This document shows, piece after piece, positions 1 through 49,516 of a DNA stretch of 49,516 bases. Positions within the stretch are counted from its first letter, which is position 1. Each line of letters begins with the position of its first letter. Origin of the DNA: Pseudomonadota bacterium (GTDB lineage: Bacteria; Pseudomonadota; Gammaproteobacteria; CALCKW01). A program made the position numbers and the translations under genes. The DNA lies in NCBI GenBank assembly GCA_039196715.1, contig JBCCUP010000002.1:137601-187116 (forward strand), in the 5' to 3' direction. The notes under the pieces were generated by a model. The model did no database searches. It saw only the letters and a list, made by a program, of their open reading frames with translations, and was not told the origin of the DNA.

Positions 1-106
1 CGATTTGTGTGGCGTTGATGCTGGCAACATTCGTGGGTGATTTGGTTTCCTGTACGACGGTAGTGTCGCCTTTGGTTGCATCGGACGTGCCTGTATTAAC
101 GAACAT
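1..106 (-). CDS. partial hypothetical protein, N-terminus only
   Basis: An open frame starts with ATG at 104-106 and runs off the left edge of the window, giving 35 residues that begin MFVNTGTSDATKGD. It is polar and Thr-rich, with no signal peptide. A weak AGGT lies upstream. I recognise no family. The opposite strand is also open here (3-116), so strand choice is uncertain; the minus reading is preferred because it has a plausible start. Confidence 0.3.
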   Translation of the reverse strand, partial: MFVNTGTSDATKGDTTVVQETKSPTNVASINATQI

Positions 107-571
107 GTCTACCTGAGGCCACCGCCTTCAAAAATACAAGACGCATCGTACGCTGCTAGCAGAGATGCCCTTCGTGCGATCGGTTTTATCCCTGGTGTCC
201 CAGCAACTCATTTCGGCGCGGGCAGCAGGATGTAGGCATGGGGTGAACTGTCGGTTGTGAGTGCCAGTATCGCGTGGCGGTGGTTGGAAAAGAGTCAGTC
301 GCCAACTGAAGGTATCCATTTTGCGAATTTCGACTGAATGTGTTCGACGGACGAAAATTCCGTGGTGTCGGCTTGTTTACGAGCGTAAAAAATTACGGAC
401 CTGTGAGTGCCCATCGATTGGTGATGCGCACATGTTCGCCAGCGGGGTGGGTTATCCAGTCGCTGCAACCATCCTCGATAGTCAACGGTTCCTGAATCTG
501 CATGGCACCCTCCCGTTGTTGAGGCGAATCACAATGCCTGTGCTTGCCAGGCGCCGAACTTTGGTTCAGGT
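107..571. other. intergenic stretch of lower GC
   Basis: This stretch is visibly poorer in G and C than the genes that follow and contains no long coding frame with a recognisable product. The only candidate inside it is the short minus-strand ORF at 393-503. I see no tRNA, insertion sequence end or clear promoter here. Confidence 0.5.
393..503 (-). CDS. possible small protein, 36 aa
   Basis: A 36-residue frame begins MQIQEPLTIEDGCSDW and ends RWALTGP, followed by TAA and a run of six T. What supports it is a strong ribosome binding site, GGGAGG, five bases before the ATG. The sequence is acidic to neutral with one Cys and two Trp, no membrane segment and no recognised family. It lies about 70 bp downstream of the thiol-transferase gene on the same strand and could be its second cistron. 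The evidence is the start signal alone. Confidence 0.3.
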   Translation of the reverse strand: MQIQEPLTIEDGCSDWITHPAGEHVRITNRWALTGP

Positions 572-937
572 TCAGCCGAATTTGCCATGCAAGTAGGCGA
601 TGATCTGGTCGCTCTCGTAGAGCCAGGTGTCCCGACCCTGTTCGGTGATGCGCAAGCACGGCACCTTGATCTCGCCGCCGCCTTCGGCGAGGGCGCGCCG
701 GTGTGTGGTGTCGTTGGCAGCGTCGCGCAAGGTGATCGGCAGGTTGAGCCGGTGCAGGTTGCGTCGCACCTTCACGCAAAAGGGGCAAGCGCGAAACTGG
801 TACAGGCTGAGGCCCGTCAGGGCCCGCTCCACTTCGGCCTGCCGCTCGGGCGTGCGCTGCAGCGGCGTCGGACGGGTGAGCGTGTCACCGAGGATGATGA
901 GCTGTCCGAGGCCGTTGCGCAGCGCTTTTAGGAGCAT
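572..937 (-). CDS. glutaredoxin / glutathione S-transferase N-domain protein
   Basis: This is a 121-residue protein with a thioredoxin-fold glutathione S-transferase N-terminal domain. A short leader (MLLKALRNGLGQLIILGD) precedes LYQFRACPFCVKVRR, whose CPFC motif is the expected redox-active site near residues 52-55. Further on, IKVPCLRI supplies the cis-proline of the glutathione site, and WLYESDQIIAYL matches the end of the domain with its conserved E-S. It lacks the all-alpha C-terminal half of full GSTs, so it is probably a small glutathione-dependent thiol-disulfide oxidoreductase. The ATG at 935-937 is preferred over upstream starts because residues before it are low-complexity Arg/Ser. 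It runs in the same direction as the TRAP operon, ten bases after dctM. Confidence 0.85.
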   Translation of the reverse strand: MLLKALRNGLGQLIILGDTLTRPTPLQRTPERQAEVERALTGLSLYQFRACPFCVKVRRNLHRLNLPITLRDAANDTTHRRALAEGGGEIKVPCLRITEQGRDTWLYESDQIIAYLHGKFG

Positions 938-947
938 GGGTTTGCCG

Positions 948-3596
948 TCAGAAGTTGAGTGACAGGTCTCTGTGGTCGGCCGTGCAGCGGGCGATGTAGA
1001 GCGCCTGGTCATGCGGCAGACGACGTTGCTGACGCACCCCGAGGGTGTCGCGCATCGCCGCCTCGTAGACCTGCAGCTCCGGCAGGAGTTCGGCGGTGGC
1101 CCGTTCACGCCACGCGAGCTGCTCGGTGTAGAGCTCCATCGCCTTGTTGAACTGCTTCATCGCCTTGTCGATCTTGGGCTTGCGCTTCTTCATTTCGCTC
1201 GCGGTCTTGGAGAGCGCGGACTTGATCTTGGAGGCCCCTTCCACGTCGTTGAACTTCTTCGACAGCGCCTTGAGTGGGTCGACCAGGCTCTTGGGGTTGT
1301 CGGTCTCGACGATCAGCGCCATGTTGTCGAGTTCGGGCTTGAGTGCCACGAAGGCCTCGGTGCTCGAGAGCACCTCGATCAGGTCGTTGACTGCACCGTA
1401 GCCCTTGTCGACGGTCTTGCGGTAGTCGCCGCGCGTCTTCGCCTCGGCCTTGAGCAGGTCGGAGAAGGCGGCTTGCTGGTCGGCCCAGCCGGCGGGGATC
1501 TTCGCGTTCAGTGCGTCGCGGTCGGCGTCGAGGGTGGCGAGCCGCTCGTCGAGGCTGGCGCGTGCCGTGTCGGTGTCGGCGCGCGAGCGGGCGGTTTCGA
1601 CTTCGCCCCGCACCTCGGCCAGCTCACGCAGCTCGCGCTCGAGTCCGCGCACCACGCGTTGTACCGGCTGGTAGTCCGGCGCTGCTTGTTGCACGGCCTC
1701 GGACGCGGCGAAGGCCGCGGCGAGGGCGTTGCGCGCGTCGTCGACCGCCACCAGGCTCTTGTCGAGTTCGGAGGCCATCTTTTTCGGCAGGTAGCTGGTG
1801 TCGAGCCGCTGGGCGCGTTGCGCGGCGTCGTCGAGCAGCTTGCCGGTGTCGCCGTTCAGGGCCGTGGCCATATAGTCCTCGAGGCACATCTGCAACTTCG
1901 GGTTGCGCGGCGGCGGGGCGGTCTCGGAGGTCAACGAGAGGCGGTTCGGCAGGTAGTTCACCAGCGCCGGGTAGTTGCCGACGATGGCGAGCGCAAGCAG
2001 TTGCAAGCCAATGAACGGGATCACACCCTTGTACATGTCGACGGTTTTCACCGAGGGCGGCGCGACGCCGCGCAGGTAGAACAGCGCAAAGCCGAACGGC
2101 GGTGTCAGGAAGGACGTCTGGATGTTCAGGCCGATCATCACACCGAGCCACACGGCCGTGACGTTGGCGCCCGGGTCGGCGAGCAGGATCGGGGCGACGA
2201 TCGGCACCACGACCACTGCGATCTCGATGAAGTCGAGAAAGAAACCGAGGAAGAAGATCACCGCCATGACGATGATGAACTTGGTCCAGAAACCGCCAGG
2301 CAGGCTGTTGAGGAAATCGCGCACCAAGTCCTCGCCACCGAAGGCGCGGAAGGCGGCAGTCAGCATCGCCGCGCCGAGCAGGATGATGAACACCAGCGAC
2401 GTGGCCTTGGCGGTCTCGATCATGACGCCGTTGAGCGTGTTGTCGATCCGGGCAACGCGGAAGCCGCTCCAGAGCAGCGCGATGATCAGGCCGGTCACGG
2501 CGATGCCTGCGAGCATCACACCGAGCCGGTCGTGGTCGGTCTCGATGGCTTTGACATTGATGTCGTACTGGCTCGAGACATAGGCGATTCCGATCAGCGA
2601 GACCACCGCCAGTGCCGCCGGCAGGTAGGTACTGCGGCCGTCGGAGATGCGGTAGCCGGCCATCAGCAGCGCGCCTGCCGCGCCGATCGCGCCGGCCTGG
2701 TTGACCGTCGCGATACCGGTGATGATCGAGCCGAGCACGAGGAAGATCAGCGTCAGCGGCGGCACCAGCGTGCCAGCCGCCTTGAGCCAGAAGCGCCCGT
2801 CGTAGGCGCCATCAAAGCGCACCGACGGCGCGCTCTTTGGGCGCAAGATGCTGAAAATCAGGATGTAGGCCATGTACAGGCCGACCAGCACCAGCCCGGG
2901 GACCAGTGCGCCGAGGAACATCTCCCCCGCGCTTGTCGAGGACACGTCGAAGGCCGACGGCATGCTGATCTCACCCGTGCTGGCCTTGTAGAGCTCCTTG
3001 CGCGCGGTGCTCGCCTGGTCGGTGGCGCTCGCGAGCTGGTCGGCGAGGATGATCAGCACGATCGAGGGCGGGATGATCTGGCCGAGCGTGCCCGAGGCCG
3101 AGATCGTGCCGGTCGCCAGTGCCGGCGAGTAGTTGTTGCGCAGCATGACCGGCAGCGAGATCAGGCCCATCGCGACGACGGTGGCACCGACGATGCCGGT
3201 GGTGGCGGCGAGCAGCGCGCCGACGAAGACCACCGAGATGCCGAGGCCGCCCGGCACCGGGCCGAACATCTGCGCCATGGTGACCAGCAGGTCTTCGGCG
3301 ATCTTCGAGCGCTGCAGCATGATGCCCATGAAGATGAACAGCGGGATCGCGATCAGCGTGTCGCGTTCGACTTCCCAATAAATGCCCCGCAGGTTGGTGA
3401 CGCCCGCACTGAGCCACTGCTTGGGCCCTCCGTGCGTGAAAAAGGCGTCCATGTTGCCTTCGAGCAGGTAGCCGAAACCGGCGGCGATCACGATGGTGAT
3501 GATGGCGGAGCCGGGCAGCGCGAACGCCACCGGGTAACCCGAGCCCAGGGCCAGGGCGAGCAAGACGATCAGCAGGGCGAGAAAGACGAGTTCCAC
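948..3596 (-). CDS. dctM: TRAP transporter large permease DctM with long C-terminal extension
   Basis: This is the large membrane subunit of a tripartite ATP-independent periplasmic (TRAP) transporter, which uses the ion gradient to move an organic acid delivered by DctP. The N-terminal 550 residues are strongly hydrophobic and carry DctM hallmarks such as IPLFIFMGIMLQRS, GATTGIVGATVVAMG-like segments and SGTLGQIIPPSIVLIILAD. The family core is about 430 residues; here extra membrane segments are present around residues 290-390. From about residue 551 the protein changes to a soluble, Ala/Lys/Glu-rich, largely helical tail of some 330 residues with heptad-like stretches (RGLERELRELAEVRGEVET). 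The start is GTG (minus strand), 22 bp after dctQ, with AAGG upstream. The substrate cannot be read from this subunit. Confidence 0.9.
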   Translation of the reverse strand: MELVFLALLIVLLALALGSGYPVAFALPGSAIITIVIAAGFGYLLEGNMDAFFTHGGPKQWLSAGVTNLRGIYWEVERDTLIAIPLFIFMGIMLQRSKIAEDLLVTMAQMFGPVPGGLGISVVFVGALLAATTGIVGATVVAMGLISLPVMLRNNYSPALATGTISASGTLGQIIPPSIVLIILADQLASATDQASTARKELYKASTGEISMPSAFDVSSTSAGEMFLGALVPGLVLVGLYMAYILIFSILRPKSAPSVRFDGAYDGRFWLKAAGTLVPPLTLIFLVLGSIITGIATVNQAGAIGAAGALLMAGYRISDGRSTYLPAALAVVSLIGIAYVSSQYDINVKAIETDHDRLGVMLAGIAVTGLIIALLWSGFRVARIDNTLNGVMIETAKATSLVFIILLGAAMLTAAFRAFGGEDLVRDFLNSLPGGFWTKFIIVMAVIFFLGFFLDFIEIAVVVVPIVAPILLADPGANVTAVWLGVMIGLNIQTSFLTPPFGFALFYLRGVAPPSVKTVDMYKGVIPFIGLQLLALAIVGNYPALVNYLPNRLSLTSETAPPPRNPKLQMCLEDYMATALNGDTGKLLDDAAQRAQRLDTSYLPKKMASELDKSLVAVDDARNALAAAFAASEAVQQAAPDYQPVQRVVRGLERELRELAEVRGEVETARSRADTDTARASLDERLATLDADRDALNAKIPAGWADQQAAFSDLLKAEAKTRGDYRKTVDKGYGAVNDLIEVLSSTEAFVALKPELDNMALIVETDNPKSLVDPLKALSKKFNDVEGASKIKSALSKTASEMKKRKPKIDKAMKQFNKAMELYTEQLAWRERATAELLPELQVYEAAMRDTLGVRQQRRLPHDQALYIARCTADHRDLSLNF

Positions 3597-3618
3597 GACG
3601 AGGGCCTTCTACGGGTTG

Positions 3619-4590
3619 TCAGTGAGAGGAGGGCGAGTCGATTACGCGCGCGTCCGGGTCGCCACGGTAGTCGGCTGTCGCCTCCATGAATTGGCTGACA
3701 AACTGGATCAGCATGGTGATGGCAAAGACACCCAGGAAACCGGCCATGAGGTACTTGGTGTACATGCCGAAGCCGGACTGGGACACCTCGAAGTTGACCA
3801 TGGGCGAGTAGATGATCGCCGATTTGCTGCCCAGGCCGTTGAGCAGAATCGTCCAGCACATCGCCCAGCCCATGACGATCGCGCCGAGTGCGTTGATGAA
3901 ACCCTTGCCGCGCGGTGACATGCCGGCGTAGAACACGTCGACGCGCACATGGCCATCGGCGTAGAGGGTGTGTGCACTGGCAAAGAGGAACAGCGCGGCG
4001 TACCAGAAGCGCACGAGGTCACCCATGAAGGCTTGCTCGTACGAGAAGACAAAGCGCGTGAACACGATCGCGAGTTCGGCGACGACGATCATCAGCGCCA
4101 GCCAGTGAAAGGCGAGGCCGCGTGTGACTGCAGCGATCACGAAGCCGAGGAACAGCAGCGGCATGTGGATTTCGGGGCCGCGGTAGCGCGGCTTGCCGAG
4201 GTCGCGCGCCATCTGTTCGCCGAACAGGGGTTCGAGCAAATCCTCGACGCGCAGAAACGACACCACCATGTCCGCGAGGCCGATCAGCAGCACCGCCCAG
4301 AACAGCGCGCGGATCAGGTACACGTTCATTGTGTTGATGCGCTCAGCGTCCTGGCGCAGCGTGATGTTCGACCGACGGGCGACGAGCTGCCAGGCAATGA
4401 TGACGGCCAGCACGTAGAGGCCGAGTTGGGCGTAGCCGAGGGTGCCGCCGGCACCGGAGAAGGCGCTCGTCGGCCCGGGCCACGCCATGCCGAGGGTCAG
4501 CACCGTGTTGATCAGGTAGACCGCGAGCACGGTCAGCATCGTCCAGCCGACAAACCGGGCGATGGAGGAGGAAGCGGAGGATTGGGCCAT
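3619..4590 (-). CDS. dctQ: TRAP transporter small permease DctQ, enlarged form
   Basis: This is the small membrane subunit of the TRAP transporter encoded with dctP and dctM, at 323 residues. Ordinary DctQ proteins have four membrane helices and about 160-200 residues. This one has an additional hydrophobic N-terminal half (FVGWTMLTVLAVYLINTVLTL, LGLYVLAVIIAWQLV, ALFWAVLLIGLADMVVSFL) before a typical DctQ core with FVFSYEQAFMGDLVRFWYAALF and the family-typical GHVRVDVFYAGMSPRGKG segment. The ATG at 4588-4590 (MAQSSAS) is preferred because the upstream in-frame residues are basic and show no homology. Translation of dctM follows 22 bp downstream, so the two permease subunits are very likely made from one message. 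Confidence 0.9.
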   Translation of the reverse strand: MAQSSASSSIARFVGWTMLTVLAVYLINTVLTLGMAWPGPTSAFSGAGGTLGYAQLGLYVLAVIIAWQLVARRSNITLRQDAERINTMNVYLIRALFWAVLLIGLADMVVSFLRVEDLLEPLFGEQMARDLGKPRYRGPEIHMPLLFLGFVIAAVTRGLAFHWLALMIVVAELAIVFTRFVFSYEQAFMGDLVRFWYAALFLFASAHTLYADGHVRVDVFYAGMSPRGKGFINALGAIVMGWAMCWTILLNGLGSKSAIIYSPMVNFEVSQSGFGMYTKYLMAGFLGVFAITMLIQFVSQFMEATADYRGDPDARVIDSPSSH

Positions 4591-4744
4591 AGGGAACGGT
4601 CCAGCGGGGCGGTAGGTCGTCGCCGTGCCTCGCGCGCGGTGCAAGGCGGTGGCGGTGGGGTCAGGACGCACACGGCGGGTCGGCGGGGTGCTGCGGCTGC
4701 AAACTCCGGCGCCCACCCGCGAGGCCGTGTGCGTGACGCGTCAC

Positions 4745-4779
4745 AAAAAAAACGGGCCGAGCAGATGCTCGACCCGTTT
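4745..4779 (-). terminator. intrinsic terminator after dctP
   Basis: Read on the minus strand, a 12-bp stem (ACGGGTCGAGCA paired with TGCTCGGCCCGT, one G-U pair) with a two-base loop is followed by eight T. It sits about ten bases after the dctP stop and about 155 bp before dctQ. It would lower dctQM transcription relative to dctP, the usual stoichiometry for binding protein versus permease. Confidence 0.85.
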
Positions 4780-4788
4780 ACGACGGCC

Positions 4789-5889
4789 TCAGGCTTCGCC
4801 GAGTTCCAGCACGCGGTTGCGCTGGTTGGTGAACGCGATGTCGCCGATGGCGAGGTACGCCCCCATTTCGCGCATGGCAGCCTGGAAGTGGTCGTTGACC
4901 TCGGCCGCGAGTGCGCTGTGGTCGCGCGTTTCCGCGAAGACCTCTGCTGCAGCTTCACCGAAGGCGTCGTAGACGTCGTCGTTGAAGACTTTCACTTCGA
5001 CGCCGTGGTCGTCGATCATGCGCTGCAGGTAGGCACCGTTGTTGGCCAGCGCCTCTTCAGGCTGTGCCGCGTGCTCTTCCATGCAGGCCGCGGTGATGAC
5101 CGCCTGCTCCCAGCTCGAGAGACCTTCCCACCAGGACTTGTTCATGCCGAAGGCCAAACCACCGCCCGGCTCGTGCATGCCCGCGCCGTAGTAGAACTTG
5201 GCCGCTTCGTAGAACTTCATGAAGTAGTCGTTGTACGGGCCGACCCACTCGGTCGCCTCGATGGCACCGGACACGAGGTTCTCGTAGATCTGGCCGCCGG
5301 GCAGTGACACGGTGGACGCGCCGAGCTTCGCGAGCACGTCGCCGCCGAGACCCGGGATGCGCATCTTCAAGCCTTTGAAGTCGTCCGCTTCGTTGATTTC
5401 CTTGTTGAACCAGCCGCCCATCTGGGTGCCGGTTGCGCCACAGGCCAGCGCCTTGAGGCCGAACTCGCCCGAGACCTTGTCCCAGAGTGCTTGACCACCG
5501 CCGAACTTGATCCAGGCGTTCCATTCCCAGTTGGTCATGCCGAACGGCACGGACGTGAAGTAGGCAAAGGCCGGGTGCTTGCCGCGCCAGTAGTAGTCGG
5601 CCGCGATGTAGGCTTCACTGTTGCCGCCAGCGACTTCGTCAAACGAGTCGAATGCGCCAACGCGTTCGCCGGCTGCGAAGTAGTTTGTCTTGATCTTGCC
5701 CTGAGAGAGCTCTGTGATGCGAGCTGCCAGGCGTTGTGCGCTGATGCCGAGGCCGGGGAAGTCGCGCGGCCACGTGGAAACGATGGTCATTTCGCGAACA
5801 TCAGACGCGATCGCCGGTGCGCCGGTGATCACGCCGCCGGCTGTTGCCGCCGCGATGCCACCGGTCTTTATGAAGTCTCTTCTTTTCAT
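4789..5889 (-). CDS. dctP: TRAP transporter substrate-binding protein, TakP-like
   Basis: This is the periplasmic binding protein of the TRAP transporter, 366 residues. The N-terminus MKRRDFIKTGG followed by an Ala/Gly-rich hydrophobic stretch and ending near APAIAS is a twin-arginine type signal (RRDFIK), so the protein is probably exported folded. The mature part matches the subfamily that binds 2-oxoacids and other monocarboxylates (TakP type), with MRIPGLGG carrying the conserved ligand Arg, SLPGGQIY, and GAIEATEWVGPYND. The ATG at 5887-5889 is chosen over one six codons upstream because AAGGA lies seven bases before it. It is followed by an intrinsic terminator and then dctQM. The substrate assignment is by family resemblance only. 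Confidence 0.9.
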   Translation of the reverse strand: MKRRDFIKTGGIAAATAGGVITGAPAIASDVREMTIVSTWPRDFPGLGISAQRLAARITELSQGKIKTNYFAAGERVGAFDSFDEVAGGNSEAYIAADYYWRGKHPAFAYFTSVPFGMTNWEWNAWIKFGGGQALWDKVSGEFGLKALACGATGTQMGGWFNKEINEADDFKGLKMRIPGLGGDVLAKLGASTVSLPGGQIYENLVSGAIEATEWVGPYNDYFMKFYEAAKFYYGAGMHEPGGGLAFGMNKSWWEGLSSWEQAVITAACMEEHAAQPEEALANNGAYLQRMIDDHGVEVKVFNDDVYDAFGEAAAEVFAETRDHSALAAEVNDHFQAAMREMGAYLAIGDIAFTNQRNRVLELGEA

Positions 5890-6048
5890 CGTGAAGTCCT
5901 TGGACATGGAAAATGAGGTTGACCCGAGCGCCGAATGCCTGCGGCCGTTGCGGCACGCAGTGGTGCAGCATCACAACGGGCATCGGGTGTTGGGTTGCCC
6001 GGAGGGGCTTCGGCGCGCTGGCACCATGCCGATCTCCGGAGTGGCCGA

Positions 6049-6057
6049 AGCATACCA
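6049..6057 (-). promoter_or_regulatory. dctP: possible extended -10 promoter for dctP
   Basis: On the minus strand TGGTATGCT fits an extended -10 element (TGnTATnnT). No good -35 is seen. It would give a leader of about 150 nt before dctP. The identical nine bases occur upstream of polA. Confidence 0.25.
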
Positions 6058-6154
6058 CTGCTGACCTATGCTGCGTACCGGTGCCGTGCTCAGTGTGTGA
6101 ACTGGCAACATGTTTCTGGAAGGCCGGTGTGGAACGGACGCAGCGTGAGCCGTG

Positions 6155-6182
6155 GCCGTGTGTCGACAATGCATCACACGGC
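6155..6182. other. inverted repeat / stem-loop
   Basis: GCCGTGTG and CACACGGC form a perfect 8-bp stem around a 12-base loop, 27 bp beyond the stop of the HAD-type gene on the minus strand. There is no T-tract, so it could be a Rho-related or mRNA-stabilising 3' structure or a protein site. Confidence 0.4.
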
Positions 6183-6208
6183 GAGAGGGGGATCAGTAGG
6201 GCGGAAGC

Positions 6209-7087
6209 TCAGCGCGCGTCGACGCGCAATTTCGGCACACCGCTGTCCCAATCGTCTTCGTCGACGCTGAGTGCGGGGAACTGCGTCGCCCGATCGGGGC
6301 GGTGCGTCGGTGGTGGCTCGAGCCGCGGTTCGAGCTGATCGAACGGTGAGCGACGCACGATCTCGACGTCCTCGACGGCGGCAATGTGCTCAGGCGTGTG
6401 CTGTACCTGCAGGGCACTGTCGACACTGGGAAAGGCCAGTTCGTCCTCGGGTGTGGTGCCGCCGAGTGTCACCCGAACGGTTGGAGCCGCGGGGGCTGGC
6501 GGGACCACTGGCGCCCGCATCGGTGCCGGTGTGGATGCCGGTTCGGTCGCCAGTTCGCCGGAGGTTGGCGTGTAGTCCTCGCCGGAATCGAGCGCGTCGA
6601 GCAGGCTCTCGTCGATGGCGCGGGCGCGCGCCTTGACTGCGCGCTTGAAGGCCTCCACTTCGGCTTCGGACGGGGTGACCACCGGGTCTTCGCTGACCGG
6701 CGAGGGGGGGGCGGCGTCGACCGGTGCGTCGACGTCGATGAGTTCGGGTCGCTCCTGTTCGTCCAGCGCCCCGGGCTGCACAGCGCGGCCGGTGTTGTGG
6801 ATCACCTGCACGGCGCGGTCGTCCCAGAGCTCGATCATCTGGAAGTCCTTGACGTTGGTGATCTTGAGGTCCGGCAGGCCGTGCAGTTTGAGCCAGCGCT
6901 TGATCGGCGGAATCAACCGTGGGTCGCTGGCCCGGGCGGTGAACAGGCGGACTTCGCGGCCCTCGGCCACCCAGGCCTCGACCCGTTTGACCATGGCCGG
7001 GATCGGCAAACCGATCGAATCGGGGCCGCGCCAGCGGTCAAATTGTGCAAGCGTGCCGTCGAGGTCGACACCAATCCAGCCTGTCAT
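6209..7087 (-). CDS. HAD-superfamily phosphatase-like protein with disordered tail
   Basis: The N-terminal 110 residues of this 292-residue protein form a small HAD domain. GVDLDGTLAQFD near residue 8 holds the nucleophile and acid Asp pair, RLFTARAS is the threonine motif, and MIELWDDRAVQVI is the metal-binding acidic motif. Such domains occur in small hydrolases that see a phosphorylated or nucleic-acid substrate; the actual substrate is unknown. The remaining 180 residues are rich in Pro, Ala, Glu and Val, of low complexity and probably disordered, ending with DWDSGVPKLRV. The ATG at 7085-7087 is preferred over one two codons upstream because GGA lies six bases before it. The gene follows the LOG gene on the same strand with a 160-bp gap. 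Confidence 0.75.
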   Translation of the reverse strand: MTGWIGVDLDGTLAQFDRWRGPDSIGLPIPAMVKRVEAWVAEGREVRLFTARASDPRLIPPIKRWLKLHGLPDLKITNVKDFQMIELWDDRAVQVIHNTGRAVQPGALDEQERPELIDVDAPVDAAPPSPVSEDPVVTPSEAEVEAFKRAVKARARAIDESLLDALDSGEDYTPTSGELATEPASTPAPMRAPVVPPAPAAPTVRVTLGGTTPEDELAFPSVDSALQVQHTPEHIAAVEDVEIVRRSPFDQLEPRLEPPPTHRPDRATQFPALSVDEDDWDSGVPKLRVDAR

Positions 7088-7247
7088 AGCCATTCCAAAC
7101 GCTCGGGTAACCAGTCGGGGGCGCCACGCGGGGCGGCGTCAGCGCCATTCAGTGGGGGCATCCTACGCGCGCGGCCACGACAGCCCCACCGACTGATTCA
7201 CAAATGTAACAATTGCCGAACACCCCCGGGTTAACGGCGGGTCGGAC

Positions 7248-7979
7248 TCAAATCTCCAGTGTGCTCTGCGCGCTGTTCGGGTCCATGTTGCCGTCGTGGC
7301 CGGCGTAGAAGTCGAATATCGCGTCCACAACCGCCTGGGGGTCCTCGCAGATGTGGAAGAGTTCCATGTCCTCGGGGCTGATCGTCCCCTGCGCGACGAG
7401 CGTATCCTGAAACCAGTTGATCAGGCCATCCCAGAAGCCCTCGCCCATCAGCAGGATCGGGATCCGGCGGCTCTTGCCGGTCTGCACCAGGGTGAGAATT
7501 TCAGCGAACTCGTCTAGCGTGCCAAAGCCGCCGGGCATGACGACGTAGGCCGACGCGTACTTGACGAACATCACCTTGCGCGCAAAGAAGTAGCGGAAGG
7601 TCAGCGAGATGTCCTGGTAGGGGTTGCCGCCCTGCTCGTGCGGCAGCTCGATGTTGAGCCCGATGGACTCCGACTTGCCCGCCTTGGCGCCCTTGTTGGC
7701 TGCCTCCATGATCCCCGGGCCACCGCCGCTGACCACGGCGAAGCCGACATCCGACAGCTTGCGCGAGAGGTCCTCGGTGAGCGCGTAGTAGGGGTGGTCC
7801 GGTTTGAAGCGCGCCGAGCCGAAGATGCTTACCGAGGGCCGCACCGGCGCGAGCTTCTGAAAGCCGTCGACGAATTCCGCCATGATCTTGAAGATCTTCC
7901 AGCCGTCGCGGTTGAGCATGGCCTCAACCGCCTCGGGGCTGCGCGGACCGGGCAGTTGGACCGGGGTTTTGTCGCTCAC
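7248..7979 (-). CDS. LOG-family nucleoside 5'-monophosphate phosphoribohydrolase
   Basis: This 243-residue protein belongs to the LOG (TIGR00730) family, formerly annotated as lysine decarboxylases. Members cleave the N-glycosidic bond of nucleoside monophosphates, including cytokinin ribotides, giving base and ribose 5-phosphate. The diagnostic motifs are present: VSGGGPGIMEAANKGA (nucleotide loop and Glu) and MPGGFGTLDEFAEI (PGGxGTxxE), with the conserved RYFFARKVMFVKYA between them. The GTG at 7977-7979 is chosen because AAGGAG lies five bases upstream; longer in-frame starts overlap the polA promoter region. It is divergent from polA across about 110 bp. The cytosolic role (nucleotide salvage or housecleaning) is by family. 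Confidence 0.9.
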   Translation of the reverse strand: MSDKTPVQLPGPRSPEAVEAMLNRDGWKIFKIMAEFVDGFQKLAPVRPSVSIFGSARFKPDHPYYALTEDLSRKLSDVGFAVVSGGGPGIMEAANKGAKAGKSESIGLNIELPHEQGGNPYQDISLTFRYFFARKVMFVKYASAYVVMPGGFGTLDEFAEILTLVQTGKSRRIPILLMGEGFWDGLINWFQDTLVAQGTISPEDMELFHICEDPQAVVDAIFDFYAGHDGNMDPNSAQSTLEI

Positions 7980-8017
7980 GGGCACTCCTTGTCGTGGTCG
8001 GGGCCAGGGGAACCCAA

Positions 8018-8026
8018 TGGTATGCT
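8018..8026 (+). promoter_or_regulatory. polA: possible extended -10 promoter for polA
   Basis: TGGTATGCT matches an extended -10 element and lies about 65 bp before the polA ATG. No convincing -35 box is visible, as is usual for this class. Confidence 0.35.
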
Positions 8027-8092
8027 TGAGGCTCGCCAATGTGTACTGCGACGCCGCCCGGCCGGTCGCGCCACTCTGCCTGCGGGTGCCCC

Positions 8093-10822
8093 ATGTCTGA
8101 TTCGCCCCTCGTCCTCGTCGACGGTTCGTCGTACCTGTTTCGGGCCTTCCACGCCTTGCCGCCGCTGACCACCTCGGGCGGGCAGCCGACCGGGGCGATC
8201 CACGGCGTGATCAACATGCTCAAGAACCTGCGCGAGCGCTACCAGCCGGAGCAGTTCGTCGTGGTATTCGACGCGCCGGGCAAGACCTTCCGCGACGACC
8301 TCTATGTCGAATACAAGGCCAACCGCCCGCCGATGCCCGACGAGCTGCGCAGCCAGATCGAGCCCCTGCACGCGCTGATTCGCGCACAAGGGCTGCCGCT
8401 CATCGCGATCACTGGCGTGGAGGCCGACGACGTCATCGGCACCATGGCACGTGAAGCCAGCGAAGCCGGCAAGACCGTGGTGATCTCCACCGGTGACAAG
8501 GACCTCGCGCAGCTCGTCAACGACAAGGTCAGCCTGATCAACACGATGACCGACACGGTCATGGACACCGATGGCGTGGTGGCCAAGTTCGGCGTGCCGC
8601 CCGAGCGCATCATCGACTACCTGGCGCTCGTCGGTGACAAGGTCGATAACATCCCCGGGGTGCCGGGTTGCGGCCCGAAGACCGCGGTCAAGTGGCTCAC
8701 CGAATACGGCAACCTCGACGCCGTGATCGCCGCGAGCGGGGACGTCAAGGGCAAGATCGGCGAGCGGCTGCGCGATGCGCTCGACACCCTGCCGCTCTCG
8801 CGCGAGCTCGCCACGATCAAGCTCGACGTCGAGCACGGGCTCACCGAAGACGAGCTCAGCCCCAACGCGCCGGATGTCGAGGCCCTGCGCGAGCTCTACA
8901 CCGAGCTTGAAATGAAAACCGCGCTGAAAAACCTCGGCGGGGCGCAGGACGTGGGCGAACAGGCTGCCTCTGGCAGTGGCTCGATCGTGGCCGATACCGC
9001 CGACAGCCCGGTTGCCACGCGCTACAGCGTGATCACCACCGCGGCAGACCTCGCCGCCTGGGTCAAGAAGCTCAAGATGGTGCCGGTGTTTGCGTTCGAC
9101 ACCGAGACCACCAGCCTCGACTACATGGCGGCCGAGCTCGTTGGCGTGTCGGTGGCCGTGGCGCCCGGTCTTGCAGCCTACATCCCGGTGGCCCACCGCT
9201 ACGAGGGCGCGCCCGCGCAGCTCGAGCGCGACACCGTGCTCGATGCCCTGCGCCCGCTGCTCGAAGACCCCGCGCGCTGCATCGTCGGACAGAACCTGAA
9301 ATACGACATCAGCGTTCTGGCGCGCCATGGCCTCGACGTGCGTTCGCGCCTGCACGACACCATGCTGCAGAGCTACGTGCTCGACGCGGCCGGGTCACGC
9401 CACGACATGGACACCCTGGCAAGCAAGCACCTGGGCCACACCTGTGTGAAGTTCGAGGACATCGCTGGCAAGGGCAAGTCGCAACTGACCTTTGATCAGA
9501 TCGAACTCGAACCGGCGGCGCACTACGCCGCCGAAGACGCCGACATCACCTTGCGGCTGCACCAGGCGCTTTGGCCGCAGCTCGAGGCCGAGCCCGCGCT
9601 CAAGGCCATCTACGAGCGCATCGAGTTGCCCCTGGTGCCGGTGCTGTCAAAAGTCGAGCGCAACGGCGTGCAGCTCGACAGCGACATGCTCGGTGAGCAG
9701 AGCGCCGAGCTCGAACGCGCGATGGCCGATGCCGAACAAAAAGCGCACGACGCGGCCGGCAAGGTGTTCAACCTCTCTTCGCCGAAGCAGATCCAGCAGA
9801 TCTTCTTCGAGGAGCAGGGCATGCCGGTGATCCGCAAGACCCCCAAGGGCCAGCCGTCGACCGCCGAGGACGTACTCGAGCAACTCGCCGACGACTACGA
9901 CCTGCCGCGCCTGATCCTCGAACACCGCAGCCTCTCCAAGCTCAAGTCCACCTACACCGACAAGCTGCCGTTGCAGGTGAGTGAGGCCACCGGTCGCGTG
10001 CACACCTCCTACCACCAGGCGGTGGCGGCCACCGGGCGGCTGTCTTCGACCGACCCCAACCTGCAGAACATCCCGGTGCGCACGCCGGAGGGGCGGCGGA
10101 TCCGCGAGGCTTTCGTGCCGGCCGAGGGCAACTGCCTGCTCGCCGCGGACTACTCCCAGATCGAGCTGCGCATCATGGCGCACCTGTCAGAAGACGCGGG
10201 CCTGCTCAACGCCTTCGCCAACAAGCTGGATGTGCACCGGGCGACCGCGAGTGAAGTGTTCGACACCCCGCTCGAGGACGTCAGCAGCGACCAGCGCCGC
10301 TCTGCCAAAGCGGTCAACTTCGGCCTGATCTACGGCATGAGTGCCTTCGGGCTCGCCCGTCAGCTCGGCATCGGCCGGGGTGAGGCACAGGAGACCATTG
10401 ACCGGTACTTCGACCGCTACCCCGGCGTCAAACGCTACATGGACGAAACCCGGGCCCAAGCGCACGACGTCGGCTACGTCCAGACGGTGTTCGGTCGGCG
10501 TCTGTACCTGCACGAGATCCACTCGCGCAACGCCCAGATGCGGGCCTACGCCGAGCGCACCGCGATCAACGCGCCGATGCAGGGCACCGCGGCGGACATC
10601 ATCAAGAAAGCCATGATCGATGTGCAAGCGTGGCTCGACCGGGGCGACGTCGACGCGCGCATGATCATGCAGGTCCACGATGAACTCGTCTTCGACGTGG
10701 CCGCGTCTGACGTCGAGCGCCTCTCGGCCGAAGTCAGTGACCGCATGGCACGCGTCGCCGAGCTGTCCGTGCCGCTCGAGGTCGACACCGGGGTCGGTCA
10801 CAGTTGGGAGCAGGCGCACTGA
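8093..10822 (+). CDS. polA: DNA polymerase I
   Basis: This is the full-length three-domain repair and Okazaki-fragment polymerase, 909 residues. Residues 1 to about 290 are the 5'-3' flap exonuclease (VDGSSYLFRAFHALP, GVEADDVIGTMA, STGDKDLAQLV, GVPGCGPKTA). The 3'-5' proofreading domain keeps its acidic residues (FAFDTETTSLD, GQNLKYDISVL, YAAEDADITLR), so proofreading is probably active. The polymerase domain has motif A (LLAADYSQIELRI), motif B (RRSAKAVNFGLIYGMSAFGL) and motif C (MQVHDELVFDV), and ends WEQAH as PolA proteins typically do. The ATG at 8093 starts MSDSPLVLVDG. The last 61 bp recur at 18685-18745, on the far side of the mevalonate block. Confidence 0.98.
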   Translation: MSDSPLVLVDGSSYLFRAFHALPPLTTSGGQPTGAIHGVINMLKNLRERYQPEQFVVVFDAPGKTFRDDLYVEYKANRPPMPDELRSQIEPLHALIRAQGLPLIAITGVEADDVIGTMAREASEAGKTVVISTGDKDLAQLVNDKVSLINTMTDTVMDTDGVVAKFGVPPERIIDYLALVGDKVDNIPGVPGCGPKTAVKWLTEYGNLDAVIAASGDVKGKIGERLRDALDTLPLSRELATIKLDVEHGLTEDELSPNAPDVEALRELYTELEMKTALKNLGGAQDVGEQAASGSGSIVADTADSPVATRYSVITTAADLAAWVKKLKMVPVFAFDTETTSLDYMAAELVGVSVAVAPGLAAYIPVAHRYEGAPAQLERDTVLDALRPLLEDPARCIVGQNLKYDISVLARHGLDVRSRLHDTMLQSYVLDAAGSRHDMDTLASKHLGHTCVKFEDIAGKGKSQLTFDQIELEPAAHYAAEDADITLRLHQALWPQLEAEPALKAIYERIELPLVPVLSKVERNGVQLDSDMLGEQSAELERAMADAEQKAHDAAGKVFNLSSPKQIQQIFFEEQGMPVIRKTPKGQPSTAEDVLEQLADDYDLPRLILEHRSLSKLKSTYTDKLPLQVSEATGRVHTSYHQAVAATGRLSSTDPNLQNIPVRTPEGRRIREAFVPAEGNCLLAADYSQIELRIMAHLSEDAGLLNAFANKLDVHRATASEVFDTPLEDVSSDQRRSAKAVNFGLIYGMSAFGLARQLGIGRGEAQETIDRYFDRYPGVKRYMDETRAQAHDVGYVQTVFGRRLYLHEIHSRNAQMRAYAERTAINAPMQGTAADIIKKAMIDVQAWLDRGDVDARMIMQVHDELVFDVAASDVERLSAEVSDRMARVAELSVPLEVDTGVGHSWEQAH

Positions 10823-10823
10823 C
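10763..10823 (+). repeat. direct repeat, left copy (polA 3' end)
   Basis: These 61 bp encode the last 19 codons of polA, the stop codon and one extra base. They align without gaps to 18685-18745 with four mismatches (57/61). Sequence on either side does not align, so the match has sharp borders, especially at the right end. Confidence 0.9.
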
Positions 10824-11491
10824 ATGCCCTGGTCCCCAGCCTCGCACAGCGGGCACCCGGTACAGCAGCCCATCGCGGTTCAGCCCATTGGGGGACCTCG
10901 AGCCCAGCGTATCGAACCCAATCGGTGGCGTCGCACATGTCGGTCATCAACACGGTGTGCAGCACGCGTTCGACCGGGAGGGCGAAATCGAGAACGGGCG
11001 AAAACGGTGGCACTCGCACGCTGCGCGGGTTTGCCGGACTCGATCAGGTGGCCATGGTCGTCGTGCTCACGGTACTGCGCATCGGGGGGTGTGCTCGGCG
11101 AGGTAGCGGTTGCTGGCACCGGCGCCCACGGGTGCCCCGTACACTGAAACACGGTGGTGGGCACCCCGATGCTCAGATGCCTCTGACTCTGTTTGGTCTC
11201 ACGCCACCGGTCGGGATGCTGCAACGCAAACGCGCCGCTCGGCGTGCCCTGGGTCGGCGCGTCACGGGGTGCGACCTGACGGGGATGTAACGGGCGCTGT
11301 AGCCGTCTGCGACCGGCGTGCTGGCCGTGTCCGCCCCGGTCGACGGGCACCGACCTTGTCGGGCTGCTCGGCCCCGTGATTTCTGTGGGAGAATACCGGG
11401 TTAACGTGTCACATCGGCGTACGCAGAGACCCGCATCGACTGGCCTGGCCTGGCGGGGCGGTGGCGGGCGCCAACAGACACTGTCCTCGAG
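10824..11491. other. long non-coding gap between polA and the mevalonate operon
   Basis: About 670 bp without a convincing gene. Short frames exist on both strands but lack homology and start signals. A minus-strand segment near 10900-11015 reads VERVLHTVLMTDMCDAT, which faintly resembles the first conserved motif of class III adenylate cyclases, and might be a gene remnant. The 3' part presumably holds the mevalonate operon promoter, but no -35/-10 pair stands out. Confidence 0.5.
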
Positions 11492-12547
11492 GTGAGATTC
11501 ACTTTGCGCAAACGACCCACGTTCGACACCCCGGTACCGACCAGCTTCGTGGGGCCCATTCGGTTCTCGGGACCGGTTGTCGACGGCGACGTGCGTGTGC
11601 CGCTGGCGACCTATGAAACCCCGCTGTGGCACTCCACGGATCGAGGCGCTGCCGTGTCTCGCCACGCAGGCGGCATCCAGGTCACGCTGATCGATGAGTG
11701 CATGACCCGCTCGATCGCATTGCGCGCGCCGGACGCCGAGCACGCGCACCGCGCGTGGCGCCGAATCGAGGCAGACCGGGCTCGGGTGGCGGACAGGGTA
11801 GCGTCCACGAGTCGCTTTGCCCGTCTGACCGACATGGACAAGCAGATTGTCGGCAATCTGCTGTTCATCCGGCTGTCGTGCAGCACCGGGGACGCGGCGG
11901 GTCACAACATGGTGACCAAGGCAGCCGAGGCGGTGCTGACCTGGATACTCGCCGAACACCCGGAACTTGAGTACGCGTCGATTTCCGGTAACGTGTGCAC
12001 GGACAAGAAGACGTCGGCTGTGAACGGCCTGGCGGGCAGGGGAAAAAACGTCGTCGCCGAGCTGACCGTGCCTGGACGTGTGTTGTCCCGCGTCCTGCGC
12101 ACGACGGCGCGCAAGATCGTCACCCTGAACTACGAGAAGAACTACGTCGGTAGCACTTTGGCCGGCTCGCTGCGCACGGCGAATGCGCACTTTGCCAACA
12201 TGTTGCTCGGCTTCTACCTGGCCACAGGACAGGACGCGGCTAACATCATTGAGGGGAGCCAGGGTCTTGTGCATTGCGAGACACGTGGTGAAAACGAGTC
12301 TGACTTGTATTTTATCTGTAGCTTGCCCAACCTGATCCTCGGCACAGTGGGTGCCGGCAAATCCAACACCGTGGTAGAGAAGAACCTGATGGAGCTTGGT
12401 TGCAAGGCAACGCGAGATACGGGCGACAATGCACGTCGGCTGGCAGGCATCTGTGCGGGAGTTGTATTGTGTGGAGAGCTGTCCCTGCTCGCGGCACAAA
12501 CCAATCCCGGAGAATTGGTGCGCGCACACATGGAGCTCGAGCGATGA
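11492..12547 (+). CDS. mvaA: class I hydroxymethylglutaryl-CoA reductase
   Basis: This enzyme reduces HMG-CoA to mevalonate with NADPH, the committed step of the mevalonate route. The 351-residue protein has no membrane domain and resembles the catalytic part of class I enzymes: VPLATYETPLWHSTDRGAA with the catalytic Glu, STSRFARL, GDAAGHNMVTKAAE with the catalytic Asp region, GNVCTDKKTSAVN with the catalytic Lys, and DNARRLAGICAGVVLCGELS. At the C-terminus, where animal enzymes have GHLVKSH with the catalytic His, this one reads GELVRAH, so that His appears replaced by Glu341, while His346 remains. The start is GTG. The stop overlaps the next start in ATGA, so translation is probably coupled. 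Confidence 0.92.
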   Translation: MRFTLRKRPTFDTPVPTSFVGPIRFSGPVVDGDVRVPLATYETPLWHSTDRGAAVSRHAGGIQVTLIDECMTRSIALRAPDAEHAHRAWRRIEADRARVADRVASTSRFARLTDMDKQIVGNLLFIRLSCSTGDAAGHNMVTKAAEAVLTWILAEHPELEYASISGNVCTDKKTSAVNGLAGRGKNVVAELTVPGRVLSRVLRTTARKIVTLNYEKNYVGSTLAGSLRTANAHFANMLLGFYLATGQDAANIIEGSQGLVHCETRGENESDLYFICSLPNLILGTVGAGKSNTVVEKNLMELGCKATRDTGDNARRLAGICAGVVLCGELSLLAAQTNPGELVRAHMELER

Positions 12548-13596
12548 GTTCGTCAGCCACAACGGACACACAAGTTGCCGACCGCAAACTCGAGCACATC
12601 CGGGCGATCGAGTCCGACCCCGAGGTGGAGCGTCGAGGCTCGGGATTCGACAAGGTGCACTTGACCCACCGTGCCCTGCCGGAACTGGATTTCGATGCCG
12701 TCGACACAGGCACCGTGTTTCTCGGCAAACCCTTGAGCTTTCCGATGTTGATCTCGTCCATGACCGGCGGTCACGGCAAGGAGATCCTGCGCATCAACCG
12801 CAACCTGGCGGAGGCCGCGGAGCGGACCGGTGTCGCCATGGCCGTCGGGTCGCAACGCGTGATGTTCACCGACCCCCAGTCGAGGAGCAGTTTCGCGCTG
12901 CGCGAACACGCGCCGAGTGTGCCGCTGCTCGCGAACATCGGCGCCGTACAATTGAATTACGGCCTCGATGCCTCGCACTGCCGGCTGGCGCTCGACACGT
13001 TGGAGGCGGACGCCCTGTACCTGCACCTCAACCCGCTGCAGGAGTGTGTACAGCCAGAGGGGGACCGGAACTTCGCGCGCTTGAATGAGCGTATCGCGGC
13101 ACTGGTGCAGGCCGTGCCGGAGCCGGTCATCCTCAAGGAAGTCGGCGCAGGCTTGTCGGCGAGTGATGTCGCGGCGGGCTTGGCGTCGGGTGTTCGCCAT
13201 TTCGATGTGGCCGGGCGAGGCGGTACGTCCTGGAGCCGCATCGAGTACCACCGCCGGCGAGCCGAAGACGACGACCTGGGCTTGGTGTTCCAGGACTGGG
13301 GCTTGACCACAGTGGATGCCTTGATCGACGCCAGGGCCGAACTGACGCGGCAGCAGTCGCAGGCGACCCTGATCGCCAGCGGCGGTATCCGCAACGGCAT
13401 CGACATGGCGAAGTGCCTGGTGCTCGGTGCGGATGTCTGTGGTGTGGCGGCCCCGCTGCTCGCGGCTGCGCAACACTCGGTCGAAAGCCTGGTTGAGCGA
13501 ATAAATCGGCTACGGTCGGAGTTTAAGACAGCGATGTTCCTGCTCGGTTGTGCAGAGGTCGATGCGTTGAAGCACAACGCGTCCTTGCTGCGCTAG
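12544..13596 (+). CDS. fni: type 2 isopentenyl-diphosphate delta-isomerase
   Basis: This FMN-dependent isomerase interconverts isopentenyl and dimethylallyl diphosphate, the end products of the pathway. At 350 residues it has the usual family length. Visible family motifs are LISSMTGGHGKE, MAVGSQRVMF, NPLQECVQPEGDRNF, VILKEVGAGLS, FDVAGRGGTSWSRIE and LIASGGIRNGIDMAKCL, the last two forming the FMN phosphate site of the TIM barrel. Type 2 enzymes are typical partners of bacterial and archaeal mevalonate pathways, as opposed to the Nudix type 1. It overlaps the reductase stop by four bases and is followed by mvaS after 13 bp. Confidence 0.95.
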   Translation: MSSSATTDTQVADRKLEHIRAIESDPEVERRGSGFDKVHLTHRALPELDFDAVDTGTVFLGKPLSFPMLISSMTGGHGKEILRINRNLAEAAERTGVAMAVGSQRVMFTDPQSRSSFALREHAPSVPLLANIGAVQLNYGLDASHCRLALDTLEADALYLHLNPLQECVQPEGDRNFARLNERIAALVQAVPEPVILKEVGAGLSASDVAAGLASGVRHFDVAGRGGTSWSRIEYHRRRAEDDDLGLVFQDWGLTTVDALIDARAELTRQQSQATLIASGGIRNGIDMAKCLVLGADVCGVAAPLLAAAQHSVESLVERINRLRSEFKTAMFLLGCAEVDALKHNASLLR

Positions 13597-13609
13597 AGAA
13601 CCCGCCGCT

Positions 13610-14773
13610 ATGACAGTCACCGGAATTGATGCCATCTCGTTTTACGCGCCCGGGCGATACGTCGGCCTCGACACCCTGGCGGCGCAACGCGGCATCGACC
13701 CCGACAAATTCTCCAAGGGCATCGGCCAGCACCTGATCGCGCTGCCCGGGCACGACGAGGACATCGTCACGCTGGCAGCCGAGGCGGCGCAGCCGCTGAT
13801 CGAACAAGCCGGCACGGACGGCTTGGACACGCTGCTGTTCGCCACCGAGACCGGCGTGGATCAGTCAAAATCGGCGGGCGTGTACCTGCACCGTCTGCTG
13901 AACCTGCCCGCCAATTGCCGCACTGTGGAACTCAAACAGGCCTGCTACGCAGCGACACCGGCGCTGCACATGGCCTGCAGTCACGTGGCGCGCAAACCGG
14001 CGCGGCGCGTGCTGGTGGTGGCCTCCGATGTCGCGCGCTACGACCTCGACTCCCCCGGCGAGGCGACGCAGGGGGCGGGCGCAGTGGCCATGCTCGTCAG
14101 TGCCAACCCGCGGGTGTTGTCGCTCGGAAACATCTCCGGTGTGTTCACCGAAGACGTCATGGATTTCTGGCGGCCGAACCACCGCCGTACACCCTTGTTC
14201 GACGGCAAATATTCAACCCTGCGCTACCTCAACGCGTTGTCGATGGCCTGGCGCGACTACCGCGCGCAGGGCGGTGTCGAATACGCCGATTTCGCGCACT
14301 TCTGTTTTCACCTGCCGTTTTCCCGCATGGGCGAGAAGGCCCACCAGCGCCTGGCCAAGGAGGCCAAGGCGGCCTGCGACCTGGACCAGGCGGCCTCGGG
14401 CCTGATCTACAACCGCGTGGTCGGCAACACCTACACGGCGTCACTGTACCTGTCGGTCTTGTCAACCCTCGAGCACAGTGAAACCGATCTCGCTGATCAA
14501 CGGCTGGGCCTGTTCAGCTACGGCTCGGGTGCGATCGGTGAATTCTTCGATGCCAGCGTGCAACCGGGCTACCGCGATCACCTCGCGGTCGATCGACACC
14601 GCGCGCTGCTCGATGAGCGCACCCCTGTGGACTACGACGAATACCTGTCGTTGTGGCACGCCGCAGACGACCCGGTCAACGGCAATATCACCTTGCCCGA
14701 CACCGCGCGCGGCCGCTTCCGTCTGGCGTCGATCGAACAGGACAAACGGGTGTACCTTGACCGACTCGCCTGA
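13610..14773 (+). CDS. mvaS: hydroxymethylglutaryl-CoA synthase
   Basis: This thiolase-fold enzyme condenses acetyl-CoA with acetoacetyl-CoA to HMG-CoA. The 387-residue length fits bacterial MvaS. The catalytic triad is visible: Glu80 in LLFATETGVDQSKS, nucleophile Cys112 in VELKQACYAATPAL and His234 in FAHFCFHLPFSRMGEKAH. SYGSGAIGEFF near the C-terminus is the conserved glycine-rich turn. The acetoacetyl-CoA thiolase that would supply its substrate is not in this window and must come from elsewhere, for example beta-oxidation enzymes. Its last 17 bases overlap the start of the next kinase gene. Confidence 0.95.
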   Translation: MTVTGIDAISFYAPGRYVGLDTLAAQRGIDPDKFSKGIGQHLIALPGHDEDIVTLAAEAAQPLIEQAGTDGLDTLLFATETGVDQSKSAGVYLHRLLNLPANCRTVELKQACYAATPALHMACSHVARKPARRVLVVASDVARYDLDSPGEATQGAGAVAMLVSANPRVLSLGNISGVFTEDVMDFWRPNHRRTPLFDGKYSTLRYLNALSMAWRDYRAQGGVEYADFAHFCFHLPFSRMGEKAHQRLAKEAKAACDLDQAASGLIYNRVVGNTYTASLYLSVLSTLEHSETDLADQRLGLFSYGSGAIGEFFDASVQPGYRDHLAVDRHRALLDERTPVDYDEYLSLWHAADDPVNGNITLPDTARGRFRLASIEQDKRVYLDRLA

Positions 14774-15875
14774 TGCCGTCGCCCACGCGCCCGGCAAGCT
14801 CATCCTGTCCGGGGAGCACTCGGTGCTCTACGGCGCGCCGGCCATGGCCATGGCGATCGCGTCCTACACGGAGGTCTGGTTCAAGTCCGTTGGGCCCAAG
14901 ACCGGCCTGCGAACCGCGTTTGGCGGGCTGTCGGCGGGCGCCTACTACCCGCTGAAGATCCTCTCCCGATTCAAACACTCGCTCGACCAGCGTTTCGATC
15001 AATTCAAGCGCGGTGAGTTGGGTGTGCGCCAGATTCTCACGCGACCCGACGACCTCGCCGTCTACACCTTGGCGGCGCTCCTGCAGGACAAGGACGGCGG
15101 CGAGCTGACCGGTGTGGGTGCAGTCAACCGTGTGCCCTTGCCCGGGCAACTGGGCAGCCGATCCAGCCTGCCGATCGGCGCGGGACTGGGTTCCTCCGCG
15201 GCCGTTGTGGCCGCGACCACCGTGTTGTTCGAATCCCTGCTCGACCGCCACAAGAGCCTTGAGGCCCGCTACGAACGGGTGCGCTTCTGCGAACGCCTGA
15301 AGCACGGCAACGCGGGTCCGATTGACGCTGCGACCGTGGTGCGCGGTGGCCTGGTGCGCTACGACGGGCAGGGCTTCAGCACGCACACGCTTGCACACGA
15401 CCACAGCCTCGCACGTGGCGAGGGGTGGTTCTGTGCACTGCAAGGGCGGCCGCTCAGTCCCACCGGCGAGTGCGTGAGCCAGGTGCGCGAACGCCACGGG
15501 TCGGATCGTGTCCTGTGGGACCGCTTCGCCGAGTGCACACAGGCGCTGGCCACTGCCTTGACCAACGGCGTGGACCCGGATGAAGCCATCCGCGAGAACC
15601 AACGCCTGTTGGATGTGATCGGCGTCGTGCCGGCGGTGACCCGGGAGTTCATTGCCGCGGTCGAGGCGGCTGGCGGGGCGGCCAAGGTCTGTGGCGCAGG
15701 TGCGGTACGTGGCGACAACGGCGGTGCGATTCTCGTGCACCTGCGAGATCCCGAAGCGATCACATCCCTGAGCGCGCAGTACCCGGCGGTGCAGTGGTCG
15801 CCACTGTGTCTGTCTCGCACCGGTGCCGCTGTGGGTCCTGCACCGCAGCGACCGCTGCCGGCGCCCGCGGGGTGA
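14757..15875 (+). CDS. mvk: mevalonate kinase (GHMP family)
   Basis: This kinase phosphorylates mevalonate with ATP. The 372-residue GHMP-fold protein has HAPGKLILSGEHSVLYG at the N-terminus, the phosphate-binding loop IGAGLGSSAAVVAAT, and LKHGNAGPIDAATVVRGG, whose Asp is the likely catalytic base, as in mevalonate kinases. The C-terminal glycine loop GGAAKVCGAGAVRGDNGGAI is present. The reading frame offers no ATG near the conserved start; a TTG at 14757, inside the end of mvaS, gives LTDSPDAVAHAPGK and is the best start. It overlaps mvaS by 17 bp and the next gene by four (GTGA). Which of the two kinases acts first is assigned from motifs only. Confidence 0.85.
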   Translation: MTDSPDAVAHAPGKLILSGEHSVLYGAPAMAMAIASYTEVWFKSVGPKTGLRTAFGGLSAGAYYPLKILSRFKHSLDQRFDQFKRGELGVRQILTRPDDLAVYTLAALLQDKDGGELTGVGAVNRVPLPGQLGSRSSLPIGAGLGSSAAVVAATTVLFESLLDRHKSLEARYERVRFCERLKHGNAGPIDAATVVRGGLVRYDGQGFSTHTLAHDHSLARGEGWFCALQGRPLSPTGECVSQVRERHGSDRVLWDRFAECTQALATALTNGVDPDEAIRENQRLLDVIGVVPAVTREFIAAVEAAGGAAKVCGAGAVRGDNGGAILVHLRDPEAITSLSAQYPAVQWSPLCLSRTGAAVGPAPQRPLPAPAG

Positions 15876-16786
15876 TTCGAGCCAGCGCACCCGGCTCGAT
15901 CATGATCACTGGCGAACACGCGGTGGTCTACGGCGAGCGGGCCGTCGTGGCGGCGGTCGCGCGCCGCATCACCGTCAGTTTGACGCCGCGCTCTGATCGT
16001 CAGGTGCACGTGCGGTCGTCGATTGCCGACCCGCTGGTCACACACCTCGATACGCTCAGCCCGGTCGACCCCTTCCGGCCGGTGATCGCCGTGCTCGATG
16101 CGTACCGCGACACGGTGCCGGCCGGCTTTGAACTCGACATCCGCTCCGACATCGATCCCACGCTCGGGCTTGGCTCGTCCGCGGCCGTGATCGTGGCGAG
16201 CCTGGCCACGTGCCAGCGGTTTGCCGGTTTCGATCCCTGCGCCGACCCCCTCGCCGTGCACCGAGAGGCGCTCGGTATCGTGCAGGGCTTGCAGGGGCGT
16301 GGCAGCGGTGCCGACGTGGCCGCGAGTGTGTTCGGCGGGCTGTTGGCCTACCGCGCCCCGCCGGACACCGAGGTGAGGCCGCTGCCCGCGCCGCCATCGC
16401 TGGCGTTGCGTTACAGCGGCTACAAGACGCCGACTGCCGAGGTCCTGGCACGGGTGGCGCAGCACACCCGCGGGCGGGAGGCCGAGTACGCGAAACGCTA
16501 CCGCATCATGGGCGCCAGTGCCGATGCCGCAGTCGATGCCGCCATCGCCGAGGACTGGCGCGCTTTCGCCGCTGCACTGAACCGCTACCAACCGCTCCTG
16601 GTCGAGCTCGGCGTCAGCGACACCCTGCTCGACGAGCTGGTCGCTGGCGCACTCGCCACGCCCGGCACCTTGGCGGCCAAGATCTCGGGCTCGGGCCTGG
16701 GCGATTGTGTTCTGGCCCTCGGCGCGACGCCGCCGGGTTTTTCGCCGATTACCGTGGCGCCCGAGGGCATGGTGTTGCATGGCTAG
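15872..16786 (+). CDS. GHMP kinase, probable phosphomevalonate kinase
   Basis: This second GHMP kinase of 304 residues probably phosphorylates 5-phosphomevalonate to the diphosphate, the step left open by its neighbours. It has SAPGSIMITGEHAVVYGERA, the loop LGLGSSAAVIVASLA, and LQGRGSGADVAASVFGGLLAY, a GSGADVAAS motif typical of bacterial phosphomevalonate kinases rather than mevalonate kinases. Then come ALRYSGYKTPTAEVL and the C-terminal AAKISGSGLGDCVLAL. The start GTG at 15872 overlaps the previous stop, and its own stop lies eight bases inside the decarboxylase gene, so the three proteins are probably made in a fixed ratio. Mevalonate kinase activity for this protein instead of the preceding one cannot be excluded. 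Confidence 0.75.
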   Translation: MIRASAPGSIMITGEHAVVYGERAVVAAVARRITVSLTPRSDRQVHVRSSIADPLVTHLDTLSPVDPFRPVIAVLDAYRDTVPAGFELDIRSDIDPTLGLGSSAAVIVASLATCQRFAGFDPCADPLAVHREALGIVQGLQGRGSGADVAASVFGGLLAYRAPPDTEVRPLPAPPSLALRYSGYKTPTAEVLARVAQHTRGREAEYAKRYRIMGASADAAVDAAIAEDWRAFAAALNRYQPLLVELGVSDTLLDELVAGALATPGTLAAKISGSGLGDCVLALGATPPGFSPITVAPEGMVLHG

Positions 16787-17783
16787 TGGGCTGCTCGAGC
16801 GCGTGTCGACGGCGGTGCGTGCAGCCGGACCCGCGCGCACGGTCTCGGTCTACGCGCCGAGCAACATTGCCCTGGCAAAGTACTGGGGTAAGCGTGACAA
16901 GCCTGCAAATCTACCCCTGAACAGCTCGCTGTCCGTCTCCCTCGGAGACTGGGGGACACACACGGCCATTTCGCCGTCGCCTGACGACCGGGATCACGTG
17001 CTTCTGCACGATGCCGAACTGGCGGCAGACAGCCCCTTTGCCCGCCGCGTGTTGCGCTTCGCCGAGCGCTTTGGCGGCATACACCGCCCGCCGCTCCGCA
17101 TACACACGCGCAACACCCTGCCGACGGCGGCGGGCCTGGCATCCTCTGCGTCGGGTTTCGCCGCGCTGACACGCGCGCTGTGTGCGTGTTTCGAGCTGGA
17201 CTTGAGTGCGCGCGAGATGAGTGTGATCGCCCGGTTGGGATCCGGCAGCGCCACGCGGTCACTCTGGCACGGCTTCGTGCGTTGGGATCGCGGTGTCCGG
17301 CCCGACGGCGAAGACAGTCACGGTGTGCCGCTGGACCTGACTTGGCCCGCGTTTCGAATTGCCGTCGTCACGGTGACGACCGAGGCCAAAGCCTGGTCGT
17401 CGCGTGACGGGATGAACCACACGGTGGCGACCAGTCCGCTGTACGCCGCCTGGCCCGAGCGGGCAGAGGCGGACTGCCGTGCGATCGAACAGGCCCTGTG
17501 CGACCGCGATGCCAGCGCACTCGGACCGCTGGTGGAAGCCAATGCGCTCGCCATGCATGCCACCATGCAATCGGCGCGACCCGCGCTGACCTACCTCACT
17601 AGCACGAGTTGGTCGGTTCTGGAAAGGCTCTGGCAGGCGCGTCGCGACGGTCTCGAGGCCTACGCGACCATGGACGCCGGGGCCAACGTCAAGCTCGTGT
17701 TCGAGGCCGACGCGACCGACGCCGTGCTGGAGGCGTTTCCGACGGCCGACATCATCGCGCCGTTCAACCACACCCCGCGCTAG
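16779..17783 (+). CDS. mvaD: diphosphomevalonate decarboxylase
   Basis: This enzyme converts mevalonate 5-diphosphate to isopentenyl diphosphate with ATP, closing the pathway. The 334-residue GHMP protein shows the family-specific YAPSNIALAKYWGKRD and LPLNSSLSVSLGDWGTHT at the N-terminus, the loop LPTAAGLASSASGFAAL, GSGSATRSLWHGFVRW, and TMDAGANVKLVFE with the conserved Asp-Ala-Gly near the C-terminus. The AxxxxSS loop and the KYWGK lysine distinguish it from phosphomevalonate decarboxylases and simple kinases. The ATG overlaps the previous gene by eight bases. Confidence 0.95.
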   Translation: MASGLLERVSTAVRAAGPARTVSVYAPSNIALAKYWGKRDKPANLPLNSSLSVSLGDWGTHTAISPSPDDRDHVLLHDAELAADSPFARRVLRFAERFGGIHRPPLRIHTRNTLPTAAGLASSASGFAALTRALCACFELDLSAREMSVIARLGSGSATRSLWHGFVRWDRGVRPDGEDSHGVPLDLTWPAFRIAVVTVTTEAKAWSSRDGMNHTVATSPLYAAWPERAEADCRAIEQALCDRDASALGPLVEANALAMHATMQSARPALTYLTSTSWSVLERLWQARRDGLEAYATMDAGANVKLVFEADATDAVLEAFPTADIIAPFNHTPR

Positions 17784-17852
17784 GCCGCCCTGGCCCGTGC
17801 AAGCCGACCTGTATACTGCCCTCGCCCCCGCTGCACATGCGTCACGCGGCAC

Positions 17853-18626
17853 ATGGACGCCCTGAGCCCGATCCGACAACACTACGCCGAGGCGGTCTGC
17901 ACCGGCCTCGAACACGCCGGCCAATTGATCCCCGCCTTTGCCAGCGTGGACCGCGCGGCCTGTCTGCTGCCGCCGCCCTGGTCAGTCTTGCACCACTTGC
18001 CTGGCCGCCACGGTCACGTCGAAAAAACGTCCCGCGAGCAGGACCTCTACCACGATCGGCTGGTGCAGCTCGATGCAAGCCGGCGTATCAATAACGGCCA
18101 ACCGAGTCTCTGGGCGGCGGTTTTCGACCGGCTGTTGACGCACGCACCGACGCGGCTACTGCACCTCGGCTGCGGTTCGGGGTATTACACGGCCATCCTG
18201 GCGGCGTTGTTTCCGGACGCAGAGGTGCGTTTTCACGACGTGCATGAGCCACTCCGTGCGCACGCGGCGCAGCTCTTCGCCACCCGCCAACGGGTCCTGG
18301 TGGATGATCGTCACACGGTGCTCGACGCTATCGTGTGTTCGTTCGGGTGCAGTCGGGTGGCCGAGCCGCTGGTGACGCGCTGGCAGGACGGGGGTGTCCT
18401 GTTGGCGCCCGTCACGGACCGCCACGGCAGGGGTGTCTTTGTCGAGGCGCGGCGGCAGGGAGACCGGGTCGAGGTGCGGCCGCTGTTTTACTGCGCCTTC
18501 TCCCTGGATGCTGAGCAGGCGCAGTTTCCGCAGCGCATCGTTTGGCGCGATGCGGTGTCTGCGCCCTGGCCGACCCACGGCGCCCTCGATCTCGGCGCCC
18601 TGTTCACAGCGACCTCGAGCGACTGA
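17853..18626 (+). CDS. PCMT-like SAM-dependent methyltransferase
   Basis: This 257-residue protein resembles the protein-L-isoaspartate O-methyltransferase fold. LYHDRLVQLDASRRINNGQPSLWAAVFDRL matches the region in which PCMT-type enzymes prime the substrate, and RLLHLGCGSGYYTAILAAL is the glycine-rich SAM loop (GCGSGYYT) at about residue 105. VHEPLRAHA supplies the acidic residue after beta-2. It is more divergent than true Pcm and lacks an obvious full C-terminal part, so the substrate is unknown. It follows the mevalonate genes by 69 bp on the same strand and ends just before the right polA-end repeat. It could modify a product of the pathway or simply be cargo. Confidence 0.75.
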   Translation: MDALSPIRQHYAEAVCTGLEHAGQLIPAFASVDRAACLLPPPWSVLHHLPGRHGHVEKTSREQDLYHDRLVQLDASRRINNGQPSLWAAVFDRLLTHAPTRLLHLGCGSGYYTAILAALFPDAEVRFHDVHEPLRAHAAQLFATRQRVLVDDRHTVLDAIVCSFGCSRVAEPLVTRWQDGGVLLAPVTDRHGRGVFVEARRQGDRVEVRPLFYCAFSLDAEQAQFPQRIVWRDAVSAPWPTHGALDLGALFTATSSD

Positions 18627-18684
18627 CTGGGACGGCGTCTGGCCTCGCGGGTCAACGACGCGGCAGATGCAAGGCCGCTGCGAC

Positions 18685-18745
18685 CTGTCCGTGCTTCTCG
18701 AGGTCGACACCGGGGTCGGCGACAGTTGGGAGCAGGCGCACTGAC
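18685..18745 (+). repeat. direct repeat, right copy (residual polA 3' end)
   Basis: This stretch is 57/61 identical to the end of polA, without gaps. Translated in the same frame it reads LSVLLEVDTGVGDSWEQAH and stop, versus LSVPLEVDTGVGHSWEQAH in PolA, so even the reading frame and stop are intact although no polA body precedes it. Two of the four substitutions fall in one codon. Sequence to its right is lower in GC. Confidence 0.9.
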
Positions 18746-18777
18746 CTTTTTGCACCTGGTGTGGCAGATTAGGGTGT

Positions 18778-18924
18778 TTACGCCGGGCCGGTGCCTAACG
18801 ATGAGATGATGCGGGATTTTTCAATAATCCACCCTTCTTCATATTTCACAAGCGTGTGGATGTATATGAGTAGAGGGAATGTCCCTTTTTTGGGTTCGCC
18901 TATGTTTGGGGGCGGAATAGTACG
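18778..18924 (-). pseudogene. C-terminal remnant of an NTF2/SnoaL-like protein
   Basis: An open frame on the minus strand without a start codon reads TFPLLIYIHTLVKYEEGWI, then IEKSRIISSLGTGPA and a stop. The pattern of a hydrophobic strand, a charged turn, GWxI and a final basic strand is what ends small NTF2-fold proteins of the SnoaL/DUF4440 type. A TAG precedes it and no upstream part is found in any frame, so only about 48 codons remain. It lies directly after the homocysteine methyltransferase gene in the same low-GC patch. Confidence 0.45.
18874..18891 (+). terminator. weak intrinsic terminator-like hairpin
   Basis: AGGGA and TCCCT pair around a three-base loop, followed by a run of T. 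The stem is only five base pairs, so termination would be modest. It could end transcription leaving the mevalonate operon. Confidence 0.35.
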
Positions 18925-18947
18925 CTAAGGTGAAGTAGTAGAGTTGG

Positions 18948-19883
18948 TCAGGCTTTCGATATCGAATTTGCAATCTGCTTTAAGTGTCGACTATCGGTTC
19001 CGCAACAGCCGCCGAGAATATTGATTTGTGAGTATTTCCTAGAGATTTCAGCCAACTGATTTCCCAGCTCTGCTGGATCTCCATCGTCCAATTCATCGGC
19101 TTCATCCAACTCCGCGTGGCTGCACCTTGACGCGTTGGCCACGATGCCTTTTAGACGCTGCATCCAGGGTTCGTCAGATAGAATGTCGTTAAAGTGGTCT
19201 GGATGCGCACAATTGATCATGAAGTAGCTCGAATAGCCGTCTGTGGCCTTGTCCACTTCTTCGATTGCGCTCTTCAGAGTTGCACCATTTGGCAGCTTGC
19301 CATCTGTTTCAACCGTGAACGCAATGATCACTGGCAATTCAAAACCCTTGGCTGCCAACACCATCCCTGTTGCTTCTTGTGGATAGGCGACAGTGTATCC
19401 ACTGATCAAATCAACCTCCGTGTCTGATAGCGCTGCTACCTGTTCGGAGTGATAGGCCATCGCCACATCTGCGGTCATTTGGTCCGCAGGCGCATAAGCA
19501 TCATCTCGCGGGCCGATATTGGCGCTTAGAACTGTTGGAAGATCGCTATTTTTATCGCGGATGTGAGCCATCAAGGCAATTGCCTGCTTATTCAACTCAA
19601 TAAGCCGATCCGGCGTGTATCCGATAGCTGCGCCGCGATCCCGGTTTGCGACCCATGTTGGGCTTTCAAGAATGACACCCAGACCTGATTCTCTGCCGAT
19701 TTCAATCAGGTTTGTGAAATACCCAGTCAGCAGCTCTCTGCCTCGGCTTGTTTCGAGCAGCGGGTAGGAGGCAAATCCCAGCAGATCGACACCTTGTGTA
19801 AAAAGCAGGTCGGTCTCCATGCCTGTGTATGCCAGGAAGGTTTTGCCAGTGAGTTGAGGCAGTTCGTTACGATAGAGTGCCAT
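18948..19883 (-). CDS. homocysteine S-methyltransferase family protein
   Basis: This 311-residue protein has the zinc-dependent homocysteine methyltransferase fold (MmuM / MetH N-domain family), which moves a methyl group from a donor such as S-methylmethionine or a betaine to a thiol. The zinc ligands are visible: Cys in MINCAHPDHF and the Cys pair in INILGGCCGTDSRHLKQIA. ESPTWVANRDRGAAIGY and SANIGPRDDAYAP are family segments in the barrel. The methyl donor cannot be told from sequence. Base composition is clearly lower in GC than the flanking genes, with many A/T third positions, which points to recent transfer. It follows the MFS gene on the same strand after 77 bp. Confidence 0.85.
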   Translation of the reverse strand: MALYRNELPQLTGKTFLAYTGMETDLLFTQGVDLLGFASYPLLETSRGRELLTGYFTNLIEIGRESGLGVILESPTWVANRDRGAAIGYTPDRLIELNKQAIALMAHIRDKNSDLPTVLSANIGPRDDAYAPADQMTADVAMAYHSEQVAALSDTEVDLISGYTVAYPQEATGMVLAAKGFELPVIIAFTVETDGKLPNGATLKSAIEEVDKATDGYSSYFMINCAHPDHFNDILSDEPWMQRLKGIVANASRCSHAELDEADELDDGDPAELGNQLAEISRKYSQINILGGCCGTDSRHLKQIANSISKA

Positions 19884-19960
19884 GGATGGTTATCCGTTTG
19901 TCCGTTTTTTACGTTCAGTAGATAGTCGTTCACGACACAGAGAATTACTGCCAAATGAAA

Positions 19961-21499
19961 TCATCGATCGCTCGCGGCAGCCGAGAGTTTAACTGAGCTT
20001 AGCCCTGCGGCGCAGCCTGCGGCCACCAGCGCGAACAGGCTCGCAATCAGCATCACGTCGATGAAAGCCGAATCGAGCGCCTGACCCAGCGCCGCGCGGG
20101 CCGGTGGGTGCAGCACGGTTGGCAGGGCGCCGAGGTCGGCCTGCGTGAGCGTGTCGGCGGCGCCGCGCACCACCGGTGCGATCTGCGCACGCGCGTCGGC
20201 GTCGGGCACCTGGTCGACCAGCGCGGTATCGAGGTGGTGGCGGTAGCGCAGCGCCAGCAACGCACCGAACAGGGCGACGGCGAAGAGGTTGCCGATGCGC
20301 GTCACGGCGTGGTTGATGCCCGAGGCGAGCCCGCTCTCCTCGGTGTCGACGCTGTTCAGCACGCCGGTGGTGAGCGGCGTCACCATCGCGCCCGCGGCGA
20401 CGCCGAGGGCGGTGATCACGATGGCACCGGACCAGGGCGTTCTGAGCAACACCAGCAGGCAGGCCGACGCGGTGGCGATCGCGATGCCCACGGCCCCGAC
20501 GATCATCGGTGTGCGGTAGCCCACCCGGTCGGCCCAGACGCCGACCGGGCGGGCCATGAGGCTGATGCAGATGCCGAGCGGCAGCATGTTGAGCGCGGCC
20601 TGCGATGCGCTGAGACCGAGCGACGTGACCATCACGTAGGGCACCAGAAACAACAGCGACATGAACGCCGTGAAGACGAACAGGCAGTAGGCGTTCAGCA
20701 GCACGAACTCGCGGTTGGCGAGAAAGTGCGCCGGCAGTATCGGCGCGACGGCACGGCGCTCCCAGGCGACGAAGGCGAACAGCCCGAGGGCACCCGCCAA
20801 CCAGCCTGGCCAGACCAGGTGTGATGCCACCGGGTGCAAGGACACGTTGATGGTCGCGAACACCAGGGCTGCCAGCGCCAGGGTCAAGAGCGAGGCGCCT
20901 GGCCAGTCGAGCGGCACCGGCTTGCGCTCGTTGCCGCGCGGCACCGCGTAGACCGTCAGTGCGACCGCGAGGATGCCGAGCGGGATGTTCACCCAGAACG
21001 CGTAGGGCCAGCCGCCGGTGTCGACCAGGAAGCCGCCGATCACCGGGCCTGCGGCTGCCGAGGCCGACGCCGCGGCCGACCAGATCCCGACCGCCCGGCC
21101 GCGCTGCTCAGGCGGGTAGAGCCGGGCGATGATCGAGAGCGACTGCGGCAACATGAGCGCGGCGAACACCCCTTGCGCCGTGCGCGCGGCGATCAACCAG
21201 CTGCTGTCTGGCGCGGCGGCGCAGGCAGCCGACGCTGCGGTGAAGCCCGCAATGCCGAAGAGAAAAACCCGTCGCGGCCCGTAGCGGTCACCGAGCGCGC
21301 CGCTGATCACGAGCAAGGCGCACACCGCCAGCAGGTAGGCATTGGCGATCCACTGCAGCGCGGCGAAACTGGCGCCGAGATCGCGCTGGATGCTCGGCAA
21401 CGCGATGTGGACGATCGTGCCGTCGATGAAGCCCATGCTCGACGCGATGATGGTGGCGCTGAGCGCCAGGCCGCGTTGCCACCGCGTGAGAACCGTCAT
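19961..21499 (-). CDS. MFS drug:H+ antiporter, DHA2 (EmrB/QacA) type
   Basis: This 512-residue inner-membrane exporter has about 14 predicted helices. Family motifs include FIDGTIVHIALPSIQRDLG in helix 1 (the D-x-T-I-V-x-x-A-L-P signature of DHA2), GALGDRYGPRRVFLFG (motif A, loop 2-3) and AGPVIGGFLVDTGGWPYAF (motif C, antiporter signature, followed by the W-R/Y-x-F-x-x-N-x-P segment). It probably expels a toxic organic compound in exchange for protons. The ATG at 21497-21499 is chosen because upstream residues are not hydrophobic and overlap the divergent gene. It diverges from the Eis-like acetyltransferase by about 57 bp, so the two may be co-regulated resistance functions. Confidence 0.9.
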   Translation of the reverse strand: MTVLTRWQRGLALSATIIASSMGFIDGTIVHIALPSIQRDLGASFAALQWIANAYLLAVCALLVISGALGDRYGPRRVFLFGIAGFTAASAACAAAPDSSWLIAARTAQGVFAALMLPQSLSIIARLYPPEQRGRAVGIWSAAASASAAAGPVIGGFLVDTGGWPYAFWVNIPLGILAVALTVYAVPRGNERKPVPLDWPGASLLTLALAALVFATINVSLHPVASHLVWPGWLAGALGLFAFVAWERRAVAPILPAHFLANREFVLLNAYCLFVFTAFMSLLFLVPYVMVTSLGLSASQAALNMLPLGICISLMARPVGVWADRVGYRTPMIVGAVGIAIATASACLLVLLRTPWSGAIVITALGVAAGAMVTPLTTGVLNSVDTEESGLASGINHAVTRIGNLFAVALFGALLALRYRHHLDTALVDQVPDADARAQIAPVVRGAADTLTQADLGALPTVLHPPARAALGQALDSAFIDVMLIASLFALVAAGCAAGLSSVKLSAAASDR

Positions 21500-21556
21500 G
21501 CGTTGCGTGTCGTCACCTTGGCAGACCAGTGTGGCACACTGACGCACCGTGACGCG

Positions 21557-22843
21557 ATGCGATTCGCAATGAGCAACCCTGTCCCCTACGACTGCCACAG
21601 CGGTGCGATTCGGGTGTTTCAGCCCAACGCCGACGAGCAGCTCACCACCATCCACGCCGTGCGTGCAGCCTTTGGCATGCTCGGTGAGGTCACACTCGAT
21701 CGCGAACACCTCAGACCCGATGAACGGCGCCTCTCGGTCGCCGACGGGGACACGATCATCGGCGGCTGTTTTTCCTACCCCTACCGCATGAGTCTGCCGG
21801 GCGGTGGCGACGTGCCCGCAGCCGGGCTCGGCGGCGTGGGCATTTCACCGGTCGCACAGGGCAGAGGCGGTTTTCGGCCGCTGCTCGAAGGCCACCTCAA
21901 GCAAAGTGCGGCCCTCGGCGACGCCGCGTCGCTCTTGATGGCGTCCGAGTCCGGGCTCTACCGTCGCTTCGGTTACGGCCAGGCGACCGAGATGGCCGTC
22001 TGGCAGCTCGACACTCGGGATTTCGCGCTGCGCGATCCGGCGTCGGCAGCCGAGGGCCAGCTGGTGCTGCTCGACGACGTCGCCGACACCGCGAGGCGGC
22101 TCGCACCCGTCCACGACGCGGCCTGCAGACGCCGCGGGGGTGATGTGTTCCGGAGCGCGGACTGGTGGTCGATGATTGTCGGCGCCGCCGAGCGCAGCTG
22201 GTTCGGTGGTGGGCCCCAGTTTGTCGCAGGCTGGCAAAGCGCACGCGGCGATCTCGACGCCTACGCCCTCTACGTGCTCGAGGACGTGGCCGACGACGCC
22301 GGTGAGCCGGGTACGCCAGCCAACCGCCTGAGGCTGCGCGAGCTGGTCGCCACCTCGGTGGCAGCCGAAGTCGCGTTGTTTGCGGCGCTCTGTCGCATCA
22401 GTTGGGTGCGTGAGCTGCGCTGGGAGCTGGCGCCGGTCGACCCGCCGGTCCGCCACCTGATGACCGAGCCGCGCGAGTTCCGCCAGGTGCGTCGGCTGGA
22501 CATGTCGTGGGTGCGCCCGCTCGACGTCATCGCGCTGCTCGAGGGGCGCCGCTACCTGTCGGACGGCGACATCCAGTTCGACTACAGCGACCCGCTGTTG
22601 GCACCGCAATCGGGCGGCTACCGCCTCAGCGTGGTCGACGGTGCCGGCACGGTGACACGGGTTGCGCCCGGCCCGGATGCGGTCGTGCTCGCGCCGGAGA
22701 CGCTGGCGATGACGGTCTTCGGCGGCACGCGTGTCGCCGAGCTCGCCGACGCCGGCCAGCTGCACGGTCCGGTGCCCGCGGTTGCGGTCCTGGACCGCCT
22801 GTTACTGACCGACCGCGCGCCGTTCAACCTGACGAAGTTCTGA
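21557..22843 (+). CDS. Eis-like GNAT N-acetyltransferase
   Basis: This 428-residue protein is organised like Eis (enhanced intracellular survival) acetyltransferases: an N-terminal GNAT domain, a second GNAT-like domain and an SCP2-like C-terminal domain. The acetyl-CoA loop is VGISPVAQGRGGFRPLLEGH near residues 95-113, followed by MASESGLYRRFGYGQA, highly typical of the family. The protein ends FNLTKF; in studied Eis enzymes the carboxylate of a terminal Phe takes part in catalysis, and that feature is kept. Family members acetylate aminoglycosides, polyamines or Lys side chains; the target here is unknown. The ATG at 21557 or the one at 21569 (MSNPVPYD) could be the start. It is divergent from an efflux pump. 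Confidence 0.85.
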   Translation: MRFAMSNPVPYDCHSGAIRVFQPNADEQLTTIHAVRAAFGMLGEVTLDREHLRPDERRLSVADGDTIIGGCFSYPYRMSLPGGGDVPAAGLGGVGISPVAQGRGGFRPLLEGHLKQSAALGDAASLLMASESGLYRRFGYGQATEMAVWQLDTRDFALRDPASAAEGQLVLLDDVADTARRLAPVHDAACRRRGGDVFRSADWWSMIVGAAERSWFGGGPQFVAGWQSARGDLDAYALYVLEDVADDAGEPGTPANRLRLRELVATSVAAEVALFAALCRISWVRELRWELAPVDPPVRHLMTEPREFRQVRRLDMSWVRPLDVIALLEGRRYLSDGDIQFDYSDPLLAPQSGGYRLSVVDGAGTVTRVAPGPDAVVLAPETLAMTVFGGTRVAELADAGQLHGPVPAVAVLDRLLLTDRAPFNLTKF

Positions 22844-22915
22844 CGGGGCTGTGCCCGGTCCCGGGGACCTGCGTACACTGGGCACCCACCACACCGCAGC
22901 CCAGGGGGTAACAGG

Positions 22916-23764
22916 ATGCGTTGGCGAGGCAGACGCCGGAGCGGCAACATCGAAGACCGTCGAGGCCAGCGCACGGGCGGGCGTGTCGGACGCCGTGCGG
23001 GCATGGGGGGCGGTATGACGATCATCGCCCTGATCGCCGCGCTGATTTTCGGGTTCGACCCGAGCGCGCTGCTGGGTGTGCTCGGCGGTGGCAGCGCTCC
23101 GGTGCAACAAACGCGTGCGCCCACCTCGGACCAGGACGCCGAGGTGGTCGAGTTTCTGAGTGTGGTGCTCGCCGACACCGAGCAGGTCTGGGGCGACATG
23201 TTCCAGCGAGCGGGCTTGCAATACAAGACGCCAAAGCTGGTGCTCTACAACGACGCAACACCGACTGCCTGTGGCACGGGGCAGGCCGCCGCGGGGCCCT
23301 TTTATTGCCCGGGTGATCACAAGCTCTACCTCGACCTGAGTTTTCTGGCTGAATTGCAACGCATGGGCGCCGAGGGGGATTTCGCGCTGGCCTACGTCAT
23401 CGCCCACGAGGTGGGCCACCACATCCAGACCCTCGAAGGCACGGCCGCCCGCGTGCAGCGTGCCCGGCAGCGGATGAGCCAGGTCGACGGCAACCGCGTA
23501 CAGGTGGCGATGGAGCTGCAGGCGGATTGCTACGCCGGTGTCTGGGCGCACCATGCCCACACGGATCGCCAACTGCTCGAGCCGGGTGACATCGAAGAGG
23601 GCATGGCGGCCGCGGCTGCGGTGGGCGACGACACACTGCAGCGCAAGGCGGGTCGGCGCGTGGTGCCCGAAGCCTTCACGCACGGCACCTCGGCGCAACG
23701 CACCGAATGGCTGATCCGCGGCCTGCGCAGCGGCGACGTGCGCGACTGCGACACCTTTTCCTGA
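22916..23764 (+). CDS. ypfJ: YpfJ-type putative neutral zinc metallopeptidase
   Basis: This 282-residue member of the YpfJ/neutral zinc metallopeptidase family starts MRWRGRRRSGNIEDRRG, the usual N-terminal signature. A membrane helix follows (MTIIALIAALIFGF, residues about 34-48), then a periplasmic domain. The zinc motif is AYVIAHEVGHHIQ (HExxH) with the third acidic ligand probably in MELQADCYAG. TACGTGQAAAGPFYCPGDHKLY is also conserved in the family. The substrate is not known. The start is supported by AGGGGG seven bases before the ATG. The glycosyltransferase gene begins 18 bp after its stop. Confidence 0.92.
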   Translation: MRWRGRRRSGNIEDRRGQRTGGRVGRRAGMGGGMTIIALIAALIFGFDPSALLGVLGGGSAPVQQTRAPTSDQDAEVVEFLSVVLADTEQVWGDMFQRAGLQYKTPKLVLYNDATPTACGTGQAAAGPFYCPGDHKLYLDLSFLAELQRMGAEGDFALAYVIAHEVGHHIQTLEGTAARVQRARQRMSQVDGNRVQVAMELQADCYAGVWAHHAHTDRQLLEPGDIEEGMAAAAAVGDDTLQRKAGRRVVPEAFTHGTSAQRTEWLIRGLRSGDVRDCDTFS

Positions 23765-23781
23765 CGCCCACCGGCGCGCGC

Positions 23782-24780
23782 GTGACCGCACCCACGGTGT
23801 CGGTGTTGATGCCGGTGCGCAATGGCGGCCTGTGGTTGCACGAGGCCGTCGCGAGTGTGTGCGCGCAGACCCGAACCGACTGGGAGCTCGTGCTGGTCGA
23901 TGACCACTCCACCGACTCCGCCCTGGTCGGGTTGCCTGCGGATCGGCGGCTTCGCGTGATCGGCAACGCCGGGCGCGGCCTGGTGTCGGCGCTCAACACC
24001 GGCCTCACGGCCTGCCGCGCCCCCTTTGTCGCGCGCCTCGACGCCGACGACCGCATGCACCCCGAGCGCCTTGCGCACCAGCTCGCCGTGTTTGCTGCGG
24101 ACCCGTCGCTGACGGTGGTCGCCAGTCGGGTGCGGGCGTTTTCCGCGTCGGCTGCCGTGCCCGACGGCATGCGCCGCTACCTCGCCTGGCAGAACCGTCT
24201 CGTGACGCACACGGACATTGTCGACAACGTCTACGTCGAGGCGCCGGTGGTGCACCCGAGCGTGATGCTGCGCACCGCTGCCGTGCGTGCACTCGGTGGT
24301 TACCGCGAAGGCCCGTGGGCCGAAGATTTCGACCTCTGGTTGCGTGCCCGCGCCGCAGGCTGGCGGTTTCGCAAGCTGCGATGCACCTTGACCGACTGGC
24401 GCGACCACAGTGCGCGGCTGACCCGCACCGACGCCCGCTGTGCCCGTGACCGCTACATCGACGCGCGTGCGCACCACCTGGCGCTCAGCGAGGTGCGGGG
24501 TCGTGACGTGGCCATTTGCGGTGGCGGCAAGCACGCGGTGCGTTTGTGCCGCGCCCTGCGCGCGCACGGCGTCACCGTCAGCCGCTTCCACGACATCGCG
24601 GCGCGCCGGGTCGGTGGCCTGCGCCAGGGGGTACCTGTATTGCCGCTGTCGGCGCTGGTACCCACACGCGGGACGCTGGTGCTCGGGTGCGTTGCGCGGC
24701 CGCCGGCGCGTCGGGCGCTGCGCACGGCACTTGACGCCCTGGCTCTGCGCATCGGCGTTGACTACCTGATGGCCGCGTGA
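23782..24780 (+). CDS. family 2 glycosyltransferase with C-terminal Rossmann-like segment
   Basis: The first 240 residues are a GT-A fold family 2 glycosyltransferase: TVSVLMPVRNGGLWLHEAV, VLVDDHSTD, the metal-binding FVARLDADDRMHPERLA (DxD), a substrate region VVHPSVMLRT and WAEDFDLWLRARAAGW with the ED catalytic pair. It should transfer a nucleotide sugar to a glycan or lipid acceptor in the cytosol. From about residue 244 comes a different segment, GRDVAICGGGKHAVRLC, with a GxGxxA-type loop, then a strand-helix pattern ending LRIGVDYLMAA, resembling a small nucleotide-binding domain. The start is GTG at 23782, within reach of the ypfJ stop. No polysaccharide cluster surrounds it. Confidence 0.85.
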   Translation: MTAPTVSVLMPVRNGGLWLHEAVASVCAQTRTDWELVLVDDHSTDSALVGLPADRRLRVIGNAGRGLVSALNTGLTACRAPFVARLDADDRMHPERLAHQLAVFAADPSLTVVASRVRAFSASAAVPDGMRRYLAWQNRLVTHTDIVDNVYVEAPVVHPSVMLRTAAVRALGGYREGPWAEDFDLWLRARAAGWRFRKLRCTLTDWRDHSARLTRTDARCARDRYIDARAHHLALSEVRGRDVAICGGGKHAVRLCRALRAHGVTVSRFHDIAARRVGGLRQGVPVLPLSALVPTRGTLVLGCVARPPARRALRTALDALALRIGVDYLMAA

Positions 24781-24784
24781 GGCC

Positions 24785-24798
24785 GGGGCGTGTGCCCC
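24785..24798. terminator. GC-rich hairpin between convergent genes
   Basis: GGGGC and GCCCC pair around a four-base loop between the ends of the glycosyltransferase and lipoprotein genes, followed by ACCCCGGGGT, itself a palindrome. There is no T-tract, so intrinsic termination is uncertain. Confidence 0.3.
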
Positions 24799-24808
24799 GA
24801 CCCCGGGG

Positions 24809-25789
24809 TCAGTCGCCGCTGGTTGTCGTCAACACGAGCAGGGCATTGCCTTGCTGCAGGGTGGTCGTGCGGTCCCGCAGTGCGGAGGCTGGCCCGAAGC
24901 TTTCGAAATCCGCGCCCATCGCAGCCTGCGTTGTGGCGGGGAAGGTGAAGGCGCCGTCGTCGGTGAGTTCGCAGGTGACTGACACGATGGTGCCGTTGAT
25001 GAAATCGAAGCTGCTGACGTCGAGGCTGATGTAGGTGTCAGGCGTGGTGCCGGGCACCCAGGTGAAGACGCTGGTCGGCGTCACCGGGCCGAGCGGGGCG
25101 GTCAGTGAGAAGGTTTCCACGGTGGGCAGGGCCACGTTGGCAAAGGCCGGAAACACGTCACCCGGTATGGACGCCGACAGATCGGCTGGCATCGGCCCCG
25201 GGGCGGTCTCGGGTTCCGGGGTGTACGCTGTGAGACCGAACAGGCTGCCGCGCACCAGCCGGGTGAGCTCGGCGCCGGCGGATCGAATCGGGATGGCGTC
25301 GCCCGCGCTCACGGTGGACAGATCGATGTCGCCAGGCAGATCGAAATCCGGCAGATCATCGTCGGGATCCGGTGCGCCGAGTTGGGTCACGTCGACCTCG
25401 CAAACGTCCAGTGTCGGCGCCAGATTCGCCTGGATGAGCGCTGCAGGGAGGCCCTGCGAAATCTGAAAAAACACGGCAGCGGCTTCGAGTGTGTTGCTCG
25501 TGGTGAATTCATCCACGGAAATGGCGCCGATCAGGGTCACGTCGCCCGTGCTTGTGCCCCCGCTGTCGCCCGTGCTTCCGGTGCCCCCGCTGTCGCCTGT
25601 GCTTCCGGTGCCCCCGGTGGAGTCGGTACTCCCGGTGGAGCCGGTGCCGGTGCCGGCGTCCGCGCTGCCGCTCGTGCTGCCCGTCCCCGTTCCGGTGGCT
25701 GTGTCATTGCTGCTGCCCCCGCCCCCGCCACCACACGCGGTCAGGCCCATTGCGCCAATTGCCAAAGCCAAGTAGGTCACTTTCAACAC
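24809..25789 (-). CDS. putative lipoprotein with Gly/Ser/Thr repeat linker
   Basis: This 326-residue exported protein has a lipoprotein signal: a hydrophobic stretch TYLALAIGAMGLTAC ends in the lipobox LTAC, placing the lipidated Cys at residue 19. A run of Gly and then about 60 residues of Gly, Ser, Thr and Asp follow, including tandem GTGSTGDSG units, which probably form a flexible tether. The remaining 230 residues form an acidic beta-rich domain (PDPDDDLPDFDLPGDIDLS; two Cys, in DVCEVDV and VTCELTD, could form a disulfide). I do not recognise a family. The GTG at 25787-25789 is chosen because GGAGAG lies six bases upstream. It is convergent with the glycosyltransferase gene. Confidence 0.75.
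   Translation of the reverse strand: MLKVTYLALAIGAMGLTACGGGGGGSSNDTATGTGTGSTSGSADAGTGTGSTGSTDSTGGTGSTGDSGGTGSTGDSGGTSTGDVTLIGAISVDEFTTSNTLEAAAVFFQISQGLPAALIQANLAPTLDVCEVDVTQLGAPDPDDDLPDFDLPGDIDLSTVSAGDAIPIRSAGAELTRLVRGSLFGLTAYTPEPETAPGPMPADLSASIPGDVFPAFANVALPTVETFSLTAPLGPVTPTSVFTWVPGTTPDTYISLDVSSFDFINGTIVSVTCELTDDGAFTFPATTQAAMGADFESFGPASALRDRTTTLQQGNALLVLTTTSGD
25554..25634 (-). repeat. 27-bp coding tandem repeat in lipoprotein linker
   Basis: There are three consecutive 27-bp units at 25554-25580, 25581-25607 and 25608-25634. The first two are nearly identical; the third is diverged. Each encodes nine residues (GTGSTGDSG type), so changes in copy number keep the frame and only alter tether length. 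Confidence 0.75.
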
Positions 25790-25978
25790 GATCGTCTCTC
25801 CTTGCACTGCGTTACAACCCGGCATCGCCCGCCCATCGGGTTCGATGCTGCACCCCGATACTATGTTCGGAGGGGTGGCCAATGCAAAGCCCATTCGGGC
25901 TGGGCACCGAGAAAAACGCAAAGCTATTTGCACCGATACAAATGAAATCGATGCCGTGCTAGCGCGAGTGGGTGTGCG

Positions 25979-27190
25979 TCAGTGGGTCGCCTTGGAAGCA
26001 GATTCGGCGTGCGCCGGCAGTGACGCCCTCAGTACCACGAAGGCGAGGGCAGCCGACACCACCGAGCCGGCAAGAATGCCAAGCCGGTCACCAATGAAGT
26101 AGGTGCCGCTGCCGTGTTCGAAGGCGAGACCGGCAATGAAGAGGCTCATGGTGAAACCGATGCCGCAGGCACAGGACACGCCGAGCAGCATCGGCCAGGT
26201 GACGCCGGCCGGCCGTTTGGCCATGCCGATCAGCACCGCGACACCGACAAACAGCAGGATGCCCACCGGTTTACCGACCACCAGGCCGGCCACGACACCG
26301 AAGGTCACCGGGTGCAGCAAGTCGGCGGTGCCGACGAGCGAGAGCCCGGCGTTGGCAAAGGCGAAGATCGGCAGGATGGCGAACGCAACCGGGCCGTGCA
26401 GGTCGTGCTCGAGTCGCAACAACGGCGAGTCGCCGTTGGGGTCGCGCATCGGAATGCAGAACGCGATCAACACACCGGCGAGTGTCGCGTGCACACCGCT
26501 CTTGAGCACGGCAGCCCAGAGCACGATGCCGAGCAGGATGTAGCTCGAGGTGCGTGTCACCCCGAGCCGGTTCATGGTGACAGCGAGCGCCAGCGCGCCG
26601 CCGCCGACCAACATCGGGGTCAACGATAGGCTGTCCGAGTAGAACACCGCGATGATGGCGATGGCGGCGAGGTCGTCGAATATCGCCACCGACAACAGGA
26701 ACACCTTCAAGGTGATTGGCACCCTCGAACCGAACACGCTGAGCAGGGCGAGCGCAAAGGCGATGTCGGTGGCCACCGGAATCGCCCAGCCGTCCATCGC
26801 CACCGCGTCGCCGCGGTTGAAGGCCCAGTAGATCAGCGCCGGCACGACCATGCCGCCGAGTGCGCCCATGGCCGGCAGCACGATCTGTGACGGTGATGAC
26901 AGCTCGCCCTCGAGGAACTCGCGTTTGACCTCGAGCCCGATCAGAAAGAAGAACACCGCCATCAGGCCGTCGTTGACCCACAGCAGCAGCGGCTTGTCGA
27001 TTGACAACGCGCCGATCTGCACGGCGACTGTGGTGTCGATCAGCGCGTCGTAAAGCGGGGCCATCGGGGAGTTGGCGATGACCAGGGCTGCAAGTGCCGT
27101 GATCAGCAGCAGGGTGCCACCGGCGGACTCGAGTTTGATGAAGTTGCGCAGCGCGCCGACCAATTGCTGTCCGCGGGGTTGAGTGCTCAT
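25979..27190 (-). CDS. nhaA: Na+/H+ antiporter NhaA
   Basis: This inner-membrane antiporter exports Na+ in exchange for H+ and helps control cytoplasmic pH and salt. The 403-residue protein has about 12 helices. The family hallmarks are PVATDIAFALALLSVFG, with the unwound helix 4 Asp, and LSVAIFDDLAAIAIIAVFY, with the paired Asp residues that bind the ion in helix 5. GLEVKREFLEGEL is the conserved helix 2-3 segment, and GIGFTMSLFIAGLAF lies near the C-terminus. The ATG at 27188-27190 has AGGA close upstream. It lies downstream of the LysR gene on the same strand, but a 125-bp gap makes co-transcription unsure. Confidence 0.95.
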   Translation of the reverse strand: MSTQPRGQQLVGALRNFIKLESAGGTLLLITALAALVIANSPMAPLYDALIDTTVAVQIGALSIDKPLLLWVNDGLMAVFFFLIGLEVKREFLEGELSSPSQIVLPAMGALGGMVVPALIYWAFNRGDAVAMDGWAIPVATDIAFALALLSVFGSRVPITLKVFLLSVAIFDDLAAIAIIAVFYSDSLSLTPMLVGGGALALAVTMNRLGVTRTSSYILLGIVLWAAVLKSGVHATLAGVLIAFCIPMRDPNGDSPLLRLEHDLHGPVAFAILPIFAFANAGLSLVGTADLLHPVTFGVVAGLVVGKPVGILLFVGVAVLIGMAKRPAGVTWPMLLGVSCACGIGFTMSLFIAGLAFEHGSGTYFIGDRLGILAGSVVSAALAFVVLRASLPAHAESASKATH

Positions 27191-27315
27191 GGTCCTGTCA
27201 GGGGTTGCGGTGTAAGAAGCCGTGTTGTGGTTCAATCCCGTTTGAGCGGCGCCCGTCTCGGGAGTTCCGGTGTGCGCCGTGTGCTTGCACTGGACATGGT
27301 TGAGTCACCAACCAA

Positions 27316-28227
27316 TCAACGTGGCATCGCGTGGCCTGACAGATTGCCCGACAGGTTGTCGGCGACAAAGTTGGCGAAGGCACGGACACGCTGTGGCTGG
27401 CGTCGACCCGGGGGAAAGAGCATCTGCAGTGGCGTGGCGTGTGAGCGGTGTGTGCTGAACAGCCGCACCAATCGACCGGCGTCGAGGTCGTCGCCCACAT
27501 CGAGTGCCGACTTCAATGCAATCCCGTCACCGTTCAGGCACCAGGTGCGCACCAGGTCGCCGTCGTTGGACACGCGGTGGCCGCGCACCAGCACGCTCTC
27601 GCGGGCATCCGCATCGCCGAACCACCACCGGTTGTCGAGCAGATCACCGAAGCGCATGACGAGGCAGTCGTGCGTAGCGAGCTCGCTTGGACGGAGCGGC
27701 ACCCCGCGTCGTGCAAGATAGCTCGGTGCGGCACAGACGACCCGATCGCCGTGCCAGAGCTGCCGAACGCGCAGCGCGCTGTCGGCGAGCTCGCCGTAGC
27801 GCAGGGCCAGGTCGAAGCCCGCACCGACCAGGTCGACGTAGCCGTCGGAGAGGTGCAGTTCGATGTGCACTTGGGGGTGCGTGGCCTGGAAGCGGTCGAC
27901 AAGCGTGGCTACCCAGCGTCGACCGAGGTCGCTTGGCGCAGTGATGCGCAAGGGCCCCGAGAGCGTGTCGGCGCCGTGGCGAATGCGGGCGTCGAGTGCG
28001 TCGGCGTCTTCGAGCAGGGGCTCGAGCCCGGCCAGCAGGGTGCGTCCGGCCTCGGTCAGTTGCAGGGACCGTGTGGTCCGGTTCAGCAGCGTGACGCCGA
28101 AGCGACCTTCGAGTTTGACCAGGCGCTCCGACACGGTGGTGGTCGAGAGGCCGCTCTCGCGTGCGGCGGCCGCCAGGCTGCCGTGGACCACGATGTGGCG
28201 GAACAGCCGCAGATCGTTGAGGTTCAT
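27316..28227 (-). CDS. LysR-family transcriptional regulator
   Basis: This 303-residue regulator has an N-terminal winged helix-turn-helix (MNLNDLRLFRHIVVHGSLAA, then STTTVSERLVKLEGRFGVTLL, residues about 1-60) and a periplasmic-binding-like effector domain (GPLRITAPSDLGRRWVATLV and on). The layout matches regulators of the CrgA/DsdC-like branch that start with MxLxDLxLF. It is transcribed divergently from the small monooxygenase gene, the classical arrangement for a LysR protein and its target, and inverted repeats lie between the two (28230-28275). The inducer is unknown. Confidence 0.92.
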   Translation of the reverse strand: MNLNDLRLFRHIVVHGSLAAAARESGLSTTTVSERLVKLEGRFGVTLLNRTTRSLQLTEAGRTLLAGLEPLLEDADALDARIRHGADTLSGPLRITAPSDLGRRWVATLVDRFQATHPQVHIELHLSDGYVDLVGAGFDLALRYGELADSALRVRQLWHGDRVVCAAPSYLARRGVPLRPSELATHDCLVMRFGDLLDNRWWFGDADARESVLVRGHRVSNDGDLVRTWCLNGDGIALKSALDVGDDLDAGRLVRLFSTHRSHATPLQMLFPPGRRQPQRVRAFANFVADNLSGNLSGHAMPR

Positions 28228-28229
28228 TG

Positions 28230-28275
28230 TCCGTATTATACGGATAAATACTTTACTAATACACGGTTTATCCGT
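28230..28275. promoter_or_regulatory. LysR operator candidate in divergent promoter region
   Basis: Two dyads share CCGT/ACGG half-sites: TCCGTATTATACGGA at 28230-28244 (7-bp arms, one central base) and ACGGTTTATCCGT at 28263-28275. In addition CGGATAAA (28241-28248) and TTTATCCG (28267-28274) form a longer inverted repeat with an 18-bp spacer. This is the usual recall/activation site arrangement for a LysR tetramer, and the first dyad sits three bases from the regulator's own start codon, suggesting autorepression. Confidence 0.6.
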
Positions 28276-28295
28276 CTGAACGGCCCAACTATGCT
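28267..28295 (+). promoter_or_regulatory. candidate promoter of the ABM monooxygenase gene
   Basis: TTTATC (28267-28272) and TATGCT (28290-28295) are separated by 17 bp and lie about 35 bp before the GTG start at 28329. The -35 element overlaps the second LysR dyad, consistent with regulation by that protein. Confidence 0.4.
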
Positions 28296-28328
28296 GCGCC
28301 CACGTTCACTCAACCCAGGAACCGACCC

Positions 28329-28619
28329 GTGGCCAAACTGACCATCACCGGCAACGTCGTTGCCCACCCCGAGCACATTGACACCGTCAAGGCCGAGCTC
28401 GAGAAGCTTGTGCCGATCACGCGCGCCGAGGCCGGCTGCGTCCAGTACGACCTGCACCAGGACAACGAAAACCCGGCTTTTTTTCTCTTCTACGAGAACT
28501 GGGACAGCCGCGACCTCTGGCAGGCCCACATGCAAGCCGAGCACCTGAGCGCCTACCTCGCTGCCACCGAGGGCATGGTGGAGAAGTTCTGGATCCACGA
28601 ACTCACCCACATCGCCTGA
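28329..28619 (+). CDS. antibiotic biosynthesis monooxygenase (ABM) domain protein
   Basis: This 96-residue single-domain protein is of the ABM/YgiN type, a dimeric ferredoxin-like fold that oxidises quinols or similar aromatic compounds without cofactors. Typical features are a first strand (KLTITGNVVAHPEHIDTVKA), EAGCVQYDLHQDNENPAFFL and the following YENWDSRDLWQAHMQAEHLSAY, where family members keep the W-x-x-x-x-x-x-x-H pattern. The start is GTG with AGGA eight bases upstream. It is divergent from a LysR gene whose probable operator overlaps its promoter. The substrate is unknown; quinone detoxification is a guess by analogy with YgiN. Confidence 0.9.
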   Translation: MAKLTITGNVVAHPEHIDTVKAELEKLVPITRAEAGCVQYDLHQDNENPAFFLFYENWDSRDLWQAHMQAEHLSAYLAATEGMVEKFWIHELTHIA

Positions 28620-28827
28620 TCCCGACGCGCAGCTGACGGCCGTGCGTTCCGGCTACGCACGCCGCGGTGTCTGCCGCAAGCGGCTCCACTGTGTTGGCAC
28701 GCTCGCGATGACTGTCAGGCCGTTCCGCCTCGATCAAGTGTCGGAGGCCGCTGCCGTAACGTCGCCGTACGAACAGCGTGCGCCCTTTTGGTGCGCGCAC
28801 ACCTGAACGGACGTGGGGGGAGACACG

Positions 28828-29202
28828 GTGAGCGGACCACTGAAAGTCTTGCTGGTCGACGATTCAATGTCGATGCGCATGCTGGCCAAGAACATCGTCA
28901 GCGAACTGGGTCACGATGTGATCGGCGAAGCCAGCGACGGCAAAGACGCAGTGCAGCAGTACCTCGAACTGCAACCCGACGTCGTGTTGCTCGACCTGGT
29001 CATGCCCGAGTACGACGGACGGGCTGCACTCAACAAGATCATGAGCATCGACGACAACGCGCAGGTGGTCATCTGCAGTTCGCTCGGCTCCGAACAGGAC
29101 GTCGAGACCTGCCTTCGCAACGGCGCCCGCTCCTACTTGCAGAAACCGCTCGAAGCCAGCACCGTCGGTGCAACGCTGTCGACGTTGTCCGCACTGAATT
29201 GA
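28828..29202 (+). CDS. CheY-like single-domain response regulator
   Basis: This 124-residue receiver domain has no output domain. The acidic pocket is KVLLVDDSMSM (Asp11 and Asp12), the phospho-acceptor is Asp56 in VVLLDLVMPEYDG, the switch serine is in VVICSSLG and the conserved lysine in SYLQKPLEAS. The GTG at 28828 has GGAG six bases upstream and is favoured over an earlier GTG at 28813. The next gene, 12 bp downstream, ends in a CheX-type phosphatase domain, so the two probably form a phosphorylation switch and its eraser. No kinase gene is in the window. The neighbouring pilX-pilY1 genes suggest, but do not prove, a role in pilus-based motility. Confidence 0.92.
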   Translation: MSGPLKVLLVDDSMSMRMLAKNIVSELGHDVIGEASDGKDAVQQYLELQPDVVLLDLVMPEYDGRAALNKIMSIDDNAQVVICSSLGSEQDVETCLRNGARSYLQKPLEASTVGATLSTLSALN

Positions 29203-29214
29203 GCGGGGACGGAC

Positions 29215-30051
29215 ATGGGCGCTAAGTTTTTTGGGCAATTCCTGTTGGAAAAGGCCTTGATCTCCAAGTCTCAGCTCTTGCTTGCACTCGATGTACAACG
29301 CGAGTGCAACCCGACCATCGGCGCCCTGGCCGTTGATCAGGGCTACCTTACCGAGTACCAGGCGCACCAGATCAACATTGATCAGCAACGCTTTGACAAG
29401 CGTTTCGGCGACCTGGCGGTGGAGAAGGGCTTTCTGAATCGCGGTCAGGTCGACAAACTGTTCTCCCTGCAATCATCGCGGCGTCGCTACTTTGGCGAGA
29501 TCCTCGTCGAGCAGGGTGTGCTCGACAGTGACACCGTCAAACGCGAACTCGCCCTGCACGCCGAAGAAAACGCGGTCGTGGTCGATTCCTACAACGCGAC
29601 CATCGAAGCGCACGTGCACGCGGCGCTGGTGCGGCAGTCGGTCGACACCCTGACCCGCCTGTTTTTGCGGGTACTCAAGGCGAACGTGCAGGTGTCTCAG
29701 GTGGTGTCGGCGCTGCCCGAGTCGAACGAACGCACGGTCTGGCATCAGCAGTACCACATGCCAAGCCCGGTGCGAATCGGCTGGACCATGAACCGCGATG
29801 TTGCCGCAACGGTCTCCACCGCGTTCCTCGGCACCGACCTCAGTGACAACGACGCGGTCCGCAACGACTCGGTGGCCGAGTTCCTCAACATCGTATTGGG
29901 TCACATTGCCGCCGGGTACGCGACACAATCCGAGTTGTCGCACCTCGATCCGCCCGTGTTTCAGGACGCCGTGGCATTCAACGCCAACGCGGACAGCCTC
30001 TTCATCGACATGTCGTCGACTTTCGGGGATTTCACTCTGCTGGTCTCCTGA
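29215..30051 (+). CDS. MshEN-repeat / CheX-type phosphatase fusion protein
   Basis: This 278-residue protein has two parts. Residues 5-115 contain four 24-residue repeats starting near residues 5, 35, 63 and 92, each with F/I-G two residues in, a hydrophobic L/V pattern, and three of them with a closing Q. These match the tandem motif of MshEN domains, the c-di-GMP-binding N-domain of MshE/PilB-type ATPases; only the third repeat keeps the leading Arg (RFGDLAVEKGFLNRGQ). Residues 130-278 resemble CheX: an alpha/beta domain with Asp218-x3-Glu222-x2-Asn225 in RNDSVAEFLNIVLGH, the D/S-x3-E-x2-N catalytic motif of CheX/CheC/FliY phosphatases. It probably removes phosphate from the CheY-like protein encoded 12 bp upstream, perhaps under c-di-GMP control. 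The domain calls are by eye. Confidence 0.75.
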   Translation: MGAKFFGQFLLEKALISKSQLLLALDVQRECNPTIGALAVDQGYLTEYQAHQINIDQQRFDKRFGDLAVEKGFLNRGQVDKLFSLQSSRRRYFGEILVEQGVLDSDTVKRELALHAEENAVVVDSYNATIEAHVHAALVRQSVDTLTRLFLRVLKANVQVSQVVSALPESNERTVWHQQYHMPSPVRIGWTMNRDVAATVSTAFLGTDLSDNDAVRNDSVAEFLNIVLGHIAAGYATQSELSHLDPPVFQDAVAFNANADSLFIDMSSTFGDFTLLVS

Positions 30052-30060
30052 TACCAGGGC

Positions 30061-30080
30061 GGCGGCGTCACGCCGTCGCC
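30061..30080. terminator. hairpin between convergent genes
   Basis: GGCGGCG and CGTCGCC form a seven-base stem (one G-U pair) between the end of the CheX-like gene and the end of pilY1. Each stop codon is within 10 bp. There is no T-tract; it could serve both directions. Confidence 0.4.
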
Positions 30081-30086
30081 GAACCG

Positions 30087-33000
30087 TCAGCGTTGAAACC
30101 AGTAGCTCTCGTACACCTTCGGGTTCTCGTCGCCGGGTTGCACGTTCGGGTCGGCCGGGTAGCATTCGAAACCGACACACACCGACAGGTTGCCCTCGGG
30201 GTCGCGGTGCCCGACCGCGTCTGGCGGTATGCCCGCGCCTTTGAGTGGAATCTCGCGATCGTCGGTGTCGAGCGTGCCGTTCAGGTTGTAGTCGTGCACC
30301 GGTTGCGCATCGTACAACGCCATGCGGTACAGACTGCCCTGGCCGATGTTGTGTTGACAGGGGTTGCTGCTCGACGGAATCGTGTAGACCGGGTAGTTGA
30401 TGATCCCCTCGGCAATCACCGGGCGCGAGATGGCTTTGCGGTCCGGCGGCAAGTCGATGTACCAGCCGTTGGCAGCCCGGAGGTCCTCGTATTCCTGCGC
30501 AAGCAAGGTCTGGTTTGTGAGGCTGCCGATGGTGTTGGCAGTCGCGTTGTAGAGGTCACCGGCGTCGAAAGGGGTGGTTTGAGGCACGCCCAGCGTGTTG
30601 GTGTCCTTGATCATGAACAGTCGGTTGGTGTTGGGTGACAAGGTGGGGTTCATGCGGTCGCCGCTGCCCACCACCAGCGCAGCCCACACCGCACCCTTAT
30701 CCTGCACCATCACCGCTTGCACCTGTTTGTAGGCGCGTCGGCGCTCGCCGTCAGCATCCCGGCCGAGGGCGGCGCCGCGCCACCCGTCCACCGAACTGCT
30801 CGATCGCCGCACAAAGTGGTCTTCGATGTCGAAGCGCCACACCTGGGCCCCGAGATCGACCGCGTAGAGCCGATCGGCAAAGCCGTCGTTGTTGGTGTCG
30901 AGTGTGCTCGGCTCGGCGACGAAAGCGAAGTCCATGTTGGTGAAGCTGTCGTCCGAGAACGCGGGGCTCCCGCTGGCGTAGCCCGACCAGGCAATCGAGC
31001 CGTCGTCGGTGCGCAGGATGGCGATACCGCGGCCCATGGTGTGGCCGGTGTAGCTGAACTCCGCGTTGGGGTCGTAGCCCATCGAGAAGGCCATGAAGTT
31101 CTGCGCCGTCGAGGTGTTTCGCATGCGGAACGGCACCGGCTTGGACAGTGCGTGACCGAGTTCGCTCCAGCGCGAGTTCAGCCCGCTGTGCTTCTTGGCG
31201 ATTTCAATGATCTGAGGCGAGGTGCGGTTGTTGGCCTCGGTCACGTCGAAGGAGTAGACCACGCGACCCCCGAGTCCGTAGGACAGGTAAAGCACGGCGC
31301 TGTCGCCAGCGGCCCTGCTGATCGTGCCGTCGCGGTTGCGGTCAATGATGTGGGCCGAGAGGTTGCCGTCGATCCCCCACCACCGGTTCTTGCCGGTGTT
31401 CTGGTTGTCGTACTGGGTGACGAAGTGCGGCAGCGACTCGCTCGGCGCGATCGCGAATATCTCATCGCCCGTGACGCCGTCGAAGCCGTGCAGGTAGCCG
31501 TCGCTGGTGGCGGTGAAGACCACGAGGTCCGGGTTGGCCTCGGTGCCACCGTACTGGATCACGATTGGCTGGTTGCGCACCATCGCACCGATCTGGCCGC
31601 GGCCATCGCTGGTGCTGCCGTCGCCGTCAGCGTCGAGCAGGTCCACACCCTTGGCGTAGTCGAGGATCCGTTCGCGTTCGGCGTTTGAGCGTTCGAACGC
31701 CCCGAGCCCGGCGTTGACCGGCGGGTTGGTGAACTCCAGCGCGTGCATCCAGGAACTGAGATTGGCTTCGAGGTCGGTGGTGCGGCTGTAGAGGTGGCGT
31801 GTGTTCGGTGCCTTGGCCGCCAGGCGCTCGCGCGCGCCGCCCTTGAGGATGTCGTTGCCGTCGTTGCTCGACGACCAGTAGCTGCGGGCGCTGGCGAGGA
31901 TGCTGCCGTCAGCGGTCAGGATCTCCGGGTTGTTCACCTCGTCGGAGTCCGTCAGGTAGGGGCGCAAGCCGTCGTAGTGGATGCGGTATTTCTTCAGGTT
32001 GCCTTTCCACTGAAAGCGCGAGGTGGGCTCGTACTGTGCGATGAACACTTCGCTTCGGTGGGAGAGCCGGCTGAACTGGTCGGAGCTCGTCACCAGCGAA
32101 CTGGCAACCGACTGGTTGCGGGTGAGGTTCGAGAGCAGTTCCATCAGGTCGCGCTCGAGCTGAATTGCGTTCTGTGCGGTGTAGTAGCGCGTCCCGGCCG
32201 CCTCGGCGGTGCGTTCGAGCAATTCGAAATCGATCTGGATGCCAACGGGGTGCACCTTGACCACCTGGCCGTCGGGCACGCCGTCGTTGTCGTCATCGAG
32301 CACGTTGGCGAGGCCCGGTGCGACGTCGACATTCGCCATGTAGCGCGCGAGGTCGTCGAGGCAGCTGTTGCTCGAGTCACGGTTGTTGCCCGAGAAACAC
32401 GAGCCCGTCACACCGGTCTCGGCGTCGAAGTTGGGCAGGGTCTGAATCAGCGCTTGGTTGCTGTCACTCCACGGCACACCGTCGGTCAGCATGATCACGT
32501 GGTTGCGTTGGCATTCGTGCGTCACGGGTGTGTGGTAGACATTGCTCGTGCTGTAGGCGCGCGGCACGCTCTGGCCGAAGGGCGGCAGGCCGAAATGCAC
32601 CGGGTCACCGCGGAAATAGCGGTAGATCTCGTAGAGGCCCTCGGCCAGCGGTGTCGCACCGCCGGCGTTTATTTCATTGATCGTGTTCTCGTAGACGTGA
32701 CGCCAACCGGCGTCGCTGATGTCCGAGACCTCGAAGTTGATCGACGCACCCTCGTTGCCGTTCATGCTGGCGATGCCCGCGTTCATCATCGGGAACCGCT
32801 GGCCGAGCTCCTTGATGATCTGGCGCATCACCTCGATGCGTGTGAGGTTTGGTCCGGACGGCGGGGCAAGCTTGTAGTTTATGTAGTTGCCACGCATCAC
32901 CGTGGCCCAGCCGACCGGGTCCCAGTCGATCTGTGCGGACTGGTTGGTGGTCCACGGGCTGGTCTTGCTCGGGCTGGCGAAGGCGTTGAAGGTGGTGCCG

Positions 33001-33569
33001 TTCTCGCCATGGCCCCAGCCGGTGGTGAAGTTCTGGTCTTCGAAGCATTCGAGCAGGTGCGGTGACGCGGTGTTCCAGGTGCCGTTGGCGAGCGGCAGCC
33101 ACACGTCCTCGGCAGTGGTGTTGCCGGGCACCGGGTTCGGCAGTCGCGCAACAAAGCGGGCGGTGTAGAAACCCCAGTTGCGGTTGAAGATGTGCGACCG
33201 GCCGGTCTCGCAATGGAGGAAGCTCAGCGCACCGGAATGCACCGACGCCGTCGAGGTCGGGATGGTCCCGTCGAGTGAGTAGTACAGCGTGTTCGGATCG
33301 AAGGGCCCAGTGTAGGTGTTGGTGTTGTCGTACTGCGCGGGTGCGGCCATGCTCGCGCCCATGCTGCCCGAAGAGTCGAGGTAGAACACCACGTTCGGTT
33401 GCACGCCAACCGAACGGTCGAAGTAGATGTCCGTGTCAAGCGCCTGGGCGCCGGTGAGTGAGAGCAGGCTAAGCGCGAGCGTGTGTCCGATTCGCCTCAG
33501 TGCGCGTACCGGGCGCGTGGATGAACGGGCAGACAGGTGGGATGGGGCGTGTCGAGAGGGTGCGTTCAT
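30087..33569 (-). CDS. pilY1: type IV pilus tip/biogenesis protein PilY1
   Basis: This 1160-residue exported protein is of the PilY1/PilC family, which caps type IV pili, tunes extension against retraction and can act as adhesin or surface sensor. A signal region (LALSLLSLTGAQALD, about residues 32-46) is followed by a von Willebrand A-like domain with NVVFYLDSSGSMG (MIDAS D-x-S-x-S, about residue 60). The C-terminal half is the PilC-type beta-propeller (LVVFTATSDGYLHGFDGVTGDE, YAVDLGAQVWRFD). Several Ca-binding loops of D-x-D/N-x-D/N-G type are visible, for instance DDDNDGVPDG, DADGDGSTSD, DRNRDG and DTNNDGFAD near residue 888, the position corresponding to the regulatory calcium site in Pseudomonas PilY1. 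It follows pilX by 52 bp. Confidence 0.93.
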   Translation of the reverse strand: MNAPSRHAPSHLSARSSTRPVRALRRIGHTLALSLLSLTGAQALDTDIYFDRSVGVQPNVVFYLDSSGSMGASMAAPAQYDNTNTYTGPFDPNTLYYSLDGTIPTSTASVHSGALSFLHCETGRSHIFNRNWGFYTARFVARLPNPVPGNTTAEDVWLPLANGTWNTASPHLLECFEDQNFTTGWGHGENGTTFNAFASPSKTSPWTTNQSAQIDWDPVGWATVMRGNYINYKLAPPSGPNLTRIEVMRQIIKELGQRFPMMNAGIASMNGNEGASINFEVSDISDAGWRHVYENTINEINAGGATPLAEGLYEIYRYFRGDPVHFGLPPFGQSVPRAYSTSNVYHTPVTHECQRNHVIMLTDGVPWSDSNQALIQTLPNFDAETGVTGSCFSGNNRDSSNSCLDDLARYMANVDVAPGLANVLDDDNDGVPDGQVVKVHPVGIQIDFELLERTAEAAGTRYYTAQNAIQLERDLMELLSNLTRNQSVASSLVTSSDQFSRLSHRSEVFIAQYEPTSRFQWKGNLKKYRIHYDGLRPYLTDSDEVNNPEILTADGSILASARSYWSSSNDGNDILKGGARERLAAKAPNTRHLYSRTTDLEANLSSWMHALEFTNPPVNAGLGAFERSNAERERILDYAKGVDLLDADGDGSTSDGRGQIGAMVRNQPIVIQYGGTEANPDLVVFTATSDGYLHGFDGVTGDEIFAIAPSESLPHFVTQYDNQNTGKNRWWGIDGNLSAHIIDRNRDGTISRAAGDSAVLYLSYGLGGRVVYSFDVTEANNRTSPQIIEIAKKHSGLNSRWSELGHALSKPVPFRMRNTSTAQNFMAFSMGYDPNAEFSYTGHTMGRGIAILRTDDGSIAWSGYASGSPAFSDDSFTNMDFAFVAEPSTLDTNNDGFADRLYAVDLGAQVWRFDIEDHFVRRSSSSVDGWRGAALGRDADGERRRAYKQVQAVMVQDKGAVWAALVVGSGDRMNPTLSPNTNRLFMIKDTNTLGVPQTTPFDAGDLYNATANTIGSLTNQTLLAQEYEDLRAANGWYIDLPPDRKAISRPVIAEGIINYPVYTIPSSSNPCQHNIGQGSLYRMALYDAQPVHDYNLNGTLDTDDREIPLKGAGIPPDAVGHRDPEGNLSVCVGFECYPADPNVQPGDENPKVYESYWFQR

Positions 33570-33621
33570 GCGGGGACTCGAGTGAGCCGGGCGGCGCCGT
33601 GGCCGCCGGGGGTGAGGGGGC

Positions 33622-34194
33622 TCAGTTGGAGGTGTAGAAGGTGCTCACGTCGCCGTCAGACACTTTCACGTAGGCGCTGCCGGTCACCGCGCGCTCGCCG
33701 CCACGGCCCGGGCCGTCGGCGCTGGTCGAGGTGATCTCGTAGAACACGCACTTGTCGGTGCCGGCCACCGAAACGTTCGAGATCGGGCAGGGCATGGGCG
33801 GGCCGAGCGGACGGACCTCGACCTCCGAGGTCCACCCGGAGGCGGCGTTCGGAAAGCTCAGGTTGCGCACATCGTTGACCGGGTCGGCACCGTTGACGAA
33901 GGGGTTGAGTTCGCTTTCGCGCATGGCTGGCGAGCGCAGCACGCGGCGTAAACCCGACTCGGCCGCCTCGAAACTCTCAAGCGCACTGGTCTCGTTTTGC
34001 GCGATGCGCATCTCGACGGTCGAGATGTTCGCGACCGAAAGGCCCGCGACGGTCAGGATCGTCAGCAACATCAACGCGATGATCAGCGTGATGCCGGACT
34101 GCCGACGGCGCGCTGCCGCGCGGGGCCGCGCGACCGCTGCGTTTGCTCTGCCGGTGTGGTGGGCGAAGTCTGTCGGGTCTGTCGTGCGCAGCAT
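33622..34194 (-). CDS. pilX: minor pilin PilX
   Basis: This 190-residue protein has a prepilin-type leader: a basic region (RPRAAARRRQSG) is followed by the hydrophobic helix ITLIIALMLLTILTVAGLSVA, and cleavage would fall after Gly. SAMRxxTxEERM-like sequence of PilX is represented by NISTVEMRIAQNETSALESFEAAESGLRR, highly characteristic of the family. PilX helps prime pilus assembly together with PilY1 and the other minor pilins. Normally fimU, pilV and pilW precede it in one operon; here nothing pilin-like lies upstream and the adjacent gene on the other strand is a broken monooxygenase. The two Cys (PMPCPISN, DKCVFYE) probably form the C-terminal disulfide. Confidence 0.88.
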   Translation of the reverse strand: MLRTTDPTDFAHHTGRANAAVARPRAAARRRQSGITLIIALMLLTILTVAGLSVANISTVEMRIAQNETSALESFEAAESGLRRVLRSPAMRESELNPFVNGADPVNDVRNLSFPNAASGWTSEVEVRPLGPPMPCPISNVSVAGTDKCVFYEITSTSADGPGRGGERAVTGSAYVKVSDGDVSTFYTSN

Positions 34195-34328
34195 GGCGAA
34201 GTGCTCTCGTTGGGCGTCGTGTCACACCGCGGGACGCGTCAGGGGCCGTTGCAATGACGTAACGAAGCAAAAAATCGGCCTTTCCTGCACGCCTGGTCTG
34301 GCGTGCCGCGCGGCCTGGGCGAGCTGCT

Positions 34329-35191
34329 ATGGTCGACCCCATGCAATGCGCCATCATCGGGGCCGGCATCGGCGGGCTCGCCACCGCCATCGCCCTTCAG
34401 CGTCAGGGCCACGACACCACCGTGTTCGAACGGGCCGTGCGGCTTGCGCCGGTGTGGCGTTCACGCTCACCGGCCGTCCCGTGCAGCGAGCCGACCTGCT
34501 GGTCGGCGCCGACGGCGTGCACTCGCGCGTGCGGTCCGCGCTGTTTCCGAGCAGTGCCTTGCGGTGTGCCGGGCAGCACTGCTGGCGGGGGGTCGCGCCC
34601 GTCCGTCTGGCTGCCACCTGGCGGTCACAGTTGACCGAGATGTGGGGGGACGGCGCGCGGATCGGCTTCGTCTCGATCGGGCCGGATCAGGTCTACTGGT
34701 ACGCCACCGTGTCGGAGCCGGGCGCAGCGCAGTCGGGCACGCCGGCCAACGCCGACCTCGCTGCCCGCTTTGCCGGCTTCTCGGACCCGGTCGGTGAACT
34801 GCTGTCGGCAACGCCGCTCGGCGCGCGCATTGCCGGCCCGCTGCAGGACCTTGCGCGCCTGCCACGCTGGTCGGTCGGGCACGCGACCTTGCTCGGCGAC
34901 GCCGCCCACGCGGCGACGCCGAACCTCGGCCAGGGGGGTGCACAGGCCATCGAGGACAGCCACGCGCTCGCCAGTGCCTTGCTCGGTGCCGAGCCGGTGC
35001 CGGTGGCACTGGAACGGTTCCGCGCCGTGCGGGCGGCGCGGGTCGACGCCGTGGTCAACCGGTCGTGGCGCCTCGGGCAGGCGTTGAACCTGCGCGGCAC
35101 CCGGGCCTGTCGGCCCCGCAATGCCGCGCTGCGCCTTGGCGCGCGCGTGCTCGGTTCGCGCCCGACAGCGTCGCTCTACCGCTGGCCCTGA
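34329..35191 (+). pseudogene. FAD-dependent monooxygenase with internal deletion and frameshift
   Basis: The first 42 codons encode a normal FAD-binding start (MQCAIIGAGIGGLATAIALQ, then VFERAVRLAPV with GxGxxG and the ribose-binding Glu). From about 34448 the homology continues in another frame: AGVAFTLTGRP, then ADLLVGADGVHSRVRSALFP with the DG motif, and TLLGDAAHAATPNLGQGGAQ with the GD motif, to the stop at 35191. About 100 residues normally lying between are absent, so a deletion near 34445-34460 both removed the middle and shifted the frame. The product would be non-functional. The intact protein would have been a class A aromatic hydroxylase of the UbiH/salicylate hydroxylase type. A sequencing or assembly fault at the junction is possible. 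Confidence 0.8.
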
Positions 35192-35222
35192 GGGTGCTGA
35201 CGACCGCTCAGCGGTTCGCCTG

Positions 35223-36002
35223 TCACCGCTCGACGAAAGCGCGTTCGATCACGTAGTCGCCCGGCACGCCGGTCTTCGGGCTGATGGCGAAGCCGCGCGC
35301 GTCGAGCAGGCTGCCGAGATCCGCCAGCATGGCGGGGCTGCCGCAAAGCATGACCCGGTCGGTTTCGGGATTCAGATTGTGCAGCCCGATTTTCCCGGCG
35401 AGTGTGCCGTCCTCGATGGCATGCGTGAGCCGACCGGTGTTCTCGAACGGTTCGCGCGTCACCGTCGGGTAGTAGATCAGCTTGTCGCGTACGTGCTCGC
35501 CGAGAAACGCGTGGTTCGGCAAGGTGTCGGTCAGCCACTCGGCGTAGGCGAGTTCGCTGACCCATCGCACGCCGTGTACCAGCACGACCTTCTCGAAGCG
35601 CTCGTAGACGTCGGGGTCCTGCACGATGCTCAGGAAGGGCGCGAGGCCGGTGCCGGTTGCGAGCAGATAGAGGTGCTTGCCCGGGTTCAGATCGGTCACC
35701 ACCAGGGTGCCTGTGGGCTTGCTGCCGATCAGCACGTCATCCCCCGGCTTCAGGTGCTGCAAGCGGCTGGTCAGGGCGCCATCGGGCACCTTGATGCTGA
35801 AGAATTCCAGGTGTTCGTCGTGGTTGGCGCTCGCGATGCTGTAGGCGCGCATCACCGGCTTGGCCTGTTCCGTTTGCAGACCGATCATGATGAATTCACC
35901 GTTGCGAAAGCGGAGGCTCAGCTCGCGCGTGGTGCGAAAGCTGAACAGTGTGTCGTTCCAGTGGCGAACGTCAAGGACCCGCTCGGTCGCGTACTTGGCC
36001 AT
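35223..36002 (-). CDS. fpr: ferredoxin--NADP+ reductase
   Basis: This 259-residue FAD enzyme moves electrons between NADPH and ferredoxin or flavodoxin. The FAD domain has the signature MRAYSIASANHDEHLEFF (RxYS) and PDGALTSRLQHLKPGDDV; the NADP domain has LLATGTGLAPFLSIVQD and VMLCGSPAML. It matches the bacterial subclass I enzymes (Fpr), which end in short aromatic or basic tails; here the end is RAFVER. The ATG at 36000-36002 (MAKYATER) is chosen over a TTG three codons upstream. It sits 16 bp downstream of the siroheme synthase gene and may have supplied electrons to the sulfite reductase now present only as a remnant upstream. Confidence 0.93.
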   Translation of the reverse strand: MAKYATERVLDVRHWNDTLFSFRTTRELSLRFRNGEFIMIGLQTEQAKPVMRAYSIASANHDEHLEFFSIKVPDGALTSRLQHLKPGDDVLIGSKPTGTLVVTDLNPGKHLYLLATGTGLAPFLSIVQDPDVYERFEKVVLVHGVRWVSELAYAEWLTDTLPNHAFLGEHVRDKLIYYPTVTREPFENTGRLTHAIEDGTLAGKIGLHNLNPETDRVMLCGSPAMLADLGSLLDARGFAISPKTGVPGDYVIERAFVER

Positions 36003-36018
36003 CAATTTCAACTCGTGA

Positions 36019-37014
36019 CTACGCCGCTTCCGTCTGCGGCAGATGCGACAGAACCCGCGGCTCTGCTGCGGGCAAGACCACGGTGTCCAGACCGGCGCTG
36101 CACCACGTCAGCGCGTCTGCAACGCGTGTCGAGAGAGCGTTATAGTGACGTATCAACACGACGCGCCGACCGGCGCGCACCCGCTCCGCGATCCAGTTGG
36201 CGTCGGCCGGGTGCGTCAGTTCCCGAACGTCCGCTTCCCGCCGGCACAGCTGCAGGATGTCGCGGTTCGCGTCGGGCTCGATCAACACCAGATCGCCGCG
36301 GGTCAGCGCGCGGTGCGCGGCAACCGTGATGCTGTCGACGTCACCGGGCAACACGCCCACCACACGCAAGTTGCCAGCGGCGGATACCGGGTCTTCCAAA
36401 TGCGATTGTATCTCACTATCAGCCAGGTTGGGGTCTGTCAGCGCGAGATCGCCCACCGGGCCGTCGATGATCCTCTCCCAGAAGCGCCGACGGTCGCGCT
36501 CATCGTCGAGTGCGTCGCGGACCGGCTGGCGCCACCGTGCCAACCAGGTGGCAAAGCCCCCGAGACGCGGGTGCAGGGCGCGCTCCAGCAGGGCTTTGAC
36601 GTGACGTGCCAACACCGGTGAGCGCCCGCCGGTCGAGACCGCGATGGTCACGGGCGCGCGGTCGACAATGGCCGGCAGCACGAAGCTACAGAGTGCGGGT
36701 TGGTCGGCGACGTTCACCGGCACCCCGCGCGCCGTGGCCGCCTCGAACACCGCGCGGTTGAGGGCGTCGTCATCGGTTGCGGCGATCACCAGCGCGACGC
36801 CGTCGAGGTGACTGGCAGTAAAGGGGCCGGCGTGGTGGGCCAGGCCGTGCGAGGCGATCAGCTTTTGCATGGCCGGGCCGGGCGCGTCGCAAAGTACCTC
36901 GACCTGCGGGCAGGCGTTCAGCACCAAGGTGGCCTTGCGTGAGGCCAGTTGGCTGCCGCCAACCACCAGGGCGCGGCGTGTCTTCAGCGCCATGAAAATG
37001 GGCATGTGATCCAT
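36019..37014 (-). CDS. siroheme synthase with truncated methyltransferase half (CysG-like)
   Basis: The first 215 residues are the bifunctional precorrin-2 dehydrogenase/sirohydrochlorin ferrochelatase part of CysG: ALVVGGSQLASRKATLVL (NAD loop), VIAATDDDALNRAVFEAA, VNVADQPALCSFVLPAIVDR and ISTGGRSPVLARHVKALLE-like sequence. The SUMT methyltransferase part follows but is cut short: LRVVGVLPGDVDSITVAAHR aligns with its GAGPGD start, yet after GRRVVLIRHYN the conserved GGDPFIFGRGG and everything beyond is missing. Only about 115 of 245 residues remain, so it should not methylate uroporphyrinogen III. Dehydrogenase/chelatase activity may survive. The ATG lies eight bases after the stop of the nitrite/sulfite reductase remnant. 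Total length is 331 residues versus about 460. Confidence 0.85.
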   Translation of the reverse strand: MDHMPIFMALKTRRALVVGGSQLASRKATLVLNACPQVEVLCDAPGPAMQKLIASHGLAHHAGPFTASHLDGVALVIAATDDDALNRAVFEAATARGVPVNVADQPALCSFVLPAIVDRAPVTIAVSTGGRSPVLARHVKALLERALHPRLGGFATWLARWRQPVRDALDDERDRRRFWERIIDGPVGDLALTDPNLADSEIQSHLEDPVSAAGNLRVVGVLPGDVDSITVAAHRALTRGDLVLIEPDANRDILQLCRREADVRELTHPADANWIAERVRAGRRVVLIRHYNALSTRVADALTWCSAGLDTVVLPAAEPRVLSHLPQTEAA

Positions 37015-37021
37015 CGGTGTC

Positions 37022-37375
37022 TCAGGCGTCTGGGCGCAGTTCGGTGAGTGTGTGCTGCAGCTCGTCGACGTCGGCGACGTTCGCCTTGGCGATCGCCGTG
37101 CCGAGGCGCTGGCCGATGCGCGCGCCGGCGCTCGAACGCCCACCGAGCGTGAGCGGGTACCGCGCCACGCCCTGCTTCTCGACGCCGAGCACGCAGGAGG
37201 GGATTGCGACGCGCATCATCGGCGCCTGGCGCTGCATGTAGAGCCCATTGCGCAGGCGCAGCTGCGTGAACTCGTCCTCGTCGAGCTGGCCGTCGAGAAA
37301 CCGGGTCACCTGGCCGCGGAGCGGGTCGGCGCGCCGGTGCAGCAAGGCGCGCTCTTCGTGGGGGTACTGGTGCAT
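37022..37375 (-). pseudogene. nitrite/sulfite reductase remnant with central in-frame deletion
   Basis: This open frame of 117 residues joins the two ends of a siroheme nitrite/sulfite reductase. Residues 1-59 match the N-terminus (VTRFLDGQLDEDEF, LRLRNGLYMQRQAPMMRVAIP). From about residue 61 the sequence jumps to the C-terminal part (VLGVEKQGVARYPLTLGG, then GARIGQRLG) that in full enzymes lies some 400 residues later, after the siroheme and 4Fe-4S cysteines. The junction is near 37193-37201. All cofactor-binding residues are gone, and the C-terminus is also shorter than usual. The frame and start remain open, so a small protein may still be made, but it cannot be a reductase. The assignment rests on recalled family sequence. 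Confidence 0.7.
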
Positions 37376-37475
37376 CGCTCGTCCTACGCGGCGGGGACGA
37401 CACCCTAGCCACCGGGTCGAACAGTGTGAAATACCGGTTGGTTCTATGCATATGCCGCGTCAGCGGCGGCGTGCA

Positions 37476-38420
37476 TCACCGCACTGACGGGGCGGCCAGC
37501 GTGCTGCTGTGCGGATCGAGCTTGTCGATCAGGTAATCGATGAACGCCCGCGTCTTTGGCGGCAGGTACTTGGAGGCCGGGAACTGCAGGTAGGCCCAGC
37601 CCTGGTTGGTGCCGAGAAATTGCCAGTCGGGCAGCACCTGCACCAGCTCGCCGCGGTCGATCGCGTCGCGCACGGTGAAGTCGGGCAGGCAGGTGATGCC
37701 GAGGTTGCGCGCTGCACAGTCGAGGCGCACCTCGGTGTGGTTGACGCTGTAGCGGCTTCGCACTTGCACAGAGGCGTCGACGTTGTCGCGCACGAAGTGC
37801 CAGGTCGACTCGGTGGCGCTCTCGCCGCTGAAGATGCAGCGGTGCCCGGTGAGGTCGGCCGGCGATTCGGGGGTGCCGTGTTCAGCCAGGTAGGCCGGTG
37901 AGGCGCAGAGGAAGGGGTGCACCCGAGTCAGGCGGCGTGCCACCAGGCCCTCGATTGGCGCATCGGTGATCGAGATGATCAGGTCGAGCTGGTCGGCGAT
38001 CGGGTCGAGCCGTTGATCCGAGATCATCAACTGGATGTCGACGTCGGGGAAGCGCTCGAGGAATTCCGGGATCAGCGGGTGCAGCACCTGCTTGCCGAAG
38101 GCCTTGGGCGAGCTCACGCGCAGCATCCCGGTCGGGATCAGGCTGGTGATCTCGGCGAGTTCGAGCACCTCGGTGGCCGAGGCGAGCATGCGCTGGCAGC
38201 GTTCAAAGGCCTGCGCGCCGAACTCCGTCAGGCGGAGGTTGCGGGTGTTGCGTTCAAGCAGTTTGGAGGACAGTGCGCGTTCGAGTCGCGACACCTGTCG
38301 ACTGACCGCCGACGGCGTCATGCCGAGCGCGCGCGCCGCCGCCGAGAAGCTGCCGCTCTCGACCACGCGCACGAAGACCGACATGTCGGTCAGCAGTCCA
38401 TTGATCCGGTTCATTCCCAT
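37476..38420 (-). CDS. LysR-family transcriptional regulator
   Basis: This 314-residue regulator has an N-terminal winged helix-turn-helix (LTDMSVFVRVVESGSFSAAA, TPSAVSRQVSRLERALSSKLL) and a LysR effector-binding domain (GMLRVSSPKAFGKQVLHPLI). It lies upstream of the reductase remnant and siroheme synthase on the same strand, with a 100-bp gap, so a link to sulfur or nitrogen assimilation is possible but unproved; it does not read as a CysB. An 18-bp perfect palindrome lies about 55 bp upstream of its start. Starts at 38420 (MGMNR) or 38414 (MNRIN) are equally plausible. Confidence 0.9.
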   Translation of the reverse strand: MGMNRINGLLTDMSVFVRVVESGSFSAAARALGMTPSAVSRQVSRLERALSSKLLERNTRNLRLTEFGAQAFERCQRMLASATEVLELAEITSLIPTGMLRVSSPKAFGKQVLHPLIPEFLERFPDVDIQLMISDQRLDPIADQLDLIISITDAPIEGLVARRLTRVHPFLCASPAYLAEHGTPESPADLTGHRCIFSGESATESTWHFVRDNVDASVQVRSRYSVNHTEVRLDCAARNLGITCLPDFTVRDAIDRGELVQVLPDWQFLGTNQGWAYLQFPASKYLPPKTRAFIDYLIDKLDPHSSTLAAPSVR

Positions 38421-38854
38421 GTGAACGTCTGGCCTGTCCTTTGGTGCCCGTCAACGGCCGTCCTGGCCCGGCGTGTGGCAACGCGTTGCCACGGTCTCTG
38501 ATCAGGTATCCCCGGTGTGTCGCAGCGACCGTGCCATGCCCGCCCGCCAAGGCGGAGCCGAGTACGCAGCCGCGGGCCGCACGGCGGCGGAGCGGGGTGG
38601 GAATGACCGGATTCGTGAGTGTCTGGCGGGTCACCGTTTGCAGCGAAACAAAGTGCGAAATCACTGCGTTGGTCGTGAACCCGGGGGACAACACCGCGTG
38701 GGGGTGCTCACGGCTGAGAGCCAAGTGGGCTGGCGGGTGTCGCGTGGCCTAAGTGCGAAAGACCGATTTGCGCGCGGGCATGGTACCGATCCTGGCCAAT
38801 GAAACCAACCGTGGAAGTACGCACGCGCCGCTACCAGGGGTGACGTCGAACGCG
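38421..38854. other. intergenic region with palindrome
   Basis: This stretch of 434 bp separates the LysR gene from the end of the EamA gene. Apart from the palindrome at 38475-38492 I see no gene: the short frames here have no homology and no good start signal. Confidence 0.5.
38475..38492. promoter_or_regulatory. perfect 18-bp palindrome, operator candidate
   Basis: GTGGCAACGCGTTGCCAC is its own reverse complement. It lies 55 bp upstream of the LysR start codon. Length and perfection suggest the site of a dimeric regulator; it does not look like a T-N11-A LysR box, so the binder may be another protein. Confidence 0.5.
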
Positions 38855-39778
38855 TCAGCGCGCCTCTGCGGCGCCCGGTGCCGTCGAGGCGACGAGCAGT
38901 CCCGCGACCGTGATCAGCGCCATGCCGAGTACGGTGGAGATGCTCGGCACCTCGGCGAACAGCGCCGCCCCCCAGAGTGCGGCCGAGACGAGATAGGCGT
39001 AATCGAAGGTTGCCAGTCGCTGGGGTGGTGCCGACTGGTAGGCGTACGCCACACCCGAGAAGTAGGCCGCCGCGAGCAGGCCGAGACCGGCGAGGATGGC
39101 CCAATTGGCGCCGCTGAGCGGTGCCCACCCGCCGGTCAGAAACGCGCTGCCGGGCGTCGAGCCGAGCGCGGACAGCAGTGGCGCGAGCCCCACCAGACCG
39201 ATCACGCCGGCGAGCACGAAGGCGAGGTGCAGCGCCGTACCCATCGCGAGCGGGTGCTGGCCCTGGCAGTGCGCGCGCGTGGTGATCATTGCCACCGAAT
39301 AGAGCGCCGCCGCGAGGAAGGGCAGCAACGCGGCCGCACTGACTGCGCCGGTGCCGGGCTTGATGATCACGAGCACGCCGACGAAGCCGATCACCACGCC
39401 GGCCGCCTGCCGGCCCGTGACCGGCTCGCGCAGCCAGACCGCGGCGAGCACGGTGGTGAGGATCGGGTTGGTGTAGACCGCGACCGCGGCCACCGACAGT
39501 TCGAGCCACGGAAGCGCAGCGTAGTAGGCGAGCCAGCACAACACCAACAGCACGCTGCGAGCCCACACCGCCGGTGCGCGCAGCGCGCGCCGCAGCGCAG
39601 CCATACGGGTGATCAACACCATCACCGGCAGCGCGCACAGCGAGCGGACGGTGAAGAGCTGCCAGATCGAGAGCTCGGCGCTGACGAACTTGACCATGGC
39701 GTCGGCGAAGGCCATTGCCGTGACCGAGGCCAGCAGCGTCCAGATGGCGCGCTGTGTCTGATCGCGGGGCTCGGGCAT
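38855..39778 (-). CDS. EamA/DMT-family transporter
   Basis: This 307-residue inner-membrane protein has about ten helices arranged as two EamA repeats, the drug/metabolite transporter architecture. The first repeat has AMAFADAMVKFVSAELSIWQ and FTVRSLCALPVMV; the second repeat includes ATFDYAYLVSAALWGAALFAEVPS, where Y-x-x-x-x-x-x-A-x-x-W-G is family typical. Members export amino acids, metabolites or drugs; substrate unknown. The ATG at 39776-39778 (MPEPRDQT) is preferred since upstream residues are basic and not hydrophobic. Confidence 0.88.
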   Translation of the reverse strand: MPEPRDQTQRAIWTLLASVTAMAFADAMVKFVSAELSIWQLFTVRSLCALPVMVLITRMAALRRALRAPAVWARSVLLVLCWLAYYAALPWLELSVAAVAVYTNPILTTVLAAVWLREPVTGRQAAGVVIGFVGVLVIIKPGTGAVSAAALLPFLAAALYSVAMITTRAHCQGQHPLAMGTALHLAFVLAGVIGLVGLAPLLSALGSTPGSAFLTGGWAPLSGANWAILAGLGLLAAAYFSGVAYAYQSAPPQRLATFDYAYLVSAALWGAALFAEVPSISTVLGMALITVAGLLVASTAPGAAEAR

Positions 39779-39881
39779 GCGGTGGGCAACTCGCGGGCGG
39801 GAGGCCCGACACTGGGGCGCAGGCGCTATCCGCACTTGCGCGCAGGCGACTGAAACGGTCAGGTGTGGGCCGGCGGTGCGC

Positions 39882-40640
39882 TCAGCGCGATTTGATGATC
39901 GACTCGATGCCGGCGCCGCTCAGTCGGGTGTTGGCGTCGCTGCGGGCGCTGCGGTCGTCGAAGGGGCCGAGTTTGACCCGGAACACCGTGTTGCCGCGGA
40001 TCACGGCTGGCTCGATGTGCGCGCGCAGACCGAGCAGCGCCACTTCGGCACGGCGCCGTGAAGCGTCGTCTCGGCGGCTGAAGGCGCCGACCTGCAGCCA
40101 CTCGCCGGGGGTGTTGGCCTGTGGGTCGGTCGGCACCGGTTCGACCGGCTGCGGTAGCTCGCGCGCCTGCACCAGCGCAGCAGGGGCCACCGGCTGCGCG
40201 TAGGTGATCACCGGCTGCTGCTGGATGATCACCGGCTGGGCCGGCTGGGTCACCGCGGCGGTGATCAGCGGTTCGGCGCGCCGGGCGGGCCGCTGGGCCG
40301 CGTGCTGCAGTGGCGCGCGGCCGACGCGAGCGGGTTGGCCCTGGATGTCCGGTGCAACGTAGACACTGAACTCGGGCAACACGTGGTAGAAATCGAAGTC
40401 GGGTTCCTGCGGCTCCGGCGGTTTGGGCTCCGCCTGGCGCGCGATCAGGGCGTCGATGGTGTCGCGCGGCTTCGGTGGTGTGAGGTACGACTTGCGCCAC
40501 TGCACGTGGCTGCGCGTGTCGGTTTCAACCGGTGCGGAGCGTTCGAGCCGGTACATCAGGAACGCAAAGGACATGAGAAAGACCGACGCGGTCGTCAGGC
40601 CGACAATCTGAATGCCCGCTGAATTCTTGCTGCTCGCCAT
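39882..40640 (-). CDS. SPOR-domain cell division protein, FtsN-like
   Basis: This 252-residue inner-membrane protein has a short cytosolic N-terminus, one helix (IVGLTTASVFLMSFAFLMY, about residues 12-30), a long Pro/Gln/Ala-rich periplasmic linker (VTQPAQPVIIQQQPVITYAQ) and a C-terminal SPOR domain from about residue 175 (EWLQVGAFSRRDDASRRRAEV, FRVKLGPFDDRSAR). SPOR domains bind denuded septal peptidoglycan. A SPOR gene directly after argS is a familiar gammaproteobacterial arrangement, often annotated ftsN, although essential FtsN motifs near the membrane are not evident here. Confidence 0.88.
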   Translation of the reverse strand: MASSKNSAGIQIVGLTTASVFLMSFAFLMYRLERSAPVETDTRSHVQWRKSYLTPPKPRDTIDALIARQAEPKPPEPQEPDFDFYHVLPEFSVYVAPDIQGQPARVGRAPLQHAAQRPARRAEPLITAAVTQPAQPVIIQQQPVITYAQPVAPAALVQARELPQPVEPVPTDPQANTPGEWLQVGAFSRRDDASRRRAEVALLGLRAHIEPAVIRGNTVFRVKLGPFDDRSARSDANTRLSGAGIESIIKSR

Positions 40641-40762
40641 CTACCCGTGAACTGGCTGCAGGGCACACCCCGCAGCGACCGAACCGTGGAGCTAAAGCGT
40701 AGTCGTTGGACAGCGGTTGTACAGGTTCCGAGCGTGAAAATCCGCCTGTGCACCCGCTCGCA

Positions 40763-42502
40763 TCACATGCGCTCGAGCGCCTCGATGCCGAGCAGGCCGA
40801 GGCCGTCGACCAGCACCGTGTGGGTGAGCTGACTCAGCGCCAGGCGGTTGGCGGCCACCGTCGCCTCGCTGCTCAGCACCGGACAGGCTTCGTAGAAGGT
40901 CGAGTAGAAGCTCGCGAGCTCGTAGAGGTAGTTGCACAGGAGGTTCGGGAAGCCGCGCGCGGCCACTGCGTCGAGTGTTGCGGCGTAGCGCACCAGGTGC
41001 TTGGCAAGGTCGCGCTCGGCAGCGTGTTCCAGCGTCGGGGCGGCGCTCGGGGTGAGGCTTTGTTCGGCGGCGCGGCGCATCAGGCTCGCCATGCGGGCGC
41101 AGGCGTAGAGCAGGTAGGGCGCGGTGTTGCCGTCGAAGCTCAGCATCTTGTCAAAGCTGAAGATGTAGTCCGTGGCACGGTTCTTCGAGAGATCGGCGTA
41201 TTTCACTGCGGCGATGCCGACGCGGTCGGCGATGGTGCGCGCCTCTTCAGCGCTCGCGTCGGGCAGTTTCTCTGCCACCACCTGGCTGGCGCGCTCCACC
41301 GCTTCGTCGAGCAGCGATGCGAGTTTCACGGTGCCGCCGGCCCGGGTCTTGAACGGCTTGCCGTCCTCGCCGTTCATGGTGCCGAAACCGAGGTGCTCGA
41401 AGTGCTTGCCTTCGGGCAGGAAGCCCGCTGCGCGCGCGACCGCAAAGACCTGCTCGAAATGCAGGTGCTGGCGTTTGTCGACGACGTACAGGGAGCGGTC
41501 GCAATCGAACTCGCGCACGCGCAGGCGCACCGTCGCGAGGTCGGAGGTGGCGTAGAGGTAGCCGCCGCCGGCTTTCTCGACAATCAACGGCAGCGGGTCG
41601 CCGGCCTTGTTGGTGAAGGCGTCGAGGAACACGCACTTGGCGCCGGCGTCTTCCGTCAGCAGCCCGGCGGCTTCGAGGTCGGCGACGACGCGTGGCAGGT
41701 CGTCGTTGTAGCGGCTTTCGCCGTCGAGGTCGTCGCGTGTCAGCAGCACCCCGAGCCGGGCGTAGAGCGCGTCGGCATGGGTGAGCGTGATGTCGTTGAA
41801 CTGGTGCCAGAGCGCCATGCACGCGGCGTCGCCCGCTTGCATCGCGACCACCAGCTCGCGGGCGCGGTCGGCGAACGCGGGTTCGGCGTCGAAGCGCTTC
41901 TTCGCCGCCTGGTAGAAGCCCTCGAGATCCGAGAGCAGCAGCGCCTCGGCCCCCGCCGGTTCAGCTTCGAAGTGCGCGAGCAGCATGCCGAACTGCGTGC
42001 CCCAGTCGCCGACGTGGTTCTGCCGGATCACGGTGTGGCCGAGCCGCTCGAACACGCGCACCAGTGCGTCGCCAATGATCGTCGAGCGCAGGTGCCCGAC
42101 GTGCATTTCCTTGGCGAGGTTTGGCGCGCTGTAGTCGATGACCACCGTCTCGGGCGCGTCGTTGGTCGGCACCCCGAGGCGCGTGTCGGCGAGCATCGCC
42201 GCGAGTTGGCGGTCGAGCACGCCCGCGTCGACACGGAAGTTCAGGAATCCGGGACCGGCGATCTCGACGCCGCCGATCGCGTCGTCGGCCGGCAGGGCCG
42301 CGAGCAGCGCCTCGGCGACCGCGCGCGGCGCTTTGCCGGCCGGTTTCGCCAGCACCATGGCGAGGTTGCTCGCGAAATCGCCGTGCGCCTTGTCTTTGGC
42401 CTCGTCGACCCGGATCGCCGGTGCGGTGCCTGCGGGCAGGTTGCCCTCGGCCACGAGGCGGTCAACGGCGGTTTGAAGCAGCTCGGCGATGCGGGATTTC
42501 AT
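40763..42502 (-). CDS. argS: arginyl-tRNA synthetase
   Basis: This class I aminoacyl-tRNA synthetase charges tRNA-Arg, 579 residues. The additional N-terminal domain (MKSRIAELLQTAV to GPGFLNFRVD) binds the tRNA D-loop. The catalytic core has DYSAPNLAKEMHVGHLRSTI containing the HVGH version of the HIGH motif, and HVGDWGTQFGMLLAH. The KMSKS element is not canonical, as in many ArgRS; FSFDKMLSFDGNTAPYLLYA marks that region. The C-terminal anticodon-binding domain is present to the end (LLGIEALERM). The ATG at 42500-42502 is preferred over a GTG four codons upstream. It is followed by the SPOR gene in the same direction. Confidence 0.97.
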   Translation of the reverse strand: MKSRIAELLQTAVDRLVAEGNLPAGTAPAIRVDEAKDKAHGDFASNLAMVLAKPAGKAPRAVAEALLAALPADDAIGGVEIAGPGFLNFRVDAGVLDRQLAAMLADTRLGVPTNDAPETVVIDYSAPNLAKEMHVGHLRSTIIGDALVRVFERLGHTVIRQNHVGDWGTQFGMLLAHFEAEPAGAEALLLSDLEGFYQAAKKRFDAEPAFADRARELVVAMQAGDAACMALWHQFNDITLTHADALYARLGVLLTRDDLDGESRYNDDLPRVVADLEAAGLLTEDAGAKCVFLDAFTNKAGDPLPLIVEKAGGGYLYATSDLATVRLRVREFDCDRSLYVVDKRQHLHFEQVFAVARAAGFLPEGKHFEHLGFGTMNGEDGKPFKTRAGGTVKLASLLDEAVERASQVVAEKLPDASAEEARTIADRVGIAAVKYADLSKNRATDYIFSFDKMLSFDGNTAPYLLYACARMASLMRRAAEQSLTPSAAPTLEHAAERDLAKHLVRYAATLDAVAARGFPNLLCNYLYELASFYSTFYEACPVLSSEATVAANRLALSQLTHTVLVDGLGLLGIEALERM

Positions 42503-42632
42503 GGGGTGCGGCACACGTAGGTCAGCCGGAAAGTTTAGCAGTCTGCCCCGGGCGAAGTGCGCAGGTTTCGGGCGGCGGTGTGGCCCCGGAGCGCGCAGAC
42601 TTGCTATCGACGTCCCCCAACAGGAGCCTCCT

Positions 42633-43100
42633 ATGGCCTTTCAAGTCCACGCCTTGCCCGTCGAACCTTTTGCCCCGTTGTTCGCCCTGCCTGACGCCGC
42701 CCTCGACGCGCACCATGCGCGCCGCGTTACCGTCGAACAGGCGGGCTACGCGCCCTGTCGGGTGAGCCTGAGCTACGCCGACGCGGGTGAAACGGTGTTG
42801 CTGGTCAACCACCTGCACCTTGACGTCGCCAACCCCTACCGCTCGCGGCACGCGGTGTACGTGCGAGAAGGCGCGCAACCCGGGGTGTTTGGTGTGAATG
42901 AACTGCCCGAAACCCTGCGGCGCAGCTTTCTGTCCGTGCGCTGGTTCGATGCGACGCACGACATGATCGACGCCGACCTGGTCGACGGCGACGGCCTCGC
43001 CGCTGCGCTCGACGCCGGGTTTGCGAAGCCTCAGGTCGAGTACGCACACCTGCACTATGCCAAGCGCGGCTGCTATGCGGCGCGCGTCACGCGTGCGTAG
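42633..43100 (+). CDS. DUF1203 family protein
   Basis: This 155-residue cytosolic protein matches the DUF1203 family. The characteristic segments are YAPCRVSLSYADAGETVLLVNH, which the family shares as PCRxCL-like followed by LL-x-x-H, then NPYRSRHAVYVREGA, and the C-terminal VEYAHLHYAKRGCYAARVTR. No catalytic function is established for the family. The ATG is supported by CAGGAG six bases upstream. It is divergent from argS and convergent with the hydroxylase gene. Confidence 0.85.
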   Translation: MAFQVHALPVEPFAPLFALPDAALDAHHARRVTVEQAGYAPCRVSLSYADAGETVLLVNHLHLDVANPYRSRHAVYVREGAQPGVFGVNELPETLRRSFLSVRWFDATHDMIDADLVDGDGLAAALDAGFAKPQVEYAHLHYAKRGCYAARVTRA

Positions 43101-43271
43101 GGCGGCTCCGATTCAGTTCCAGGCGAGTGCAATGCGAGGCGTGATCTATTTGATAAAGCGCACCGGGCTGGCGTTCCAGTTTACAAAGCGTAAATCAGCG
43201 TTTTTGATGGTCCGTCACTCGGGTGATCACAACGGCGCAGGGTCGGGCACGGCTCACCGGGCGTATGAGGC

Positions 43272-44696
43272 TCAATCGGGGCCTCCCCAGTACACCGCGT
43301 CGATGTAACGGTCTGGCCGCACGCTCAGCGTGTCGACACCGAGCGCGTCCAGGCACGCGGCCACGCCGGGGTGGGTCTCGCCGTCAAACGGTACCACCCC
43401 GGCCGGTGTGGTCGCGTCGACCAGGCGGTGGCGTGTCAGCAGCGCGTGTCGGTAGCCGACCGCGTCGTCGAGGCGAATGCCGTCGGCGAGTGTGGGTTGT
43501 GGGGCGAGCGTGCCGACCCGATCGTGTGCCTCGGCTGACACGCCACCGAGGCGCCGTGACAGCGAGGCCATGGTCGCCGTGCCGGCCGTCGCGAGTGTCT
43601 GCGCCTGGGTTGGGTCGACGGTGCTGACCAGGTTGCCAAGCCGTGCCGCGGTATCGATGTAGGCTCGCACATGCGGGCCGCGCTCGGCAGCGTAGCTGTC
43701 CAAGTGCGCGGGATCGTCGCCGTTTTCCATGCAGCTGGCCACTTTCCAGGCGAGGTTGGCGGCGTCGCGGATGCCGGCGCACATACCTTGACCCATAAAC
43801 GGGGGTGTCAGGTGCGCCGCGTCACCCGCCAACAAAACCCTGCCACGGCGCCAGGCCTTGGTCACCGCCGAGCGGAAGGTGTACACCGCCCGCCGTTCGA
43901 TCTCGGCCTCGTGCGGTGCGAGCCAGGGCGCGAGCCGCGCCCAGATCCGCGCCGTTTCAGTCTCGGTGGCCTCGTCGTCGTCGGTGTTCAAGCGAAATTC
44001 CCAGCGTCGGCGCGTGCCCGGGTTGCGGCAGTAGGTGGCGGGCTGCTCGGGGTTGCAGAACTGCAGCGTGTGGTCGCCGAGGTCGGGGCGCTCGCGGGTC
44101 AGCAGCAGATCGATCACCAGCCAGCGTTCGGTGAAGCCGAGGTCGGTGTACTCGAGACCGAGTGCCGAGCGCACCGTCGAGCGGGCGCCGTCGCAGCCAA
44201 CCGCGTAGCGCGCAGCCACCCGAGTCGGTGTGCCTGTCGCCTCGTCGACGGCATGGAGCACCACGCCGTCGTCGCTCGAGACGAGGCCGTCGACACGGTG
44301 CGCGGTCAGCAAATCGACGGCCGGGTCGCGGTCGAGGGTGGCGCGCAGCAGTTGCTCGAGGTCGGGCTGATGCAGCCGGTAGCTGGCGTGCCAGCCTTGC
44401 GGTGTGATCTCGGCGGGACGTGGCCAGTCGAGCAGGCAGCGCCCATCCGGCGCGACAAAGCGCATGCCCGGGTTGACCCGAACGCGCTCACGCAGGGCAT
44501 CGCTGATCCCAACAGTCTGGAACACGCGCATGCACTCGTCGTCGAAGTGCACCGCCCGGGGCAGCGGGTAGAGGTCGGCGGCGCGGTCGAGCACCACCAC
44601 CGACACGCCGCTGAGGGCCAGGAGTTTTGCGAGCACGGCGCCGGTTGGCCCGCAGCCGACCACGGCGACGTCGCAGCGGTAGGCGGGCGTGGTCAC
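43272..44696 (-). CDS. FAD-dependent aromatic hydroxylase, MhpA-like
   Basis: This 474-residue class A flavoprotein monooxygenase inserts one oxygen next to a phenolic hydroxyl using NAD(P)H. FAD motifs are clear: DVAVVGCGPTGAVLAKLLAL (GxGxxG), VGCDGARSTVR (DG motif) and RVLLAGDAAHLTPPFMGQG (GD motif), followed by RDAANLAWKVA. The overall resemblance is to 3-(3-hydroxyphenyl)propionate hydroxylase (MhpA) and related enzymes. Its GTG start overlaps the stop of the extradiol dioxygenase gene by four bases, so the pair is translationally coupled and probably acts in sequence: hydroxylation to a catechol, then ring opening. The real substrate is unknown. Confidence 0.88.
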   Translation of the reverse strand: MTTPAYRCDVAVVGCGPTGAVLAKLLALSGVSVVVLDRAADLYPLPRAVHFDDECMRVFQTVGISDALRERVRVNPGMRFVAPDGRCLLDWPRPAEITPQGWHASYRLHQPDLEQLLRATLDRDPAVDLLTAHRVDGLVSSDDGVVLHAVDEATGTPTRVAARYAVGCDGARSTVRSALGLEYTDLGFTERWLVIDLLLTRERPDLGDHTLQFCNPEQPATYCRNPGTRRRWEFRLNTDDDEATETETARIWARLAPWLAPHEAEIERRAVYTFRSAVTKAWRRGRVLLAGDAAHLTPPFMGQGMCAGIRDAANLAWKVASCMENGDDPAHLDSYAAERGPHVRAYIDTAARLGNLVSTVDPTQAQTLATAGTATMASLSRRLGGVSAEAHDRVGTLAPQPTLADGIRLDDAVGYRHALLTRHRLVDATTPAGVVPFDGETHPGVAACLDALGVDTLSVRPDRYIDAVYWGGPD

Positions 44697-45664
44697 CGAC
44701 GGTGCATCAGGTCGTAGAGCCAGGGGCACTCGGTGACCGGTGGCGCGCGCAGGCCCTGTTCCGCGGCGGCCGTGCGCAGCGCGCGAAACGCGTCGCGTTG
44801 CGCGTCCGGCAGGTACGGGCGGTCGTGCCCCCAGAAACTCGGACCGCAGTGGGTCTCGTGCGGTGTCCACGTGGCGGGGTCGATCACGCGGCCACCCCAG
44901 CCACTCTCGATGAAAAAGCCCGACGGCGTGTGCGCGTAGAAGCTGGTCATGTAATCGTTGGTGTGGCGACCGAGGGTGTAGGCGATGCCGTCGCCGCGGG
45001 CGAGTGCGAGGTCGTAGCCCTGCCCGACGTCGTCGAGGTTGCCGTACTCGACCATGAAGTGGTGTAGCCCGGCCTGGCCCGAGCCGATGATGGCGAAACT
45101 GTGGTGGCGGCCGTTGACGTGAAAGAAGAACATCGGCACCGGTGTCAGGCCGTAGTCGCTGACCCGAAAGCCGAGCAGATCCCGGTAGAACGGCACCAGC
45201 GCCTCGGCGTCCGGCACGTGCAACACCGCGTGGCCGAGTCCGAGCGGCCCGGTGACGAAGCCGCTGATCGGGCGTCCGGGTGCGAACGCGGTGTCGGCCT
45301 GTACCGGGTCGACGACCAACTCCACGCGGTTGCCGGCCGGGTCACTGAAGTGAACCAGCGCGCCCACCTGGCGGCGGTCGGCGAGGGCAGCCGAACCCGG
45401 CGTGACGGCGGTGCCGGCAGCGTCGAGCTGCGCGGCGAGGTGTTCGAGGTCGTCGCGCGTTGCCACTTCCCAACCGAGAAAAGCAAGCGTGTCACCGGTC
45501 TCGTCCGAGACGACGAAGCGTTGTGCTTGCCCGTCCATGCGAAAGCTGCGGTGTCGTCCGGCGGCGTCGACCGCGTGCATGCCGAGTTGCCCGGTCGCAA
45601 ACGCGTGCCAGTCGGCCTCGCGGTCCGACCGCACTCCGATGTAGCTCAACGCACAGATGCCCAT
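44693..45664 (-). CDS. type I extradiol (catechol) dioxygenase
   Basis: This 323-residue protein has two vicinal-oxygen-chelate domains, the architecture of BphC-type catechol 2,3-dioxygenases. The iron ligands are in the second domain: His in LGLGHAVLHVPD, His in QAGLHHFMVEYGNLDDVG, and Glu in HTPSGFFIESGWGG. Catalytic Tyr/His candidates follow LGRHTNDYMTSFYAHTP. It should cleave a substituted catechol next to the diol. The gene precedes and overlaps the MhpA-like hydroxylase, which would make that catechol, so the two genes encode consecutive steps of aromatic breakdown. No hydrolase or hydratase for the lower pathway is in the window. Confidence 0.9.
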   Translation of the reverse strand: MGICALSYIGVRSDREADWHAFATGQLGMHAVDAAGRHRSFRMDGQAQRFVVSDETGDTLAFLGWEVATRDDLEHLAAQLDAAGTAVTPGSAALADRRQVGALVHFSDPAGNRVELVVDPVQADTAFAPGRPISGFVTGPLGLGHAVLHVPDAEALVPFYRDLLGFRVSDYGLTPVPMFFFHVNGRHHSFAIIGSGQAGLHHFMVEYGNLDDVGQGYDLALARGDGIAYTLGRHTNDYMTSFYAHTPSGFFIESGWGGRVIDPATWTPHETHCGPSFWGHDRPYLPDAQRDAFRALRTAAAEQGLRAPPVTECPWLYDLMHRR

Positions 45665-45688
45665 ACCCGCCCCCGTGTGACTGCGGTC

Positions 45689-45719
45689 ATCCTAGAGGAT
45701 TCGCCTGCACGACACACAA
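45689..45719 (-). promoter_or_regulatory. candidate promoter of the dioxygenase-hydroxylase operon
   Basis: On the minus strand TTGTGT and TAGGAT are separated by 19 bp and end about 25 bp before the dioxygenase ATG. The spacing is longer than the optimum of 17. It lies in the 128-bp gap after the ABC ATPase gene. Confidence 0.3.
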
Positions 45720-45792
45720 CGCCGTGGCCGCCCCGGCGCCGCGAAGCGACGTCGAAGAGACCGCATCCGCCCGCCCCACAGCCGTTCGCCGA

Positions 45793-47502
45793 TCAGGCGT
45801 CGCCGAGCGAGGTCAGTTTCGGCATCAGGTTCAGCAGGTGCCGGCTGTAGTCGTGCTGCGGCGCGTCGAAGAGCGTGTTGGTCTCGGCGATCTCGCAGAT
45901 GGCGCCGTGTCGCATCACCGCCACGCGGTCGCACATCTGGCGTATGACGGGCAGGTCGTGGCTGATGAACAGCAGCGTCAGACCGAGCTCGGCTTGCAAA
46001 TCCTTCAACAGGTTCAGGATCGTCGCCTGCACCGACACATCGAGTGCCGAGGTGGGTTCGTCGCAGATCAGGATGCGCGGTCGCGACGCCAGCGCCCGCG
46101 CGATCGAGATGCGTTGGCGCTGACCGCCCGAGAACTCGTGCGGGTATTTGAGCTCGGCGGTGCGCGGCAAGCCAACGTGCTCGAGCAGGTCTGAGACGAT
46201 CTGCCGCGTCTCCGCTTCCGAGCCCGTCGAGCGGTGGAAGCGGATCGGCTCGGCGACGATGTCGCGCACGCGCATGCGCGAGTTGAGCGAGGAGTACGGG
46301 TCCTGGAAAACCATCTGCACGCTGCGTCGCACCGCCTTGACCGCGTCGGACTTCGGCGCACTCAGAACATCCTGGCCGCGGACGGTGATGCGCCCGCTGT
46401 CGGCCGGGTAGAGCCCGGCGATGATCCGCGCGACCGTTGACTTGCCGGAGCCACTTTCCCCGACGAGGCCGAAGCTCTCGCCGGCGGTGACCTCGAAAGA
46501 GACGTCGTCCAGTGCGGTGATCGCGGTCTGGTTGCGTTTGAAGAACGCGCGTTGCAGCACGAAGGTCTTGTTGACGTTGGCCACCGTCAGCGCGACGTCG
46601 GTGTCGGCTGCCGTGTCGGCGGTGCGCGCGCCGAGCCAGTGCGTTTCGACGTCGATCGGTTTGAGCTTGCTGGTGCCGCCCTCGATGTAGTCAATCAGCG
46701 TGAAGCGGTCGATTTTGCGGTCGCCGCGCGGCACCGCGGCAATCAGGCTCTTGGTGTAGTCGTGCTTGGGCGCCCCGATCACTTGGGCCACGTCGCCGGT
46801 CTCGACAACCTCGCCGTTGTACATCACCGCCACCCGGTCGGCGATCTCGGCGATCACGCCGATGTCGTGGGTCACGAGGATCACACCGAGTTGGCGCGAG
46901 GCGCAGAGCGACTTGATCAGTTCGAGGATCTGCGCCTGAATCGACACGTCGAGCGCGGTGGTCGGTTCGTCCGCGATGATCAGGTCCGGGTCGCCCGAGA
47001 GCGCGAGCGCGATCACCACGCGCTGGCGCATGCCGCCCGAGAACTGGTGCGGGTAGGCTTTGAGTCGTGCGCGCGGTTCGCTGATGCCGACAGACTCGAG
47101 CAGCGCGATGGCCTCGGCCTCGGCGGCCGCGGCGTCGAGCGCCTTGGTGCTGCGCAGTGTTTCAACCAGCTGTTCGCCGACCGTCATGAGCGGGTTCAGC
47201 GACGTCTGTGGGTCCTGGAAGATCATGCCGATGCGCGAGCCGCGGTACCCGCGCAGCGTCTCGTCGTCGAGCGTAGTGAGGTCGGTGCCGTCGAACAGCA
47301 CCCGGCCCGAGACGATCCGGCCCGGCGGCTCGAGCAGGTTGATCAGCGCGTTGCCGACCGTCGACTTGCCCGCGCCACTCTCGCCGACGAGGCCCAGCAC
47401 CTCGCCCGGTGCCACCTCGAGCGAGACGTCGCGCACCGCCAGCACGTTGCCGCGGCGCGACGGGAACTCGACGTTCAGGTTTTCGATGCGAACCACTGAC
47501 AT
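45793..47502 (-). CDS. ABC transporter ATP-binding protein, fused DppD-DppF type
   Basis: This 569-residue protein contains two complete nucleotide-binding domains, replacing the separate DppD and DppF subunits, as in GsiA/YejF. The first has Walker [13 protein letters not shown], signature FSGGMRQRV and Walker [14 protein letters not shown]. The second has [27 protein letters not shown] and [13 protein letters not shown]. Both switch histidines are present (VTHDIG, ISHDLP). It energises uptake through the two permeases encoded just upstream. The start ATG overlaps the permease stop by one base. Peptides, glutathione or other solutes are possible substrates for this family. Confidence 0.93.
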
Positions 47503-48425
47503 CAGCGCAGCTTCGGATTGAGTGCGTCGCGCATCCAATCCCCCAGCAGGTTGACCGAGAACACCAGCGCCACCAGCGCGAGCGCCGGGAACAGGGTGAT
47601 CCACCACAGCCCCGAGAAGAGGTACTCGTTGCCGACGCGGATCAACGTGCCGAGCGACGGCGTGGTCGGCGGGATGCCCTGGCCGAGAAAGCTCAAGGTC
47701 GCCTCAGAGATGATCGCGAGCGCGAGGCCGATGGTCGCGATGACCAGCACCGGCCGCAGCGTGTTCGGCAGGATGTGGCGCAGCATGATCGTGAGGTTCG
47801 GCAGACCGATCAGCCGCGCCGCTTGCACGTATTCCTTTTCGGCCTCAACGAGGGTCGCCGAGCGCGCCACCCGTGCGAACTGCGGCCAGTCGGTGAGGCC
47901 CACGGCGATGATCACCACGTAGATCGCCATGTCGTCGCGGATGTCGGGCGGCAGGATCGCGCGGCCGATGCCGTTGATCAGGATCGCGAGCAGGATGCCC
48001 GGGATGGTGAGCTGCACGTCGGCGAGGCGCATGATCACCGTGTCGACTGTGCCGCCGGCGTAGCCGGAGATCACACCGAGTGCGACGCCGAGCACCATGC
48101 CCATCAACACCGCGGCGATGCCGACCGTGATCGAGATGCGCCCACCGTAGAGCAGCGTCGAGAGCATGTCCCGGCCCTGGTTGTCGGTGCCGAGCAGGTA
48201 GCGCGGGTCGCCGCCGTCCACCCAGACCGGCGGCAGCTTGCCGTCCCAGAGCGAAATCTGCGACGGGTCGAAGGGGTTGTAGGGCGCAATCCACGGCGCG
48301 GCAAAACACGCGACCACGGCCGCGAGTGTCACGAAGGCGGCAAGCAGCGCCCCGGGGCTGTGGAAGAACGAGTAGAGGACGTCGTTGTCGGTGAGACGGG
48401 CCCAGCGGGATTTCAGCGCATCCAT
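47502..48425 (-). CDS. ABC transporter permease, DppC/OppC type
   Basis: This 307-residue inner-membrane subunit has six predicted helices. After an N-terminal cytosolic stretch and first helix ([16 protein letters not shown]) come the OppC-N-type segment [21 protein letters not shown] and the binding-protein-dependent transport signature with the EAA loop [26 protein letters not shown]. It pairs with the DppB-like subunit to form the channel. The stop is one base from the DppB-DppC neighbour arrangement typical of the family, and the ATPase gene follows with an overlap. Confidence 0.93.
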
Positions 48426-48426
48426 G

Positions 48427-49395
48427 TCAGGACTCCACGCGGATGCGGGGGTCGACGAAGAAGTAGAGCAGGTCGACGACGAGGTTGATCACCACGAACA
48501 GGAAGGCGACGAACAGCATGTACGCCGACATCACGGGCACGTCGACGAAGTCGACCGCCTGAATGAACATCAAGCCTGTCCCTGGCCACTGGAACACCGT
48601 TTCGGTGATGACCGAGTAGGCGATCAGCGCGCCGATGTTGAGGCCGATGATGGTGATCACCGGCACCAGCGTGTTGCGCAGCGCGTGCACGAAGTGGATC
48701 GAGCGCGTCGCGAGCCCGCGGGCCCGGGCGAACTTGATGAAATCGGTGCGCATGACTTCGAGCATCTCGGCGCGCACCAGCCGCAAGATCATCGTGAGCT
48801 GAAAGAGCGACAGCGTGATGGCCGGCAGGATGATCGACCGCCAGCCGTCGACCGTGAGCAAGGAAGTCTTCCACCAGCCGAGGTCGACCGTGCCGCCGCG
48901 GCCGGAGGACGGCAGCATGCGCAAGTGCACGGCGAAGACGTAGATCAGCGCGATGCCGATGATGAAGGTCGGCAGGCTGACACCGACCAGGCTGACTGAC
49001 ATCACGGCGCGGCTGAACAGCGCGTGCCGCTTGATGCCGGTGTAGATGCCCAGCCCGATCCCGAGCACGGTCGCGATGATCGCCGAGACGAACACGAGCT
49101 CGAGTGTGGCGGGCAGGCGTTCGCCGATCAGTTCGAGCACCGGGCGACGGATGCGGTAGGAGAGGCCGAAATCGCCTTGCAATACGTTGCCGACGAAGCG
49201 CCCGTACTGTACCAGTATCGGGTCGTCGAGCCCGAGTTGCTGGCGCATCTCGATGCGCTGCTCGCGGGTTGCCTCCTGGCCCACCATGTTGTTGACCGGG
49301 TCGCCGACGAAGTTGAACAGCGAGAAACTGATGATCGACACCACAGCCATGACCAGAATCGACTGGCCCAGCCGGCGCGCGATGAAGAACAGCAC
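48427..49395 (-). CDS. ABC transporter permease, DppB/OppB type
   Basis: This 322-residue permease starts with the family signature MLFFIARRLGQSILVMAVVS, followed by VGDPVNNMVGQEATREQRIE, a large periplasmic loop, then the EAA loop MRTDFIKFARARGLATRSIH and VITIIGLNIGALIAYSVITE, which contains the conserved segment before the last helices. The start is GTG and the ribosome binding site is weak. The gene is first of the visible part of the operon; the periplasmic binding protein that belongs with it is probably encoded beyond the right edge of the window. Confidence 0.93.
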   Translation of the reverse strand: MLFFIARRLGQSILVMAVVSIISFSLFNFVGDPVNNMVGQEATREQRIEMRQQLGLDDPILVQYGRFVGNVLQGDFGLSYRIRRPVLELIGERLPATLELVFVSAIIATVLGIGLGIYTGIKRHALFSRAVMSVSLVGVSLPTFIIGIALIYVFAVHLRMLPSSGRGGTVDLGWWKTSLLTVDGWRSIILPAITLSLFQLTMILRLVRAEMLEVMRTDFIKFARARGLATRSIHFVHALRNTLVPVITIIGLNIGALIAYSVITETVFQWPGTGLMFIQAVDFVDVPVMSAYMLFVAFLFVVINLVVDLLYFFVDPRIRVES

Positions 49396-49433
49396 GTTAG
49401 CGATTTACCGAAGTGAGGGAAAACGTGCGCCAC

Positions 49434-49460
49434 CCCCGGGTCGGCGGGGGGGCCCCGGGG
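49434..49460 (-). terminator. possible GC-rich terminator upstream of the permease genes
   Basis: On the minus strand CCCCGGG and CCCGGGG can pair, followed about ten bases later by TTTT. If real it would terminate or attenuate transcription after an upstream binding-protein gene. The distance to the T run makes this weak. Confidence 0.25.
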
Positions 49461-49516
49461 CACGCGTCGCGCGTAAAGCGCCACCCTGAAGCGCCGACGC
49501 ACGGCGGCGTCAGAGC

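Follow-up and report, generated by a model that had tools for sequence, protein, structure and literature searches.

A Conserved Two-Gene Module of a CheY-Like Receiver and an MshEN-CheX Protein, a Putative Receiver Phosphatase Tuned by a Cyclic Dinucleotide

The two adjacent genes at positions 28828 to 30051 of the window (the whole stretch of DNA analyzed, 49,516 nucleotides) code for a stand-alone CheY-like receiver and for a 278-residue protein in which four MshEN repeats precede a CheX domain. Receiver and MshEN-CheX protein constitute a conserved two-gene module, present in several phyla. Both domains, their predicted folds, the pairing of the genes and the conservation of catalytic and ligand-contact positions were computed directly. 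We propose, with a probability of about 0.55, that the fusion is a dedicated receiver phosphatase tuned, via its MshEN array, by c-di-GMP or a related dinucleotide.

Organization of the Gene Pair

Both open reading frames lie on the + strand and are separated by 12 bp, as described in an earlier note on this DNA, which had also read the second protein as an MshEN-repeat/CheX fusion; profiles and predicted fold agree with it. The features are the following:

28828..29202, + strand: stand-alone CheY-like receiver, 124 aa, GTG start (Response_reg profile, active-site residues)
29203..29214, + strand: intergenic gap of 12 bp; it contains GGGGA, which resembles a ribosome-binding site, ahead of the second start (sequence)
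29215..30051, + strand: four-repeat MshEN + CheX fusion protein, 278 aa, ATG start (profiles, predicted fold)
29227..29298, + strand: MshEN repeat 1, residues 5-28; F5, G7, and Q28 conserved, Phe for the leading Arg in 79/79
29314..29385, + strand: MshEN repeat 2, residues 34-57; G36 and Q57 invariant, N54 for the stacking Leu
29401..29472, + strand: MshEN repeat 3, residues 63-86; R63, G65, and Q86
29488..29559, + strand: MshEN repeat 4, residues 92-115; Y92 and G94, H115 for the terminal Gln
29614..30048, + strand: CheX domain, residues 134-278; D218, E222, N225, G229, P246, and P247 invariant in relatives, ExxN at 222-225

The receiver protein matched the Pfam Response_reg profile with 82.5 bits (cut-off 30.2), and its active site is intact (D11/D12, D56, S84, and K106). 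By its acidic pair, phospho-Asp, Ser/Thr and Lys it is a single-domain CheY-like response regulator, and these residues were kept in 77-79 of the 79 partner receivers.

The CheX Domain

The CheX profile (PF13690) scored 26.6 bits (cut-off 27) with the window protein alone and 28.6 bits in a DNA-level search, and it matched 17/17 family members with a best E of 2.6e-17. When the 17-member profile was compared with the PDB, CheX of T. maritima and of B. burgdorferi were retrieved with E values from 5e-10 to 1e-9, the Glu and Asn of the ExxN motif being aligned with those of CheX 1xko and 3hzh. Residues 134-278 of the AF2 model superposed on T. maritima CheX 1squ with Z 17.0 over 143 residues (rmsd 2.7), and the model also matched B. 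burgdorferi CheX 3hzh, which comes from a CheX-CheY complex, with Z 16.3. By profile, by fold and by the alignment of ExxN with known CheX proteins, this is a CheX domain.

The ExxN motif is needed for CheX phosphatase activity (PMC3510030), and E222 and N225 were kept in 79/79 aligned proteins. The phosphatase motif D218-x3-E222-x2-N225 of the earlier note holds in part: the catalytic ExxN pair corresponds to E222 and N225, whereas the counterpart of D218 is Ser in T. maritima CheX and Ala in B. burgdorferi CheX. Judging from these alignments, D218 is a feature of the family and not a general catalytic residue of CheX. The fusion would probably dephosphorylate the neighboring receiver. No other credible CheX was found in the window's genome; a second candidate (C88, 16.6 bits) was an enoyl-CoA hydratase-like ORF and was taken as a chance match.

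Distribution and Conservation of the Module

With the single protein as query, a class-wide search returned five full-length relatives (26-34% identity), each directly preceded by a receiver gene, and a first contig scan returned none. An alignment-seeded scan of GTDB genomes gave 133 relatives, 80 of which were fetched. These came from Lysobacter, Luteimonas and Pseudoxanthomonas (Xanthomonadaceae), Piscirickettsia, Gallionella and Granulosicoccaceae; the others were from relatives of Geobacter/Desulfuromonas and from MAGs labelled Nitrospirae, Myxococcota and Auribacterota. Receivers were sought in all six frames of the fetched loci, and a same-strand receiver gene was located just upstream in 78/80, at a spacing of 1 to 119 bp. 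As for the two remaining loci, no receiver was seen in L072 and that of L091 was without its middle. In this Myxococcales MAG (L091:6481-7000) the receiver runs from LLVDDSRTVL straight into GKPFDVER, and the MshEN-CheX phosphatase gene downstream is intact.

The full-length protein is rare, with full-length matches in 6/369 genomes of the class (the window's own included) and a whole-protein match in 2/398 genomes of the phylum. It is also patchy in the window's genus, three other members of which were without an MshEN-CheX protein. Plasmid-borne relatives were sought and none was found. Short MshEN-repeat proteins (~125-160 aa, without CheX) akin to the N-terminal half occurred in other Pseudomonadota (e.g., G604:C89:820-1161, family f207).

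The 79 aligned proteins had a mean identity of 39% and a minimum of 21%, and 16 columns were invariant: F5, G7, Q8, N32, G36, Q57, G65, Q86, and G94 in the N-terminal part, and R152, D218, E222, N225, G229, P246, and P247 in the C-terminal part. It must be considered that F5, G7, and Q8 stood in one search pattern and Q57 and G65 in the other, which by itself accounts for part of their invariance; neither pattern included the CheX columns or N32, G36, Q86, and G94. The earlier note had named as grounds for abandoning its reading the absence of an MshEN or CheX match by profile or fold, or a lack of conservation of D218/E222/N225 and the repeat glycines; these were checked and neither was encountered.

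The MshEN Array and Its Putative Ligand Site

The 278-residue protein matched NCBIfam NF053729 (c-di-GMP_motif, MshE-related) in two stretches, with 71.1 bits against a cut-off of 38, in accordance with the four 24-residue MshEN-like repeats previously described, and the same family was matched by 17/17 members scanned. The repeats begin near residues 5, 34, 63, and 92, with a spacing of 29 as in MshE. A weak match to DUF4388 (PATAN) was under its cut-off and this assignment was not used.

The full-length AF2 model (pLDDT 83) consisted of a helical N-terminal array followed by the CheX domain. Residues 33-89 (repeats 2+3) formed the four-helix bundle of two MshEN motifs and superposed on c-di-GMP-bound MshE (5htl) with Z 11.1 and rmsd 1.4 over 57 residues; PilF GSPII-B was likewise among the structural matches, as were PilB N-domains in complex with PilZ. 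In a second, N-terminal model (46 sequences, pLDDT 90) the same region was matched with rmsd down to 0.7 Å. Across the two models, repeats 2-3 thus lay on c-di-GMP-bound MshE within 0.7-1.4 Å over 56-58 residues. Matches to the fumarase C-terminus, by profile and by fold, spanned helical repeats only.

According to the main text of Wang et al. (2016), the polar contacts of MshE with c-di-GMP are made by the third-position Gly and next-residue backbone amides and by the terminal Gln of each motif, and Leu triads stack on the guanines (PMC5013675). In the family studied here, the two Gly of pair 1-2 are kept and its two Gln are nearly always present; in pair 2-3 the two Gly (G36/G65) and the two Gln (Q57/Q86), counterparts of the MshE contact residues, never vary. 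Position 54, which belongs to both of these pairs, is Asn/His in nearly all relatives. No hydrophobic position is lost in pair 3-4, whose last Gln (position 115) is replaced by His/Phe. The full binding consensus of Leu triads and both Gln was found in none of the pairs, the departures from the published site being position 54, normally a guanine-stacking Leu, and position 115, normally a Gln.

The earlier note had correctly observed that only the third repeat keeps the leading Arg and had argued from this for weakened binding. Such an argument falls because GSPII-B of PilF binds tightly with Lys/Leu at that position (6 nM, and 2 nM for K167L), and the consensus of the leading residues has been widened from GSPII-B to (R/K/L)LG (PMC11731258). 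Single Gln-to-Glu mutants of GSPII-B bound at 460-950 nM and the double mutant did not bind. PilF GSPII-A, which carries several deviations, does not bind c-di-GMP (PMC12002112). A cyclic-dinucleotide site is likely in the MshEN array, and the repeats would probably bind a ligand of this class. As to the place of the pocket, the sequence profiles favor pairs 1-2 and 3-4 and the structural models favor 2-3.

Genomic Neighborhood and Signaling Gene Content

In the window, PilX-PilY1-like minor pilin genes (30087-34194, - strand) are convergent with the pair; pilX matched PF14341, and the PilY1 profile was borderline (27.9 bits, cut-off 28.1). The neighbors of the relatives were read locus by locus because shadow ORFs in GC-rich loci confounded the all-against-all clustering of ORFs. 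They varied by lineage, and no pil genes were found beside the pair in any relative whose surroundings were read. An EAL phosphodiesterase gene was located just downstream of the pair in one Pseudoxanthomonas locus. In Pseudoxanthomonas composti (L022:8027-13705), a CHASE-PAS hybrid kinase, which also has receiver and Hpt domains, and a REC-HD protein are encoded downstream of the pair and might provide phosphoryl groups and c-di-GMP turnover. In Piscirickettsia, CheW-like genes, identified by sequence resemblance, were ~2 kb from the pair.

Counts of signaling genes cover 34 module-bearing genomes only, among which CheA was present in 33/34, FliG in 31/34, PilT above the cut-off in 32/34, and CheZ in 24/34. 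A FliG match was absent in three module-bearing MAGs, and both Piscirickettsia module genomes had CheA and FliG and no PilT above the family cut-off. The CheZ matches of Xanthomonadaceae consisted of two pieces at the profile ends (e.g., G385:C6:101037-101501 and G377:C37:146944-147426), which suggests that the middle of these proteins was replaced or has diverged.

The window's genome contains flagellar genes (FliG, cluster) and a Pil-Chp-like cluster with a ChpA-like kinase, and a search for CheZ gave no match in it. The sole other stand-alone receiver at E<=1e-8, a cut-off at which more diverged receivers are missed, belongs to the Pil-Chp cluster, while the sole other MshEN protein is an ATPase beside pseudopilin-like genes. 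The same genome carries a CheA-CheW-STAS-like-CheR cluster (G000:C7, L112:5446-9257) with no adjoining receiver gene.

Proposed Mechanism and Alternative Readings

In the mechanism that we propose, a CheA-type kinase would transfer a phosphoryl group to D56 of the stand-alone receiver. The CheX domain would then dock on the phosphorylated receiver, with E222 and N225 positioning the water for hydrolysis of the phospho-aspartate. Neighboring repeats of the four-repeat array would form a cleft that holds a cyclic dinucleotide, c-di-GMP being the most likely one, and ligand binding would alter phosphatase activity, dimer state or location. Inferred in this mechanism are the activity of the enzyme and its binding of a ligand, together with the kinase, the regulatory sign and the output, be it flagellar, pilus or other chemosensory.

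This reading is supported because the receiver gene is paired in nearly all loci, over several phyla, with its phosphorylation-site residues kept, and because E222/N225, G36/G65, and Q57/Q86 stay invariant at identities down to 21%. It is also favored by the superposition of repeats 2-3 on c-di-GMP-bound MshE in two models and by the alignment of ExxN with CheX of known structure. At the genome level, support comes from the presence of CheA in all but one of the module genomes, from the EAL and REC-HD genes near the pair in two loci, and from the window's genome having neither a CheZ match nor another credible CheX. It is weakened because no repeat pair fully matches the published site, because profiles and models point to different pairs for the pocket, and because some slightly deviating MshEN domains, such as PilF GSPII-A, do not bind c-di-GMP (PMC12002112). 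More tentatively, the pocket may be re-formed, possibly by repeats 2-3, with Asn/His conserved in one of the guanine half-sites, which may change affinity or ligand, and the ligand may directly set the lifetime of the dedicated receiver; we would put this at somewhat below even odds. The choice of ligand may be altered, e.g., to 3',3'-cGAMP in Geobacter-type bacteria.

The departures of every repeat pair from the binding consensus would also fit repeats that no longer bind nucleotide and serve as a structural or docking arm placing CheX at a partner, which could be a T4P/T2SS ATPase, a chemosensory array or a second copy of the protein itself. MshEN-like domains without c-di-GMP binding do exist (PMC12002112), and the PilB N-domain/PilZ complexes among the structural matches recall the binding of PilZ by the Xanthomonas PilB N-domain. 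However, docking by itself would hardly account for the Gly and Gln that stay invariant at ligand-contact positions across several phyla, and the changes at position 1 are compatible with tight binding; we regard loss of binding as rather unlikely.

With respect to the output, the paired receiver could be the main flagellar CheY of its host, in which case the fusion would replace CheZ and c-di-GMP, if involved, would slow or bias swimming. The window's genome, with flagellar genes, no CheZ match, a CheA-CheW-CheR cluster lacking an adjoining receiver gene and its only other stand-alone receiver (E<=1e-8) in the Pil-Chp cluster, is consistent with this, as is the frequency of FliG among module genomes. 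Nevertheless, CheZ also occurs in 24 of these 34 genomes, where the pair would be an extra branch, three module MAGs had no FliG match, and more diverged receivers are missed at the E-value used; we consider it unlikely that the pair has this role. Control of type IV pili, which the earlier note had derived from the adjoining pilX and PilY1-like genes, agrees with PilT being above the cut-off in most module genomes. Against it, those genes are convergent with the pair, no relative examined in the survey of pil neighbors had any, and in the two Piscirickettsia genomes the module occurs with no PilT of full score; control of pili by the pair appears improbable. Given Piscirickettsia and the chemosensory and flagellar content of the window's genome, the output of the dinucleotide-tuned phosphatase is no less likely to be flagellar or otherwise chemosensory than pilus-related.

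Relation to Known Systems

The protein resembles the CheX phosphatases of T. maritima and B. burgdorferi in its fold (Z 16-17 over 138-145 residues), in its ExxN pair and in its presumed receiver substrate. It differs from CheX proteins of known structure, which stand alone with ~155 residues, by its four-repeat MshEN arm and its dedicated receiver gene. With the MshEN/GSPII domains of V. cholerae MshE and T. thermophilus PilF GSPII-B it shares 24-residue motifs 29 apart, Gly/Gln at contact positions and a four-helix bundle superposing at about 1 Å. Unlike these domains, which have two motifs and a C-terminal subdomain, it has four motifs in an unbroken row and no ATPase, with Asn/His at position 54 and His/Phe at 115. 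Dedicated dephosphorylation of CheY-type receivers is likewise the role of CheZ, CheC and FliY. CheC and FliY share the fold of the CheX domain described here (Z about 11); the CheZ fold is not related to it, and two active sites are present in CheC. To our knowledge, an MshEN arm is not known on CheZ, CheC or FliY.

Wang et al. (2016) mention the combination of MshEN and CheX in a single main-text sentence, which does not go into receiver partner, active site or binding positions (PMC5013675). A literature search combining CheX with c-di-GMP/MshEN returned only that mention and unrelated passing ones, and no functional study of an MshEN-CheX protein was found in the openly accessible literature searched. 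The domain association was mentioned in 2016; the conserved pairing, the multi-phylum spread and the invariant contact positions were not found in that literature.

c-di-GMP is usually joined to chemosensory phosphorelays through motor brakes (PilZ proteins) or through the enzymes that make c-di-GMP. If the proposed mechanism is true, both signaling systems would be joined in a single step by a phosphatase equipped with a receiver of its own and an internal c-di-GMP sensor, and the family would represent a biochemical junction of second-messenger and chemosensory signaling across several phyla. The small size of the module and its presence in culturable bacteria (Lysobacter, Pseudoxanthomonas, and Geobacter) make binding and activity directly testable.
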